Shown: in pieces, positions 1 to 48,680 of the stretch
Layout: the number at the start of each line of letters is the position of its first letter
Position numbering within the stretch: position 1 is the first letter of the stretch
From: a virus
Length of the DNA: 48,680 bases
Strand: one strand, 5' to 3'
Virus record (IMG/VR): IMGVR_UViG_3300025647_000003
Span: 1 to 48,680 of that record
The notes under the pieces: model-generated
Database searches by the model: none
Told to the model about the DNA's origin: nothing
The model's input: only the letters and a program-made list of their open reading frames with translations
Program-made: the position numbers and the translations under genes

Positions 1-127
1 AATGTTGAATTTATTCAAAAAAAATAAACTATGATAACAATAATTATATTTTCATTAATAGGAATAGCGATAGGTATTTACAAAGCTTCAAAAGACTCCT
101 ACCCTATTCATTCAGACTATATTGTAT
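1..127. repeat. Left copy of 127-bp terminal repeat
   Basis: These 127 bases are identical to the last 127 of the window. They hold the last codons and stop of the 68-aa gene that begins near the right end, and the first codons of the membrane protein gene that follows. Reading across the join keeps both genes intact, so the molecule is circular or circularly permuted. A length of exactly 127 is the usual overlap left by a k=127 de Bruijn assembler, so this need not be a physical direct terminal repeat. Confidence 0.95.
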
Positions 128-513
128 ATACACTTTTCTGGTTATTAATTGGTTGGTGCTTTGGATTGTTAGTTTCAATTGTAATACCTCACGGGATTAA
201 AACTACTTACGAGACAAGTTATATTGAGACTCTAAACGATAACAGTAGTACAGGTGGTGTATTATTTCTTGGGAGCGGTCATATAGATGGAAGTATGAAA
301 TACACTTTTTACTGTAAGGTTGAAGATGGCTTTAAGATGAAGCAAATTGATTATGACAGAGCAAAAATAGTCTATTCTAATGATTTGCCTAGAGTTGACA
401 AGGTAATAGAAGAGTCTGATAATCTATTTTCAATTCACATATATAAGTCTAGGTATATAATTTATGTACCTAAAGGAACTATTCAACAAAACTATAATTT
501 AGACGCAAAATAA
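31..513 (+). CDS. Small membrane protein, two N-terminal helices
   Basis: This is a 160-residue protein of unknown function. Two hydrophobic segments (about residues 1-18 and 29-52) are followed by a soluble domain of about 100 residues rich in polar and beta-forming residues. With a short periplasmic turn, the soluble domain would face the cytoplasm. The start is the ATG three bases after the stop of the preceding gene (TAA-ACT-ATG), a spacing repeated at the next gene. It heads a run of small genes that lead into the late block. A host-envelope or superinfection role is possible but nothing in the sequence proves it. Confidence 0.8.
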   Translation: MITIIIFSLIGIAIGIYKASKDSYPIHSDYIVYTLFWLLIGWCFGLLVSIVIPHGIKTTYETSYIETLNDNSSTGGVLFLGSGHIDGSMKYTFYCKVEDGFKMKQIDYDRAKIVYSNDLPRVDKVIEESDNLFSIHIYKSRYIIYVPKGTIQQNYNLDAK

Positions 514-516
514 ACT

Positions 517-741
517 ATGAGATCATTAAATAAAAATTTAACAGTAATTAACGGGTTATGGATATTAAGCCTATATTTGACGCTATACGAATATCACTGG
601 TTTTACTTATCATTTACTATTGTTGGTTGTCCTATTTGGGCTGACGTAACAAAGTGGCTCAATCAAAAACGTATTGAACATAAGTATAGAGATGTAGTTG
701 GAGAAACCAAGAAAGAATTAAAAGAACTAACAAAAAAATAA
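517..741 (+). CDS. Small membrane protein
   Basis: This 74-residue protein has a hydrophobic stretch at about residues 10-40, enough for one or two membrane helices, and a charged C-terminal tail rich in Lys and Glu that is probably helical and cytoplasmic. The start context TAAACTATG is identical to that of the upstream gene, and the two are separated by three bases, so they are probably cotranscribed and translationally coupled. I do not recognise the family. Confidence 0.7.
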   Translation: MRSLNKNLTVINGLWILSLYLTLYEYHWFYLSFTIVGCPIWADVTKWLNQKRIEHKYRDVVGETKKELKELTKK

Positions 742-745
742 AGTT

Positions 746-1033
746 ATGAAAGCAGAAAAGTATTTACAAAGCATAGGATTAGAAAATGTAATTGATAAGG
801 AGTTTTTTAATGATGATGATAAGAGTTGGTATAAAGTCCAAGAACTTATGGAATCTTACCACAAAGCCAAGTTAGAAGAGTTGTTAATAGGTGAACAGAC
901 TATTTACGTAACGAATAGTAGTCCTTCTGATATTTACGCAGCTTTTGATAGCGAGAATAGGGCTTCAATTGAAGCGGAAGAGAGCGGTTGTTACGCAACA
1001 CAAATAACACTATATAAAGGTCAAAGAATCTAA
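746..1033 (+). CDS. Hypothetical protein, YHxAKL family
   Basis: This is a 95-residue soluble protein of unknown function. The N-terminal part (KAEKYLQSIG, then LMESYHKAKLEEL at about 34-46) matches two other small proteins of this genome, at 34476-34640 and 47659-47898, which also carry an acidic helix followed by a YHxAKL or YHTEKL motif. The C-terminal 45 residues are not shared. The family looks like a phage-duplicated small early protein. It begins five bases after the preceding stop. Confidence 0.7.
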   Translation: MKAEKYLQSIGLENVIDKEFFNDDDKSWYKVQELMESYHKAKLEELLIGEQTIYVTNSSPSDIYAAFDSENRASIEAEESGCYATQITLYKGQRI

Positions 1034-1042
1034 ATTAATATT

Positions 1043-1357
1043 ATGAAAATAGAAACAAAAGTATTTGACGTATCATTAATTAACAATGATAGTTATGATT
1101 TTTTCAACACCGAGTTAACTGACATCCTAGTCGAGTACATAGGTAGTGGATTTGATGAAGAATGTACGAATTTTAGATTCTTTGAATCAGATGATTTAAT
1201 CAATTGGGATGGAATAGGCGCAACATTCGCCCCTACAAATGATCCAGTAGTTTATAGTATTAGAATTGAAAACAAAAAAAGATTTTTAATTTGTAAGCTA
1301 ATGGCTAAGGATGAGGCTACAGTTGGAAAGGTGACAGTAAGTATATCAGGAAAATAA
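1043..1357 (+). CDS. Probable small virion protein, beta-rich
   Basis: This 104-residue protein is predicted to be mostly beta strand. The segment FFESDDLINWDGIG followed by a Tyr/Ser/Val-rich stretch resembles the SPDGTNWDS region of the large structural protein encoded just downstream, a pattern common in beta-sandwich proteins of phage particles. I infer that it is a head- or fibre-associated protein. No signal peptide or membrane helix is present. It sits directly before the structural gene and is probably expressed with it. Confidence 0.6.
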   Translation: MKIETKVFDVSLINNDSYDFFNTELTDILVEYIGSGFDEECTNFRFFESDDLINWDGIGATFAPTNDPVVYSIRIENKKRFLICKLMAKDEATVGKVTVSISGK

Positions 1358-1359
1358 TT

Positions 1360-1488
1360 ATGGATATTTCAAAAGAAGAGTACGATAACTTAAGAGCATT
1401 TAAGCTAACAACTGAATTAGGTTACATAAAGGTAGAAACAAGGGACTTTCTGTTTAGTTTTAATGAAAATTTAAATGATAAAAAATAA
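1360..1488 (+). CDS. Small hypothetical protein (42 aa)
   Basis: This short ORF fills the gap between two probable virion genes exactly. Its ATG lies two bases after the upstream stop (TAATTATG) and its TAA abuts the ATG of the downstream gene. The product begins MDISKEEYDNLRAF and is charged, with no membrane helix. The tight packing and the typical ATTATG start context argue that it is translated. Function is unknown. It could be a chaperone or connector for the flanking virion proteins, but this is only inferred from position. Confidence 0.55.
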   Translation: MDISKEEYDNLRAFKLTTELGYIKVETRDFLFSFNENLNDKK

Positions 1489-2862
1489 ATGTCTTACAAG
1501 TATTATATTTCGGGAGGTGCGCTAATTGTTGAAGATACAAGCGATTCGGATAAGGTTATTTTCGATCATCCATTAAGCCTCATTTACTATAAAGATACAT
1601 CTCTTTCAAGTGGAGAAATTAGAATTATAGATATAAGAAATGATAAAACATTATTGAGGGACGCTCTGTCAAACGCAGTTGACTATAACTCTGTTGCATT
1701 TACTAAAATCACGTTTCGGGAGTTTGCTAATAAAAACTTATTTTTTTTTTACACCCCAACATTAACGGGTGGAATCGAAAGTTTATATAATAATTCAACA
1801 ACGCCATTAAATAGTTCTTCTACATTTACAGGGGTGACAGAATTAAATGCTTACTCTCACGTAATGGTAACTATCAAGACTGACAAAGTAGGGGTTTTGT
1901 ATCTTGAGTTTTCACCTGATGGCACTAATTGGGATTCGAAAATTCAAATAGATTATGATCCAAATTCCATAAACCCACCACAACCATTATTAAAAGGTCC
2001 CAGACATTACAGAACTAGATTTGAAAATACAGAATCATCAGCACAAACATACCTAAGATTAAATACATATTTTGGTGATTATAGCCAACTTACTTCAAGT
2101 TTAGAGAGTATAGTACCACAAACATTTGGCGCATCTGTAACACGACCTATTGATTTTAATTTAATGGTTTCTAAAGGTTTGTACCAAGGCCACCAATTAA
2201 CCATAAAGGATGGTATTAATCCTGATATTGATACAGGGTCAACTCCCGAAGATGTTTGGGGTGGCGGTGGTTTATACACAGGTTTTGTGGCTACGGCAGG
2301 GAATGGTGAATTAGTTGTATCAGGAGCGGACACGGGTACTGTTTTTTATTCTTACATGGAGTCACCAACAGACACGACTTACCAATTTGCAAGCATAGCC
2401 ATATCAGGAGCAGGTACTTATTCGTTAGGTCATAATGTTTGGCGATCAAATTATATGTTTTTTACTAATGCAAGTACTACAAATGTAGATAATATTTCAA
2501 TGAGATTAACAGCAAGTCCTTCAAGTATATTCGGTGTTATTTTAGCCACTCATGGGCAGACATTTAATTCAGCCTATACAGTCCCACAAGGTCATTCGGT
2601 ATTCTTTGATAGAATCACAGGGAGTATAAGAGGTGGTAACGTAGGCGCTTATGCCGACTGTTTTTTTTATTATAAAGAGCAAGGTAAGAGCCCTATACTA
2701 AGATTGCCTTTTACGCTTAATTTTGGCTCTATTTATTTTGATGATGTAGATTACTTAATTAAATTTCCTGCTGGTACTGATTTCATCCCTCACATAGAAA
2801 CAGTAGGAAATAATAATACATCAATTCATATTAGTTATAGAATATTAAAAGTTAAAGAATAA
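1489..2862 (+). CDS. Virion structural protein, fibre or spike-like
   Basis: This 457-residue protein is dominated by Ser, Thr, Gly and aromatic residues with beta-strand periodicity. The middle (about 125-200) carries a beta-sandwich pattern with SPDGTNWDS. The part after residue 235 contains IKDGINPDIDTGSTPEDVW followed by a glycine-rich GGGG-LYTGF turn, a pattern I associate with particle-surface proteins of Bacteroidota phages. The C-terminal 200 residues look like a jelly-roll or lectin-like domain. I infer a tail fibre, spike or head fibre, possibly the receptor-binding protein. A run of ten T residues in the coding strand (1741-1750, encoding Leu-Phe-Phe-Phe-Tyr) is a possible slippage site. 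Confidence 0.65.
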   Translation: MSYKYYISGGALIVEDTSDSDKVIFDHPLSLIYYKDTSLSSGEIRIIDIRNDKTLLRDALSNAVDYNSVAFTKITFREFANKNLFFFYTPTLTGGIESLYNNSTTPLNSSSTFTGVTELNAYSHVMVTIKTDKVGVLYLEFSPDGTNWDSKIQIDYDPNSINPPQPLLKGPRHYRTRFENTESSAQTYLRLNTYFGDYSQLTSSLESIVPQTFGASVTRPIDFNLMVSKGLYQGHQLTIKDGINPDIDTGSTPEDVWGGGGLYTGFVATAGNGELVVSGADTGTVFYSYMESPTDTTYQFASIAISGAGTYSLGHNVWRSNYMFFTNASTTNVDNISMRLTASPSSIFGVILATHGQTFNSAYTVPQGHSVFFDRITGSIRGGNVGAYADCFFYYKEQGKSPILRLPFTLNFGSIYFDDVDYLIKFPAGTDFIPHIETVGNNNTSIHISYRILKVKE

Positions 2863-2866
2863 AATT

Positions 2867-3094
2867 ATGAAAAAAGCAATTTTAATATTATCAATATCAC
2901 TATTAGCATTTAGTTGTGAGAAGACATACCAATGCACAGTGACCACCGTTACGACATCCGAATATTATAATGGTACAATTGTATCAACAGTTGAGTTTAA
3001 AGGCTCTAAGGAAGAGATGAAGCAACAAGAAGGAACTACAACTAAAGAGTTCTATCCCGACGGCACGCAAACAACAACTGTTGAATGTAAGTAA
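2867..3094 (+). CDS. Small phage-encoded lipoprotein
   Basis: This 75-residue protein has a lysine start, a hydrophobic core and then LLAFSC at about residues 12-17, a relaxed lipobox with Cys17 as the probable lipidated residue. The mature part is short, polar and Thr-rich, with two further cysteines (Cys22 and Cys74). Membrane-anchored lipoproteins encoded by phages (for example T5 Llp) block receptors and exclude superinfecting phage, so that role is plausible here. It is four bases downstream of the fibre-like gene, which would pair a receptor binder with a receptor blocker. The function is inferred, not shown. Confidence 0.75.
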   Translation: MKKAILILSISLLAFSCEKTYQCTVTTVTTSEYYNGTIVSTVEFKGSKEEMKQQEGTTTKEFYPDGTQTTTVECK

Positions 3095-3137
3095 TTAATA
3101 ATAACAAATAATAAACAATAATTAAAAAGACTTAATT

Positions 3138-3623
3138 ATGGCAGCGCCTAAAGGAAATCAATTTTGGAAGTTAGCAGACCCCGAATGTCTTGGCAGACCG
3201 TGTATATTTGATAGTCCCAGCACATTATGGAATCAAACAAAAGGGTACTTCAAAGAGTGCGACGAAAACCCACTATTAAAGGTTGAATCTACTGTTTCAG
3301 AAAAAGGTAATTATAATAAGACAATAGAACATAAGATTCCTTATACGTGGGAAGGATTGTATGTTTTTTTAGGTATTGGAAACCTAGATAGGTATAAAGA
3401 GAAAGAAGAGTTTGCAGGAATCATAACGCATATAGGTAACATTATCCGAAATCAAAAGTACACTGGTGCTGCTGCTGGGCTGTTCAACGCTAACATAATA
3501 GCACGTGATTTAGGACTTAAAGATCGCAGCGATATAACAACTGGTGATGAGTCAATTAATCTCACTCCTGAAGATCGAGAACGAAGGATTCAGGAACTAT
3601 TAAAAAAAGGTGGTGAACAGTAA
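3138..3623 (+). CDS. terS: Terminase small subunit, P22 gp3-like
   Basis: This 161-residue DNA-packaging protein recognises phage DNA and loads the large subunit. The N-terminus (GNQFWK) and a helical region with ENPLLKVE lead to the diagnostic C-terminal segment GAAAGLFNANIIARDLGLKD (about 113-132), typical of the GP3_package family (P22 gp3). That family works with headful packaging, which agrees with the circularly permuted assembly. The large terminase follows after two small genes. The start is the ATG in the common AATTATG context. Confidence 0.88.
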   Translation: MAAPKGNQFWKLADPECLGRPCIFDSPSTLWNQTKGYFKECDENPLLKVESTVSEKGNYNKTIEHKIPYTWEGLYVFLGIGNLDRYKEKEEFAGIITHIGNIIRNQKYTGAAAGLFNANIIARDLGLKDRSDITTGDESINLTPEDRERRIQELLKKGGEQ

Positions 3624-3900
3624 TGAATGTTTGGCCATATTAGACACTCTTGATGAGTATAAGCACGATATAAAGTCTATCTGCTGCTTAATGACGCTAG
3701 TAAGTAATAAGCCAATCCCGCACATTGATAAGTTGATGATTCAGCTATACGCTACTTCATACTGTTTTAAAGCTGCTGAAAACGGTTTAGATATTGAAGA
3801 ACAGTTAAGTGTGTTGAATAGCCCAATAACAAACAATGTATTGCCTTTTATCGTAAGTAAGCAGTTTATTTTATTTAATTACAAATTAAGTTTAAATTAA
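3610..3900 (+). CDS. Hypothetical protein between terminase genes
   Basis: This is a reading frame of up to 96 residues overlapping the end of the small terminase gene by 14 bases if it starts at GTG. The first in-frame ATG lies at 3691 and would give about 69 residues. The product is mostly helical with a moderately hydrophobic C-terminus. I do not recognise it. Position between the two terminase genes suggests a packaging accessory or an HNH-like replacement, but no nuclease motif is visible. Confidence 0.5.
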   Translation: MVNSNECLAILDTLDEYKHDIKSICCLMTLVSNKPIPHIDKLMIQLYATSYCFKAAENGLDIEEQLSVLNSPITNNVLPFIVSKQFILFNYKLSLN

Positions 3901-3967
3901 CCGTCTCCACCGTGTACAACTTTGAGACTAAACCCGCATAAACACTGAGAAGTTAAAAATTGAAAAT

Positions 3968-4231
3968 ATGCCAAACAATAGTAAGATAAAGAAACTAAGA
4001 GGACGTAAAAGAAGGTATTTTTGTTTTCGTAGTCATGGATCAAGAGTGTATCAAAGAATTATAAGAAATACCGAGATTGAGAACGCACAACCAAATTCAA
4101 TTATTAAGATAGGCAACCGTTATCCTGTGGAGAGTGAAATGAAAGATCAAAATAATGAATGTAGTGCTAATTTAAATCTTAATAAATGTAAGTGGACTGT
4201 TTCCGCTTCTGATATTAAAACCGTAAAGTAA
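3968..4231 (+). CDS. Hypothetical basic protein
   Basis: This 87-residue protein has a strongly basic N-terminus (KIKKLRGRKRRYF) and a polar C-terminus with several Asn and Cys residues. The basic patch suggests nucleic-acid binding. The ATG follows an A-rich stretch (AAAATATG). The 67 bases before it are unusually C-rich for this genome and contain no clear promoter. It ends 18 bases before the large terminase start. No family recognised. Confidence 0.55.
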   Translation: MPNNSKIKKLRGRKRRYFCFRSHGSRVYQRIIRNTEIENAQPNSIIKIGNRYPVESEMKDQNNECSANLNLNKCKWTVSASDIKTVK

Positions 4232-4249
4232 TATGGAAGACAAAAGTAA

Positions 4250-5674
4250 ATGAGCCTAACGGATGCCGAAATATTAGAACTTGAGAAGTTATTCGAAGAA
4301 AGGGATGTGGACAGGCGAATACATAGCCTAGAGAACTTTAACGAATTAACAAGCCCAAATTATAAACTATTACATGACTCGGTAAATGGTCAAGAATGGG
4401 GCTATGATGAAGATAATAAACCTAAACTTATAAATGGTGTTGTAGGCGTTGTATTAGAAGGATCAAGCCGAAGTACAAAGACTTTTGGTGGTGTATTCTT
4501 TATAATGTATCTTTGCTTAATTAGGCACAAAGAAGACGGATGTACAATCAATATTTATCGCGAAACCTATAACGAGTTTAAGACTACATTATACGACGAT
4601 TTTAAGCGTGTTTTAAATATGTTTAAGTTGCCAAACAAGTTCATGGACAATGACGAGGTTAAGAACTTTAAAATAGGTAAATCAAAGATACATTTTCTTG
4701 GGGATGGAAAACATGGTGGAGGTTGTGACTATGCTTTTTTCAACGAAGCAATGATGATCAAACAATCGGTATTTGATCAGGTTGAAATGCGTTGTCGTAA
4801 GTTTTGGTGGATGGATTATAATCCGTCATTCACGCAGCATTGGGTGTTTGATAGTGTAACTACACGACCAGACGTAGCGTTTCTTAGAACTACATACAAA
4901 GATAATCCTTTCATATCGCCTACAGAATTGAATAAGATAAGAGGTTATGAACCTTGGCAAACAGGTTCTTATGAAGTTACCGAGCAAGGAGAGCTGCTTT
5001 ACAGAGGTGAGCCAATAAGTGAAACAAACCAACCGCCACCACACATAGAGAATATTGAAAACGGAACAGCTGACGAGTTTATGCACAAATGTTACGGGCT
5101 TGGACTGCGTGGGGCAATGAAAGGTGTTATCTTTCCACAAATAACATGGATAGACGAATTCCCTGATTTAGCGTATCATTACGGTCTTGATTTTGGTTTC
5201 GTAAGCGATCCATGCGCTTTTGGTAAGTATGCCCGTGAGGGGCGTAATATATATTTAGAGCCACTAATTTACCAAGCAATACCAACCGCTCAAGAATTAG
5301 ATGCGACACTAACCGCTTTGGGTGTGTCTAAATACGTTCCAATAACAGCTGACAGTTCCGATAAATACGTAAGCGAAAAAAAAGGTACTACTTTAATGGT
5401 TCGTGAATTGTTTGATTTAGGCTGGGAAATTAGCAAAGTATCAAAAACCAAGAACGTTATGTATTGGCTGCTTGATATGAAAAACTATAAAATACATATT
5501 GTTAAGAATCACCTGCATAAAGAGGTTAAACGAGAGGTAGAGAACTACATATTCAAAGAAGTTAATGGAATCCAAATAAACCAACCTATTGATAAGTTTA
5601 ACCATTTTTGGGATCAGGCACGATATGCGCACATGAGCCATTCAAGCAATGAAATATTCGTTGACCATAATTAA
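4250..5674 (+). CDS. terL: Terminase large subunit
   Basis: This 474-residue ATPase-nuclease pumps DNA into the prohead and cuts it. The ATPase half has a Walker A variant GSSRSTKT (71-78) and a Walker B with catalytic Glu, YAFFNE (161-166). The nuclease half shows YGLDFGF with Asp314, ITADSSD with Asp368 and the late FWDQARYA with Asp455, the RNase H-fold arrangement of the Terminase_3 family. Length is normal. Unlike most siphophages the portal gene does not follow directly; a 1.2-kb cassette with its own promoter and terminator intervenes. Confidence 0.95.
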   Translation: MSLTDAEILELEKLFEERDVDRRIHSLENFNELTSPNYKLLHDSVNGQEWGYDEDNKPKLINGVVGVVLEGSSRSTKTFGGVFFIMYLCLIRHKEDGCTINIYRETYNEFKTTLYDDFKRVLNMFKLPNKFMDNDEVKNFKIGKSKIHFLGDGKHGGGCDYAFFNEAMMIKQSVFDQVEMRCRKFWWMDYNPSFTQHWVFDSVTTRPDVAFLRTTYKDNPFISPTELNKIRGYEPWQTGSYEVTEQGELLYRGEPISETNQPPPHIENIENGTADEFMHKCYGLGLRGAMKGVIFPQITWIDEFPDLAYHYGLDFGFVSDPCAFGKYAREGRNIYLEPLIYQAIPTAQELDATLTALGVSKYVPITADSSDKYVSEKKGTTLMVRELFDLGWEISKVSKTKNVMYWLLDMKNYKIHIVKNHLHKEVKREVENYIFKEVNGIQINQPIDKFNHFWDQARYAHMSHSSNEIFVDHN

Positions 5675-5689
5675 GAATCATTCTAAATA
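5669..5689 (-). promoter_or_regulatory. Upstream activator-type element, site 1 (reversed)
   Basis: This is a 17 of 21 match to the element found at five other early promoters, here in the opposite orientation, with the best conserved part AATCATTCTAAATA. It overlaps the last bases of terL. Ten bases separate it from the TTTG of the promoter that drives the inserted cassette. The element has inverted outer arms (TATTTA and TAAATA), so a dimeric binding protein could accept either orientation. Confidence 0.65.
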
Positions 5690-5699
5690 GTATAATTAA

Positions 5700-5731
5700 T
5701 TTGTTTAATAAAAACATTATACTTATCTTTG
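5700..5731 (+). promoter_or_regulatory. Promoter of the terL-portal cassette
   Basis: The -33 box is TTTGTTTAAT and the -7 box is TATCTTTG, with 20 bases between TTG and the -7 box, matching the Bacteroidota consensus. Transcription would begin about 7 bases after the -7 box, which places the first gene's ATG about 15-20 bases into the message. Confidence 0.85.
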
Positions 5732-5752
5732 GTGAAACAAAAACGAAATATT

Positions 5753-5956
5753 ATGAATTTTATAAAAGTAACAAATACAAACGGAAATGAAGTATTGATT
5801 AACCTCTTAAATGTTTCTCATTTTTTCCAAAATAACGCAGGTGAAACAGTTGTTTGTTTTACTACATACGAAGATTTTATAACTATTAAAATGTCAATAG
5901 GTGATTTTCATAAAAGATTGGACGCTATCGCTAATACTTATGTTTGGGTATTTTAA
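5753..5956 (+). CDS. Small FlbD-like hypothetical protein
   Basis: I place the start at the ATG rather than at the upstream TTG, because the longer frame would begin inside the -7 box of the promoter. The 67-residue product begins MNFIKVTNTNGNEVLIN and continues with alternating polar and aromatic residues, a beta-rich layout similar in pattern to FlbD-type small proteins (IxxTxxNGxEVLIN). That likeness is weak and says nothing certain about function. It is the first gene of the inserted cassette. Confidence 0.65.
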   Translation: MNFIKVTNTNGNEVLINLLNVSHFFQNNAGETVVCFTTYEDFITIKMSIGDFHKRLDAIANTYVWVF

Positions 5957-5968
5957 TACTATAAGACT

Positions 5969-6196
5969 ATGAAAACAGAATGTATACATAACTTTATAAG
6001 TAATGGAGCTTACACTCTTAATACGGATGAGAACGTACTAAGACAGAAATTTAAATGCAGTAAATGTGGAGACCAAGAGTATCTCCCAATTAAAGATAAT
6101 CCTTCTAGTTTTGATAAGGAAGACACTTCTTTTAAGTATTTAGATATTTATAGCGGTCATAGGTTTATGAATAATAATAAGAATGATAACAGATAA
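5969..6196 (+). CDS. Small zinc-ribbon-like protein
   Basis: This 75-residue protein has CIHNF near the N-terminus and FKCSKCGDQEY at about 28-38, so one Cys-His pair and one CxxC could hold a zinc ion. The rest is polar and Asn-rich. The start has the context AAGACTATG shared with several genes of the late block. It is the second gene of the terL-portal cassette. Unknown function; a protein- or nucleic-acid-binding adaptor is possible. Confidence 0.65.
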   Translation: MKTECIHNFISNGAYTLNTDENVLRQKFKCSKCGDQEYLPIKDNPSSFDKEDTSFKYLDIYSGHRFMNNNKNDNR

Positions 6197-6251
6197 AGAA
6201 ATTGAATCGCTAGGATTTGAAAATTATGGATTAATTAAAGGTAGATTATGA
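6183..6251 (+). CDS. Micro-ORF (22 aa), possibly truncated gene
   Basis: A 22-residue frame, MITDKEIESLGFENYGLIKG plus RL, overlaps the end of the zinc-ribbon-like gene and overlaps the next gene at ATGA. Its sequence reads like the N-terminus of a longer protein rather than a complete one. It may be the stub of a deleted gene that now serves only to couple translation to the next gene. Confidence 0.4.
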   Translation: MITDKEIESLGFENYGLIKGRL

Positions 6252-6832
6252 AAACAAAATTAGAACAAAAGCGTTATGAGTTACGTGCGGAATTAGGGGT
6301 AGTTGAGAAACAGATTAATAATGAGAAGCCTGTTGATGGGTTTCGTATTTTTGAAGTTGATAGTCCTTGGATGGCTTACTTAAAAGATGGAAAGTATATG
6401 TTTGGAATTGGGTTTTTAGGCACATGGGTAAATGAATTTAATATGTCTTTTAATCCAAACACAGACATCCTATCCACTCCCGAAGAAGTTAATAAAAGAC
6501 TTACTGAATTTGTGAATGGGTTAGGGTATAAAGAAGAGGTAACCATTAAAGGTATTTATGGAGACTCTGAATTTACGATAGATTCTACACCTTTGACTTT
6601 GCGTTTTATGCCACACAAAGAAAAATATCAGATCGGGTTAGGTGGTTGGTTTATTTGGTCAAGCGTCAGGGGTTGGGCAAAGATAGTCGAAAAACCGAAT
6701 TACACCGTTGATTTGAATCCGTGTATTTTTGAGAATGAAACAAGACAAAGTTTTGACATAAAAGTTGAGTGCGATAGAGATATAAACCCTGACTTAGTAG
6801 TAGAAGTGATTAAAGCCTTTTTAAATAAGTAA
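6248..6832 (+). CDS. Hypothetical protein, EQKR family (copy 1)
   Basis: This 194-residue protein is paralogous to the gene at 38459-39085. Both begin MKT(K)LEQKRxELRAEL with a short coiled coil, followed by WMAYLKDGKYxFGI, a STPEEV/ATPEEV helix ending in a GYK turn, a beta-rich middle with xGWAKI and a final helix ending in FLN(N)K. No enzyme motif is visible. Both copies lie downstream of a promoter with the shared 21-bp upstream element, which suggests that the cassette here derives from an early operon. Function unknown. Confidence 0.75.
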   Translation: MKTKLEQKRYELRAELGVVEKQINNEKPVDGFRIFEVDSPWMAYLKDGKYMFGIGFLGTWVNEFNMSFNPNTDILSTPEEVNKRLTEFVNGLGYKEEVTIKGIYGDSEFTIDSTPLTLRFMPHKEKYQIGLGGWFIWSSVRGWAKIVEKPNYTVDLNPCIFENETRQSFDIKVECDRDINPDLVVEVIKAFLNK

Positions 6833-6852
6833 ACCACGAACAAACTATACAG

Positions 6853-6887
6853 AGCCTAGGTCATTAATTTGGTCTAGGCTTTTTTTA
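6853..6887 (+). terminator. Terminator closing the terL-portal cassette
   Basis: AGCCTAG and CTAGGCT form a 7-bp stem with a 14-base loop, followed directly by seven T residues. It ends the cassette message before the portal promoter. Confidence 0.9.
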
Positions 6888-6902
6888 TGACATAAATAAT
6901 AA

Positions 6903-6919
6903 TATAGAAAAAATCTATA
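6903..6919. repeat. Inverted repeat upstream of the portal promoter
   Basis: TATAGA, five A residues, then TCTATA form a perfect inverted repeat that ends nine bases before the TTG of the portal promoter. The flank AAAATCTATACA recurs at 27094 at the other end of the late block, also next to an inverted repeat. A regulator operator is a reasonable guess. Confidence 0.45.
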
Positions 6920-6928
6920 CAAAATTAG

Positions 6929-6956
6929 TTGCAAATCAATTTTATTTATATATTTG
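6929..6956 (+). promoter_or_regulatory. Late promoter upstream of portal
   Basis: TTG and TATATTTG are separated by 17 bases. The spacing is shorter than at the early promoters (19-20) and the 21-bp activator element is absent, so regulation probably differs. Predicted transcription start is about 20 bases before the portal start codon. Confidence 0.75.
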
Positions 6957-6982
6957 CATTTGTATATGCAATATAAAATAGG

Positions 6983-8692
6983 TTGTCAGTAGATTTTATA
7001 AAGAAACGAATTGGTAGTGATTCCTTGTCAAAAGCAAGGACACAGCAGAAACAACTCTCATATTTTACGCAATCTAGCATACAAGAAGAACTTTCAGACA
7101 CTTACTTGACACAATGGGCAGAACGTAGATACGCAACAAGTGATTACTTCCTAAACTACGTTAAGAACGTACTTAAAACACCTAATTTTCTTCAATTCTA
7201 TAAATACCTTAGAACGCCTTTAGCAAGCTCAAGACTTGTTAACGATCGTATTAAGCCTGAATTTGAAAGGGTTTTTCATGCTGAGGATAGTTATTTTAAA
7301 TATACAATAGGAAGTAAGCAAGTCGAATCACCCGAAGAATTAAACCCTGAGCAGTTTAACCAAATGGCTTTTAACGCCTTTTTGTTTAGATTCAATGATG
7401 TTTTAGTAAGTGATCTTAATGAAGATGGTAATCCTATCACACACTTAGTAAGCATTGATGACGTTGTATCTATCGATTCACGCCACAACACTATACATAA
7501 AGTAGCTTATTCAGCATTCATTGAATTAGATGAAAAGCACATTGAGGGATATTTAGTTGTGGACAAGTACGCTTATACATTCTATGATAAGGATTTAAAC
7601 GTAACACCATTATCAATAGTTGAACATGATTTAGGCTACTGCCCTGCTACATGGATCACACGTGAATCATTCGACGGTATTAACGACCCATTGAGAAAAT
7701 CTATATTCAGCTTTGTTCGTGAAGAATTAGAGGAGTACGACTTCTTAAAGATTTTACTTAAAATGACTGAACCTAATGGGGTGATACCTGTTGCGACAAT
7801 TTTAAAGACAAGTAAGAGGGATAATAAAACGGCTAAAGTACTGGATTCTGAACCAATGTCTGCCAATAGAATAGGTGGGCAAAGTCCGAATGATCAAGAA
7901 ACAGTTCATGGTAATACTGGAAGTGGAGCATTACAGGCTGGAACAATACATCAAGTGCCTATGCGATTAAAAGAGGACGGATCTATTGATATGGATGCAG
8001 TAACTAACTTTATAAAGTTTTTCTACCTACCTATCGAAGCCGTCGAATACATTGTGAAGCGTATTGAATCAATCGAGCAAAGTATTTTAAAATCAACCAT
8101 TGGCATTATAGCAAACCAAAATAATTCAGCTAAGAATGAATTGCAAATTGAAAGCGGTTACGTTGGTGCTGAGGATAGGTTGAGAAGCATTTCGTTGTCG
8201 CTTACCCATATACGAAAGTTTTCAGATACAACGGGTTTAGCGTTAAAGTATGGGGTTAATAGGGTTAGTATAGATTTATTCTATGGATCAAAGTTCTTTA
8301 TGGACTCTATCGCTGATCTTTATTTAATGCTTAAAGATTCACCAAACTCTTTAGAATCTCGAAATGTATTAAACCGAATATCTACAATTAGAAATAAATT
8401 CAATCCTGACAAAGCAGACAGAGAAGCGATATTATACTCAATAATGCCATATATGTTGCGTACGGACTTTGAATTTGCCGTACAAAGCCAACAAGTTAAG
8501 CCTGAGATTTTCCAACTTCAAACACGCTTTGATTACTGGATCAATAAATTTGAATCTTCTTATGGTGATATAGTGGATTTTTGGGATGCGTTGTCGGAAA
8601 TGAGTAATGCCGACAAGACGACTATTATAAATGATTTGATTTTGCAAGAAGTACAAACGGCAATAATGCCACCAATAAATAATAATCTATAA
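6983..8692 (+). CDS. Portal protein
   Basis: This 569-residue protein is identified mainly by position (first gene after the terminases, before scaffold and capsid), size and a portal-like layout: mixed alpha/beta N-terminal wing, a central region with LKMTEPNGVIPVATILK, a long helix around IESIEQSILKSTIGIIANQN (about 370-390) and a helical C-terminus. The only usable start is TTG at 6983, since an in-frame TAA lies nine bases upstream and no ATG occurs until about residue 128. A TTG start may keep portal levels low. Confidence 0.8.
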   Translation: MSVDFIKKRIGSDSLSKARTQQKQLSYFTQSSIQEELSDTYLTQWAERRYATSDYFLNYVKNVLKTPNFLQFYKYLRTPLASSRLVNDRIKPEFERVFHAEDSYFKYTIGSKQVESPEELNPEQFNQMAFNAFLFRFNDVLVSDLNEDGNPITHLVSIDDVVSIDSRHNTIHKVAYSAFIELDEKHIEGYLVVDKYAYTFYDKDLNVTPLSIVEHDLGYCPATWITRESFDGINDPLRKSIFSFVREELEEYDFLKILLKMTEPNGVIPVATILKTSKRDNKTAKVLDSEPMSANRIGGQSPNDQETVHGNTGSGALQAGTIHQVPMRLKEDGSIDMDAVTNFIKFFYLPIEAVEYIVKRIESIEQSILKSTIGIIANQNNSAKNELQIESGYVGAEDRLRSISLSLTHIRKFSDTTGLALKYGVNRVSIDLFYGSKFFMDSIADLYLMLKDSPNSLESRNVLNRISTIRNKFNPDKADREAILYSIMPYMLRTDFEFAVQSQQVKPEIFQLQTRFDYWINKFESSYGDIVDFWDALSEMSNADKTTIINDLILQEVQTAIMPPINNNL

Positions 8693-8698
8693 AAGACT

Positions 8699-9247
8699 AT
8701 GGAGATAGTAAAAGTAAGGGTTTACAGAGGTGAACTAAAAAAAGATGAACACGGCAACTGGAAGACTGAGAACCATTTCGTTAAGATAGCAAAACCATCT
8801 ATTGAATGGACAAACTTTTTATTGTATGCTAAAAAGATGTATTCGAAAGTAGAGTTAATAGAGGTAACCGAAGAAAGCATTGAACATGAAGTTAAAATGG
8901 TTGCGGGTAAAGAAATTCCTTACCAAATACATTCATACGACGCAATCGAGCCAAGCGAAGATATTAAGCAAGCTATCGAGGACATCTATAAAGTTAAGAA
9001 AGTATTAACGGCTGATCAAATCAAATTACAAGAACTGGAAGCTAAGTTAAAAGCATTGACAGATAAAAGTGGCGAAACGGTAAACGTTCCAGTTAAAAAA
9101 GTTATCGAAAACAAAGTTGATGATTCAGCTATGGAAGCCTTAAGAGATGAGTATTTTGCTTTATACGAAAAGAAACCAAGCCATTTAATGAAGGAAGAAA
9201 CATTAATTGATAAAATCAACGAATTTAAAAATAACAATAAATCATAA
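8699..9247 (+). CDS. Hypothetical head-region protein
   Basis: This 182-residue soluble protein has a beta-rich N-terminal half, a coiled-coil stretch (about 100-120) and a C-terminal helical motif RDEYFALYEKKPSHLMKEE with LIDKINEF, which has the look of a small HeH/LEM-like fold. It lies between portal and scaffold genes, so it is probably a head assembly or structural accessory. The leader AAAAGACTATG is identical to those of the next two genes. Confidence 0.65.
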   Translation: MEIVKVRVYRGELKKDEHGNWKTENHFVKIAKPSIEWTNFLLYAKKMYSKVELIEVTEESIEHEVKMVAGKEIPYQIHSYDAIEPSEDIKQAIEDIYKVKKVLTADQIKLQELEAKLKALTDKSGETVNVPVKKVIENKVDDSAMEALRDEYFALYEKKPSHLMKEETLIDKINEFKNNNKS

Positions 9248-9253
9248 AAGACT

Positions 9254-9457
9254 ATGAAATTACAAGAATTAAAATTAGGTAAAGTTTACAAATGCACGCT
9301 TTCAAACTATGATGTATTGATAGTAGAAGCACCAGTATTGGTAGATCAAGAAACACAAACAACTGAATTAAGAAAGTCAGGCAAAGTGTGGATGAGTGAA
9401 GAAAAAAAGTTTAGCCTTATTGAGTTACATGACGGGCAATTAACAGAAATTAAATAA
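9254..9457 (+). CDS. Small hypothetical head-region protein
   Basis: This 67-residue, probably beta-barrel-like protein begins MKLQELKLGKVYKC. The pattern of short strands separated by polar turns would fit an SH3-like fold. The gene sits between two head assembly genes and shares the AAAAGACTATG start context. No known family recognised. Confidence 0.65.
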   Translation: MKLQELKLGKVYKCTLSNYDVLIVEAPVLVDQETQTTELRKSGKVWMSEEKKFSLIELHDGQLTEIK

Positions 9458-9468
9458 CATAAAAGACT

Positions 9469-10353
9469 ATGGAATTTATCAACGAAGAAAAACAAACGGA
9501 ACTAGGGCTAACAGCGGAACAATTAGCGGCTATTACACCTCTTTATAACGATCATATCGCTAATCTTAAAGGTGAATGGGATGGTAAAGCTAATACTAAT
9601 GCGGAGGCTATTTTAAACGGTGCTGCATTATCTGTTGAAAAGACTACAGGAGTTAAACGTACGGACGGTGAAAAGGTAGCCGACTACATAGAAAGATCAG
9701 GTTCTGAATTTTTAAAATCACAAAAAACAGAACTAGAAACGGCTAAAGCGGAATACGCAACTAAACTAAAAGAGTTTAAAGGGGATGAGGCTACTAAGGC
9801 TGAATTGGAAGCGGCACGACAAAAATTAGATGATGCTCAAAAGTTGTTAGTTGATTATGATGCAATAAAAGAGAAGGCTGAAAAGTATGAACCTTTGACT
9901 CAGGAATATTCGACAATGAAGATTGAAGTTGCTTTCGGATCGGTTAAACCTAATTTCCCCGACACAGTTAATCCTTACGAGGGTAAAGCTAAATGGGATG
10001 AGTTTAAAGCGGGTGTTTTGAAAGAATGGACTGTCGAATATAAGGACGGCAAAGCAATTGCTAAAAACAATGAAAACCCACATAAAGAAGTTGCGCTAAG
10101 TGAGTTATTAGCTAAAGATGAAAGCATAACAACCTTAATGCAAGGCAGACAACAACAAGGATCAGGAACAAGTCCTAAAGGCTTAGAAAAAATTGAAGGA
10201 GTACCATTTGAAGTACCGAAAGGTGGAGACGTGAAAGACCTCGTACCACTCATACAAGCGCAATGCGCTAAAGAAGGATGGGTAAAAGGAACTCCATCAT
10301 ATTCAGCTAGATTTAAAGAGTTGAATGACAGAGTAATGCAAAAGACTGCGTAA
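9469..10353 (+). CDS. Probable capsid scaffolding protein
   Basis: This 294-residue protein is highly charged and rich in Ala, Lys and Glu, with a long coiled coil at about 85-145. The N-terminus (LGLTAEQLAAITPLYNDH) and the small C-terminal domain, separated by a Gln/Gly/Ser linker (QQQGSGTSPKG), fit scaffolding proteins placed directly before the major capsid gene. No serine-protease motif is seen, so maturation cleavage would need another enzyme or may not occur. Confidence 0.75.
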   Translation: MEFINEEKQTELGLTAEQLAAITPLYNDHIANLKGEWDGKANTNAEAILNGAALSVEKTTGVKRTDGEKVADYIERSGSEFLKSQKTELETAKAEYATKLKEFKGDEATKAELEAARQKLDDAQKLLVDYDAIKEKAEKYEPLTQEYSTMKIEVAFGSVKPNFPDTVNPYEGKAKWDEFKAGVLKEWTVEYKDGKAIAKNNENPHKEVALSELLAKDESITTLMQGRQQQGSGTSPKGLEKIEGVPFEVPKGGDVKDLVPLIQAQCAKEGWVKGTPSYSARFKELNDRVMQKTA

Positions 10354-10389
10354 TAAGTAAATTAATTATTAACTAAATTTTAAAAAAAG

Positions 10390-11466
10390 ATGTCGTACAC
10401 AGATGCAACAATTTTAGTAAAATACCAAGACTACCTTGCGCAAAGTGAAAGCAGACGTAGTCCTTTAGGTATTATCAACGTGGTGAAAGACTCCACCCAA
10501 TACTGTGACTATATTAGTCCAGACTTAATTCAGCAATTTGCGGAGTTCTCAAGCTCAAGACCTTTTGAGATTCCAACGATTTTACCACAAGTTCCAACCG
10601 TTGGAACAACTGCTGGGTTTGAATTTATTCCTGACAACTTAACCGAATCAGCGGTGCATACATTTACTATGTATGACGTATTTTCAGGACTCAGACATTA
10701 TCGTAGTATGTATGCAAACAACGTTGTTAAAGCTGAGTTTGATCTAAAAATTAAGCTTGATAATGTTCTTTACGAGATGGGTAAAACGACCGAAGGAATT
10801 TTATCAAATGTTTTAAACGCTCGTAAATCTCAGGAGTTAAACCACCTTAATCAAATTAACTATAACTCAGGTGGTGGCACTTATGCTTTCACTGGAGCTG
10901 ATATTTTAACCGTTAACGTTGCTGCTCAACAGGCCACAATGTTTGCGCCTTTAAATGAATTAATGATTGCGAATGAAATAGGTGGCGAATATGCTATTGT
11001 AACTTCACCAGCGGGATTGTTAAATCAAAAATTAGAGGCGTTAAAGTATGGTGCTGGAAATGATAAGAATACAGCCGCTTGGGGAATGATGAGAGCGGAA
11101 GATATGCATACATCTCAGAATATTTCTACAAGTGCCGTATTCGACGGTTACTATCTTAGAAAGGGTTCTATTGGAATGTATCCTAACTTTCCGTATGACT
11201 TTAGAGAAGGTACAAAGGTAGGAACTTCTGAGTGGTCGATTTCTGACATGGAAATGCCATATTTGAAACACCCTGTAAACGTTTTTACACGTACTTTCAA
11301 TGCTGACGCTACAGCTTTAACAGCTGACGGTTCAGATTCAAACACAAAAATGTCAAGTGGTCAAGAAATGGGATTTTGGTTTCGATTCGTTGTAGTTTAT
11401 CGCCCGAACTCAGAAATTGCAACTCGCCCGAATGACATTATTAAAATACAAGGTTTAACAACATAA
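10390..11466 (+). CDS. Major capsid protein
   Basis: This 358-residue protein lies directly after the scaffold gene. It has the expected size and mixed composition of an HK97-fold capsid: a long helix region (VVKAEFDLKIKLDNVLYEMG), a central domain, and a C-terminal stretch with HPVNVFTRTFNADAT and WFRFVVVYRPNS. No N-terminal delta domain for self-scaffolding is apparent, consistent with a separate scaffold. The identity rests on position and layout rather than a diagnostic motif. Confidence 0.82.
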   Translation: MSYTDATILVKYQDYLAQSESRRSPLGIINVVKDSTQYCDYISPDLIQQFAEFSSSRPFEIPTILPQVPTVGTTAGFEFIPDNLTESAVHTFTMYDVFSGLRHYRSMYANNVVKAEFDLKIKLDNVLYEMGKTTEGILSNVLNARKSQELNHLNQINYNSGGGTYAFTGADILTVNVAAQQATMFAPLNELMIANEIGGEYAIVTSPAGLLNQKLEALKYGAGNDKNTAAWGMMRAEDMHTSQNISTSAVFDGYYLRKGSIGMYPNFPYDFREGTKVGTSEWSISDMEMPYLKHPVNVFTRTFNADATALTADGSDSNTKMSSGQEMGFWFRFVVVYRPNSEIATRPNDIIKIQGLTT

Positions 11467-11476
11467 TTTAAAAGAA

Positions 11477-11893
11477 ATGGCAGATTATAGAAAAATACAA
11501 GCGGACGCTACAGCGGTTTCGCTTGAAAATGTCGGAAGTTTAAACAATTCGCTTACGGTTACTGAAAGTACGACATTAACAGTCGCTCAGTCAGGTTCAG
11601 ACATTTATGTAGGTACAGATGCTTTAGTGCAAACTTTACCCTTAATGTCAGCTGGATTAGAGTATACATTTATTAATTCGGGGGCTGATGGCGCTGTGTT
11701 ATTATTAGTAGAGCCTTCTGACGGGTCTATTTATGGAACAATTGCAAACGCTGCTGCTGATTCTGTTTTAGCCTCGGCCTCAAATGTAGGCAATACAAAA
11801 GCAACAGCAATTAGAGGTAACTGGATCAAATTATCTACTGATGGGACAGCATGGTATGCTGTTGGTGGTGTTGGAATTTGGGCTGAAGTATAA
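11477..11893 (+). CDS. Head decoration-like protein
   Basis: This 138-residue, small-residue-rich beta protein follows the capsid gene by ten bases. The pattern of Ser/Thr/Gly turns and strands (TLTVAQSGSDIYVG, GNWIKLSTDGTAWYAVGG) resembles capsid decoration or fibre-stem domains. It has no signal peptide. I infer that it decorates the capsid surface; a small neck component is the alternative. Confidence 0.65.
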   Translation: MADYRKIQADATAVSLENVGSLNNSLTVTESTTLTVAQSGSDIYVGTDALVQTLPLMSAGLEYTFINSGADGAVLLLVEPSDGSIYGTIANAAADSVLASASNVGNTKATAIRGNWIKLSTDGTAWYAVGGVGIWAEV

Positions 11894-11896
11894 AAA

Positions 11897-13054
11897 ATGA
11901 CTATGATTTTAACGATAGCAGAATCTTTTAGTAATACGGTTAGTTTAGATAGTGAACTTACAGGCGTACCAACGAGCGGACTTTACTTAAATAGTGGAGT
12001 TAACACGCTTATTAACGTCGAAAATCTTTTATCGCTACTACCTAACATTGACTTTACTTTTAGTGACTACGTAGCTGGGACAACTTACGGGAAGTTCTAC
12101 GACTCACGTAGCAAAGCTGATATTGTTATATATGATAGTGTTATTTACCAATCAATGACGGCTAGTAACTTGGGTAATACCCCTGATACTAGTCCGTCAA
12201 ATTGGTTGGCTACAAACATTGAAAGTTTACGTATTAAAACGGCTTATTGGAGTATAGAGAATGCCACACTTACTAAATTAGCATTAAATAAACGATTGAT
12301 TAATAGTCAATACTTGTATAATTTAGTCGAGCAAAATGAAAACGTTACAGCTCAATTATTACCTAACGATTATTCAGCTTGGGTGTTTGAACCTAAAGGA
12401 TCGGATTACGTTAGTTTTACTATTAACCAAATCGCATTACAAGCGACTACGGCAACACCGCAGAGCTTATATGTAGTAAATCAAGGTGTATTGATTGATA
12501 CACTCACATTGAACCCGAACGCACAGGGGCGTTTAGAGTTTGAGGAATTAAACTACACTTTTTATGGAAAGGGTAAATTCTTCTTTATTATTGATTCTCA
12601 AAATGTACTATTAAATGGGTCTTATGTAGATTCGTTAAAGTATGATGGGTTTGAGTGTTACACCGCTACTGGCATAGGAGACACTCCTGAATCAGCACAT
12701 TATTATTACTCAAGTACTAATAATGGCTTAAACTTCAATATTAGCGTTTACTTGAACCCGCAAATTTATATTGACAATAATTTAGCCAATTTTGGCTCAT
12801 ACATACAAAAAGCTTGGGAGTTAGAAATTTTAAAAACATTTTTAGCGAACGCAAATAATAGGTCTAACTCAAGCGAGCGAAACGCAATAGACCCAACAGA
12901 ATTAAAGTTTGAAACTAAAGACCGAAATAACGGATCAGTTTTAAACGCCTATGAACGAGAATATGACAAGGCGATAAAGTTGATTAATAGGACTTTTGAT
13001 ACCCAATTAATTGATAATAATGACGGCTTCGAGATAATCGAAACAACTATATGA
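11897..13054 (+). CDS. Neck/connector-region protein with CBM-like insert
   Basis: This 385-residue protein lies between capsid and neck genes. Residues about 60-110 contain KADIVIYDSVIYQSMTASN, then GNTPDTSPSNW, which follows the pattern of type 5/12 carbohydrate-binding modules (VxYxxxxYxS...GNxPxxSPxxW). The remaining parts are mixed alpha/beta. I suggest a head-completion or connector protein with a surface-exposed sugar-binding insert. The start may be either of two in-frame ATGs (11897 or 11903); the second has the ACTATG context used by neighbours. The end overlaps the next gene by four bases. Confidence 0.6.
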   Translation: MTMILTIAESFSNTVSLDSELTGVPTSGLYLNSGVNTLINVENLLSLLPNIDFTFSDYVAGTTYGKFYDSRSKADIVIYDSVIYQSMTASNLGNTPDTSPSNWLATNIESLRIKTAYWSIENATLTKLALNKRLINSQYLYNLVEQNENVTAQLLPNDYSAWVFEPKGSDYVSFTINQIALQATTATPQSLYVVNQGVLIDTLTLNPNAQGRLEFEELNYTFYGKGKFFFIIDSQNVLLNGSYVDSLKYDGFECYTATGIGDTPESAHYYYSSTNNGLNFNISVYLNPQIYIDNNLANFGSYIQKAWELEILKTFLANANNRSNSSERNAIDPTELKFETKDRNNGSVLNAYEREYDKAIKLINRTFDTQLIDNNDGFEIIETTI

Positions 13055-14505
13055 TAGTTAGTAAAACATATAAAGCAGGTATTGACACGGTAATTGATTA
13101 CTTCCAAGTCAAACTATATCCCAACCTTTTAGCTTATTGGGATAGTAACGCTGTTTATACTTGTTATCCTAGAGCCAATCGCAACTATAAAAAGGACGAT
13201 ATTATCCCCGAAATAAGTTTAGACAAAAAAGAATATGAAAGCACATTGTTTAATGATAAAGTGTCCGTTAATTCTTTCTTTTTACCGAGCGCATCAAGTG
13301 AATGGGTCTATGAAAACAATGAAGTAAGCCATGATTTGTCTATAATATTTCAGGCTGATTTGGTTAAGTTATACGGATCGGATGAGCGTGCAGATGAACG
13401 ATTTAAGATAGACGTATTAAAAGTATTAAAAAGAGATTGGAAGTATAAAATTGGTGATATTGACATTGAAGAAGGTATTGATTTAGTTTATAACAAATTA
13501 TCATTTTCAAACGAATTTAAGGAAAAGATTAAAACAAGCGACTTATCACACAAATACGTTGTAAAATTTACTTTTAACGTTGTTTATAGTGTGGGGTGCA
13601 GTGCGCAAGTTACACCTGTTTGCTTGCCTGTTGGAATTATAAAGGATGGTATTTTAATAGAGCGGGTTTCGGCTGGTGACGATTACGAATACTCGTCTGT
13701 TTGTGCAGACGCTAATGTGACGGTAAACAGCGAAGATTTTGGAACGGTTACTAGTGGCGGTGATTTTGATGTTAACGTTGTGGATGAAGATGGTGTTAAT
13801 GCGGGTTCAAAAGTAGGATCACTTTTCATTGTTCCATTTAGCCAAAAGATAATTTATGAACGTCCTGATTACACAGGTCAACTTGGAAATTCGGGTTCAC
13901 CTTGGGTTGTTGGTGATTCACTCTACAGGAAATTAAACGAAATCGGTAAAATAACGCAACCAACAATCGGAAGGCAAGCACGTACAGCATTCGGCACCGC
14001 TCACTTATTGGAGTCACCAAATCGTTTCCTAAACAATTACGTAATCACAGGTACAAGTGGAGGTTATTATAACCCCGACACTGGACTTTATTACACCGTT
14101 GCTCATGTTGAAACGGATAGAGCGACAGCATTTCCGAACGATATTGGGGTTAATCACTTGATGAGTTATCTTTTTCAAATCAAAGAAACGGTATCAACGA
14201 ATCAATGGGCTACACAAATAGGTATTGGCTTAGGTTTAACAATTGGGACATTTTCAACGTGGTACTTGCCAAGCACAAAGGAATTTTATAAACTAGCGAG
14301 CAATGGGGTTATAGCAGGATTCAGATATGATAGTCCGCCACTTGATTTTAACCCCACAACAAAATTAACTAGCGATACATACGTTGCACTACCAACAAGC
14401 GCATGGGCGATAACAACAGTTACGCAGATAACTCCAACGCCAAAAGCAAACAATAACGGTGCGGTGTTCTGTAAAATGGATTTAAATATTAACGATTACT
14501 TTTAA
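13051..14505 (+). CDS. Neck protein fused to Ig-like and lectin-like domains
   Basis: This 484-residue protein has three parts. Residues 1-190 look like a neck or tail-completion protein. Residues about 190-265 form a beta-rich module ending in VGSLFIVP, a linker-type domain seen in many Bacteroidota phage particle proteins. Residues about 265-484 carry NPDTGLYYTVAHVETDRATA and STWYLPSTKEFYKL, the layout of DUF1566/Lcl C-terminal (C-type-lectin-fold) domains. The last domain is probably displayed and may bind host glycans. No template repeat or reverse transcriptase is present, so it is not a diversity-generating target here. Confidence 0.6.
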   Translation: MIVSKTYKAGIDTVIDYFQVKLYPNLLAYWDSNAVYTCYPRANRNYKKDDIIPEISLDKKEYESTLFNDKVSVNSFFLPSASSEWVYENNEVSHDLSIIFQADLVKLYGSDERADERFKIDVLKVLKRDWKYKIGDIDIEEGIDLVYNKLSFSNEFKEKIKTSDLSHKYVVKFTFNVVYSVGCSAQVTPVCLPVGIIKDGILIERVSAGDDYEYSSVCADANVTVNSEDFGTVTSGGDFDVNVVDEDGVNAGSKVGSLFIVPFSQKIIYERPDYTGQLGNSGSPWVVGDSLYRKLNEIGKITQPTIGRQARTAFGTAHLLESPNRFLNNYVITGTSGGYYNPDTGLYYTVAHVETDRATAFPNDIGVNHLMSYLFQIKETVSTNQWATQIGIGLGLTIGTFSTWYLPSTKEFYKLASNGVIAGFRYDSPPLDFNPTTKLTSDTYVALPTSAWAITTVTQITPTPKANNNGAVFCKMDLNINDYF

Positions 14506-14523
14506 CAAACAAATACAAATAAA

Positions 14524-14703
14524 ATGACAAAAACAATTTCAATCAATGCGGGTGATTTTTGGAACACACCGACGGTTCAGATAGCAATGGAAAGCTACAC
14601 CGAAATCGTAGTTATTACTATTGACGAATCTAATGAAGCAGAGCTTGATGCACTTCCCGAAGGTTCTTGGAAAGAAATTACTGACACATCTTTTTTACCT
14701 TAA
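14524..14703 (+). CDS. Small hypothetical protein (59 aa)
   Basis: The 59-residue product begins MTKTISINAGDFWNTPTVQI and ends SFLP. It is acidic with no membrane helix. It starts 18 bases after the neck protein stop in an A-rich leader (AATAAAATG) and ends three bases before the next ATG, so it belongs to the late operon. Unknown function, perhaps a small tail or neck accessory. Confidence 0.6.
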   Translation: MTKTISINAGDFWNTPTVQIAMESYTEIVVITIDESNEAELDALPEGSWKEITDTSFLP

Positions 14704-14706
14704 ATT

Positions 14707-14919
14707 ATGCTATTAATTTTAGAACAAGAGTACACAAATCACCAGTCATTTTTGGCGGGTGTAACGGATGGCCATGAAGCCATTTCAATGAGTGGCATGT
14801 CATGGGTTTATTGCGAGGTAACGAATCAAAGTCAATTTGATTTATACAAGTCAAGTTTGAACGCTGAAAATTATTCGGATGGTATCTTATTACCACCTAA
14901 AGCAGTGGGTAAAGGTTAA
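14707..14919 (+). CDS. Small hypothetical protein (70 aa)
   Basis: This 70-residue protein has a mixed composition and the segment GMSWVYCEVTNQSQFDLYKS. It is tightly packed between its neighbours, with three bases on the upstream side and two on the downstream side. No signal peptide or membrane helix. The family is not recognised. Confidence 0.6.
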   Translation: MLLILEQEYTNHQSFLAGVTDGHEAISMSGMSWVYCEVTNQSQFDLYKSSLNAENYSDGILLPPKAVGKG

Positions 14920-14921
14920 TT

Positions 14922-15248
14922 ATGATTAAGCCGATACACATATTTTTATTGACGTTAATACTATTCGCGTTGACGCTTAATTTTTATAGCATTAGGAGTG
15001 TGTTGAACGAAATTTACACACTCCTTTTATGCTTATCGTTATTTGACAGGCCTAAGCTGAATAAAATAAATACAATATCTATTTACGGGTTAATAACTCT
15101 TAACGTGGTTAATTTGGCAGCTTTATTTTTTGAAATAGACATGACTCTTACGAGTGGCTATTGGTGGTATTGCTTGGCGTACGGGATTGTTTACGCATCA
15201 TTTTTAAGTATAATTTTTACACTCAAAATAAATGAAAGAATTAATTAA
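14922..15248 (+). CDS. Multi-spanning membrane protein, holin candidate
   Basis: This 108-residue protein is almost entirely hydrophobic, with about four predicted membrane helices (near 5-24, 30-42, 53-70 and 80-103). A strong terminator-like hairpin lies inside its coding sequence at 14995-15028. It overlaps the following gene by 17 bases. Its size and topology fit a holin or antiholin, but a second holin candidate sits beside the endolysin, so the role is open. Confidence 0.6.
   Translation: MIKPIHIFLLTLILFALTLNFYSIRSVLNEIYTLLLCLSLFDRPKLNKINTISIYGLITLNVVNLAALFFEIDMTLTSGYWWYCLAYGIVYASFLSIIFTLKINERIN
14995..15028 (+). terminator. Terminator-like hairpin inside a membrane protein gene
   Basis: GGAGTGTGT and ACACACTCC form a perfect 9-bp stem with a 12-base loop, followed by TTTT. 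It lies within the first third of the membrane protein gene. If active it would reduce transcription of the downstream tail genes unless translation or antitermination prevents folding. Confidence 0.55.
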
Positions 15249-15594
15249 TCACCCTGAAAACATAGCAGCACTTGTAATGCTCCTGTCTTTTGGTACACCT
15301 GTTCTAATGCTTGTTATAAAATGGTTTTGGAAGGTTACACGAAAAGAGGTAAAGAGTGAAGTTGTAAATGAGTTACGTGAAGATAATAGAGCTTTTAAAG
15401 AATTGATCCATGAACAAATGGGAGTTGTTAAGGAGACCGTTGAAGTTATAAAATTTGATGGTAAACTAAGACAAAAACAGCACGAAGATTTGATGAGTAT
15501 TATGATGGTTCATATTGATGAATTAGGCCATGTAAAAGAGAAAGTTGAAAGCAATACGGTTCGTATTTATAAAATAGAAAAGCAAAATAATTAA
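15232..15594 (+). CDS. Membrane-anchored coiled-coil protein
   Basis: The 120-residue product has one membrane helix (about residues 11-33, ALVMLLSFGTPVLMLVIKWF) and a long charged helical tail that is probably a cytoplasmic coiled coil. This layout is common among phage proteins near lysis or tail genes and could be a holin-like or antiholin protein. It overlaps the preceding membrane protein gene, which suggests that they are made together. Confidence 0.6.
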   Translation: MKELINHPENIAALVMLLSFGTPVLMLVIKWFWKVTRKEVKSEVVNELREDNRAFKELIHEQMGVVKETVEVIKFDGKLRQKQHEDLMSIMMVHIDELGHVKEKVESNTVRIYKIEKQNN

Positions 15595-15658
15595 AGATAA
15601 ACCTTATATGTTCGGAGGTTAAGACGGACGAAATTTATACAAATTAAATTTTTTTACA

Positions 15659-16588
15659 ATGGCAAATTGCTTATGTGGGGAAGGCGCACAAAACTTAGGA
15701 CAACCAAGTTGCCCGGGCAGTGCAGCAAGACCCGTAAAATTAGATTTCGTCCAAAGAATTGCTTCGGACGGAACTGAAAACAAGATTTTAGCGTCTGAGA
15801 CGTTAAACGCAGCTTACTTTACTGCGCTATTCAATCAAACGGATAAAACAAAGAAGCACTATCCTACTGGCGTTATTAAAAACGTAGTAGATGAGCGTGG
15901 TGACCCTGTTACGTATACGGCTGACGGAATAGATTACTTCGTTAGTGAAGGCAACAGAACTTTCACTTTTGAGATTATCGAAGGTGCGCACCCTTTACTA
16001 GCTAAAGCTTACAACTCATTTAGATGTAAGGATATGACAGTTTACAACTTGTCACTAGATTCGCAAATTGTAGGTAACACAAAGTTAGATGGTGCTTTGA
16101 GAGGTTTTAGAATTGAAAAAAACACGCTTTATGCGAAATTCATTCCTAGAACATACACTGAACCAGCTAAAGTAATGGTAACAATGACATTTTCACCTTT
16201 AGAAGATGATGCTTACATGGGTTATATTGAGTATTCAGCAGATGGCACTGGTGCAGGTGTTTTAACGGTTGATCCTTTAGAGTTTGCAGGGCTTGTTGAT
16301 GTAACAATGGACGCAGCTACTGATCTATCTGTAACAGGCTTTACCGTGCCAATGACTTACATTTACGGAGACGCATTTACTAAGCTTCCTTTTGAAGGTG
16401 CTTTATTGGCTGACTTCACATTGTACAACGAGACAAGTGAAGCGTCTATAACTATTACTTCTGTTGACCCGTCAGATGGCTCTTATTTATTCGTGATCCC
16501 TACACAGACTTCTGCACACGTATTATCATTGACATTTAGTAAGTCAGGATTTGAGTCAACAAACGTTTTAAGTATTGTAGTACCATAA
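15659..16588 (+). CDS. Major tail tube protein
   Basis: This 309-residue protein is positioned before the tape measure region. Residues 1-205 are consistent with a tail tube fold (GNRTFTFEIIEGAHPLLAKA, FRIEKNTLYAKFIPRTY, VMVTMTFSPLEDDAY). Residues about 210-309 form a C-terminal Ig-like domain that would project from the tube. The N-terminus has a Cys-rich turn (CLCGEGAQNLGQPSCPG). The gene is preceded by 64 bases with no recognised promoter and followed by a small gene and a strong terminator. Confidence 0.75.
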   Translation: MANCLCGEGAQNLGQPSCPGSAARPVKLDFVQRIASDGTENKILASETLNAAYFTALFNQTDKTKKHYPTGVIKNVVDERGDPVTYTADGIDYFVSEGNRTFTFEIIEGAHPLLAKAYNSFRCKDMTVYNLSLDSQIVGNTKLDGALRGFRIEKNTLYAKFIPRTYTEPAKVMVTMTFSPLEDDAYMGYIEYSADGTGAGVLTVDPLEFAGLVDVTMDAATDLSVTGFTVPMTYIYGDAFTKLPFEGALLADFTLYNETSEASITITSVDPSDGSYLFVIPTQTSAHVLSLTFSKSGFESTNVLSIVVP

Positions 16589-16758
16589 TGATTTTTAAAA
16601 GCAACAATAGAAAAATTCAAATCGGTGATCATGTTAGGGAATGGTCATACGAGGAGATCGAAAGCGTTTTTAAAGGCAAATTAGACTACGTAGCACTATG
16701 TAAAGAGTTGGGCAAAAAACCAACTCCAAAGCCTAGGAAAACAAAGTCAGAAGATTAA
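16588..16758 (+). CDS. Small protein after tail tube (56 aa)
   Basis: This short frame overlaps the tail tube stop at TAATG, so it is probably translated by coupling. The product, starting MIFKSNNRKIQIGDHVREW, is basic at the C-terminus (KKPTPKPRKTKSED). Its position between tail tube and tape measure is where tail assembly chaperones are found. A terminator hairpin follows directly. Function inferred from position only. Confidence 0.6.
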   Translation: MIFKSNNRKIQIGDHVREWSYEEIESVFKGKLDYVALCKELGKKPTPKPRKTKSED

Positions 16759-16765
16759 AATAAAT

Positions 16766-16799
16766 CCGCTCACTCTTAACTGGGTGGGCGGTATTTTTA
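16766..16799 (+). terminator. Terminator after the tail tube gene pair
   Basis: CCGCTCAC and GTGGGCGG form an 8-bp stem with one G-U pair and a 10-base loop, followed by TATTTTTA. It would let the abundant tail tube be made in excess over the tape measure and tail tip proteins downstream, which have no obvious promoter of their own. Confidence 0.85.
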
Positions 16800-16802
16800 C
16801 CC

Positions 16803-17261
16803 ATGTTTAAAGATACGAGAGCATATAAATTATGTAAAAACATTACCCAAATTAATGAGGGAATGGTCTTTAAATTAGTTCTAAATAATAAGCAGGTAAA
16901 AGATTTAATAATAAATCAAAACACTAATGTACAATTAAGACAGAAACACGTTGATAGTTTAGGAAACACTTTATTTAATCAATATTCAAATAGGACATTT
17001 TACGGTAAAGGTGATGAATTAGGAAGAGACGGTAAGCCTTACGAGGTATTTAATACTGGTGATTATTTCGATACGTTTAAAATAGAGGTTGGTGAAGGTT
17101 ATATAATTATAAACTCAAACCCAAAAAAGGGAGAAGACAGTTTATTTGAAATGTACACCGAGGATTTAGAAGGTTTAACGGATGATAGTTTAACACGATT
17201 AAAGGAATTAGCAAAAGAATTATATGTCAATTGGATTCGCAAAAATATCATCCCGTCATGA
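16803..17261 (+). CDS. Tail assembly protein (hypothetical)
   Basis: This 152-residue soluble protein has a mixed alpha/beta layout and a C-terminal helix (LTRLKELAKELYVNWIRKN). It lies between the tail tube and tape measure genes, where tail assembly chaperones or tail terminator proteins occur. The ATG follows the terminator by only three bases. It overlaps the next gene by 38 bases in a different frame. I do not recognise the family. Confidence 0.6.
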   Translation: MFKDTRAYKLCKNITQINEGMVFKLVLNNKQVKDLIINQNTNVQLRQKHVDSLGNTLFNQYSNRTFYGKGDELGRDGKPYEVFNTGDYFDTFKIEVGEGYIIINSNPKKGEDSLFEMYTEDLEGLTDDSLTRLKELAKELYVNWIRKNIIPS

Positions 17262-17703
17262 GGTTTATTCTTCGATTGAAGAAATGCCATACTGGAATTG
17301 GGATAAAATCGTTCAAACAGGCGATTTAAAATACATTTTCAAAAGCTGTAAAGGCCGTGTAACGGAAGATACTTACGAAAAGTGGGTAGAATTACAACAG
17401 CAGCATCTAACCGAATTCGGTATTGATGATACGTTAGCAAATCGAAATAGAATAGTTAAAAGGCTTGTTGATTTAAATATAAAATTCATAAAAACACGTG
17501 AAAGGGTGTTATTGAACTTCATTAAAATTGAAGAAATAAAACTAAAAGAATTAGAAGTAGGTCATTTTAAAATGTATGAGATTCTTGATATAATGACCAC
17601 GCACAAAAGCTTTGACATTGATCCAAAAAAATACAGCGTTATTAAATGGTTTTACACTCTAAAAAATATATCTAAAAATGGCAAAGACAGTACAGGGGAG
17701 TGA
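17224..17703 (+). CDS. Probable tail assembly chaperone
   Basis: This 159-residue, mostly helical protein is encoded directly before the tape measure gene and overlaps it by 26 bases and the upstream gene by 38. The gene is in the +1 frame relative to its upstream neighbour, so a classical -1 frameshift fusion is not supported. It has its own ATG (TATATG). Position and helical content suggest a tape measure chaperone. Confidence 0.6.
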   Translation: MSIGFAKISSRHEVYSSIEEMPYWNWDKIVQTGDLKYIFKSCKGRVTEDTYEKWVELQQQHLTEFGIDDTLANRNRIVKRLVDLNIKFIKTRERVLLNFIKIEEIKLKELEVGHFKMYEILDIMTTHKSFDIDPKKYSVIKWFYTLKNISKNGKDSTGE

Positions 17704-20700
17704 GTTTATAGAAGTAAATTGGTCAAAGCAAGCAATTGAAAGCGCCAATGCCTTTATCGTTTCGTTAGATGAAATGGATAAAAAAATTATTGATATAGCT
17801 AAGAATTTAGAGAAATTAACTAAACTAAATGTTGGGGGATCAGCCAAAGACATAGCCGCATTAAATAAAGCATTAGCGGCACTCACAAAAGCAAAAAAGG
17901 ACGCTTTAACTGTTGATGAGCAAAAAACCAAAACAGAAAAAAAGATAATTGAATTAGAAAATAAACTTGCAGCCGTAACGGATGAGCAAAGAAAGAAAAT
18001 AGAACTATTAAGATTAGAAGAACAAAGACGAAATAGGGAGGCAAGACAAAGTGCTCGTGAGACTCTTGGACAGGTTGGAGCGTTTGAGAAACTAACTATT
18101 AAAATAAAAGAATTAACCGCTAGGTATCGTGACATGATAGCGGCAGAAGGTCAGGAAACCGCTGAATCTAGAAGGTTAAGATTAGAAATACTTGCGCTCA
18201 ACAGGGTAAGAGATAACGCAAATGAAGCCCTCGGAATGCATCAAAATAGAGTTGGGCAATATTCTCAAGCAGTAGGCAAATTAACTCAAATGATGGGCGC
18301 ATTAGGTCTTTCGTTTGGTGTGTTTCAATTATTACGTTCTTCAATGAGCGTTATAGTTGATTTTGATACAGCTTTAGGCTCGTTGGGTGCAATTAGCGGA
18401 AAAACGGAGGGTGAACTAAAACCGTTAAAAGATCAAGCTTTAGAATTAGGTGCTACAACTCAATACACCGCTTCTGAAATAACAAATCTACAAATTGAAT
18501 TAGCAAAATTAGGTTTTACCACTGATGAAATAATGGCATCAACTGGTGGGATTAGTAAGTTTGCCACAGCAACGGGGGCTGGTATTCCCGAAGCTGCTGC
18601 ATTGGCTGGATCAGCTTTACGTGCTTTTGGATTAGAAGCTACTGAAATGGATCGTGTTGTTTCGGTTTTAGGTGTTGCAACTACTAAGACAGGATTAGAT
18701 TTTGAGTTTTTAAATACAGCAATGAGTACGGTTGCACCTGTTGCAAATGCTTTTAACTTCTCAATTGAAGATACCACAGCTTTATTAGGTCAATTAGCAA
18801 ACAGCGGGTTTGACGCTTCAAGTGCTGCAACAGCTACAAGAAATATATTATTAAATCTAGCGGATAGTAACGGGGCTTTAGCCAAATCATTAGGAAGACC
18901 CATAACAAATGTAGATGATTTAGCTGTTGGATTGCAGGAGTTGCAAGCTATTGGTGTTGATTTGGCTACGGCTTTAGAATTAACTGACAAAAGATCAGTA
19001 GCCGCATTTGAAACATTTTTAAAAGGTTCGGACTCATTAGTTGAATTAAGAGACTCAATAACTGATGTTACAGGAGAATTAGACGCAATGAGTGCTAAGA
19101 AATTAGATACTATTTCGGGGGCTGTTGACCTATTAAAATCAGCTTGGGAGGGCTTAATTTTAGAATGGTCGCAGGGTCAAGGAATAGGTGTAAAACTAAA
19201 AGACACTATTAAATTCTTAGCCGATAATTTAGGCACTATAATAAAAGTGGTTCTAACAGGTGTTAAGGCATGGGCGGCCTATAAAATAGCTATGGTGCTA
19301 TGGAGGACAGAGGTTGATGTAATTAATAACACAACTATAAGACGTGGATTAATACCTGCCTTACTTACTTTAGGAAAATCTTTGATGGCTTCTGTTCGTG
19401 GATTTAGTTTATCAGCCGCATCTATTCGTGGATTCGGAACTGCATTAAGGGCTATACCATTCGCTGGCTTCCTATCATTTCTTGTAGCTGTAGGACCTAT
19501 GTTGTGGGATTTTGCAAAAGGTTTATTTGAGTCTGCGGACTCTACAAGCGCATTAGCTAAAGCAACTGAAAAAGCAAACAAACAAATAATGGAGGAAAAA
19601 GCTGAAATGTCCTCGCTATTTGAACAGTTAAAAAGAACTAATGCAGGAAGCGAACGACGTAAGCAGTTGATAGATACAATTAATTCTACTTACGGGACTA
19701 CGTTAAAAAATTTGTCAGATGAAACGGCTTGGGCTAACCAATTAGATGAGGCTTACACTAGGCTAAATAAGCAAATGGAAAAACGAATTAGAGCGCAAGT
19801 TTTCCAAGAAACATTAACGGAATTAATAAAGAAAGAATTAGAAATAGAGCAACAAATAGATGATCTAATAGTTAAGAGAGATACTAGAAAGGCTATACAA
19901 GGTGATTACGCGCAAGAACTTAAAGTAATAGCGTCTTATGATAAATCTATAAATGATCTTAAAAAATCATTAAACAGCCTAAACGCTGAGAAAACAGAAG
20001 TATTTAATAAAATAAACGGCTTAGATGGGGTTCAGATAAAAGCATTGAATGATCGTTTAAATGATAGAAACAAGGATAAAACAGTTGAGGGCGGCATTTT
20101 AAAAACCGTTAAAGACATTAAAAATGTAGTTGAAGATATTGACTACATGACTGAGGACTGGCGAGACTTTTATACGGAAGAAATAATTAACGTTGAAAAT
20201 ATAGACGACGCAACTGATTCATTGGAAAAATTGCAAGACGAATCTATAAAAGCCTTATCATTATTAGATAAGTGGAGAATTTGGAATTTAGATGATAATA
20301 AGGTAGCGGTTGATGCAGCTAAGAAAGCATTAGATCAGCAATTAAAAGATATTGAATCATTCCTTAAAAGCGCAGCAGAAGCTAAACAGCAAGCTTTAGA
20401 CAGTGAAATAAAGAACCGTGAAAGCGAAATTGCAGCAAGCGAAACGGAAATTTCAAGACTTCAAGTTTTAGGCACAGCAAATGCAGCAGAAGCGATAGCG
20501 GCTGAGAAAGATGCTATAAACAAGGATAAGGTTGAAGTTGAAGCACTTAATAAACGTAAGAGGGATTTACTATTGCAGGTTGCCGCTCTTGAATTAGCTT
20601 CATCAAAAATACAACAAGGTTTATCAATTGGCGGTATAGGTGGGGACTTTAAAGCAATGTTTGACTCTTTGCCGAAATTCTACGAGGGCACTGAAGGCAC

Positions 20701-21070
20701 TCTAGGTGAGCATTTCGGACGCACAAACACTAAAGATGGTCGTGTGGCTAGATTTGATGATGGGGAGATGGTTCTGAATGGTAAAAAAGTTAATGCATTA
20801 AGAAGCGTTGGTCTAAATACCACTAGCGACATAACGTCAGCAGCAATGAGATTTCAAACAATGGGGCTTGAATCAAGAGCAATGAAAGGAATGGTTAATA
20901 ATAGTTTTACCGATCAAAATATAGTTAGAGAGTTACGAGAAACACAAAAAGCACTTAAAGCTATTGAACCTGTTATTTATGATTTTGATTTTAAACAATT
21001 TGTTGAGACAGTAAAAAAGGGGTCAATGATTAAAAGAGTTGACCACGGACAAAACCAATACAAAATATAA
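17678..21070 (+). CDS. Tail tape measure protein
   Basis: This 1130-residue protein sets tail length. Residues 1-215 are a long coiled coil. Residues about 225-445 are the TP901-type tape measure core with FDTALGSLGAISGKTEGEL, ELGATTQYTASEITNLQIEL and TKTGLDFEFLNTAMSTVAP. Hydrophobic segments near 515-540 and 595-620 are probable membrane-spanning parts used during DNA entry. The rest is again coiled coil to about 985. At about 0.15 nm per residue the tail would be about 170 nm (inference). The stop overlaps the next start by one base. Confidence 0.93.
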   Translation: MAKTVQGSEFIEVNWSKQAIESANAFIVSLDEMDKKIIDIAKNLEKLTKLNVGGSAKDIAALNKALAALTKAKKDALTVDEQKTKTEKKIIELENKLAAVTDEQRKKIELLRLEEQRRNREARQSARETLGQVGAFEKLTIKIKELTARYRDMIAAEGQETAESRRLRLEILALNRVRDNANEALGMHQNRVGQYSQAVGKLTQMMGALGLSFGVFQLLRSSMSVIVDFDTALGSLGAISGKTEGELKPLKDQALELGATTQYTASEITNLQIELAKLGFTTDEIMASTGGISKFATATGAGIPEAAALAGSALRAFGLEATEMDRVVSVLGVATTKTGLDFEFLNTAMSTVAPVANAFNFSIEDTTALLGQLANSGFDASSAATATRNILLNLADSNGALAKSLGRPITNVDDLAVGLQELQAIGVDLATALELTDKRSVAAFETFLKGSDSLVELRDSITDVTGELDAMSAKKLDTISGAVDLLKSAWEGLILEWSQGQGIGVKLKDTIKFLADNLGTIIKVVLTGVKAWAAYKIAMVLWRTEVDVINNTTIRRGLIPALLTLGKSLMASVRGFSLSAASIRGFGTALRAIPFAGFLSFLVAVGPMLWDFAKGLFESADSTSALAKATEKANKQIMEEKAEMSSLFEQLKRTNAGSERRKQLIDTINSTYGTTLKNLSDETAWANQLDEAYTRLNKQMEKRIRAQVFQETLTELIKKELEIEQQIDDLIVKRDTRKAIQGDYAQELKVIASYDKSINDLKKSLNSLNAEKTEVFNKINGLDGVQIKALNDRLNDRNKDKTVEGGILKTVKDIKNVVEDIDYMTEDWRDFYTEEIINVENIDDATDSLEKLQDESIKALSLLDKWRIWNLDDNKVAVDAAKKALDQQLKDIESFLKSAAEAKQQALDSEIKNRESEIAASETEISRLQVLGTANAAEAIAAEKDAINKDKVEVEALNKRKRDLLLQVAALELASSKIQQGLSIGGIGGDFKAMFDSLPKFYEGTEGTLGEHFGRTNTKDGRVARFDDGEMVLNGKKVNALRSVGLNTTSDITSAAMRFQTMGLESRAMKGMVNNSFTDQNIVRELRETQKALKAIEPVIYDFDFKQFVETVKKGSMIKRVDHGQNQYKI

Positions 21071-22869
21071 TGGCTGTAATAGGAAATTTTACACTTAACG
21101 GAATACCATTTGACACAGTTAGAGAAGTTAAAAATTGGACTATAAATGCTCAATTCGGACTAAACTCACAGCCCTCTATAAACTTGGCTGATATGTCTTT
21201 CACGAACACTAATAAATCGCTAACAAGTGACATGGTACGTCAAGCACACAACATATTTCCTACAGAAGGCGCAAATCTAGGCTTTGAAGTATCGGACGGT
21301 ACAAGTACTTTTCCATTTAGCTTTATACTAGACTATAACACTTATAGAGAGGTAGCGCCCAATGAGACTTATTGTAGTGTAAAATTAGACAAATCAATTG
21401 ATTCGCTTTTAGATTTACAAGGTGAAGACATAACAATGAGATTGCTTCAATTTAAAGGGCTTATAGGTTCTTCGCAATATGTAGCTCACCCTTATGTAAT
21501 TGAGAACAGAAAAACGTTATTGGAAAAATTAGCAATTGCAGCACAAACAGCTTTTGTGTTTAAAACATTAGCTGACGAGGTGTTTAAGATAATAAATATT
21601 GCAGCAGATTTAACCTCATTGGGAGCAATTCAAGCCGCTATAAATCTAGCGCAAACAATAGCCGCTTTAGTTATTCAAACAAATAGGCTAATTAATTTAA
21701 TAGAGCAATTAAGGGAGAGCTTTTTCCCTCCTATGCGTTACCATTCAGCAATAGAATTAAAAACATTTCTAAACGTTGCAGCGGCTTACTTAGGCTATTC
21801 AATTGAATACGGTACTTGGAGTGAGAACGTAGTTTTAATCCCGTCAAAAAATGACGAAGAAGGTAGCGTAACCCCTGCCGTTGTATTTTTTGAAGATGGT
21901 ATATTAAAGCCTTCTGATTTTGGCTATAATTTAAAGGACGCTTTTCAACTTACAAAATTATTAGCGAATACACGACTTGCTATTATTGGGGATGTTATAC
22001 ATTGCAGACCAGTTGGCGATCCTTTCTGGAATACGTCAAGCGCATTTGTTATGCCTAGCACGTTAATTGAATCATCCGTATTTGTAGATAATGGCGGAAA
22101 AAGATACAATAGGGAAGATTTAAAAGCTGGTGTAATTAAAGAATATTTAACAGATGATTCGGATTACTGGACTATACAGCAAGCCGCAAATGATAGTAAC
22201 GGAGATAGGATGGTAACGGATATTACCACGCCTATAACAGTAGTTAATGAAAGAAATGTAAATATAAACGGGATAGACATAATCCCAACGCCATACGCTT
22301 TAGTTGTTAGAAAGAGCTCCATAAGTGATCTAGTAGATTCATTAAGTGAACTTAGTGAAGGTGTAGCTATATTTATTGAAGCCATTGAAAACGCTTTTGG
22401 ATCAGTTGAAGATGTCGTTGATTCAATACCTGAGTTGAGTTCTTTGAGCGCTTACTTATTGACCCGTGATGGTGCTTTAAAGTGTGAGAATAGCTTTTTT
22501 AGTACGCCTAAATTATCAATTTTAGAAACAAATACGCAAGGGCAAAGTAGAATACCTGAAAATTTTAACGAGCTTATAGGTATGAAGGCGTTGTATAGAA
22601 AGTACTTTAATTATGATTCATTAGTTCCATTCGTTAGAAACCCTTTAGATGGAGAAGATACGGGCGGAAAAGAAGTGTTCGAAAACGTTAAAATTAAGTT
22701 CAACATTTCACAGTTGATATTATTGCTTAATAATTCGTATTTTAGTACTCAAGACGGTAAAAAAGGACAATTTACACGCATAGATTGGAATGTAGACGGT
22801 GACTATTGCATTTGTGATTATTGGACTCAAAATAATTGGATAAAAAACATTCAACAAACAATAAGTTAA
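21070..22869 (+). CDS. Distal tail / baseplate protein
   Basis: This 599-residue protein follows the tape measure directly. The N-terminal part (FTLNGIPFDTVREVKNWTIN) is beta-rich, a helical Ala-rich stretch occupies about 165-225, and a large C-terminal beta region ends in IDWNVDGDYCICDYW. Position and architecture fit a distal tail or tail hub component. It shares TAATG coupling with both neighbours. No enzymatic motif seen. Confidence 0.65.
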   Translation: MAVIGNFTLNGIPFDTVREVKNWTINAQFGLNSQPSINLADMSFTNTNKSLTSDMVRQAHNIFPTEGANLGFEVSDGTSTFPFSFILDYNTYREVAPNETYCSVKLDKSIDSLLDLQGEDITMRLLQFKGLIGSSQYVAHPYVIENRKTLLEKLAIAAQTAFVFKTLADEVFKIINIAADLTSLGAIQAAINLAQTIAALVIQTNRLINLIEQLRESFFPPMRYHSAIELKTFLNVAAAYLGYSIEYGTWSENVVLIPSKNDEEGSVTPAVVFFEDGILKPSDFGYNLKDAFQLTKLLANTRLAIIGDVIHCRPVGDPFWNTSSAFVMPSTLIESSVFVDNGGKRYNREDLKAGVIKEYLTDDSDYWTIQQAANDSNGDRMVTDITTPITVVNERNVNINGIDIIPTPYALVVRKSSISDLVDSLSELSEGVAIFIEAIENAFGSVEDVVDSIPELSSLSAYLLTRDGALKCENSFFSTPKLSILETNTQGQSRIPENFNELIGMKALYRKYFNYDSLVPFVRNPLDGEDTGGKEVFENVKIKFNISQLILLLNNSYFSTQDGKKGQFTRIDWNVDGDYCICDYWTQNNWIKNIQQTIS

Positions 22870-23066
22870 TGGAAGAAATAAAAGAATTGAATAGAAAAGC
22901 GACCGAGTTAATTAAAGGCGTTAATCCTATTATTGATAATTTGATTAGCGAATACGTTAAAAAGTACGGCAATGAATCAAAAGTTAAAGAATATATAAGT
23001 TTGATAATTAACGGTAAACATTCGGAGGCTGACGTAATATTAAAGCAATTAGATAATGGCAAGTAA
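22869..23066 (+). CDS. Small helical protein (65 aa)
   Basis: I use the ATG that overlaps the preceding stop (TAATG) rather than a TTG 33 bases upstream. The product starts MEEIKELNRKATELIKGVNP, is highly charged and all helical, and ends within the next gene by 11 bases. Its place in the tail tip operon suggests a small chaperone or structural adaptor. Confidence 0.65.
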   Translation: MEEIKELNRKATELIKGVNPIIDNLISEYVKKYGNESKVKEYISLIINGKHSEADVILKQLDNGK

Positions 23067-25419
23067 TTTTACAGTAATAAGTACAAAGTTTTACGATCAA
23101 TTAATAAACGGCACTGGTTTAAATTTGAACCCGACTAGTTTTAACACTATTATAACTGGCAATGAGGGCGACATAGTTAAGCTTATACAAAGAATTGAGG
23201 TAAATGTAACTTATGGGGTTTCACCTACTAGGTCTGTTTCATTTAATGAACTAGCTTGGGATGCTTCGATATGCTCTTTTACTTGGGTTAATAATGCCTA
23301 TACGGAGGGCTTTTATATTGGCGCAAGCATTAAAGTTACTCAAGGAGTTAATAGTCATACCTTTACTATTACTGGGATTTCGGGATATGACAATAGGGAT
23401 ATAATTTTTTCGGGGGCTGATGGTGCTACAATAAACACGTGGTTAGCTTATGACGCTCTTTATACTGATTTGGAATTTAGACTTTTAAGCAAGCCTACTT
23501 ATATAAATTACAAATATGGATTAAATAAGACGACGGATTTATTCCCATCTTACAACTCATATATTGACTCTAACTCGCTAACTTACTACTCACCATTAAT
23601 AGCCACTTACCCGTCTACGTCAACAATGATATTTTTAGGCGGTCAAATCGGGGCTAGTTTAGGAAGTGTTACGGCCGCATGGGTTTCTACAGCTGAAAGT
23701 TTTAGATTTTTATATGAAATTCAGCATACTTTTAAGATACCATTTTATAAAGGCGGGGAGTATACAAATTTGACGTTAGGAACGCCTACACCTGATTTAT
23801 TAGGTACAAATACTTACAGGTATGATAACAGGTTTGAATTTGGCACGCCTACCTATCATAACTCTATATTTGCGAATTCTGGTTTTACTGGTGATGTTGG
23901 GTATTTTGATGAGAATTTTAACGGTAAGGCTGATAATTACGTAATAGGAAGTGTTGTGATTTCTAACGCTAGTGGTACTGGCGTTTTAGAAGCGACAGAA
24001 GTTAATACAGTTACTTTTACAGTAACAAGCCTAACAGATGATTTTCAAAGTGGAATAGCTTGCATGGCTGGGCATTCAAAACTACCCAATCCTTTAGAAT
24101 ATCAAAATAAAACGACCGCATTTAATACAATTTGGATTTGGGAAAATATACGAAATACAGAAGGAGCAGCGGCAACAAGCGGAACTATAATTGAAGATTT
24201 TGAATTTAGCATAAACGGAAGTAACGCCAAGCAATTAGACGTTACTTATACGATTATACTTTCAACAGATCAACAAGCTTTAATCGATTCGTCTAACTAC
24301 TTACTTTGGTTTACTGTTGCAAATACCAACCTGACAAATCCAACATTAATAGACAAGGTAAATAAGATTGTTGATGTCAACCAATATTCGAAAAATACAG
24401 ATATAACAGGATTAATAACAGTACATCAAATAGATTTTTTTCCATCTTGGGATGCTTTTGACGGTCAAAGCGCATACACTAATTTTACGGGCGGAGATGG
24501 TGACTTATGGGGGGCACGCTGCACTTTTAAACTTGACACTGTTAGAAATGCAAAATTAAGAACTGCAACTTTTAAGGTTTATGCAACGGATGGAGTTACG
24601 GAAATAAAACTAATAAATAAGCCTTTTTCCATTGGTTTACCGCTTGAAACCTCGGACGGAACTTATACTTATCAATTATTAGATTTAGATTATGAAAGCG
24701 ATCTAAATTTACCTAGTGGTGAACAGATTAATCGAATGGTTGGAACTATTGAACTACCTGTTTCGCTTCCATCAACCACGCAGGACGTAGTTTTAAGATG
24801 TGGATTCCAAACTTTATGGCGTGATTGGATTGAAAATTTAACAGTACCTTTGACTTTTTATGATCCATCTAAGCCTAATAATAACAGAAACAATAAAACG
24901 TCTAACTATTCAGGACTAATCGGATATGAAATTTATGGAGCATTCGAAGTTAGAATAGCAAGTGATGTGAACGACGATATTACACTTTATAGAATCATAT
25001 CGGATGAATCAAATATTTTAGATTTTGACGTGGCTGGATGGACTGGATTTACGGGAGACACAAAAGTTTATAATTTAGACGGTGTTGAAGTTGGGGGAGT
25101 TCAAGACGGTGTTGATCGAATTGTAAAGGTATTTTTTACTCATTCTTTAGGCATTTTATCTTTAGCTAATTTAGCAGGTGAGATATGGATTGAGCACGAC
25201 CAATCTACTAGTAAACCATGTTATTTAGGCACATATAGAGATTGGACTAGTGACGATAATATGTTACAACCATCCGATACGTTAGGAGTTGGTAATATAT
25301 CCTATGTAGAGGTTATAAGCGCATCAAATTTAGTAACATTGATTTGTAAAACAAATAGTGCTAATATTTTAGCAGGTGGAACGGCTAATATTTATGGTAA
25401 ACTTTGGAATAAAGCATGA
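23056..25419 (+). CDS. Large tail tip / receptor-region protein
   Basis: This 787-residue protein is very rich in Thr, Asn, Ser, Asp and aromatic residues with continuous beta-strand pattern, typical of tail tip, fibre or receptor-binding proteins. No coiled coil or enzymatic motif stands out. It is followed by a protein of similar composition with an overlap of four bases. I infer a tail tip or upper fibre protein. Confidence 0.65.
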   Translation: MASNFTVISTKFYDQLINGTGLNLNPTSFNTIITGNEGDIVKLIQRIEVNVTYGVSPTRSVSFNELAWDASICSFTWVNNAYTEGFYIGASIKVTQGVNSHTFTITGISGYDNRDIIFSGADGATINTWLAYDALYTDLEFRLLSKPTYINYKYGLNKTTDLFPSYNSYIDSNSLTYYSPLIATYPSTSTMIFLGGQIGASLGSVTAAWVSTAESFRFLYEIQHTFKIPFYKGGEYTNLTLGTPTPDLLGTNTYRYDNRFEFGTPTYHNSIFANSGFTGDVGYFDENFNGKADNYVIGSVVISNASGTGVLEATEVNTVTFTVTSLTDDFQSGIACMAGHSKLPNPLEYQNKTTAFNTIWIWENIRNTEGAAATSGTIIEDFEFSINGSNAKQLDVTYTIILSTDQQALIDSSNYLLWFTVANTNLTNPTLIDKVNKIVDVNQYSKNTDITGLITVHQIDFFPSWDAFDGQSAYTNFTGGDGDLWGARCTFKLDTVRNAKLRTATFKVYATDGVTEIKLINKPFSIGLPLETSDGTYTYQLLDLDYESDLNLPSGEQINRMVGTIELPVSLPSTTQDVVLRCGFQTLWRDWIENLTVPLTFYDPSKPNNNRNNKTSNYSGLIGYEIYGAFEVRIASDVNDDITLYRIISDESNILDFDVAGWTGFTGDTKVYNLDGVEVGGVQDGVDRIVKVFFTHSLGILSLANLAGEIWIEHDQSTSKPCYLGTYRDWTSDDNMLQPSDTLGVGNISYVEVISASNLVTLICKTNSANILAGGTANIYGKLWNKA

Positions 25420-26342
25420 TAACATTAACACCAATGGTAAGTAATTTAGCAACAGCCGAATATTTACACACGACGAAACAATTTAATATTGATAGAACTT
25501 TCACACTAAACGCAGACGCTTGTTGTTTCGGATATTGTGAAGTTCCATTACCTGTATTTGCTGATTTGAATAATGAAACGGATTCAAGAGTAAATGACTT
25601 TACAAAGTTTATTTTAGAAGTTCCAACAGGCTCAACAGTTGTTTGTACTTTGACCGATCTAAATACTGATGTAGATTATGTCATTTCAGACACTACTTAC
25701 GGCTTATTTGTTGATGTGGGTGATATTGCCGCAAGACCTTTAGTTTGGTGCTTTATTGTTAATTGGTTTAAAGTTGCTGATCTTATTTCTTTTGGTGATT
25801 TCAAATTTAATATAACGATTTATGACGGAACAAGTGCGGAAACTTTCAATAAAGACACGCCTTGCTTTTATTTACAACCTTATTCATGCGAAAACGCACA
25901 AGGCACAATAAGAATAGATACAGTACAAGACGGATATGTACAAGACGGGTTTGATTATAGATCACTCACAGGGCTTTATAACCTACTTAAACCGCAGCAA
26001 TTAAGAGTTTACGGATCAATTGATAAAAGACCTATAACAGTAACGGACTATATAGCTAACGCAAGTAGTGAAGATTCGCACGTACAGACTGGAATTTATC
26101 ACGAATACGATATGAATTTACACATGATAAGTGGGTCAACTTATGACAATTTAGTAAAGGGTATATTGCTAGAAGGACTTTTAACTATAAATTCGTACAA
26201 TGCGTTTGATTCGTCACCTATTGAATCGCTTAAATGCACTTACTTAGAAGTAACAAAAGAGCCTAAAGACCCAAAAACAAAGCAGGAACGAATTACAGTT
26301 AAATTACAAGATTATAAAAAAGCAAATAGAAAAAGATATTAA
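25416..26342 (+). CDS. Tail tip protein (hypothetical)
   Basis: This 308-residue protein is beta-rich with several Cys residues (ADACCFGYCEVPLPVF; CFYLQPYSCEN). The C-terminal 30 residues are strongly basic. It is the last structural gene before the lysis genes and overlaps the preceding tail gene at ATGA. Probably part of the tail tip or fibre complex. Confidence 0.6.
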   Translation: MITLTPMVSNLATAEYLHTTKQFNIDRTFTLNADACCFGYCEVPLPVFADLNNETDSRVNDFTKFILEVPTGSTVVCTLTDLNTDVDYVISDTTYGLFVDVGDIAARPLVWCFIVNWFKVADLISFGDFKFNITIYDGTSAETFNKDTPCFYLQPYSCENAQGTIRIDTVQDGYVQDGFDYRSLTGLYNLLKPQQLRVYGSIDKRPITVTDYIANASSEDSHVQTGIYHEYDMNLHMISGSTYDNLVKGILLEGLLTINSYNAFDSSPIESLKCTYLEVTKEPKDPKTKQERITVKLQDYKKANRKRY

Positions 26343-26344
26343 TT

Positions 26345-26860
26345 ATGCACGACGAAATAACCATTGAACGAATCATAACATTCCACCCTGATTACAGAGA
26401 TGAATTAAGGGCTGACTATTTAGAATGTAACAATAAGCTACCTAAAGGCGTACGGCTTCGATTTAGCTATGTTTACCGAACGGATGAAGAGCAAGACGAG
26501 CTATACGCTTTAGGCCGAACAGTTGTAAATCCGAAAGGAAGAAGTGCAAAGCGTCCAATGGGTTATAAAGTAACTAATGCAAAAGCTGGTCAGTCAGATC
26601 ACAACTACGGACTAGCTTTTGATATTGTTATACTATTTGATTTAGACGGTAACGGCACTTTCGAAACGGCTTCGTGGAAACAGGATAAATACTTCAAGAT
26701 CGTTGTTGATTTTTTCAAATCTAAAGGCTATACATGGGGCGGTGACTGGTCAAGGTTTATCGATAAACCTCATTTCCAAAAGAATTACACATGGGAAGAG
26801 TTGCAAAAATTACCGAAATTTAAGGATGAGTTGACAGGAATTTATTACCCAATTTTATAA
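26345..26860 (+). CDS. Endolysin, M15-family peptidase
   Basis: This 171-residue protein cleaves peptidoglycan stem peptides. Zinc ligands of the M15 (VanY/L-Ala-D-Glu peptidase) fold are visible: SDHNYGLAFD gives His86 and Asp93, and KPHFQ gives His143, with GGDW just before. Residues 99-107 (DLDGNGTFE) look like a calcium-binding loop, a feature known to activate the T5 endolysin of the same fold. It lacks a signal peptide, so it needs the holin encoded three bases downstream. Confidence 0.9.
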   Translation: MHDEITIERIITFHPDYRDELRADYLECNNKLPKGVRLRFSYVYRTDEEQDELYALGRTVVNPKGRSAKRPMGYKVTNAKAGQSDHNYGLAFDIVILFDLDGNGTFETASWKQDKYFKIVVDFFKSKGYTWGGDWSRFIDKPHFQKNYTWEELQKLPKFKDELTGIYYPIL

Positions 26861-26862
26861 TT

Positions 26863-27075
26863 ATGAAACTAATAAACGACACTTTAAAATATAGAGGCAA
26901 ATGGAGTAGAAAATCTTTAACCTCATTTGTTGGGTTTGGATTTGCGCTAGCCTATGAGGGAGTTTTACCGTTCTTTGAAATAGAAACAAAAGAATATGTA
27001 TTTAACGGCTTATTGCTACTTACTGCAACTGTTCTAGGCTTAACTGTTTGGGATAAAAAGAAAGAAGTGAAATAA
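26863..27075 (+). CDS. Holin
   Basis: This 70-residue protein has two membrane helices (about 22-36 and 46-63), a positively charged N-terminus (LKYRGKWSRKS) and a lysine-rich C-terminal tail. It sits directly after the endolysin. The arrangement fits a class II holin that forms the membrane lesion for endolysin release. It is the last gene of the rightward late block. Confidence 0.8.
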   Translation: MKLINDTLKYRGKWSRKSLTSFVGFGFALAYEGVLPFFEIETKEYVFNGLLLLTATVLGLTVWDKKKEVK

Positions 27076-27076
27076 A

Positions 27077-27111
27077 GTGTACACAAAATGCGAAAATCTA
27101 TACATATAGAT
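27077..27111. repeat. Palindromes at the end of the late block
   Basis: GTGTACAC is a perfect 8-bp palindrome. It is followed by ATCTAT-ACAT-ATAGAT with 6-bp arms at 27096-27111. The sequence AAAATCTATACA is shared with the region just upstream of the portal promoter. These may be regulator binding sites or parts of the 3' end structure of the late message. Confidence 0.4.
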
Positions 27112-27121
27112 AAAACGTGTA

Positions 27122-27141
27122 CGGATAATCCGATTTTTTTA
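27122..27141 (+). terminator. Short terminator of the late operon
   Basis: CGGATAATCCG can form a 4- to 5-bp stem followed by A and seven T residues. The stem is short, but the position right after the holin gene and the T run support termination of the rightward late message. Confidence 0.55.
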
Positions 27142-27155
27142 ACATAAAAACACCG

Positions 27156-27179
27156 ACTAAGTTAGTAGCGAGGCTTAGT
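27156..27179. terminator. Bidirectional terminator between convergent blocks
   Basis: ACTAAG and CTTAGT form a 6-bp stem around a 12-base loop. In the leftward direction it is followed by CGGTGTTTTTA, and in the rightward direction by TTATTATT. Convergent genes lie on both sides. The loop strand contains a 13-base sequence (CCTCGCTACTAAC on the minus strand) also found in the hairpin at 46948-46981. Confidence 0.6.
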
Positions 27180-27185
27180 TTATTA

Positions 27186-27494
27186 TTAGGACATCCATAT
27201 AGTGTCAAAAAGACCATCTAAGTACTCGGATTCATCAATATCATAATCCTCATCAATATCTTGCGCCAGTATAACTCTAACAGTTTTATATCCATTTTCT
27301 AACATATACTTAAATCTATGGTGACCGTCTTGAATTTCACCGTCTGCGTAAATAGTTATAGGGTAATCATCAATAGATTTAGGAGTTTCTTTTTTACTCA
27401 TATCTTCTCCAGCAAAAAGTAAATCTATTGAAATCTCATAAACGTCATAAATATTACCGTTAAAATCTTCGAAATCACCTGTTAACTTTTTCAT
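27186..27494 (-). CDS. ParB/sulfiredoxin-fold small protein
   Basis: This 102-residue protein has the core pattern ITIYADGEIQDGHHRFKYML (47-66), the DGHHR box of ParB N-terminal/sulfiredoxin-like domains, followed by a GYKTVRVILAQ strand. Such domains bind nucleotide triphosphates or act as small nucleases or regulators. No helix-turn-helix is attached. The C-terminal tail is very acidic. It is transcribed leftward from its own promoter with the 21-bp upstream element, so it is probably early. Confidence 0.75.
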   Translation of the reverse strand: MKKLTGDFEDFNGNIYDVYEISIDLLFAGEDMSKKETPKSIDDYPITIYADGEIQDGHHRFKYMLENGYKTVRVILAQDIDEDYDIDESEYLDGLFDTIWMS

Positions 27495-27522
27495 AATGTT
27501 TATTTTTATTTTGTTTCTTGGT

Positions 27523-27554
27523 CAAATCTACATAACTTATGTTAATTAAACAAA
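27523..27554 (-). promoter_or_regulatory. Leftward promoter of the ParB-fold gene
   Basis: Read on the minus strand: TTTGTTTAATTAAC as -33 box, 20 bases, then TAGATTTG. The predicted start of transcription is about 20 bases before the ATG. Confidence 0.85.
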
Positions 27555-27574
27555 TATTAATTTGTTTTTAATGC

Positions 27575-27595
27575 TATTTATAATCATTCTAAATA
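27575..27595 (-). promoter_or_regulatory. Upstream activator-type element, site 2
   Basis: On the minus strand this reads TATTTAGAATGA, one variable base, TATAAATA, a perfect copy of the consensus. Twenty bases separate it from the TTTG of the promoter, one helical turn more than at sites 1, 4 and 5. Confidence 0.8.
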
Positions 27596-27616
27596 AAATA
27601 ACTATCTTTATTACAT

Positions 27617-27742
27617 GAAAACCCCCTAACTAAATTCATAATTAGGGGGTTTATACTAAAAATAAAGAGAGGAAGAAAATTCTTCCTGCTGGCAACTAAA
27701 AACTAAACCAGCTAATTCGAAAGCAGATTGTAACAGCAATCT
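27617..27742 (-). ncRNA. Candidate leftward structured small RNA (about 125 nt)
   Basis: A -7 box TATATTTG on the minus strand (27756 to 27749), with ATGTTT 19 bases upstream as a weak -33 box, would start transcription at about 27742. The RNA would begin directly with a hairpin (AGATTG/CAATCT), continue with hairpins CCAGC-like and an 8-bp AGGAAGAA/TTCTTCCT stem, and end with a 10-bp AACCCCCTAA/TTAGGGGGTT terminator (27620-27651) followed by TTTT. No ORF of note lies inside. The layout parallels the candidate at 30973-31042. Confidence 0.5.
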
Positions 27743-27767
27743 ATAATACAAATATAGTAATAATTAC

Positions 27768-28247
27768 ATGAAAAACATAAAAGACATAATTTTAATCCTG
27801 CTAGCTGGACTTTGTTTTTGGCTATTTATAAAGCCGATTAAAATAACCACAGATATAAGCGAGCGTAAAGCTGAAAAATTCATCAAAGAAAAGGTAATCA
27901 AGATTAAAGAGGTTGAAACTCAAATCGAATACAAATGGATTAACAACTCAAAACTTGAAACCAAGATCAATAATTTGACCTTAGAACTAGAAACAGCAAA
28001 ACAAGCCCGTGACACGATCGAAATAATTCAAATACAAGATACTACCATCTACGTCTTAATTCAGTCTAACGACACCTTAAAATCAATCATAAGCCTAAAA
28101 GATAGTATTAATTCTGACCAGTCAGACATTATCGAGCTTAAAGACGTTATAATTACCGAGAAGGATTATAAATTGAAAAAAGCACGTAGGCGTAATATTG
28201 CGCTTAGTTTAGTTAGTGTTGGGCTTGGTGTTTTGTTGGTTAAATAG
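27768..28247 (+). CDS. Spanin-like protein with two membrane segments
   Basis: The 159-residue product has an N-terminal hydrophobic segment (about 7-22, including LLAGLC with Cys16), a long periplasmic coiled coil (about 30-130) and a C-terminal hydrophobic segment (144-158) after ARRRN. That is the layout of a unimolecular spanin, in which a lipidated N-terminus sits in the outer membrane and a C-terminal helix in the inner membrane. The lipobox is imperfect (Leu before Cys). It lies alone on the plus strand between leftward genes, close to the lysis genes, and converges with the next gene, overlapping it by 39 bases. Confidence 0.6.
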   Translation: MKNIKDIILILLAGLCFWLFIKPIKITTDISERKAEKFIKEKVIKIKEVETQIEYKWINNSKLETKINNLTLELETAKQARDTIEIIQIQDTTIYVLIQSNDTLKSIISLKDSINSDQSDIIELKDVIITEKDYKLKKARRRNIALSLVSVGLGVLLVK

Positions 28248-28445
28248 CCACTCTACTTTAGAATAGTCATAACCAACGCTGTGCAAATGGTCAATAATAT
28301 ACTTTGACTTATAATTCTGCAATCCTTCTAAATCTGTATATCGATTGAAGTTGATAAAATTGTTTTCAACTTTTAACTGTGGATTTATTCCAGTCTCAAG
28401 AAATAATTCAACTTCTTCTAATTGGTAATATTCTGATAAAGTCAT
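28209..28445 (-). CDS. Hypothetical protein, end of leftward operon
   Basis: I prefer the ATG in the context TAATGTTATG, about 30 bases after the upstream stop, giving 78 residues starting MTLSEYYQLEEVELF. In-frame ATGs at 28505 and 28487 would lengthen it by 20 or 14 residues and overlap the upstream gene. The product is mostly helical with aromatic residues and an Asn-rich tail. Unknown function. Its 3' end overlaps the convergent spanin-like gene. Confidence 0.6.
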   Translation of the reverse strand: MTLSEYYQLEEVELFLETGINPQLKVENNFINFNRYTDLEGLQNYKSKYIIDHLHSVGYDYSKVEWLFNQQNTKPNTN

Positions 28446-28476
28446 AACATTATATTTTAAATTTTTTATTCGATTG

Positions 28477-28758
28477 TTATAAGCCATTTTCAAACGCTCT
28501 TTCAACTTCTCGCCAACAAGCCTTCATATCTTTAATTTCTACACCAAAGGTTCGCGCATAATCTTCCATTCGTTCGCCTTTTTTTGGTTGTCTACTTGGT
28601 CTATTATCAGGGTAATCGTATTTAAGTATGCAATTTTTTTCATAAGCAAGTAAAGCGTCAAATGCTCTCTTGTGCTTATCTAAATCTTCGGCACTTGGCT
28701 TGCATAAGTATTCATTTTCAAATTCCTCTCTACTTAAACTCCATTTTTTATCGCTCAT
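28477..28758 (-). CDS. Hypothetical protein (93 aa)
   Basis: This is a charged, probably helical protein with the segment DNRPSRQPKKGERMEDYART and a C-terminal helix. No transmembrane segment or motif is recognised. It belongs to the leftward operon that starts at about 30.9 kb. Confidence 0.65.
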   Translation of the reverse strand: MSDKKWSLSREEFENEYLCKPSAEDLDKHKRAFDALLAYEKNCILKYDYPDNRPSRQPKKGERMEDYARTFGVEIKDMKACWREVERAFENGL

Positions 28759-28817
28759 AATGCTAATTTATTAAATTCATTTCTTAATCAAAGGGCAAAC
28801 TACCCATACACAACACG

Positions 28818-29237
28818 TTAAACCTTAAATCTAACAACAAACATAACCCGACCTTCATACATACATTCACGGTTTGAATCCATAAATAAATACATCATGT
28901 CATAAGCTTCAACGGTTATCTTAGTAACGTAGCCCCGTTTATTGTTGCCGACAACTTTAATTGATTTTATCGTACAATAAGCTTCTGTAACGTTGTTCCT
29001 AAAAACTTTAATAGTATCAATTCGATCAACTCTTTCGTACCTAAAAATATTACGTTCTGTAGAGAATTTCAAAGTGTCTCCAATTGAATAATTAACACTA
29101 TCCCTGTCCTGATAAACGTCATATTTGCCGCTTACATTTATTTTAAATTGGTGTGTTTCTGCGTAGGTAATTTTACGCTGTGTTTGTCCGTATACGCTTA
29201 GCGATAGGAGTAATAAAATTGTTGTTAGTGTTTTCAT
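28818..29237 (-). CDS. Secreted protein with signal peptide
   Basis: The 139-residue product begins MKTLTTILLLLSLSVYGQTQ, a clear signal peptide with probable cleavage after VYG. The mature part of about 120 residues is beta-rich and polar. An early phage gene product sent to the periplasm or outer membrane could alter the receptor, block other phages or interfere with envelope defence; this is inference. It overlaps the upstream DnaA-like gene by four bases, so the two are coupled. Confidence 0.75.
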   Translation of the reverse strand: MKTLTTILLLLSLSVYGQTQRKITYAETHQFKINVSGKYDVYQDRDSVNYSIGDTLKFSTERNIFRYERVDRIDTIKVFRNNVTEAYCTIKSIKVVGNNKRGYVTKITVEAYDMMYLFMDSNRECMYEGRVMFVVRFKV

Positions 29238-29647
29238 AATCTTTCGTTTATTAATTCTTCAAATTTAGCGTATTTTCTTTGAACGCCTTTATCGTTACAA
29301 AGTAAATTATTAATTGCTTTTACCCCTGCCATAATTGTTGAATGATTTTTTCGGTTTGTTAATTTTGCAATATTTCCCCAAGTCATTAACGGTCTATTAT
29401 CTTTCAGGTACTTCCATACAAATCTTCGTGAATCCGAATTGTTCCTTGATTGATTTCTTGATAACGTTGATTCCGAGGTTACGCTATTAACCAATGCTGA
29501 ACAATTAATAATATCCTCAACTTTTGTTGTATTAATGTTTTTTTTTGAACAACGAAATTTATTAACAACTTCATTTATCATGTCGGGATGCGCTAAGTCT
29601 TCATAAACTATCCGCCTTAAGTGCTTTATTAGTGTTCTTTCTGTCAT
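29234..29647 (-). CDS. DnaA domain IV-like DNA-binding protein
   Basis: Residues 71-137 of this 137-residue protein follow the C-terminal DNA-binding domain of DnaA: SRRFVWKYLKDNRP, TWGNIAKLTNRKNHSTIMAG (89-108) and a final helix. NHSTIM matches the DHTTVxxA signature that contacts DnaA boxes. The AAA+ domain is absent; residues 1-70 are a separate helical part. It may recruit or block host initiation machinery or bind phage origins. Located in the leftward early operon not far from ssb. Confidence 0.8.
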   Translation of the reverse strand: MTERTLIKHLRRIVYEDLAHPDMINEVVNKFRCSKKNINTTKVEDIINCSALVNSVTSESTLSRNQSRNNSDSRRFVWKYLKDNRPLMTWGNIAKLTNRKNHSTIMAGVKAINNLLCNDKGVQRKYAKFEELINERL

Positions 29648-29668
29648 GATCTTGTTTAGTTGTTAATA

Positions 29669-30034
29669 TTATGAGGTGTACTCAATCAAATCTGATTTTT
29701 TAATTTTAAACCTTTTACCATTTGGGTAATATAATGATGGAAGCCCTTTATTTAACTTGTCCACATCAATAGAATTATCAATGGCTATTTCTATTTGTTT
29801 AAAAATGTCGTCTGAATCTTCCGGAAATCGATCTTCCCATATATCTGTTCGGTTCAGTATCGTATTTGTGATAAATTCCTTTTTCATCACAAATATTTTT
29901 TCAAGCGTAGTCTCTTCGCACTCTATTTCCCAATCATCTTCCATGTCTGAAAGTGTTTCCTCGTCAATATCAAGTTCGCACATTAAATCCTCAATATCCG
30001 TGCAAAATCTATCATCATAAAAAAAGTTTTTCAT
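29669..30034 (-). CDS. Acidic hypothetical protein
   Basis: The 121-residue product is very acidic (for example CELDIDEETLSDMEDDWEIE), with a basic C-terminus (GKRFKIKKSDLIEY). Strongly acidic small early proteins are often DNA mimics or inhibitors of host enzymes, but no known family is recognised. The start follows AAATATTATG. Part of the leftward early operon. Confidence 0.65.
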   Translation of the reverse strand: MKNFFYDDRFCTDIEDLMCELDIDEETLSDMEDDWEIECEETTLEKIFVMKKEFITNTILNRTDIWEDRFPEDSDDIFKQIEIAIDNSIDVDKLNKGLPSLYYPNGKRFKIKKSDLIEYTS

Positions 30035-30088
30035 AATATTTGTTTTTTTGTTATTACGCTATGGTGTTTATTCGGATTTTACAGGTAA

Positions 30089-30367
30089 TTACTCATCACT
30101 CATATACTCTTTGGACTTGTTGTTATTATGGTTGGTGTCTATCCATATCAAATCTTTTGTATCAGTCCAGAAATCACGTCCTGTGTTTCTTGTCTGCAAT
30201 CGAGCTTTATCTCCTTTTAGTTCAGTCAGTACAAATCTCATATTTTGGTGCTTTTGCCAAGTGGTGTGGTAGTTGCAGCCAATAACCAACAAACTACCTG
30301 TAACACTAAATATAGGCAAATTGCCGTTCTTTGCTTTAAATTCGGCTCGTGTATTTAGCTGTGTCAT
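30089..30367 (-). CDS. Hypothetical protein (92 aa)
   Basis: I start at the ATG after TAATAAA, giving MTQLNTRAEFKAKNGNLPIF; a longer frame would begin at 30400 within an apparent hairpin leader (GGGC-TGATT-GCCC). The product has a beta-rich core (FVLTELKGDKARLQT, FWTDTKDLIWID) and an Asn/Lys-rich tail. No function assigned. Confidence 0.65.
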   Translation of the reverse strand: MTQLNTRAEFKAKNGNLPIFSVTGSLLVIGCNYHTTWQKHQNMRFVLTELKGDKARLQTRNTGRDFWTDTKDLIWIDTNHNNNKSKEYMSDE

Positions 30368-30419
30368 TTTATTAATCTTTAGTTGTTTATTCAAGGGCAA
30401 TCAGCCCATATTATTTCCG

Positions 30420-30704
30420 TTAAAATACTAATTCAATTATCTCTTGCTCGCTCAACTCAATTTCGTGTAAGTCTTCGTTTTCATCCATATAAAATAATTG
30501 TAAATTATTGAATCTATCTCTATCATCAAAGCACTGTTCACCGTCTGACTCGCCTTGCATATACTCCGATCTATTAACTGCCCCTGTAAGCAAATAAGCC
30601 TGTCCATAATGACTGAATACTTCGTCTATTTCGTTATATCCAAATTCGAAGTCGTCAATGCTTAGATGCCAACTTTTGCTTTGTAGGTTGTTTATGTGGT
30701 TCAT
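30420..30704 (-). CDS. Acidic hypothetical protein (94 aa)
   Basis: This is an acidic protein with many aromatic residues (WHLSIDDFEFGYNEIDEVFSHY) and an acidic C-terminal helix. It starts three bases after the stop of the first gene of the operon. No motif or membrane segment. A DNA-mimic or inhibitor role is conceivable but unsupported. Confidence 0.65.
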   Translation of the reverse strand: MNHINNLQSKSWHLSIDDFEFGYNEIDEVFSHYGQAYLLTGAVNRSEYMQGESDGEQCFDDRDRFNNLQLFYMDENEDLHEIELSEQEIIELVF

Positions 30705-30707
30705 TGG

Positions 30708-30878
30708 TTAAATTATTTCGTTTGAATTTGTATGTTTTAAACACTTAGATAAGTAGTTTTTAGCTTTTCTTAACGTGTCAGTAGTAAAAACACATTGTTC
30801 AGCTGAATCAATTAATAAATATGTAAATGATCCGTTAAATTCGATTCTAAAATTTTCTGTTGTGATTAAAGTTGTCAT
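30708..30878 (-). CDS. First gene of leftward operon (56 aa)
   Basis: This small gene begins MTTLITTENFRIEFNGSFTY, with a start codon about 15-20 bases downstream of the predicted transcription start (context AATTATG). It is the promoter-proximal gene of the operon that runs to 28.2 kb. The product looks like a short beta hairpin followed by a Lys-rich helix. Function unknown. Confidence 0.65.
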   Translation of the reverse strand: MTTLITTENFRIEFNGSFTYLLIDSAEQCVFTTDTLRKAKNYLSKCLKHTNSNEII

Positions 30879-30900
30879 AATTATTTCGTTTTTGTTTAGA

Positions 30901-30932
30901 CAAATATAAATACAATATTCTAATTAAACAAA
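30901..30932 (-). promoter_or_regulatory. Leftward early promoter
   Basis: On the minus strand: TTTGTTTAATTAG, then TATATTTG, with 20 bases between TTTG and the -7 box. It drives the operon from 30.88 to 28.2 kb. Confidence 0.88.
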
Positions 30933-30952
30933 CTTTAATGTAATTATTTTAC

Positions 30953-30973
30953 TATTTATAATCATTCTAAATA
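30953..30973 (-). promoter_or_regulatory. Upstream activator-type element, site 3
   Basis: This is a perfect minus-strand copy of TATTTAGAATGA-T-TATAAATA, 20 bases upstream of the TTTG of the promoter. It begins right where the T run of the adjacent terminator ends. Confidence 0.8.
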
Positions 30974-31042
30974 AAAAAGCCGTGGATTATGACTCCCACG
31001 GCTAAAAACAAAACTTAAAATTATGAAATCGAGGTACTCGAT
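30973..31042 (-). ncRNA. Candidate leftward small RNA (about 70 nt)
   Basis: The promoter at 31047-31076 would start an RNA whose 5' end folds at once into ATCGAG-TAC-CTCGAT and whose 3' end is the terminator AGCCGTGG/CCACGGCT (30978-31003) with six T residues. Between them lie about 25 bases rich in A and U. The unit has its own promoter and terminator and no credible ORF. A regulatory RNA is the likely meaning; a decaying gene leader is the alternative. The whole non-coding stretch 30879-31204 consists of this unit, the operon promoter and the cloverleaf element. Confidence 0.6.
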
Positions 31043-31046
31043 AAAG

Positions 31047-31076
31047 CAAATATAAGTATTTTTATTGATTAATCAA
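31047..31076 (-). promoter_or_regulatory. Promoter of the candidate small RNA
   Basis: On the minus strand: TTG, 19 bases, then TATATTTG. No 21-bp upstream element is present. Confidence 0.7.
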
Positions 31077-31084
31077 CTTATTTT

Positions 31085-31181
31085 AAATAATAGAGGCGTT
31101 TCTGATTCGAACAGACTTTAGCGGTTCTCTCTAGTTGGGTCGCTCCTGCTAATGGTTTCTCATACCATCCTCTTATTATTT
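31085..31181 (-). ncRNA. Cloverleaf-like RNA element downstream of ssb
   Basis: A closing helix of 5 + 7 bp with one bulged base (AGAGG/CCTCT and AAATAAT/ATTATTT) holds three hairpins: ATGG/CCAT, AGCG/CGCT (or the overlapping TAGC/GCTA) and TCTG-TTCGAAT-CAGA. The last one, on the minus strand, is a textbook tRNA T arm with its seven-base loop. The whole resembles a tRNA-like fold but the acceptor and anticodon parts do not fit a functional tRNA. It starts 24 bases after the ssb stop and is likely part of that message's 3' end. Confidence 0.5.
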
Positions 31182-31204
31182 GCAAACCATTGATAATCAG
31201 ATAG

Positions 31205-31603
31205 TTAGAAGGGCAAATCATCATCACCTTCCGCTACAAATGTTTCTGCTGCTGGCTGACTGTTTGTATTATCGCTTTTATTCGATAGCATTAATAAATC
31301 TGAACAAATAACTTCTGTAATGTATCGATTTTCTTTGTTTTTGTCCTCATAGCTTCGTGTCTTTATTTTGCCGTCAATCATAAGTCTATCACCTTTTTTA
31401 ACGTACTTCTCAACCACGTCAACTAGTTTTCCATTAACAACTACTTTATGCCATTCGGTATGTTCCTTTTTCTCCCCAGTTTGTTTATCCTTCCATTTCT
31501 CGGTGGTTGCTAAACTAAAATTAGCAATCTTATTTCCGTTGTCAAATGTTTTAATCTCGGGATCATTCCCAACATTACCTAATAACTCTACTTTATTTCT
31601 CAT
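31205..31603 (-). CDS. ssb: Single-stranded DNA-binding protein
   Basis: This 132-residue OB-fold protein coats single-stranded DNA during replication and recombination. The N-terminus (RNKVELLGNVGNDPEIKTFD), the core TEWHKVVVNGKLVDVVEKYV and KGDRLMIDGKIKTRSY are classic for SSB. The C-terminus DDDLPF is the acidic tail that recruits partner proteins. It overlaps the exonuclease gene upstream by four bases, forming a recombination-replication operon. Confidence 0.95.
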   Translation of the reverse strand: MRNKVELLGNVGNDPEIKTFDNGNKIANFSLATTEKWKDKQTGEKKEHTEWHKVVVNGKLVDVVEKYVKKGDRLMIDGKIKTRSYEDKNKENRYITEVICSDLLMLSNKSDNTNSQPAAETFVAEGDDDLPF

Positions 31604-32229
31604 TTATTTAGTATTTTAGATTCATATTCAGAAGCATACAGACGACACGCTTTAACCTTCTCTTTTATTTTTTCTTCTAGTGCCGTATCTCGTTTAAATG
31701 TTTTTGTTGTTAGTCTAAGTTCAGGCGCAATGTCAGAACAATGATGTATAGATAGGTTATTTTCCCATTCTAAAAGCGTGTCAGGTGTATCGACAAGACA
31801 ATAAGCTAATTCAGAATTATCTTTGTTATAAAGCCACATATACCCCCTTAACTGCCATTCATAATCTTTATCATTTATCTCGTCGGGGGTGGCTATAAAA
31901 GTATCTTTTGACCAACTAGACTTAATATCAATTATTTTATCAGGCGCATTAATATCACATTCACCTTCAATCCATTCGTTAAAAAGTCTGACTTCATTTT
32001 TTTGGTAGTTGGTAAATCTTACCTCGTTATATAATTCAATACTATCGTCCTCAACCATTATTCCCTTGTCTAAATACTTACTATTTATCTCGGTTTTATA
32101 ATTGAACACTATTTGCTTAACTAAGCTCTCAATGTAAGATTTTGCCGTTTGCGTTAATGATTCACCTTTCTTTTTTGGTTCGCCCATTATCTTCCCTAAT
32201 GAACTGCACCGTATCCTTATATTATCCAA
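31600..32229 (-). CDS. PD-(D/E)XK exonuclease, YqaJ/RecE-like
   Basis: The 209-residue product shows the nuclease core: a helix with Glu60 (KGIMVEDDSIELY), GECDINAPDKIIDIKSS with Asp92, Asp101 and Lys103, and WQLRGYMWLY with Gln126. This is the layout of lambda-exonuclease/YqaJ-type enzymes that resect DNA ends for strand annealing. It sits between ssb and a gene that may encode the annealing partner, overlapping both by a few bases. Confidence 0.85.
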   Translation of the reverse strand: MDNIRIRCSSLGKIMGEPKKKGESLTQTAKSYIESLVKQIVFNYKTEINSKYLDKGIMVEDDSIELYNEVRFTNYQKNEVRLFNEWIEGECDINAPDKIIDIKSSWSKDTFIATPDEINDKDYEWQLRGYMWLYNKDNSELAYCLVDTPDTLLEWENNLSIHHCSDIAPELRLTTKTFKRDTALEEKIKEKVKACRLYASEYESKILNK

Positions 32230-32749
32230 TTTCTTTTAATTTTAATTCTTGATCCTCTGTTAAGTCGAATTTGTCTCTTAACGTTTCAACTGCAAAGTTG
32301 CCTGATTTAATTTGTTCAAATGCGGTTGAAAAACGTTCATCATTTATCGGCTTCTTTTTGGCTTCTATTTTTGGTTGCTGAGTTTTTACTCGGAAACCTC
32401 CGACCGTATCTTTGCCAAGTTTAACATTTTCATCAATGTATAATTCAATAACAGTATTAGCCCAATCATCAACAAAAGAACTGTTATCATTAAATGAAGA
32501 TATTCTTTTTGAATTTATAGAGTTAATAACCATTGGTTTAACATCACTTTCATTAAAATAAGCTATATTACAGCTTGTCCTTTTTCCAGCTACTACAATA
32601 CCTGAATTTTTATCTTTTGGATCAATCAAATATTGCTTAACTTCTTTAATTGTAAAAATTAGTGGTCTGCCTTGCTCGATATAATCCTCTAAATCAGCAA
32701 CTCCTAAATGGTCACTTTTAAATACTCGTCTATAATGTGTCTTACTCAT
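32222..32749 (-). CDS. Possible recombination partner (annealing?) protein
   Basis: This 175-residue protein is encoded directly upstream of the exonuclease, overlapping it by eight bases. The N-terminal part (HLGVADLEDYIEQGRPLIFT, then IKEVKQYLI) is mixed alpha/beta and the C-terminus is a helical tail after a Lys/Pro linker (IEAKKKPINDERF). I do not recognise a RecT, Erf or Red-beta signature, but the operon context of exonuclease plus SSB is where annealing proteins occur. It could be a divergent one or a nucleic-acid-binding accessory. Confidence 0.6.
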   Translation of the reverse strand: MSKTHYRRVFKSDHLGVADLEDYIEQGRPLIFTIKEVKQYLIDPKDKNSGIVVAGKRTSCNIAYFNESDVKPMVINSINSKRISSFNDNSSFVDDWANTVIELYIDENVKLGKDTVGGFRVKTQQPKIEAKKKPINDERFSTAFEQIKSGNFAVETLRDKFDLTEDQELKLKEIG

Positions 32750-32801
32750 AATTTTGTTTTTTGCAATGGTTAATAAAGTCTTGTTCTGTTAGTTCTTCCA
32801 T
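32742..32801 (-). CDS. Micro-ORF (19 aa) in recombination operon
   Basis: ATG in good context starts MEELTEQDFINHCKKQNYE and stops at TAA overlapping the start of the next gene. Too short to judge; it could be a leader peptide coupling translation of the downstream gene. Confidence 0.3.
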   Translation of the reverse strand: MEELTEQDFINHCKKQNYE

Positions 32802-32805
32802 TATA

Positions 32806-32946
32806 TTATTTTGTTGATGCTACTACTAATTTAACTACTTCAACTCGAGATTTCAATAATTCAATTTGATCATTATTCAAATCTCCATACATAACCATAG
32901 CTGAAATCAATACATTTAATTCACGTTCTAAAGTTTCTACTTTCAT
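32806..32946 (-). CDS. Small helical protein (46 aa)
   Basis: The ATG overlaps the stop of the upstream gene at ATGA. The product MKVETLERELNVLISAMVMY and what follows form one or two amphipathic helices. Packing between neighbours supports translation. Function unknown. Confidence 0.55.
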   Translation of the reverse strand: MKVETLERELNVLISAMVMYGDLNNDQIELLKSRVEVVKLVVASTK

Positions 32947-33380
32947 CTTATTTGTTTTTTTAGTTGTTCAATTTGTTGTTTTAATTCTTGAATCTCCTGC
33001 TCTTTTGAATACATTTGGTTCAGGTTTTCGGTTAGCCTATCACGTAGGTTAATTATCTCAGCTTGCTTCTTAATTCGCTTTGACCTTTCCGAATTACATT
33101 CTTTGCACTTCTGCTCAAATTGGTTTCGATAGAATGATTCGTAAGTCTTCTCCCATATTTCACGGTCTGTTGACTTGATTTCTTTGATTGGCTCTACATC
33201 ACTATCATTAAGCCATTGTCCAATATCTTTAGACCTGTAATACATACAATCCCATGAATATCTTTCATTATTTATTAAAGTGACTTCTTCACCTATACTA
33301 AAGTAATGCTTACCCTCATAATTACCGATTACTCTAAACTTGTCACCTACTTTAGGCTCGTTGTTATCTGTTGTTATCAT
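32943..33380 (-). CDS. Hypothetical protein with coiled coil
   Basis: The 145-residue product has an N-terminal beta-rich domain of about 65 residues (KVGDKFRVIGNYEGKHYFSI, an SH3-like pattern) followed by a long charged coiled coil ending in KQQIEQLKKQIR. A CxxC (KECNSERSK is near one Cys pair, CKEC) could bind metal. Unknown function. It overlaps both neighbours by four bases. Confidence 0.65.
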   Translation of the reverse strand: MITTDNNEPKVGDKFRVIGNYEGKHYFSIGEEVTLINNERYSWDCMYYRSKDIGQWLNDSDVEPIKEIKSTDREIWEKTYESFYRNQFEQKCKECNSERSKRIKKQAEIINLRDRLTENLNQMYSKEQEIQELKQQIEQLKKQIR

Positions 33381-33550
33381 AATTCTTTATTTTTATCCCA
33401 TTTTTTATTAACTAATTCAGTAACATCTTTCAATGTCTCACGATCCCACGAAAGTAAGTAGTCAATAATACTATACTCATCATCTGTTAATATATGTGTG
33501 TCAGTAAATGAAACTCCGTTACTTTTTTTGCCTTTAATTGTTATTTTCAT
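33377..33550 (-). CDS. Small hypothetical protein (57 aa)
   Basis: Starts MKITIKGKKSNGVSFTDTHI and stops at TGA overlapping the next ATG. The product has one short beta part and a Lys/Trp-containing helix. Its tight overlap with the downstream gene supports that it is real. No family recognised. Confidence 0.6.
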   Translation of the reverse strand: MKITIKGKKSNGVSFTDTHILTDDEYSIIDYLLSWDRETLKDVTELVNKKWDKNKEL

Positions 33551-33579
33551 AATTCTTTAATTTTGTTTTTATTTTGCCA

Positions 33580-33855
33580 CTAATCAAGTCTTTCAGACCA
33601 TCTACAGACATCTATCGTTTCAAAGTACTTTTGCAAAGCCTCTTTTTTAATTTCATCAGTAAAAGGTACTTCTGACTCTTCCATTGTTGATTCTCTTTTC
33701 ATAAGTCTATTGTAGACTTTAACAGTAGAGTATTTTCGCATTCTAGTGCTATCCTTTTTAAGAAGTTGATAACCATCTAAAAAAAGAGTTTCACGTATTA
33801 ATGTAAAATACCAAATCTCTTTTGTTAATTCATCTTTTATTCTTTCTACTATCAT
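33580..33855 (-). CDS. Hypothetical protein, first gene of recombination operon
   Basis: A longer frame starts at 33906, but that would lie upstream of the -7 box. I therefore start at the ATG in context AATTATG, giving 91 residues beginning MIVERIKDELTKEIWYFTLI. The product is helical and charged. Being promoter-proximal, it is likely abundant early in infection. Confidence 0.65.
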   Translation of the reverse strand: MIVERIKDELTKEIWYFTLIRETLFLDGYQLLKKDSTRMRKYSTVKVYNRLMKRESTMEESEVPFTDEIKKEALQKYFETIDVCRWSERLD

Positions 33856-33875
33856 AATTCTTAATTTTGTTTCAC

Positions 33876-33907
33876 CAAATATACGCATAAAATATAGATT
33901 AAACAAA
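33876..33907 (-). promoter_or_regulatory. Leftward promoter of the ssb/exonuclease operon
   Basis: On the minus strand: TTTGTTTAATC, 20 bases, TATATTTG. It drives the genes from 33.85 to 31.2 kb. Confidence 0.87.
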
Positions 33908-33916
33908 TATTTTGGT

Positions 33917-33937
33917 TATTTATACTCATTCTAAATA
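33917..33937 (-). promoter_or_regulatory. Upstream activator-type element, site 4
   Basis: Minus-strand copy TATTTAGAATGA-G-TATAAATA, nine bases upstream of the TTTG. Only the central variable base differs from the perfect sites. Confidence 0.8.
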
Positions 33938-33959
33938 AGGATTACTAAAATAGCATTGA

Positions 33960-34035
33960 AACGCTTTTTATCTTGGCGTTGTAAAACATTAAAACGATTT
34001 TACAACACGGTATATAGTTTATGCCTAACTCCGTG
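33960..34035 (-). other. Hairpin cluster between leftward operons
   Basis: GTTGTAAAA/TTTTACAAC (9 bp) and CACGG/CCGTG (5 bp) form adjacent hairpins; a further AACGC/GCGTT pairing competes with the first. They follow the stop of the 34057-34359 gene and probably protect or end that message. No T run of note follows, so this is not a clear intrinsic terminator. Confidence 0.45.
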
Positions 34036-34056
34036 CTGTATCAAAGTTTTGTACTT

Positions 34057-34359
34057 CTAAGCTTTTTCTTCTTTTTCTGCCACCGCTTTAAATGCTTCTA
34101 ATTTAAGTTTAACACCATTCCAATATTGTCTGTAAGTTCTTTCATCTTTTCGGCTATTAGGTGGTGTTTCGTTTATGTTTGGTAAATTCTCGTATAAGTA
34201 ATCACAAGCAACTTTAGCACAAAATTTAGCAGATATAATAGCACTTGTTGGGTGTTTACCGTCTAAGGGTATAAAGGAGAACATTCTTTGCATTAATTCA
34301 TATGCATCATTTTGTTGGTTCTCGTTTCTTTCTTCGTCAATTTCTTGTATTGTTTTCAT
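34057..34359 (-). CDS. Hypothetical protein (100 aa)
   Basis: This is a helical, charged protein beginning MKTIQEIDEERNENQQNDAY with Cys-containing helices (AKFCAKVACDYLYENL) and a C-terminal Lys/Glu helix. The start follows AATTTATG. No motif recognised. It is the last gene of the distal leftward operon, before the hairpin cluster. Confidence 0.65.
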   Translation of the reverse strand: MKTIQEIDEERNENQQNDAYELMQRMFSFIPLDGKHPTSAIISAKFCAKVACDYLYENLPNINETPPNSRKDERTYRQYWNGVKLKLEAFKAVAEKEEKA

Positions 34360-34475
34360 AAATTTGGTTTTCCCCCCTCGCTCAAAAAGAAGAAAAAGGG
34401 GCTGTTAATAATTCAAAGGTTCGTTTTTTAAAAGGCACAAACCATATACCTATCCATTATCAAACATTAAAACGT

Positions 34476-34640
34476 TCACTTCGTTTTGCTAACATTATGT
34501 AAACCCAATAATTTTAACTTGGCTTGGTGGTACTGTTCAAGCATTTTCTCTAAACTATAATGGTTCTCAGGCGCTTTCATGTCTGCAACCGTAGTTCCTA
34601 ACCATATATTTTTACTTTTCAAATAATCTTTTGCTTCCAT
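34476..34640 (-). CDS. Small YHxAKL-family protein
   Basis: I take the ATG at AACAATGG, giving 54 residues starting MEAKDYLKSKNIW, because the longer frame overlaps the upstream gene. The segment LEKMLEQYHQAKLKLLG matches the proteins at 746-1033 and 47659-47898. Three members on both strands suggest a duplicated early gene family. Role unknown. Confidence 0.6.
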   Translation of the reverse strand: MEAKDYLKSKNIWLGTTVADMKAPENHYSLEKMLEQYHQAKLKLLGLHNVSKTK

Positions 34641-34686
34641 TGTTTTCGTTTTTAAATCGTTAAAATTACTGTGCTTACATTTACCG

Positions 34687-35178
34687 TTATAATTCACTCC
34701 ACAATTCCATTAAGTACTCCAAATCTCTTTTAGCCTTGTGAACGAATCCACCTACACGACCTTTAGTGTATAATTCAGGGAAGTCAATGATGTCTTTGTA
34801 AACATCAATCACAAATTTTAAACGTTCAGTAGTTATCTCTACTACTTCATCATAAATAGAAAGTAATTCGGCATAGCTTACATGGTTAGGTACTTTCTCA
34901 CCGTCCTCCATTCTGCAAATTAACTGACTGTGTATCTGTTTACCCGTCTTTTTATGGAGCAATTTACTTGCATCTGATAACGTCATTAAGTAATAAAGGC
35001 GGTTAAATTTACATAGATCACCCTTAGTAGCTTTCAATTCATTAATCTTTGATAGTCTGGCTTCGGTTCGTGCCTTTGCCACTCCTTTTTTGTTCTTTTT
35101 AGCAAGTCGATAATTTTCAATTGCTTTTTTGTGTCTTGCCTTTGCTTGTTGCAAGACTTTTGCTCGTGGTTCTCTCAT
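34687..35178 (-). CDS. Hypothetical basic protein, possibly DNA-binding
   Basis: This 163-residue protein has a very basic helical N-terminal third (KARHKKAIENYRLAKKNKKG), then a segment with the feel of a helix-turn-helix (LSDASKLLHKKTGKQIHSQL, then ICRMEDGEKVP), and a C-terminal helical part. It could be a phage regulator, and is one of few candidates to bind the shared promoter element, but evidence is thin. Confidence 0.55.
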   Translation of the reverse strand: MREPRAKVLQQAKARHKKAIENYRLAKKNKKGVAKARTEARLSKINELKATKGDLCKFNRLYYLMTLSDASKLLHKKTGKQIHSQLICRMEDGEKVPNHVSYAELLSIYDEVVEITTERLKFVIDVYKDIIDFPELYTKGRVGGFVHKAKRDLEYLMELWSEL

Positions 35179-35180
35179 AT

Positions 35181-35453
35181 TTATTTATTTAATGTATTTA
35201 TAAATTCAATTTCAAAATCAGACTTAGGCAAAGTGTAAGTCGAATAATAGGCGTTATTTCTTTTTAATTTAAAATAATCAAAGTGAGGTTTTAGTATTTT
35301 TCTAGTAAGGTCTAAACTAATCGAAACGTTCTCACCCCTAGAATAAGTCAATAAATTACCTTTAGTCTGATATACCTTACCTTTATTAGTAAGTCCAATA
35401 AAAGGCTTGTAATAAAGTCCTGTCGGTTTGTGTTTTAATCTATACATAATCAT
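35181..35453 (-). CDS. Hypothetical protein (88-90 aa)
   Basis: This basic protein begins (MI)MYRLKHKPTGLYYKPF, a sequence type widespread among small proteins of Bacteroidota phages. It contains Tyr-rich strands. The second ATG (35447) in the context GATTATG may be the true start. Function unknown. Confidence 0.6.
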   Translation of the reverse strand: MIMYRLKHKPTGLYYKPFIGLTNKGKVYQTKGNLLTYSRGENVSISLDLTRKILKPHFDYFKLKRNNAYYSTYTLPKSDFEIEFINTLNK

Positions 35454-35459
35454 TTTATT

Positions 35460-35660
35460 TTAGTGTGTTAAATTCTTTTCTAACTTCCAATAAAAGTCGC
35501 TACTAATTGATCCAATTAAAGTTCTATCTGTCAAGAAAACCTTTTGCAGTCTGCCATTCATAGGGTCGTAACTTTGTATATAAATCTCATCACCTTTTAG
35601 AAATAGTCTATCTAATATCACAAGGTTTTTAGTTATGGTATATTTTGAAACATTCATCAT
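35460..35660 (-). CDS. Small hypothetical protein (66 aa)
   Basis: The ATG in context AAAATTATG is preferred over one eight codons upstream. The product begins MMNVSKYTITKNLVILDRLF and contains a beta-rich core with GDEIYIQSYDPMNG. No function assigned. It lies in the same leftward operon as its neighbours. Confidence 0.6.
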   Translation of the reverse strand: MMNVSKYTITKNLVILDRLFLKGDEIYIQSYDPMNGRLQKVFLTDRTLIGSISSDFYWKLEKNLTH

Positions 35661-35706
35661 AATTTTGTTTTTATTTGTTCGCAACTAGCCATATCCACAA
35701 CGTTAG

Positions 35707-35922
35707 CTACAACAAGCTAAGTTCATGCTTTACATCAAGCCAATATTTTAATGAGTGTTTACCTATATCAGTTCCGTGATACCTTATAATTTCTAGTATT
35801 TCATCCACAGCTATATTAGCGCAGTTCTTTTCGCAATCATCTTCTGCAAAATGTGCATTTGATGTATAAATAAAATCCTCTGCTTTTTCATATAGCTGTT
35901 TAGCTTTTTCTTTTGGTGTCAT
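35707..35922 (-). CDS. Small hypothetical protein, TPKEKA family
   Basis: The 71-residue product begins MTPKEKAKQLYEKAEDFIYT and contains CEKNCANIAVDEILEII. This pattern (TPKEKAxxL, then xxCAxxAVDEIxE) is common among small early proteins of Bacteroidota phages; the function is not known. It is promoter-proximal in the leftward operon. Confidence 0.7.
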   Translation of the reverse strand: MTPKEKAKQLYEKAEDFIYTSNAHFAEDDCEKNCANIAVDEILEIIRYHGTDIGKHSLKYWLDVKHELSLL

Positions 35923-35949
35923 ATTTTATATTTTAGTTTATTACTCCTA

Positions 35950-35979
35950 CAAAGATAGCAAAAAAACATAAAAAACAAA
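35950..35979 (-). promoter_or_regulatory. Leftward promoter of the divergent pair
   Basis: On the minus strand: TTTG, 18 bases, TATCTTTG. It shares the short intergenic region with the rightward promoter, so the two may compete or be co-regulated. The 21-bp upstream element is absent. Confidence 0.78.
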
Positions 35980-35985
35980 CTTTTT

Positions 35986-36016
35986 ATTGTTTATTTAATA
36001 ATTATATTTATATTTG
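35986..36016 (+). promoter_or_regulatory. Rightward promoter of the divergent pair
   Basis: ATTGTTTATTTA as -33 region, 19 bases from TTG, then TATATTTG. The predicted message starts about 14 bases before the ATG of the first rightward early gene. Confidence 0.85.
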
Positions 36017-36036
36017 CCTAAACAAAAACAATAATT

Positions 36037-36348
36037 ATGAAAGAATTTAAAGGAACAAAAGGAGATTGGAAAGCAAAAGGACTAATCGTATTAACTGATG
36101 AAAACAAAACAATATGCAATTGCTGCCTGATGACATTTTTACACGACAGAAGAGGTCAAATAGTTAAAGACACACAGGGAGAAGCTAATGCCCAACTAAT
36201 AAGCGCATCGCCTGAATTATTAGAAGCGTGTATGGAATGTATTGATCCATTAACGGGTTTAGTTTATGATGGTATTACTAAATTTATAGGTAATTCAGCA
36301 GCGTATAAAATCGAGCAATCAATTAAAAAAGCATTAGGAAATGACTAA
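36037..36348 (+). CDS. Hypothetical early protein
   Basis: This 103-residue protein begins MKEFKGTKGDWKAKGLIVLT and has EANAQLISASPELLEACMEC in the middle, the arrangement of a common phage family (GTKG-W, then ANAxLIxxAPELLEAL). Its biochemical role is unknown. It is the first gene of the rightward early operon and overlaps the next by eight bases. Confidence 0.72.
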   Translation: MKEFKGTKGDWKAKGLIVLTDENKTICNCCLMTFLHDRRGQIVKDTQGEANAQLISASPELLEACMECIDPLTGLVYDGITKFIGNSAAYKIEQSIKKALGND

Positions 36349-36718
36349 AGTAAGCAACTTAAAAGACAAAGGTTTTGACGATCTATTCAAAGTAATGCAC
36401 GGTAAAATCGAACAAATGGCAGAAGCTACTAATAAGCTAAGACCGTTATCTCAATTTGAACAATTAGCAATAAGACTTACTAGAGGGTACAAAGGACGTT
36501 CTATACATTCAGCAAGGGAAATTGTATTAATCGAATTAGAACACGTCAGACGGGCTTATAATAGGCTTAATCGTGAAAATTTAGATTTATATACATTCGC
36601 TTCTATTCAGTCGGGCATGGATGTAATGAACTACCTTGATTTTAAGATAGTGACGTTTGACCGTTTAGAGCATTACAGAAAGTCGGCTAATTATAGAAAC
36701 AATAAAAAAGTAAAGTGA
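36341..36718 (+). CDS. Hypothetical protein (125 aa)
   Basis: This is a basic, all-helical protein with the segments IEQMAEATNKLRPLSQFEQL and REIVLIELEHVRRAYNRLNR, ending in a Lys/Asn tail. It may bind nucleic acids. It is coupled to both neighbours by overlap. Confidence 0.65.
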   Translation: MTKVSNLKDKGFDDLFKVMHGKIEQMAEATNKLRPLSQFEQLAIRLTRGYKGRSIHSAREIVLIELEHVRRAYNRLNRENLDLYTFASIQSGMDVMNYLDFKIVTFDRLEHYRKSANYRNNKKVK

Positions 36719-36864
36719 TGAAAGCATTTCAAGAAGTAGAGACCCCCAAAGGGATAGGTTATTTTATCCATTATGATAATACCGAGTGCACTAGATGCAC
36801 GGTAGATATTAACGGTGTTTGGTATCATTTTAATATTAACGAGATAAAAAAAATTAAGAGATGA
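36718..36864 (+). CDS. Small hypothetical protein (48 aa)
   Basis: The ATG overlaps the upstream stop (TGATG) and its TGA overlaps the next ATG (ATGA), so it is sandwiched and surely translated if its neighbours are. The product starts MKAFQEVETPKGIGYFIHYD and contains CTRCTVDINGVWYHF, a CxxC followed by aromatic strands. Confidence 0.68.
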   Translation: MKAFQEVETPKGIGYFIHYDNTECTRCTVDINGVWYHFNINEIKKIKR

Positions 36865-37262
36865 AAGCAACAGAATTAAGGATTGGGAATTGGGCTATTA
36901 ACTTTCTAGGTCAAGAGTTCCAAGTAAACCATGAGACATTAAGAATGTTATCCGTTGGCGGATCAGGTAGTGAATTTCCAAGTCCAAAACCAATCCCCCT
37001 CACAGAAGAGTGGCACAACAAATTTGGAGTTGAATTAAATGGATTTAGATCATTTGAATATAAGTTACCAAGAAAAAACAATATAGATATGACAGTTGTT
37101 TTTCAAGGCGACTATGTGTTTCTCAAGCAAGGTGATAATATTAAAGAAATTGATATTGTATCAATTTGGAACAGAGACCTAACTAAAAGAGATATGTATG
37201 TTAACGAGTGGCAAAACCTGTACCACGCTTTAACGGGTGAAGAACTTAAAATAAACGAATGA
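36861..37262 (+). CDS. Hypothetical protein, conserved phage family
   Basis: This 133-residue protein begins MKATELRIGNWAINFLGQEF and contains PIPLTEEWHNKFG and ends NEWQNLYHALTGEEL. The combination ELRIGN, PIPLTEEW-KFGF and LQNLY-ALTGEEL marks a family very common in phages of Bacteroidota; its role has not been determined. It shares ATGA and four-base overlaps with both neighbours. Confidence 0.78.
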   Translation: MKATELRIGNWAINFLGQEFQVNHETLRMLSVGGSGSEFPSPKPIPLTEEWHNKFGVELNGFRSFEYKLPRKNNIDMTVVFQGDYVFLKQGDNIKEIDIVSIWNRDLTKRDMYVNEWQNLYHALTGEELKINE

Positions 37263-37729
37263 AAGCAAAACTAATAGTAATCGGAATCGGTTTATCAATG
37301 TGTATTTTTTGCTACAACTATAACCCTAAAAAGCAACTTAAACGGCCGAATAAAGTAAGGTTAAACAGACCTATTAAAAGCGAGTTTATCCAATTGGATC
37401 GTGCTACTACTTACAACCCCGTAGCTAGTCAATGCGATAACAACCCGTTAACAACTGCTGACGGTTCACTAATTAACCTATCTAAATTAAAAGATCAGTC
37501 TTTAAGATGGGTAGCTTTGTCTCGTGACTTTTTAGCACGTTGGGGCGGTCGATTTGATTACGGAGATACTATACAAGTAGGATCATTTTCAAGCCCTCAG
37601 ATTAACGGGTTTTGGTTGGTTCGGGATTGCATGAATAAACGGTACAACAATTCGTTAGACTTCTTGTTTGACGCTAGGAATAATAACCCTAAATTAGGGG
37701 TTTGTAAGGATTTAATAATTAAAATATGA
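37259..37729 (+). CDS. Secreted 3D-domain (RlpA/MltA-like) wall protein
   Basis: The 156-residue product has an N-terminal hydrophobic signal or anchor (about 4-18) and a double-psi beta barrel 3D domain: TTYNPVASQCDNN at 50-62, WVALSRDFLARWGGRFDYGD with Asp90 at about 84-103, and WLVRDCMNKRYNNSLDFLF with Asp123 and Asp134. The three aspartates are the signature of 3D domains found in lytic transglycosylases. It is encoded far from the lysis genes in the early block, so it may act in entry-stage wall remodelling or superinfection control rather than lysis. Confidence 0.78.
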   Translation: MKAKLIVIGIGLSMCIFCYNYNPKKQLKRPNKVRLNRPIKSEFIQLDRATTYNPVASQCDNNPLTTADGSLINLSKLKDQSLRWVALSRDFLARWGGRFDYGDTIQVGSFSSPQINGFWLVRDCMNKRYNNSLDFLFDARNNNPKLGVCKDLIIKI

Positions 37730-37917
37730 AACATAAAGAAGCAATTGAAATTTTAACCATTGAATGGAAAACATCTATTCATTTTTCAAAGTACCCACAG
37801 GATAGGCATAAAGACGATAAACAAGGTATTGAAGTTTTAATAACTACTTCTGAATTTCATACAAAAAGAGCGGTACAATTAGAATTATCAATTAAATTAC
37901 TAGAAGATGAAAACTAA
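37726..37917 (+). CDS. Small hypothetical protein (63 aa)
   Basis: This is a soluble helical protein with His- and Lys-rich stretch (FSKYPQDRHKDDKQG). It overlaps the upstream gene at ATGA-like spacing and contains the start of the next micro-ORF. No family recognised. Confidence 0.6.
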   Translation: MKHKEAIEILTIEWKTSIHFSKYPQDRHKDDKQGIEVLITTSEFHTKRAVQLELSIKLLEDEN

Positions 37918-37978
37918 ACGCTTCCACCGCCTACGCACTGCATTTTGGATGTTCGTAGCTTGGGTGTTATTAGATTGA
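37907..37978 (+). CDS. Possible micro-membrane protein (23 aa)
   Basis: The 23-residue frame starts MKTKRFHRLRTAFWMFVAW and ends VLLD: a basic N-terminus and one short hydrophobic helix. It overlaps the preceding gene and stops a few bases before a terminator, so it would be the last product of the message. Small membrane peptides of this kind are common in phages but unproved here. Confidence 0.4.
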   Translation: MKTKRFHRLRTAFWMFVAWVLLD

Positions 37979-37983
37979 ATTAT

Positions 37984-38010
37984 AGCCTACTTTAACGAGT
38001 GGGCTTTTTT
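37984..38010 (+). terminator. Terminator of the first rightward early operon
   Basis: AGCCTAC and GTGGGCT form a 7-bp stem (one G-U pair) with an 8-base loop, followed by six T residues. Confidence 0.88.
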
Positions 38011-38023
38011 ATGCAACAAAAAA

Positions 38024-38053
38024 ACCTACGCAATATTAGAGCTTTGCGTAGGT
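38024..38053 (-). terminator. Minus-strand terminator without a leftward gene
   Basis: ACCTACGCAA and TTGCGTAGGT form a perfect 10-bp stem; on the minus strand it is followed by seven T residues. No leftward gene lies to the right of it, so it probably stops antisense transcription entering from the replication region or comes from an antisense RNA. Confidence 0.65.
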
Positions 38054-38125
38054 CGACTTGTAAAGGTTTAAAGTCAAATTTTAACGAATATAGCAATAAA
38101 TAACCAATAAACAAGCTAATCACAC

Positions 38126-38146
38126 TATTTAGAATGATTATAAATA
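38126..38146 (+). promoter_or_regulatory. Upstream activator-type element, site 5
   Basis: Perfect plus-strand copy TATTTAGAATGA-T-TATAAATA, ten bases before ATTG of the promoter. Confidence 0.8.
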
Positions 38147-38156
38147 ATGTTAAAAC

Positions 38157-38187
38157 ATTGTTTAATTAAATAATATCACTAACTTAG
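38157..38187 (+). promoter_or_regulatory. Rightward promoter with weak -7 box
   Basis: ATTGTTTAATTAAA, then TAACTTAG (19 bases from TTG). The last TTTG of the -7 box is degraded to TTAG, which would make this promoter rely on the activator site upstream. Confidence 0.72.
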
Positions 38188-38203
38188 TCGAAAATTAAAG
38201 ATT

Positions 38204-38455
38204 ATGAGCAAATACGTAGATGAAATTATTAAAGACTTGAAAGCCAATCCAAAGTCATATTTAGATTATAAAGGTTGTGGAGTTAAAAATGATAATATTA
38301 TTATTGATAATTATGGAAACACTAGACTTTTATCCGTAATATGGCTTTATATAAATTTAAAGCCTATGCCTATTACATATATGGACAAATGGAGACTTGA
38401 AGTGGCTGTAAAAAATTGGTACAAAAACGCATCTTTAGAAACGATTAAAAAATAA
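38204..38455 (+). CDS. Small hypothetical protein (83 aa)
   Basis: The product begins MSKYVDEIIKDLKANPKSYL and continues with a beta-rich part (NDNIIIDNYGNTRLLSVIWL) and a C-terminal helix. It is the first gene after the promoter, with an ATTATG start context. Unknown function. Confidence 0.68.
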   Translation: MSKYVDEIIKDLKANPKSYLDYKGCGVKNDNIIIDNYGNTRLLSVIWLYINLKPMPITYMDKWRLEVAVKNWYKNASLETIKK

Positions 38456-38458
38456 ATT

Positions 38459-39085
38459 ATGAAAACACTAGAACAAAAGCGTGACGAGTTACGTGCGGAA
38501 TTAGAAGCAGTTGAAAAACAGATTAAGGATCAGAAGCCTATGGATGGGTGGTATAAAGATGAGAATGGATTTTGGATGGCTTATTTAAAAGACGGAAAGT
38601 ATACTTTTGGTATTAACAGTAACGGCATTTGGACTAATAATTTTCTAGGAGATTATGAACCATCATACGACCGCCTAGCCACTCCCGAAGAAGTTAAACA
38701 ACGCTTAACTGATTTCGTAAATAAAGAGGGATATAAAAAAGGTGTAAAGGTTAAATCTCTTTATAGAGATGTAGACAGGGAGTTGGAAGGTGTTGTAGAT
38801 TTTGATGAAAATTTTATATATGATCATTACTACATTGCTTTAGGATCTACTACAGTTTGGAATTCCAAAGATGGCTGGGCTAAAATTATCACAGAGCCTA
38901 AATTTAAAGTAAAAGCAGGTCACGATAACTCAGAGATTAATAGCCTTCAAAGTTGGTCACATAAAAGTGGCGCAAAATTCAATATTACCGTTAAATCAAA
39001 ATCAATGGATTTATCTGATTATGATAATTTTGACTTGTACGAATTAGCCAAAGAAATAGAAACCTTTTTAAACAATAAGAAATGA
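38459..39085 (+). CDS. Hypothetical protein, EQKR family (copy 2)
   Basis: This 208-residue protein is the paralogue of 6248-6832, with the same N-terminal coiled coil (TLEQKRDELRAELEAVEKQI), WMAYLKDGKYTFGI, LATPEEVKQRLTDFV and DGWAKI. The region between about 100 and 190 has diverged. It is encoded downstream of an activator-element promoter, as is the other copy. Early gene of unknown function. Confidence 0.78.
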   Translation: MKTLEQKRDELRAELEAVEKQIKDQKPMDGWYKDENGFWMAYLKDGKYTFGINSNGIWTNNFLGDYEPSYDRLATPEEVKQRLTDFVNKEGYKKGVKVKSLYRDVDRELEGVVDFDENFIYDHYYIALGSTTVWNSKDGWAKIITEPKFKVKAGHDNSEINSLQSWSHKSGAKFNITVKSKSMDLSDYDNFDLYELAKEIETFLNNKK

Positions 39086-39438
39086 AACGAGAAATAAAAT
39101 TTAAAGCAAAGAGAGCAGATAATGGTGAGTGGGTTTACGGGTATTATTATGAGGTTCGAGGTGAATCCATTATTTATAGTGAAGATCACTCAGATAATGC
39201 TGATAGTTATTACAATGATGAAGTAATCCCTGAGACAGTATGCCAATTCATAAATAAAACAGATTTAAACGACAAAGATGTTTTTTTAGAAGATATTTTT
39301 TTAGATGAGTATGGAGATGCTTTTCAAGTTATTCAGTTGGATTGCGGAAGGTATGGTGCAAAAATGTTGAGTAATGGCTATATAGATGAGTTTATTTCAT
39401 GGGGTAAAGTTGAAATAATCGGAAACATTCACAACTAA
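39082..39438 (+). CDS. YopX family protein
   Basis: This 118-residue protein has the YopX family layout: REIKFKAKRADNGEWVYGYY at the N-terminus, a central IPETVCQFINKTDLNDKDVF with the xFxxxTDxxDKD segment and the C-terminal VEIIGNIHN. YopX proteins are common in phages and prophages and their function is not established. It overlaps its upstream neighbour by four bases and is the last gene before the structured leader of the replication genes. Confidence 0.85.
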   Translation: MKREIKFKAKRADNGEWVYGYYYEVRGESIIYSEDHSDNADSYYNDEVIPETVCQFINKTDLNDKDVFLEDIFLDEYGDAFQVIQLDCGRYGAKMLSNGYIDEFISWGKVEIIGNIHN

Positions 39439-39482
39439 ATAGCGTCTAATTAAAAAATAATACCTATATTAGCAGTTCAAAG

Positions 39483-39579
39483 TAACTTCACAATTACTAA
39501 AACATTATTAAAAAGCCCTATTGACGGATGCCTTGTGAAGTGGCTACGTTGGTAGGGTTTTTATTTTAAATAACTTCAC
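39483..39579 (+). promoter_or_regulatory. Attenuator-like leader of the replication genes
   Basis: A hairpin (AAAAA-CCCTA 39510-39520 paired with TAGGG-TTTTT 39553-39562) acts as a terminator with a 32-base loop. The loop contains GTGAAGT (39535-39541), which can pair with TAACTTCAC upstream (39483-39491) or with the same sequence directly before the start codon (39571-39579). The competing pairings could decide between termination, sequestered start and open start. No known riboswitch class is recognised. Confidence 0.55.
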
Positions 39580-39580
39580 T

Positions 39581-40450
39581 ATGGCTAGACCTGAAAGAAA
39601 CAGTATTGATTATTTTCCTTTTTATTGCGAAGACGGTAAAAAGATGTATTATTTAGAAGAAACGTATGGTAATGATGGGTTTGCCACTTTTGTTAAATTA
39701 TTAAGAGAATTAGCGAAAACAGAATACCATTATTTAGACCTTTCAAAGAACACTACAATGATGTTTTTATCATCTAAATGTAAAGTATCAAAAGAAGTAT
39801 TAGAATCTATTATAAAAGATTTGGTTGATTTAGAAAAGTTTGACCGGATGTTGTGGTATGATAATAATATAATTTGGTGTCAAGATTTTATTGATAGTAT
39901 TCAAGATGCTTATAGTAAGAGAAAAAATAACTGTATAACTTATGACGGTTTATTACTCCTTTTAGTTAGTTTAGGGGTGCGTAAACCTATTAAAAGTAAT
40001 CTTAAAGTGGGTGTAAAACCACAAAGTATAGTAAAGGATATTAAAGAAGATAAAATAAAACTAAATGAAACTGATATTTTAGGACTTTTACTTCCAATTC
40101 ATTTAGGGTCTTTTTATAGTTGGTTAGAATATCGAAAAGAAATTAAAAAGGAAATTACAAACCTTAAAACCTTAGATGCTTTAGTTGAATCTTTTAATAA
40201 AGTAACAAAAGAATGTGCAGACTATGTAGTTAACCATTCAATTAGTAATAATTATCAAGGTTTATTTTGGGATAGTTATAAAGGTGCTAAACCGGTTGAA
40301 ATTAACAATCCAAACAACGAAAAGATAATAACTTTTCATTCAAACATTGACCGGACAAGAAAGAAGTTGCCGGAAAGTGAATTTTTATTACTCCAAGAGC
40401 GAATGATGGGTGGAGGTTACATTTATACAATTGTCGAAGATGGAAAATAA
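39581..40450 (+). CDS. DUF4373-type replication protein
   Basis: The 289-residue product begins MARPERNSIDYFPFYCEDGK, then YLEETYGNDGFATFVKLLRE, the signature of the DUF4373/Lin1244-like N-terminal domain. The protein resembles DnaD-type helicase loaders or replication initiators, and the primase-helicase gene follows with an overlap of 11 bases. The last quarter of the gene lies in a stretch rich in CCGG (from 40292). Confidence 0.8.
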   Translation: MARPERNSIDYFPFYCEDGKKMYYLEETYGNDGFATFVKLLRELAKTEYHYLDLSKNTTMMFLSSKCKVSKEVLESIIKDLVDLEKFDRMLWYDNNIIWCQDFIDSIQDAYSKRKNNCITYDGLLLLLVSLGVRKPIKSNLKVGVKPQSIVKDIKEDKIKLNETDILGLLLPIHLGSFYSWLEYRKEIKKEITNLKTLDALVESFNKVTKECADYVVNHSISNNYQGLFWDSYKGAKPVEINNPNNEKIITFHSNIDRTRKKLPESEFLLLQERMMGGGYIYTIVEDGK

Positions 40451-42311
40451 TATAAATGGATTCGAGATTGATGAGTATAACATTCATTCAATATCGACAG
40501 GTGCAAAAACCAATACGTGTCCAAAGTGTTCACATGAGCGTAAAAAGAAAACCGATAAATGTGCTTCTGTATTTTGGGATACCGGCCTATTGAGTTGTAA
40601 CCATTGCGGAGAAATAACTCAAATGCACACTTATAAAAAAAAGAATCACGATACTTTCAAAGTTTATATTAAACCGGTTTTAAAACCTAAAAGCAACATA
40701 TCACCGGTTGTTATTGATTGGTTTAAAAATCAAAGAGGTATTACTGAAAAAACATTAATTGATTGTAAGATAAGCAATAGTTCACGTTGGATGCCAAAGG
40801 CCGGCCGGGAGATACCGGTTATTGAGTTTAACTATTTCTTGTTTGGAGAACTAATTAACATCAAGTCAAGAGGTAAGAATAAAGACTTTATTTTTGAAAA
40901 GGAAGCGGAATTAATTCTTTACGGACTTGATGATATTATAGGACAAAAGGAAGTTGTATTGGTTGAGGGCGAACCGGATAAATTATCATTTTGGGAAGCC
41001 GGAATAAAAAACTGTGCTAGTGTTCCTAATGGATTTACCTTGCCCCGTCCGGATGGCTCAAGCACAATAAATCTTAATTACCTAGATGATTATTACGGAG
41101 TATTAGAACCGGTTGAAAAATTCTATTTAGCATTCGATAATGACCCGGCCGGACAAGAAGGAACAAAGGAATTTATAAGACGTTTAGGTGCTGAAAAATG
41201 TTACTTAGTTGATTTCAAAGATTGTAAAGATGCAAATGATTATTTGTTAAAATATGGCCGGGATGAATTAAAGCAATTATTAGCAGAAGCAAAGCAAGTG
41301 CCTTTAGATGGAATTATAACTATCAAAGATGTAGAGCAAGAATTAAATGATTTTTGGATTAATGGAGCGGAGCGTGGAATGACGATTGATTTACCCGGAT
41401 TCGATAACATGGCTTCATTCGTTTATAAACAACACACTCTTTTAGTTTCTGCTCCCGGTTCAGGAAAGTCTGACTTAATAGATCATATTGTTTGCCGGTT
41501 AGCAATAAAATACGGTTGCCGTGTTGGTATTTGTTCAACTGAAAATAAACCGGAACTATTTCATTATGACAAGATATTTAAAAAGATTCATGGATTAAGG
41601 CCAACGGCCAACACTATTAACTCACCTCTAGTAATTAAATCAAAGGAATTTATAAATGACCATTTTTATCATGTAGATGTAACCGGCCGGTATTATTTAG
41701 AAGATGTTTTAGATAAATTTGTAGAGTTAATTAAAAGAAAGGGTTGCCGGGTGTTTGTACTTGACCCATTTAATAAGATTAATTTAAAGAATTTCAGCCG
41801 GTCAGATATAAATGCTTATACAGCTGAGTATCATCAAATCTTAGATGCGTTTGAGCAAAAGTGGGATTGTCATATATTTTTAGTTGTTCACCCGGTTAAA
41901 CTACCAAACAAAGAAGGGAGTACTAAAACCTATCAAATGCCTAATGCTTATCACATAAAAGGTGGTGGAGAGCATTTCGATATGAGTTATAATATACTTG
42001 GAATGGTTCGAGATTATGAGCATAATATGGTTCAAATTAGAACACTTAAATGGAAATTCCAACATTTAGGAACAACCGGACAAGACATTTGGGTAGGATG
42101 GAATATTAACAACGGACGATATACTGAACCGGATAACTATTGGGATGATAACTGTGGATACCCGGCAGATATAACTTGGAAGAACAACAGTTGGATAAAT
42201 GAAAAATATACACCGGCCGAACCCGAACAGATAGAAGTATTTGAAGCTGCAATAAAACCAAATAGCGAGTTTGATTGGTTAGACGGTAAAGGCGGAGAGA
42301 TAGAATTTTAA
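40440..42311 (+). CDS. Primase-helicase (Toprim plus DnaB-like)
   Basis: I start at ATG 40440, 10 codons inside the longer frame; this gives 623 residues. Zinc finger CPKC and CNHC (27-56), Toprim EGEPDKLSFWEAG (Glu176) and AFDNDPAGQ (Asp233, Asp235), then a RecA-fold helicase with APGSGKSD (Walker A, Lys343) and a Walker B LDPFNK near 445. The architecture is that of T7 gp4/Twinkle-type enzymes. The gene is saturated with CCGG sites (about 27), unlike the rest of the genome. Confidence 0.93.
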   Translation: MENNINGFEIDEYNIHSISTGAKTNTCPKCSHERKKKTDKCASVFWDTGLLSCNHCGEITQMHTYKKKNHDTFKVYIKPVLKPKSNISPVVIDWFKNQRGITEKTLIDCKISNSSRWMPKAGREIPVIEFNYFLFGELINIKSRGKNKDFIFEKEAELILYGLDDIIGQKEVVLVEGEPDKLSFWEAGIKNCASVPNGFTLPRPDGSSTINLNYLDDYYGVLEPVEKFYLAFDNDPAGQEGTKEFIRRLGAEKCYLVDFKDCKDANDYLLKYGRDELKQLLAEAKQVPLDGIITIKDVEQELNDFWINGAERGMTIDLPGFDNMASFVYKQHTLLVSAPGSGKSDLIDHIVCRLAIKYGCRVGICSTENKPELFHYDKIFKKIHGLRPTANTINSPLVIKSKEFINDHFYHVDVTGRYYLEDVLDKFVELIKRKGCRVFVLDPFNKINLKNFSRSDINAYTAEYHQILDAFEQKWDCHIFLVVHPVKLPNKEGSTKTYQMPNAYHIKGGGEHFDMSYNILGMVRDYEHNMVQIRTLKWKFQHLGTTGQDIWVGWNINNGRYTEPDNYWDDNCGYPADITWKNNSWINEKYTPAEPEQIEVFEAAIKPNSEFDWLDGKGGEIEF

Positions 42312-42382
42312 GAGAGCGACTACTAGAAGCGGAAAGCCTAGTGTCTAAATATAACTTAACACAAAAAAATAACTTTTAAAAC

Positions 42383-42412
42383 TTGTTTAATTAAATAACT
42401 TGATTAACTTTG
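42383..42412 (+). promoter_or_regulatory. Promoter of the methyltransferase gene
   Basis: TTGTTTAATTAAA as -33 box, 19 bases from TTG, then TAACTTTG. A perfect activator element is not found upstream; only TCTAAATA (42343-42350), a possible half site, lies 30 bases away. Confidence 0.82.
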
Positions 42413-42431
42413 TAAAAACAAAATTAAAATT

Positions 42432-43823
42432 ATGTTCGATAAAGAATTTTACCCAACGCCACTAGAAGTAATCCAATCAATGGGTTTCGATTGCTACGAT
42501 AAAGTATGTTTAGAGCCTTCAAGCGGAAAAGGTGATATAATTGATTACTTAAAAGAAAATGGAGCAAAAGAGGTATTGTGTGTTGAAAAACAATATGACT
42601 TATCTATACTTTCAGCAGCAAAAGGAGATTTAATAGGACGTGATTTTTTTGATATAACGCCTGAACAGATTAGTCACGTAGACTTAATTATAATGAATCC
42701 ACCATTTAGCAATGCCGATAAACATATCAATCATGCGTGGGAGATTGCTCCTGATGGCTGTGAGATTTATGCGTTATGTAATTATGAAACGGTTGTAAAC
42801 GATAGAGGGTGGGCAAGATCAACACTATTAAAAACAATTGAAAATTATGGTCTTGCGATTAATTTAGGTGATGTATTTTCAGTAGCAGAACGAAAGACGG
42901 ATGTAAATATTGGATTGGTTAAACTTTTTAAACCAAAATGTACAAGTGATACAGATTTTGAAGGATTTTTCATAGAGGATGACGAATTAGAAAGAGATGC
43001 TGACGGTATTATGCGGTTTAATGAAGTTAGAGCTGTTGTGAATACTTACGTTAGTGCTGTAAAGTCATTTGATAAGATTAATGATTTAGTCGAACAATTG
43101 AACCACACTACTAAATTTATTGGTATGGACGGTATTACGTTTAATTTTCAATCAAAGTCAGAAAACTATAACCTTACTACAAAAGAAGCCTATTCTAAAA
43201 TGTTGCAGAAAAAAGGGTGGAATTATGTAATTGATAAAATGGGTATAAGAAAATTCACCACTTCTGAAATGATGAAAGATATTAATTCGTTTGTAGAGAA
43301 TCAGCAAAAATACCCTTTTACCATGAAAAATATATATCACATGATTGATATGATTATACAAACTAAAGGGCAACAATTCAATAAGGCTTTAGTGTTATCT
43401 GTTGACCAATTAACAGCTCATGTGAAAGAAAATAGATTTGGAGTTGAAGGCTGGAAAACTAATTCAGGTCACATGATAAATAAAAAAATAATAATACCTA
43501 ATATTTTTGAACGTGGGTGGGGTAATTCAAATTCAATCACAGTTAGATATGATGGACATTATCGAGAACGTTTAAATGATTTAGTAAAAGTAATATGTAA
43601 TATTGAAGGCGTTAATTATGATGATATAGGTGATGTTTATCAATTTCAAGTTAACGGAAGTAGATCATTATTAACTAACGGATGGTATGATTGGGGATTC
43701 TTTGAAATGAAAGGATTTTACAAAGGAACAATGCACTTAAAATTTAAAGATGAGCAAGTTTGGGCAAGATTAAATAGAGCATACGCAAAGGTTAAAGGGT
43801 TTAATTTACCTGAAAAAATATAG
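42432..43823 (+). CDS. N6-adenine methyltransferase with DUF4942
   Basis: The 463-residue product has an N-terminal class I SAM-dependent methyltransferase: FYPTP at 6-10, motif I CLEPSSGKGDI (26-36) and catalytic NPPF (89-92). The C-terminal two-thirds (from about 200) correspond to a DUF4942-type domain, with aromatic-rich segments at the end. Probable adenine-N6 methylation of phage DNA to resist host restriction or to mark daughter strands. Target sequence unknown. Early gene with its own promoter. Confidence 0.85.
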   Translation: MFDKEFYPTPLEVIQSMGFDCYDKVCLEPSSGKGDIIDYLKENGAKEVLCVEKQYDLSILSAAKGDLIGRDFFDITPEQISHVDLIIMNPPFSNADKHINHAWEIAPDGCEIYALCNYETVVNDRGWARSTLLKTIENYGLAINLGDVFSVAERKTDVNIGLVKLFKPKCTSDTDFEGFFIEDDELERDADGIMRFNEVRAVVNTYVSAVKSFDKINDLVEQLNHTTKFIGMDGITFNFQSKSENYNLTTKEAYSKMLQKKGWNYVIDKMGIRKFTTSEMMKDINSFVENQQKYPFTMKNIYHMIDMIIQTKGQQFNKALVLSVDQLTAHVKENRFGVEGWKTNSGHMINKKIIIPNIFERGWGNSNSITVRYDGHYRERLNDLVKVICNIEGVNYDDIGDVYQFQVNGSRSLLTNGWYDWGFFEMKGFYKGTMHLKFKDEQVWARLNRAYAKVKGFNLPEKI

Positions 43824-43853
43824 TGTTTAATTATATTATTATACGTACATTTG
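43823..43853 (+). promoter_or_regulatory. Promoter of the small early gene operon at 43.9 kb
   Basis: GTGTTTAATTATA, 20 bases from GTG, then TACATTTG. The -33 box overlaps the stop codon of the methyltransferase gene. No activator element is seen. Confidence 0.72.
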
Positions 43854-43867
43854 ATAAAATTAAGATT

Positions 43868-43978
43868 ATGAAAAATAAAGTGTTGCAATACGAAGTAAAT
43901 ATTGGTAAATATTGGTTGTCAATATCTAACGTTGGGTACTCATATTTTAAAGGAGAAAAAAGAGTTATTAAAAATTAA
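43868..43978 (+). CDS. Small hypothetical protein (36 aa)
   Basis: The ATG (context AGATTATG) lies about 15 bases after the predicted -7 box. The product starts MKNKVLQYEVNIGKYWLSIS, basic with a small aromatic core, and ends in KRVIKN. It is the first gene of this operon and is in the right place to be a leader or small regulator. Confidence 0.55.
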   Translation: MKNKVLQYEVNIGKYWLSISNVGYSYFKGEKRVIKN

Positions 43979-43982
43979 GATT

Positions 43983-44216
43983 ATGACAGAGAAAAAAATC
44001 GAGTACTTGCAAACATTACAGGAAGAGATTGAGTTTACACTTGGATTAAATCCAACTTTACAAGACTCAAGTCTTCAACTTGACACAATAGCTGGAACAT
44101 TTACTTATAAAACAATTCAATTTGAATTAATGATTGATGTTTATAGGTTTTTAGCACACTACGGAGCACACTTATATAGATATGGGCAAGAACAAGTTCT
44201 AATTTTAAAAGACTAA
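43983..44216 (+). CDS. Small hypothetical protein (77 aa)
   Basis: I use the ATG in the context AAGATTATG; a longer frame from 43902 overlaps the previous small gene. The product begins MTEKKIEYLQTLQEEIEFTL and is a mix of helices and short strands with a conserved-looking TIAGTFTYKTIQFEL. Unknown function. Confidence 0.65.
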   Translation: MTEKKIEYLQTLQEEIEFTLGLNPTLQDSSLQLDTIAGTFTYKTIQFELMIDVYRFLAHYGAHLYRYGQEQVLILKD

Positions 44217-44222
44217 AAGATT

Positions 44223-44525
44223 ATGAAAGCAGAAGAATATTTTGAAAAAGAATATGGAAAAGATCATTTAGTTATGGTCGCTAAAATGGAGGATTTTGTT
44301 TCTTTATATGCATTAATAGAAGAATACGCAAATCAATCAAAATGGATAAGCGTAGATAGTCCTCCTGAGGCATCTATAACGTCATGTCTAATTGCTTTAG
44401 AGAATAAATCAGTTTTTGAGGGTTTCTATTCAAGCTTTAGCAAAAGATTTTTTAGTATTTTGCACGGTGAATTTGTGATAGAAAACCCACCAACTCATTG
44501 GCGGACATTGCCCGAAGCACCATGA
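44223..44525 (+). CDS. DUF551 family protein
   Basis: The 100-residue product has a helical N-terminus (MKAEEYFEKEYGKDHLVMVA) and a C-terminal DUF551 domain: KWISVDSPPEASITSCLIAL through PPTHWRTLPEAP, matching the WISVxxxxPE...THWMPLPEPP layout. The function of DUF551 is not known; such proteins are common in phages. A truncated relative of the N-terminus is encoded at 47475-47588. Confidence 0.8.
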   Translation: MKAEEYFEKEYGKDHLVMVAKMEDFVSLYALIEEYANQSKWISVDSPPEASITSCLIALENKSVFEGFYSSFSKRFFSILHGEFVIENPPTHWRTLPEAP

Positions 44526-44569
44526 AATTTGACACTTACAAATCATTCGACAAAAACAAAGCAATATGA
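44522..44569 (+). CDS. Micro-ORF (15 aa) linking two genes
   Basis: MKFDTYKSFDKNKAI overlaps the stop of the upstream gene by four bases (ATGA) and the start of the next gene by four bases. It may only pass ribosomes on to the next gene. Confidence 0.3.
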   Translation: MKFDTYKSFDKNKAI

Positions 44570-44922
44570 ATATATTAAGACAATGCACTTTAACACGTGC
44601 GAACAGACGAGCAGATAAAAGCGTATCACTTACGTTTGTAACTGAATTAGAACAATCCTCTGATGAGTTTATGGAGATCGACAAGGTTCTAAACAACAAC
44701 GGACTTTTATACTTTAAGAGTTACGGAGAATTGACAACGGCAGAGATGAAAGAACTTGACAGCATAGATATTGAGGTTAACGGTAAGACGAAAGGGCAAC
44801 GATTAAGAAATGCGTTATTTGTACTTTGGAAAACAACCAACCCAATAATGAGCAAAGAAGAGTTTTATTCAACTCAAATGGAGAAGTTTATAAACCATGT
44901 TACAGATCAGATACCGCAATAA
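44566..44922 (+). CDS. Hypothetical conserved early protein
   Basis: The 118-residue product begins MNILRQCTLTRANRRADKSV and has SLTFVTELEQSSDEFMEIDK, a pattern (RRADKSVSLxFxTxxEQ) I associate with a common family of Bacteroidota phage early proteins. It is helical in the second half. No known activity. Confidence 0.68.
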   Translation: MNILRQCTLTRANRRADKSVSLTFVTELEQSSDEFMEIDKVLNNNGLLYFKSYGELTTAEMKELDSIDIEVNGKTKGQRLRNALFVLWKTTNPIMSKEEFYSTQMEKFINHVTDQIPQ

Positions 44923-45015
44923 TTGACAAAGAGATTGAAAGGAATAAAGAGCATTTATAATGGTAAGAATAAAATTGCGTTTTAATGAAATTTATTTAGT
45001 GTTATAACATTTTGT

Positions 45016-45276
45016 ATGGACTTAGGAGGAAGAATTAATTATGCGCCAACTGACACGCTTAACGGGTATAAACGTTGGACACCGAAAAAAGATAAGATTT
45101 TGATTAGGATTTATGAACAACCTAATAAGACTTATTCAATTAAGAAAAAAGAACTAATAGCTGAATTTCAAAGGAAAAATCTTTGGAGTTTAATATCTTA
45201 TTCAAGCGCATTAGCACGATATTATAAATTAAGAAACGCTATCAAGTTAACTCAGCAGGAATACAATTTGTTATAA
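45016..45276 (+). CDS. Hypothetical small protein, possible DNA-binding
   Basis: The 86-residue product is basic and contains KRWTPKKDKILIRIYEQPNK followed by a helical region (SIKKKELIAEFQRKNLWSLI) and SALARYYKLR, which would fit a winged-helix-like or SANT/Myb-type fold. It could be a phage regulator. The 93 bases before it hold no clear promoter. Confidence 0.55.
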   Translation: MDLGGRINYAPTDTLNGYKRWTPKKDKILIRIYEQPNKTYSIKKKELIAEFQRKNLWSLISYSSALARYYKLRNAIKLTQQEYNLL

Positions 45277-45359
45277 CACATTAGTAAAAAGACGTCTTTA
45301 GATACTTTTTAAAAATAGTTATCAAACGTTTCAATGTTTAACTTAATAAAACAATAATT

Positions 45360-45566
45360 ATGATAAAAGAAAAATTAATACAAGCAAACGGATTGATAGG
45401 TGTTATTGATGACATTGAATCTGAAAAAAGTATGATAAATAAACTTAACCAAAAAAACAATTTGGAAGGTTTGAGCCGCGAAGAAATCACTGGACTCATA
45501 GCTATAGCTAAAAAAAATATAGATTATGTCTTAATAATTTTAAATAAAGAATTTGATGAATTATAA
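45360..45566 (+). CDS. Small coiled-coil protein, copy A
   Basis: This 68-residue helical protein shares with copy B (46125-46331) the core IESEKS, KLNQKN, EGLS-EEI and the last five residues EFDEL. The two flank the ninG gene and also match at the DNA level (for example ATTGAATCTGAAAAAAG), so they arose by duplication. Function unknown. Confidence 0.7.
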   Translation: MIKEKLIQANGLIGVIDDIESEKSMINKLNQKNNLEGLSREEITGLIAIAKKNIDYVLIILNKEFDEL

Positions 45567-45570
45567 ATAA

Positions 45571-46128
45571 ATGACTAAGCTAAACAAACGAAAGTGTGTA
45601 AACTGTGGCGAGGTATTCCAAAAGTTAAAACCTTTGCAGAATGTCTGCGATCACATTTGCGCTATCGAACACGCTCAAGCGTTAAGGGAGAAAAAAGAGA
45701 AACGAGAATGGCAGAAAGAGAAAGCGATCCGAAAAGAGAAGCTAAAAACTAAGAGTGATTACGAAAAGGAGTTGCAGATAATTTTTAACGAGTACATAAG
45801 AGAGCGAGACAAAGGACAACCATGTATAAGTTGTGGCGCGCCTTACGGAACATACAAAGGTCACGCTTCACACTACTATCCTTCGGGGTCAAACAAGAAT
45901 ATAACTTTTAACGAATTGAACGTTCATTTAAGTTGTGATCACTGCAACGTCTTTCTACATGGCAATTTAATAGCCTATACGGAACGTTTACCACTTCGGA
46001 TAGGTATAGAGTCATTTGAAGAATTAAAACGCCTTAAAAACGTTCCTATGCATTATTCGATACCTGAATTGATAGAATTAAAAGTAATTTATAAAGAGAA
46101 GATTAGAAAACTAAAACAAAAATTATGA
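45571..46128 (+). CDS. ninG: NinG-like recombination protein
   Basis: This 185-residue protein matches the NinG/Rap family, which acts in phage recombination, probably as a Holliday-junction or flap endonuclease. Two zinc-binding clusters are visible: CVNCG and CDHICAIEH near residues 9-34, and CISCGAPYGTYKGHASHYYP followed by HLSCDHCN in the C-terminal half. The middle is a charged coiled coil. It sits between the two copies of the small coiled-coil gene. Confidence 0.88.
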   Translation: MTKLNKRKCVNCGEVFQKLKPLQNVCDHICAIEHAQALREKKEKREWQKEKAIRKEKLKTKSDYEKELQIIFNEYIRERDKGQPCISCGAPYGTYKGHASHYYPSGSNKNITFNELNVHLSCDHCNVFLHGNLIAYTERLPLRIGIESFEELKRLKNVPMHYSIPELIELKVIYKEKIRKLKQKL

Positions 46129-46331
46129 AACAGGAACAGTTAACTAAAGCAATTTTATTGAGAAGTGAGATAGATAAGATTGAATCTGAAAAAAGCAGGA
46201 TAAGTAAACTAAACCAAAAAAACAAGAATGAGGGTTTGAGCTGCGAAGAAATTGATGAGCTTATAATTATAGCTAACTCTAATACTAATTATGCTTTAAA
46301 AGTTTTTCAAAAAGAATTTGATGAACTGTAA
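46125..46331 (+). CDS. Small coiled-coil protein, copy B
   Basis: This 68-residue paralogue of copy A shares the core IESEKS, KLNQKN, EGLS-EEI and the last five residues EFDEL. It overlaps the ninG stop by four bases, so it is coupled to it. The pair may have arisen as a tandem duplication around ninG or through insertion of ninG between them. Confidence 0.7.
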   Translation: MKQEQLTKAILLRSEIDKIESEKSRISKLNQKNKNEGLSCEEIDELIIIANSNTNYALKVFQKEFDEL

Positions 46332-46342
46332 AAATAATTTCT

Positions 46343-46363
46343 TATTTAGAATGAATATAAATA
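46343..46363 (+). promoter_or_regulatory. Upstream activator-type element, site 6
   Basis: TATTTAGAATGA-A-TATAAATA, 31 bases upstream of ATTG of the promoter. This is one more helical turn than at sites 2 and 3. Confidence 0.78.
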
Positions 46364-46394
46364 AGCGATAAAACTAAAAAAACTTTATCTTTTT

Positions 46395-46426
46395 ATTGTT
46401 TAATTAAAGCATAGTCCGTAGATTTG
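46395..46426 (+). promoter_or_regulatory. Rightward promoter at 46.4 kb
   Basis: ATTGTTTAATTAAA, 20 bases from TTG, TAGATTTG. It drives the last group of small early genes. Confidence 0.85.
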
Positions 46427-46455
46427 GACCAAGAAACAAAACAAAAAATAAGATT

Positions 46456-46689
46456 ATGATAGCTTTTAATACATTACTGAACGAAAGTCACGAAGGTAGA
46501 TTTGTTGTAGAACCTAATGAATTAACAGAAATTCATGTAGACTATATAAAAATGGAAATCTCCGTTTTTTATTATAGAACTAAAAAACAAATAACACCTG
46601 AAAAAAAAGAGGTATTTACATCATTAGCGGGAATGTTTGGAAGACAAACAGTTGAGGAAAAATTTAATGAAATAATTAAGCTATTTTAA
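46456..46689 (+). CDS. Small hypothetical protein (77 aa)
   Basis: Product begins MIAFNTLLNESHEGRFVVEP, contains a beta-rich segment (IHVDYIKMEISVFYYRTKKQ) and ends in a helix with FNEIIKLF. First gene after the promoter. No motif recognised. Confidence 0.65.
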   Translation: MIAFNTLLNESHEGRFVVEPNELTEIHVDYIKMEISVFYYRTKKQITPEKKEVFTSLAGMFGRQTVEEKFNEIIKLF

Positions 46690-46709
46690 TATAAAACTAA
46701 CAAAATATT

Positions 46710-46931
46710 ATGAAACTAGAATCAAAGATTACCTTAGTCTTTAAGAATAAAGAAGGTAAGAAATTAGAACTACAAACTACTGTAAAAGATATGTTGGAAA
46801 GAACATTAGAAGACTTTTACGAAGATTTAGAATCTGAATGCACAAGTGCAAGTTGTAATAATGAAAGTCAAAACTTTTGCGATTGTGTAGCTATGTATGA
46901 AGATTATGAGATTTTTGAAGTAGTGTTGTAG
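46710..46931 (+). CDS. Small Cys-rich hypothetical protein (73 aa)
   Basis: The product has a beta-rich start (KLESKITLVFKNKEGKKLEL) and a Cys-rich acidic C-terminal half with ECTSASCNNESQNFCDCVAM, so four or five cysteines may bind metal. Unknown function. A strong hairpin follows the stop. Confidence 0.65.
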   Translation: MKLESKITLVFKNKEGKKLELQTTVKDMLERTLEDFYEDLESECTSASCNNESQNFCDCVAMYEDYEIFEVVL

Positions 46932-46947
46932 ATAACGAATAAATTAT

Positions 46948-46981
46948 ACCAACCTCGCTACTAACCTAGCGGGGATTTGGT
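46948..46981 (+). other. Strong intercistronic RNA hairpin
   Basis: ACCAA-CCTCGCTA pairs with TAGCGGGG-(AT)-TTGGT, 13 bp in all with one two-base bulge and a six-base loop. It lies between two genes of the same direction and is followed by an A-rich stretch instead of T residues, so it is not a terminator. It could stabilise the upstream message or protect it from nucleases. The sequence CCTCGCTACTAAC recurs in the terminator region at 27161-27173 (minus strand). Confidence 0.55.
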
Positions 46982-46998
46982 GGTAAAAAACAAAAATT

Positions 46999-47478
46999 AT
47001 GACAAAAGAAGAATTAAAAGGAACAGCGATACAAGCTATTAATGAAGGTGACGGTAAGAAGATAATCCAGTTTTACGAGAAACATGGGTTTGTTAACTTG
47101 GCTTACCTTGATGGTAAATCAATTACTTGCGATAATGCAGCAAAAATATTTTACGGGTTAATTGGTGATCGGATTACTTGCTCTAATAGTTGGGATAAAG
47201 ATAAAGCCCTACCCTTCTCAGTAATTAAAGAGAATGAATACCCAAAGGTTATGATGGTTGGTGATAATCTTGACCACTTAAAACCTAGAGTTGTTTTCAT
47301 GGAAAAGAACGGTAAGTTCTTTGCTTGGTCTATGGCTAAAACTATTGAAGGGTCACTCAATGTAACAGATATTATATTATGGAAATACGCTAAAGAAATG
47401 CCTAAGCGAGTAGTAACAAAGGAAGAGGTTGCAAATCTAATAGGATTAAGTACTAACGAATTTGAATTAGAGTTATGA
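46999..47478 (+). CDS. Hypothetical protein (159 aa)
   Basis: The product begins MTKEELKGTAIQAINEGDGK and has a mixed alpha/beta layout (SITCDNAAKIFYGLIGDRIT, VVFMEKNGKFFAWSMAKTIE). No catalytic motif stands out. The stop overlaps the next micro-gene at ATGA. Family not recognised. Confidence 0.65.
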   Translation: MTKEELKGTAIQAINEGDGKKIIQFYEKHGFVNLAYLDGKSITCDNAAKIFYGLIGDRITCSNSWDKDKALPFSVIKENEYPKVMMVGDNLDHLKPRVVFMEKNGKFFAWSMAKTIEGSLNVTDIILWKYAKEMPKRVVTKEEVANLIGLSTNEFELEL

Positions 47479-47588
47479 CAGCGGAAGAGGTTTTTGAGGA
47501 AGAATATGGTAAAGATTATTTAGTAATAGTTGTTAATACTAAAAATAAACCTTCTCCCACTCCTACTACCGAGGGGTCGATAGTTTAA
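47475..47588 (+). pseudogene. Truncated paralogue of the DUF551 gene (37 aa)
   Basis: The frame starts MTAEEVFEEEYGKDYLVIVV, a clear relative of the N-terminus of the protein at 44223-44525 (MKAEEYFEKEYGKDHLVMVA), then runs into a Pro/Thr-rich tail that lies inside the stem of the following terminator. The DUF551 domain is missing. It is either a degraded copy or a short gene kept for its own role. Confidence 0.55.
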
Positions 47589-47605
47589 AGGGGTGGGAGG
47601 GTTTT
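47554..47605 (+). terminator. Terminator after the truncated DUF551 relative
   Basis: CTCCCACTCC and GGGGTGGGAG form a 10-bp stem (one G-U pair), with a 26-base loop that holds the stop codon of the preceding ORF, followed by GGTTTT. Confidence 0.75.
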
Positions 47606-47658
47606 AACGGCTACGGCTATATGTAGTTGCGGAAATTAACAACAAATTAAATAAATAA

Positions 47659-47898
47659 ATGATGAGTAAAGAAGCAGAGAAATTTATAGAAAAGTACACC
47701 ACTAAAGACCAAAAAGATTGGTTGGTAGAGAAGAAAGATATAATAGTAAAATTTATGGAAAGTTACCATACTGAGAAATTACGTACAGCTAATGTTAGCA
47801 AATGTTACACTGAAAATGATATAGAAAATGCGTACGATAAAGGTTTTAGTGATGGAAACCAACGTAACTTAACAGGTTCTTTAATTGAAGTGTTATAG
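47659..47898 (+). CDS. Small YHxEKL-family protein (79 aa)
   Basis: The protein begins (M)MSKEAEKFIEKYTTKDQKDW and has VKFMESYHTEKL at about 35-46, the motif shared with the proteins at 746-1033 and 34476-34640, followed by a helical tail with ENAYDKGFSDGNQRN. The start may be either of two consecutive ATGs. No function known. Confidence 0.65.
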   Translation: MMSKEAEKFIEKYTTKDQKDWLVEKKDIIVKFMESYHTEKLRTANVSKCYTENDIENAYDKGFSDGNQRNLTGSLIEVL

Positions 47899-47910
47899 TT
47901 GCTAACAACC

Positions 47911-47948
47911 AAATAAACGTTATAGCCGTTTTAATGGCGTTTATTTTT
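47911..47948 (+). terminator. Terminator at 47.9 kb
   Basis: AAATAAACG pairs with CGTTTATTT, with an inner GCC/GGC pairing, and ends in TTTTTAG. It closes the preceding group of early genes. Confidence 0.75.
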
Positions 47949-47973
47949 AGTTAGAAATTTAAAATTTAAAGAC

Positions 47974-48153
47974 ATGAATAAAATATTATACGACAAAGCT
48001 AATAAGCAAGTGTCAAACATTCAATGGTTCACGGATCAAGACGGCAACTACTGGATAGATGTAGACCCTTACGGCTTACAGATGAGCGGAAATGTAACTA
48101 TAAAGATTTTGAAAAAAGATCATCCGCAATATGAAGTCCGTGAAATTAAATAG
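47974..48153 (+). CDS. Small hypothetical protein (59 aa)
   Basis: MNKILYDKANKQVSNIQWFT is followed by TDQDGNYWIDVDPYGLQMSG, with a calcium-loop-like DQDGNYWIDV segment and a beta-rich end. It lies between a terminator and the tRNA-like gene, with no recognised promoter of its own. Unknown function. Confidence 0.6.
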   Translation: MNKILYDKANKQVSNIQWFTDQDGNYWIDVDPYGLQMSGNVTIKILKKDHPQYEVREIK

Positions 48154-48159
48154 TTAAAC

Positions 48160-48193
48160 TTTAGTAATTATTAAACAAAATTACTTATCTTTG
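48160..48193 (+). promoter_or_regulatory. Promoter of the tRNA-like gene
   Basis: TTTAGTAATTA as a weak -33 region, then TATCTTTG. The message would start within a few bases of the tRNA 5' end, so little 5' trimming is needed. Confidence 0.68.
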
Positions 48194-48204
48194 AAATAGT
48201 AAAC

Positions 48205-48342
48205 GGCAAGTTGGCGGAATTGGTAGACGCTAAGATAAAAGAGAAACGGCAGAGCCTTTGTATTTTAAGGTGTTCGGAGTAGTGTCGAGCAGGGTAACAT
48301 AGATAAGCTCACTGCATACAGGTTCGAATCCTGTACTTGCCA
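48205..48342 (+). tRNA. tRNA-Leu-like gene with oversized middle
   Basis: Acceptor GGCAAGT/ACTTGCC (7 bp, discriminator A), D arm GCG-GAATTGGTAGA-CGC and T arm ACAGG-TTCGAAT-CCTGT are all canonical for tRNA-Leu. Between the D and T arms lie 87 bases where 30-35 are expected. I cannot place a normal anticodon stem-loop; the middle instead forms GTAGT-(GTC)-GAGC/GCTCACTGC and a CCTT/AAGG hairpin. It is too short for a group I intron. It may be a tRNA with a small insertion, a degenerate tRNA, or a tRNA-like RNA. Confidence 0.6.
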
Positions 48343-48373
48343 CAAAAAAATAAACATTTATTAAAATTAAGTT

Positions 48374-48580
48374 ATGATAGAAGTAATAGAGGTTAAAAAT
48401 GTTCCAGTATGTGCTGACGGCTGCTGCCATGATGATGGATTGATGATTTATAATAAATCTAATGATATGTCAGATTATTATTTTTACCCGTCATCAGATA
48501 TATTTGAAACAAGAAGAATTTTAAATTTAATGGGACATCTATTTGGAGATGATAATGTTGAATTTATTCAAAAAAAATAA
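48374..48580 (+). CDS. Small hypothetical protein (68 aa)
   Basis: The product begins MIEVIEVKNVPVCADGCCHD, with a Cys/His cluster (CADGCCHDDG) that could bind metal, followed by an acidic, aromatic middle (SDYYFYPSSDIFETRR). The last 27 bases fall in the terminal repeat, so the gene is complete here and joins the genes at the left end of the window. Function unknown. Confidence 0.65.
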   Translation: MIEVIEVKNVPVCADGCCHDDGLMIYNKSNDMSDYYFYPSSDIFETRRILNLMGHLFGDDNVEFIQKK

Positions 48581-48680
48581 ACTATGATAACAATAATTAT
48601 ATTTTCATTAATAGGAATAGCGATAGGTATTTACAAAGCTTCAAAAGACTCCTACCCTATTCATTCAGACTATATTGTAT
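48554..48680. repeat. Right copy of 127-bp terminal repeat
   Basis: Identical to positions 1-127. Removing one copy gives a closed genome of 48,553 bp. Confidence 0.95.

Follow-up and report, generated by a model that had tools for sequence, protein, structure and literature searches.

The sequence studied was the whole virus record of 48,680 bases with a G+C content of 33.5%, hereafter the window. Two replication genes in it, one for an initiation protein and one for a primase-helicase (hereafter the primase gene), carry a dense island of the palindrome CCGG. The primase gene was started at the ATG at 40440, and a longer GTG frame begins at 40410. The features were as follows:

39581..40450, + strand: replication initiation protein gene (Lin1244_N, PF14297; phrog_2562), 4 CCGG sites
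40440..42311, + strand: TOPRIM primase / DnaB-like helicase gene (phrog_239), 26 CCGG sites
39844..42216, no strand: CCGG island, 30 palindromic sites, mean spacing 82 bases, no helical phasing
40292..42216, no strand: island core, 29 of the 30 sites
15713..15716, no strand: one of the two CCGG outside the island
29821..29824, no strand: the other CCGG outside the island

The exact count agreed with the first-pass annotation, which had put about 30 CCGG at 39844-42216 and two elsewhere: 32 sites were found in the 48,680 bases, 30 in this stretch (site starts from 39844 to 42213, final base 42216) and two outside it, at 15713 and 29821. Based on base composition, about 1.7 sites were expected inside (39800-42260) and 36 outside, against 30 and 2 observed, and thus both the enrichment of the island and the depletion of the remaining genome were as claimed. 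When 32 sites were placed uniformly in 20,000 trials, at most 10 fell in any 2,370-base window. The assignment to the primase-helicase region was refined: that gene contained 26 of the 30 sites, and the other 4 fell in the initiator gene upstream, where 3 were within the final 160 bases. The site at 39844 was isolated, with the remaining island sites beginning 448 bases downstream.

CCGG was by a wide margin the most enriched tetramer of the island region, and its one-step neighbours CTGG, CCAG, CCTG, TCGG and CCGC were all absent from the island. Other GC-rich palindromes were mostly equally rare inside and outside. The sites occupied all three codon phases and no rise in G+C accompanied them, both as previously described; with 32-35% in the stretch, as elsewhere in the genome, base composition was rejected as the cause. 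The gaps between sites ranged irregularly from 4 to 448 bases, and helical phasing was also rejected. Directly 3' of the primase gene, a methyltransferase-like N-terminus with a DUF4942 domain was located at 42432-43823.

Several R-M palindromes are avoided in the window outside 39800-42260, with observed/expected counts of 0/24 for CCWGG, 0/12 for GGSCC, 3/24 for GGWCC and 6/36 for CGCG. Structural relatives of the window phage did not show this degree of palindrome avoidance, CGCG excepted, and had no island on the avoided GC palindromes. They carried another replication module and 82-117 CCGG each without depletion, and therefore have neither the module swap nor the depletion in common with the window phage. 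In five of these relatives (G416-G420) CCGG was present genome-wide at 2.2-2.7 times the level set by composition, and a milder cluster of GCWGC was observed in one of them (G419:15131-17297, with 25 sites; the remainder of this 47-kb record has 50).

Codon usage and retention of the sites

The number of sites in the primase gene was compared with that predicted from its codons. The 26 observed CCGG exceeded both the 2.6 ± 1.5 obtained when the protein was recoded with phage codon usage and the 9.3 ± 1.9 obtained when the gene's own codons were shuffled. Codon bias was thus ruled out as the cause, in accordance with the earlier view that it was insufficient alone. All 12 CCG proline codons precede G and all 6 CGG arginine codons follow C. 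Every island primase tested likewise exceeded its codon shuffles in site number. After masking of the sites, the codon log-likelihood of the primase gene was -0.858, equal to or better than that of other phage genes; a foreign gene by codon usage was rejected, since the codons apart from the sites are typical of the phage. With such codons, and with only 0-1 sites in relatives of 66% identity, the island does not qualify as foreign DNA of the ordinary kind.

Retention was evaluated in relatives at about 79% DNA identity. Compared with four such relatives, the site codons of lillamy9-1 were kept at 0.72-0.83 and comparable codons at about 0.51 (p 0.008-0.075); hattifnatt9-1 exhibited the same tendency less clearly (p 0.035-0.35). 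At the protein level, amino-acid identity of the window to its relatives was 25/49 at site codons versus 389/572 at other codons. The better retention at about 79% identity together with the extra amino-acid change at sites indicated that the site number matters, and the number of CCGG in the primase gene is very probably under selection, with more sites favoured. Given large phage populations, a small benefit per site would suffice.

Palindrome islands in other phages

Every palindromic 4-mer and 6-mer, and palindromic 5-mers centred on N, W or S, were scanned in hundreds of loci around two gene families, primase and terminase. The CCGG island of the window was the strongest palindrome cluster among all loci scanned. 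Across 226 distinct loci carrying a homologous primase, 12 strong clusters of GC palindromes were detected, and 11 of these were on the primase gene, which makes up 11% of the bases. The twelfth, a high-scoring run of CGSCG within 500 bases off the primase in L155, was rejected as an island and is probably a coding repeat. No comparable island was found in 50 control loci with terminase homologues (773 kb), and no comparable enrichment of non-palindromic words on the primase gene. Likewise, no island was present in five Flavobacteriales genomes with a related primase, and plasmid relatives were distant matches only, all below 60% identity.

Beyond what the first-pass annotation had described, the pattern recurred in this gene with a changing motif, which was CCGG, GGCC, GGNCC or GGWCC depending on the phage. 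CCGG was found 27 times in the L031 primase (36% identity) and twice elsewhere, and 11-17 times in the primases of L406, L407, L409 and L412 with none elsewhere. GGCC was found 11-13 times in the primases of L053, L119 and L120 and nowhere else in the locus. In L121, 27 GGNCC were in the island and none elsewhere in 44 kb, with GGCC also clustered; in L043, all 17 GGWCC of a 31.5-kb contig were in the island. In G002, 17 GGWCC were inside the island and 0 outside, where about 31 were expected, and GGSCC was not islanded; this contrast is enzyme-like discrimination. The L121/G005 phage also contains a second gene-confined cluster, in a CHAP-like lysin gene (1646-2089) with 7 GGCC in 444 bases versus 2.6 expected from its own codons.

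When homologous primase genes were compared for CCGG density, the closest ones, L001-L004 (66% identity, including Cellulophaga phage phi10:1), carried 0-1 sites, and close relatives generally had another motif or none. The maximum-likelihood primase tree, in which L001, the sister of the window, has no island, required about six gains or losses of the island label, at least four on well-supported branches. In one metagenome, a near-identical primase was observed behind different initiators and flanks in L407, L406, L409 and L412, which suggests active exchange of the primase cassette there.

The island was also found in cultured Baltic Flavobacterium phages. The virulent hattifnatt9-1, lillamy9-1, sniff9-2 and tooticki6-1 carried 12-14 CCGG in and just upstream of the primase gene. 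Their remaining CCGG were almost all in one small methyltransferase-like gene where this was present, and tooticki6-1, which has no such gene, had a single CCGG outside the primase region. This 218-aa cytosine-methyltransferase-like gene (phrog_757) was located in muminphages at L477:3163-3819, L478:2380-3036 and L483:1649-2305, and its CCGG excess over its own codon usage was weak. In the sisters mumin9-1 and snusmum6-1 a helicase/VirE module occupied the primase locus, with one CCGG there, and the podophage elemoA, with a primase 64% identical, had no CCGG in the 40 kb examined. For some LMO9 phages, plating on LMO6 is 10^3-10^4-fold poorer unless they were propagated on that strain, and these phages lack a methyltransferase that the others have; the effect was described without a recognition motif (PMC7077304). 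Island phages, island-free sisters and Flavobacterium hosts are all in culture (PMC7077304), and because they have been described the question can be tested now.

Candidate readers of the sites and rival explanations

The centre bases of GGNCC and GGWCC were alike on both strands, which speaks against an RNA-level motif. Together with the irregular spacing, this indicated that double-stranded DNA is probably read, and that number counts over arrangement. The first-pass annotation had proposed a recognition sequence for the primase or a modification enzyme. The link to a modification enzyme is still the best lead, but the primase as reader was weakened, because L006, whose zinc-binding region is closely similar to that of the window primase, has no CCGG in the gene. 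The initiator is not a likely reader either, since in L406 and L407 one and the same islanded primase follows initiators without evident sequence likeness. No gene specific to island phages other than the primase was found, and no C5 or N4/N6 methylase gene (PF00145, PF01555) was detected in the window phage. An HNH nuclease common to island phages was tried and rejected. The small methyltransferase-like protein of the muminphages (gp007/gp008) carries CCGG sites of its own, but it is absent from the other island phages and was therefore rejected as a general reader.

From the unlike initiators behind one islanded primase and the site-free L006, a host factor of R-M-type specificity appeared to be favoured. 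All island motifs found are type II R-M palindromes, and the change of motif between phages on a constant gene points to a system acting on the primase gene. The cultured island phages face a modification effect that depends on the host and amounts to 3-4 orders of magnitude (PMC7077304). We put the probability at roughly one in three that the replication gene is acted on by a host factor whose specificity is of the type II R-M kind. Whatever reads the sites, it probably recognises double-stranded DNA through a short palindrome that varies from phage to phage (CCGG, GGCC, GGNCC, GGWCC). On the host-factor reading it would belong to the host, or to another element within the host, rather than being the phage initiator or a conserved phage gene. 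The most likely candidate would be a DNA methyltransferase, either alone or together with its nuclease. If the primase gene were methylated or occupied, the use of the phage replication module in that host might then change. Each extra site would add a small benefit, so that sites would accumulate in the primase gene and the same motif be kept out of the remaining genome. Against the host-factor reading, the island would be a liability if a cognate nuclease cuts unmethylated entering DNA, and in the part of the literature that was searched, no earlier case was found of a phage replication gene controlled through methylation of its body. The palindrome-island pattern itself was not described in these papers either. 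As a tentative and rather doubtful extension, a new form of cis-acting control is conceivable, in which replication genes maximise sites for one host-specific R-M-type DNA-reading enzyme, the marking state of the host sets phage replication, and the motif is re-chosen when the enzyme changes.

The main rival to the host-factor reading is that the island serves as a replication origin or loading zone, with its palindrome bound by one of the phage's replication proteins. The cassette would then bring its own cis sites, and avoidance of the motif elsewhere would keep initiation from going astray. We consider this possible, though unlikely. It accommodates the position of the island on replication genes in every case, its absence from the Muminvirus relatives with the helicase/VirE module at the locus, as if cis sites travelled with the module, and the motif-specific avoidance outside the island of G002. 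It is hard to reconcile with the site-free L006 primase, with the site-poor relatives at 66% identity (L001-L004), with the failure of any short word to stand out as a substitute in relatives that have no island, and with the same motif next to initiators without evident likeness; moreover, the spacing is irregular and unphased, and 30 sites over 2 kb are unlike known iterons.

Import of the cassette, in which the primase came recently from CCGG-rich phages and restriction keeps CCGG scarce in the remaining genome, seems improbable. The module is swapped between phages, the structural relatives with a different module are undepleted, and the non-primase CCGG of the muminphages, nearly all in one methyltransferase gene, are only weakly in excess, all in line with import. 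But no scanned genome of similar G+C was equally dense throughout (the highest reached about 4-5 per kb), the site density was above shuffles of the gene's own codons, near-neighbour words were absent rather than raised, and the non-site codons were not alien. Import would also have to have occurred repeatedly, each time in this one gene but not with one and the same motif. The simple gene import proposed in the first-pass annotation was thus not supported, given phage-typical codons, nearest homologues with 0-1 sites and a repeated origin with other palindromes.

Quite improbable, too, is a mutational or gene-conversion drive to the motif, such as very-short-patch-like repair where recombination is frequent. 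Gains and losses among close relatives were often one transition away (CTGG, CCAG), words missing from the window island, but codon structure largely predicts such a bias towards transitions. Many sites need transversions and amino-acid replacements; CCTG, TCGG and CCGC are missing too, CTGG and CCAG persist in L406, and a repair bias should not be limited to one gene. Very unlikely is a restriction-linked role in timing or recombination, where a host nuclease would cut unmethylated island copies after rapid replication and feed recombination-dependent replication or packaging: many of these phages have exonuclease, annealing or NinG-type recombination genes and the sites are redundant and unphased as for cutting targets, but the idea is speculative, a cut primase gene would be costly and no cognate nuclease is known.

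Comparison with known systems

The pac site of phage P1 is a short cluster of GATC in coding DNA near the packaging genes, where methylation-controlled packaging is exerted through the pacase that reads it. The island resembles it as a cluster of 4-bp palindromic, potential methylation sites within a phage gene. It differs in spanning 2 kb, in lying in the primase and in a motif that changes between phages, and it is distant from the packaging genes (the primase occupies 40.4-42.3 kb and a terminase-like gene 4.3-5.7 kb). At oriC, the GATC cluster is read by SeqA, and the remainder of that genome also has many GATC. A dense short palindrome of methylation type at a replication locus is common to both, whereas the island motif hardly occurs outside the island and changes from phage to phage; a search of the phage for a cognate methyltransferase (PF00145 or PF01555) found none. 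Iterons in initiator genes, such as lambda O, are longer, few and regularly spaced. They also place cis sites inside a replication gene, but the island sites are 4-5 bp, number 10-30, are irregular and are mainly in the primase. No iteron family (15-22 bp repeats with regular spacing) and no long repeats were found in 39300-42600, and with gaps of 4-448 bases and no phasing an iteron origin was rejected. Nor did the gene look horizontally imported by its codon use, which at a masked log-likelihood of -0.858 was not atypical.

With restriction-site avoidance (PMC6286503) the window shares the strong depletion of the motif outside the island, 2 observed versus 36 expected. Avoidance means few sites everywhere, but here one gene is far above expectation, and with 30 sites against 1.7 in 39800-42260 the depletion was not genome-wide. 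Neither clustering nor primase is mentioned in the text of that paper (PMC6286503). Restriction sites in phages are usually regarded as liabilities to lose; here one such site per phage has apparently been accumulated in one replication gene, repeatedly and with differing motifs. If the reader were a host methyltransferase, host epigenetic marks would tune phage replication, and if it were a replication protein, the island would represent an origin of a new type.

Follow-up and report, generated by a model that had tools for sequence, protein, structure and literature searches.

What kind of RNA is made from a gene that has the acceptor, D and T arms of a tRNA-Leu, but an 87-nt middle in place of its anticodon and variable arms, is the question raised by positions 48205–48342 (138 nt) of the window, a term used here for the whole stretch of 48,680 bases that was analyzed, which is an entire IMG/VR record. 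The window encodes a tailed phage: its genes include those for portal, terminase, tape-measure, primase/helicase and NinG, and relatives of these are found in phages of Cellulophaga, other Flavobacteriia or Bacteroides. Sequence comparison gives good support to the gene being one member of a widespread, very large phage RNA family built on a tRNA-Leu shell, a membership that the original prediction overlooked.

Anatomy of the element

The tRNA-Leu-like gene with perfect acceptor, D and T arms had been placed at the correct coordinates (acceptor 7/7, T arm 5/5; Table 1), and the length given for its middle is confirmed, compared with about 31–36 nt in canonical tRNA-Leu genes. The D arm, with G10C11G12 opposite C23G24C25, is identical to that of real tRNA-Leu genes. 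Set against a canonical tRNA-Leu, the acceptor, the Leu D arm, the T arm and A73 are all in place, whereas an anticodon arm with U33 and a Leu anticodon is lacking: a search of the whole 87-nt middle found no stem of 5 bp that carries a 7-nt loop with U33, and the earlier statement that no T33-anticodon-purine loop on a 5-bp stem is visible there is borne out along its full length. ARAGORN reported no gene for the window element with introns either allowed or disallowed, and its sole prediction at half-threshold, a meaningless "Thr(ggt)" split by a 56-nt intron, is an artefact. The covariance check for a standard tRNA ended at 14 bits with the Rfam tRNA model, against a gathering score of 29, and Rfam found no intron, tmRNA or GOLLD match in the element.

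The promoter that had been ascribed to the gene stands in part, with a −7 box of the Bacteroidota type upstream of nt 1, but a clear −33 element was not seen. Upstream of family members in general, the −7 motif is enriched (7.8% versus 2.1% in shuffles), and no enrichment was found there for sigma-70 −10 boxes. The window also contains, some 600 bases 5' of the element (47552–47604), a terminator-like hairpin, formed by the inverted repeat CTCCCAC...GTGGGAG followed by TTTT.

Table 1. Coordinates of the features of the element and its upstream box in the window.
Feature	Position	Strand	Basis or remark
−7 box TATCTTTG, Bacteroidota type TAnnTTTG	48186..48193	+	12–19 nt 5' of nt 1
Acceptor stem 5' strand GGCAAGU	48205..48211	+	7/7 pairs with 48335–48341
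U8, G9, tRNA-Leu-type D arm UGGCGGAAUUGGUAGACGC	48212..48230	+	A14, A15, G18, G19 present
Middle in place of anticodon arm and variable arm	48231..48317	+	87 nt
Candidate stem a, 5' strand UAAGAUAAAAG, anticodon-stem position	48231..48241	+	Pairs with 48256–48267, one bulged base
Candidate stem b, 5' strand GCAGAGC, inside the loop of stem a	48249..48255	+	Fold and shuffle comparison
Candidate stem a, 3' strand CUUUGUAUUUUA	48256..48267	+	Shuffle comparison
Predicted hairpin c, UGUUCGG / UCGAGCA	48271..48291	+	Minimum-free-energy fold
Candidate stem b, 3' strand GCUC-AC-UGC	48307..48315	+	2 nt from the T stem, likewise in relatives
A47 U48; U48 partners A15	48316..48317	+	Sequence
T arm ACAGG-UUCGAAU-CCUGU	48318..48334	+	5/5 pairs; loop TTCGAAT
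Acceptor 3' strand ACUUGCC, discriminator A73 (48342), C74 (48343)	48335..48343	+	Sequence

Family size, sequence signature and copy number

A pattern in which 70–100 nt separate the Leu D arm from the T loop is present in at least 119 stretches of IMG/VR, and gaps of 101–131 and 50–69 nt likewise give at least 119–120 stretches per length bin, although some of the matches at the gap extremes are clustered tRNA-Leu genes of the ordinary kind. In 257 Gb of cellular genomes (genome_contigs), a comparable pattern yields nine matches. Conservation of the D and T arms is not evidence alone, since the search patterns prescribed the D arm and some of the T arm; acceptor pairing, nt 26, 47–51, 73 and 74, and the leader were free of them. 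Among the matches listed in the first IMG/VR scan, where the acceptor stem lay outside the pattern, it pairs 7/7 in 102 of 119. An assembly error in this stretch, which the original prediction had named as a caveat, is excluded because hundreds of independent examples of the family exist, and unannotated members were found in the cultured Flavobacterium phage FL-1 (middle of 124 nt) and Bacteroides phage BS-TP2 (directly upstream of NinG). The window element itself lacks a close homolog: its own ends have no match in IMG/VR, and no copy is carried by the nearest relatives of the phage by replication genes (L002–L089). No conserved neighbor gene was found across the loci: the commonest neighbors, in at most 11 of 183 loci, have general phage functions, a DnaB-like helicase among them. 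Rfam applied to 16 loci returned only generic tRNA matches and one GOLLD.

The positions at which members resemble each other are also those at which they depart from real tRNA-Leu genes. The T stem is ACAGG or GCAGG (RCAGG) in 71 of 107 elements that between them have 94 different acceptors, versus 3 of 66 canonical tRNA-Leu genes from the same loci; AU at 47–48 is found in about half of the members versus 3/66, and nt 26 is U or A in members and mostly G in canonical tRNA-Leu genes. Among the listed elements with a middle of at least 47 nt, U48 is present in 216 and A73 in 173 of 219. The window element carries all the family signatures, namely ACAGG, A47U48, U26, A73, C74, the absence of an anticodon arm and a middle longer than 32 nt. 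Since RCAGG, AU at 47–48 and U or A at 26 are common to members and rare in canonical tRNA-Leu, the comparison argues for a single RNA lineage rather than scattered, repeated decay of host tRNA-Leu genes.

The acceptor AGTCAGG/CCTGACT is common to many phages, in which 218 unique elements of this type were collected from 109 loci, with 98 different 19-nt D-arm stretches; the RCAGG T stem recurs in 75 of 87 of them. As many as 12–13 copies of the 3' end occur in single phage records, the reversed control pattern giving no match, and the copies within a record have the same ends and unrelated middles and lie on the same strand, among short genes and real tRNA genes. Homologous middles recur across different phages, and nearly all middles are otherwise unique. 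One subfamily of the AGTCAGG type (L183:711, L253:7580, L277:3226, L369:3062 and L425:128) has a distinct, better conserved body, GTAATGAGGGACGG...CCC.AATCC...GGTT, in which an A precedes the T stem. Contigs of Chlorobiaceae (L443) and Desulfobulbus (L445) hold elements that are homologous to each other, with a hairpin that varies in step (GGCAGT..ACTGCC versus GGCCGT..ACGGCC).

Several other tRNA-like elements were encountered in the searches. In phages of Leuconostoc (L452, ~2497–2607) and Lactiplantibacillus (L454, ~1064–1170), related elements have an altered T loop, TGCAAAT, and no visible anticodon arm, and they are unannotated although neighboring tRNA genes are annotated. Long-middle tRNA-like genes with generic elongator D arms, TAGCTCAGT, and tails CCCT or ACCT occur in another phage group (L245:53–1604, L223:7682). 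They may form a second family unconnected with tRNA-Leu, but one or more of the seemingly long elements there look like adjoining tRNAs read together. The match in Hymenobacter sp. YC55 (L444) was excluded from the family; it is a single Leu-like, tRNA-like piece with an unpaired acceptor, in a tRNA-like cluster flanked by genes for RtcB ligase and a phrog_850 RNA-binding protein, an arrangement (L444:618–6748) that resembles an RNA-repair operon.

Maturation, leucine identity and the structured middle

Selection on the tRNA-Leu shell and its leader is evident at the level of the sequences. In the AGTCAGG-type leaders, U−1 is present in about 84% and A−4 in 75%, the real tRNAs of these contigs having 71% and 62%, respectively, and C74 is kept in 214 of 218 elements, as in the real tRNAs there. 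From these leaders and the retained C74, RNase P cleavage and CCA addition of the family RNAs are likely, and can be inferred with good support; a contact of pre-tRNA residue −1 with A248 in the RNA of RNase P has been proposed (PMC10465520).

The determinants of leucylation in Escherichia coli are the discriminator A73, the A15-U48 pair, G18G19 and A20a, while the anticodon and the variable arm hold none, variants devoid of both arms being active, and the anticodon arm is required for editing and dispensable for charging (PMC9976931). The family RNAs retain these features and are probably charged with leucine as well, because recognition by the host leucyl-tRNA synthetase (LeuRS) depends on the elbow and A73 rather than on the anticodon. 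Of 115 AGTCAGG-type elements outside the search pattern, 80 have A15-U48, versus about one third of the non-Leu tRNAs on the same contigs. A73 occurs in about 80–85% of members versus 66/66 real tRNA-Leu genes, and about 11% of the AGTCAGG-type elements carry G73, an antideterminant for LeuRS; as A73 stays below 100% and the D arms vary, some members may not be Leu acceptors.

The middles were compared with shuffles in a non-redundant set of 194, in a scan in which stem a starts 0–6 nt past C25, at the anticodon-stem position, and the 3' strand of stem b ends 1–3 nt before the T stem, at the variable-arm position. The crossed order a-b-a'-b', a pseudoknot, is favored (mean z −0.72 ± 0.09, n = 194; 24% at p ≤ 0.05), and the nested order of two hairpins is favored less (mean z −0.39 ± 0.08, n = 194). 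Covariation, in small subfamilies of three or four sequences each, agrees with both stems: three pairs of stem b are changed on both sides in L122/L139/L159/L137, with 0 in every slid control, two pairs of stem a in L135/L190/L333/L350, and one further compensatory pair is seen in L188/L260/L416. An H-type pseudoknot that links the position of the anticodon stem to that of the variable arm is therefore often to be expected from the sequences, but is not universal, since a nested order seems to hold for a few families, L389/L411/L433 among them. For the window element itself, the predicted pseudoknot of stems a and b is marginal (p about 0.05 against shuffles). The suggestion of an abnormally long variable arm holds for the 3' strand of stem b, which lies where the 3' strand of a variable arm would be, but its 5' partner falls in the loop of the stem at the anticodon position, which makes a pseudoknot of it. 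In the L122, L139 and L159 alignment (A2, columns 63–68), the apical loop is palindromic in both of its versions, TGGCCA and TGATCA, and could form loop-loop dimers.

Possible functions and known systems

In the mechanism envisaged, RNase P and the 3'-end machinery would process the primary transcript, which would receive CCA like any tRNA, the host LeuRS would charge the matured RNA with leucine, and the product would remain as a stable tRNA mimic, unable to decode because the anticodon is absent. More speculatively, this mimic, charged or uncharged, might occupy or feed a host tRNA-handling enzyme, the likeliest roles being a decoy against defense or the retuning of LeuRS or EF-Tu. A non-decoding, probably leucylated mimic on a tRNA-Leu shell, acting on such an enzyme, is thus the preferred reading, held with even weight for and against, and a decoy or anti-defense role is the first choice within it because the copies multiply and the middles diversify. 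Of the tRNA-like decoy RNA that had been put forward among other possibilities, the tRNA-like half is supported by the family and the anatomy, and the decoy half is what we infer. In a broader and more tentative form, phages could use the host-matured tRNA-Leu shell as the chassis of a large, fast-diversifying arsenal of non-decoding, structured RNAs, as many as a dozen per genome, that neutralizes tRNA-targeting or other host defenses.

The main rival to the decoy, and one from which the evidence does not separate it well, treats the shell as a means of maturation and stability for a variable cargo, each middle being a different effector and the whole an RNA arsenal. This is doubtful but still a serious possibility, and the same doubt attaches to the effectors that may be imagined, which could, for instance, imitate an antitoxin RNA of the host or inhibit one defense enzyme. 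Constant ends with unrelated middles in one genome, in up to 13 copies, and the recurrence of homologous middles in different phages would be expected of it, and the pseudoknot topology resembles that of type III antitoxins (PMC5772629); yet almost every middle is unique, which is a poor fit to sequence-specific targets, and the Leu-type A15-U48 and A73 are not predicted. As for ToxI-like features, no tandem repeats of the middle were seen, and a search of the phage records for ToxN gave no match, as did its control.

The position of the elements between short same-strand genes and their RNase P-type leaders could instead indicate mRNA punctuation, in which the tRNA-like fold marks the sites where RNase P and a 3' nuclease cut between phage transcripts. 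This explanation, together with its corollary that removal of the anticodon avoids the release of a mis-decoding tRNA, is unlikely, as it fails to predict the Leu identity nucleotides, the structured middles and their covariation, and a minority of elements, the window element included, have their own −7 box directly upstream. The retention of LeuRS determinants with the loss of decoding would also suit a charged, translation-exempt tRNA feeding leucine to a non-ribosomal transferase, but this is quite improbable: a Leu/Phe-tRNA transferase gene was found in none of 27 phage records (controls positive), although a host transferase could serve, and there is no conserved enzyme neighbor.

Least of all can a tRNA-Leu gene with a short removed intron or insertion, or a decayed pseudogene, be credited, which is highly improbable despite the roughly 50 nt of excess length and the perfect outer arms. 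The removal of an insertion by an unknown process, as once suggested for the window element, finds no support because relatives whose middles are of canonical length (33–36 nt; L147:829, L277:3383, L118:1695, L440:3) still lack the arm and have neither room for an intron nor conserved exons to rejoin, a canonical anticodon arm being present in only 3 of 218 AGTCAGG-type elements and in 0 of 18 of those of canonical length; the window element, for its part, offers no exon solution in its 87-nt middle and no Rfam intron match, and the intron-containing tRNA was rejected. Decay, in turn, would disrupt the pairing of the acceptor and T stems, yet this is complete (7/7 and 5/5), and decay leaves aside the common signatures of members that are missing from real tRNA-Leu. 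The tRNA-Leu(UAA) genes with a group I intron likewise combine tRNA-Leu outer arms with extra length, but the excess in the family (0–100 nt) is too short for a group I core and there are no anticodon-stem exons.

Other known RNAs share single traits with the family. tmRNA has a tRNA-like end and a pseudoknot-rich part in the place of the anticodon arm. The phage RNAs have a comparable end and often a predicted pseudoknot, but tmRNA was rejected on negative ARAGORN and Rfam results, the lack of an mRNA-like tag frame, the length of about 140 nt and the Leu-type rather than Ala-type character; SmpB, found in only 3 of 27 phage records, has no link to the family. Chen 2014 reportedly described Y RNAs in bacteria and phages. 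The Y RNA YrlA, partner of Ro60/Rsr, is also a non-coding RNA that mimics tRNA, and was rejected as well: 28 of 30 phage records, among them the window, FL-1 and BS-TP2, lack the Ro60 (TROVE) gene, and the ends are a 7-bp acceptor with A73-C74, with no long Ro-binding stem. GOLLD is, like the family, a phage RNA found near tRNA genes, but it exceeds 400 nt, has a different fold and is absent from the window; an IMG/VR contig with the Leu-like pattern carries a GOLLD RNA among at least nine tRNA genes (L220:455–917). The pseudo-tRNA tRNA-Other of Bacillus cereus is tRNA-shaped and non-translational and has a cellular effect, as proposed for the phage RNAs, but is a single host gene at a genomic island, whereas the phage family is multi-copy (PMC3399842). 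The closest parallel in anatomy is that of minimal E. coli tRNA-Leu constructs (Larkin 2002), which, to the extent that they are summarized in PMC9976931, have the same acceptor, D and T arms, A73 and elbow and are charged by LeuRS; these, however, are laboratory-made, while the phage RNAs are natural and a structured domain replaces the lost arms. The phage family is apparently undescribed, a search of the open-licence literature having returned no account of one like it.

Codon supply is the usual explanation for tRNA genes in phages. In the present family, hundreds of phage RNAs keep the maturation features and the probable charging features of tRNA-Leu and exchange the anticodon for a structured domain, and most of them escape annotation programs, which wrongly report some others as tRNAs. 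Charging of these RNAs would mean that phages maintain a pool of leucyl-tRNA with no part in decoding; a decoy role would represent a new layer of the conflict between phage and host. With copies in the cultured phages FL-1 and BS-TP2, the question is now open to experiment.
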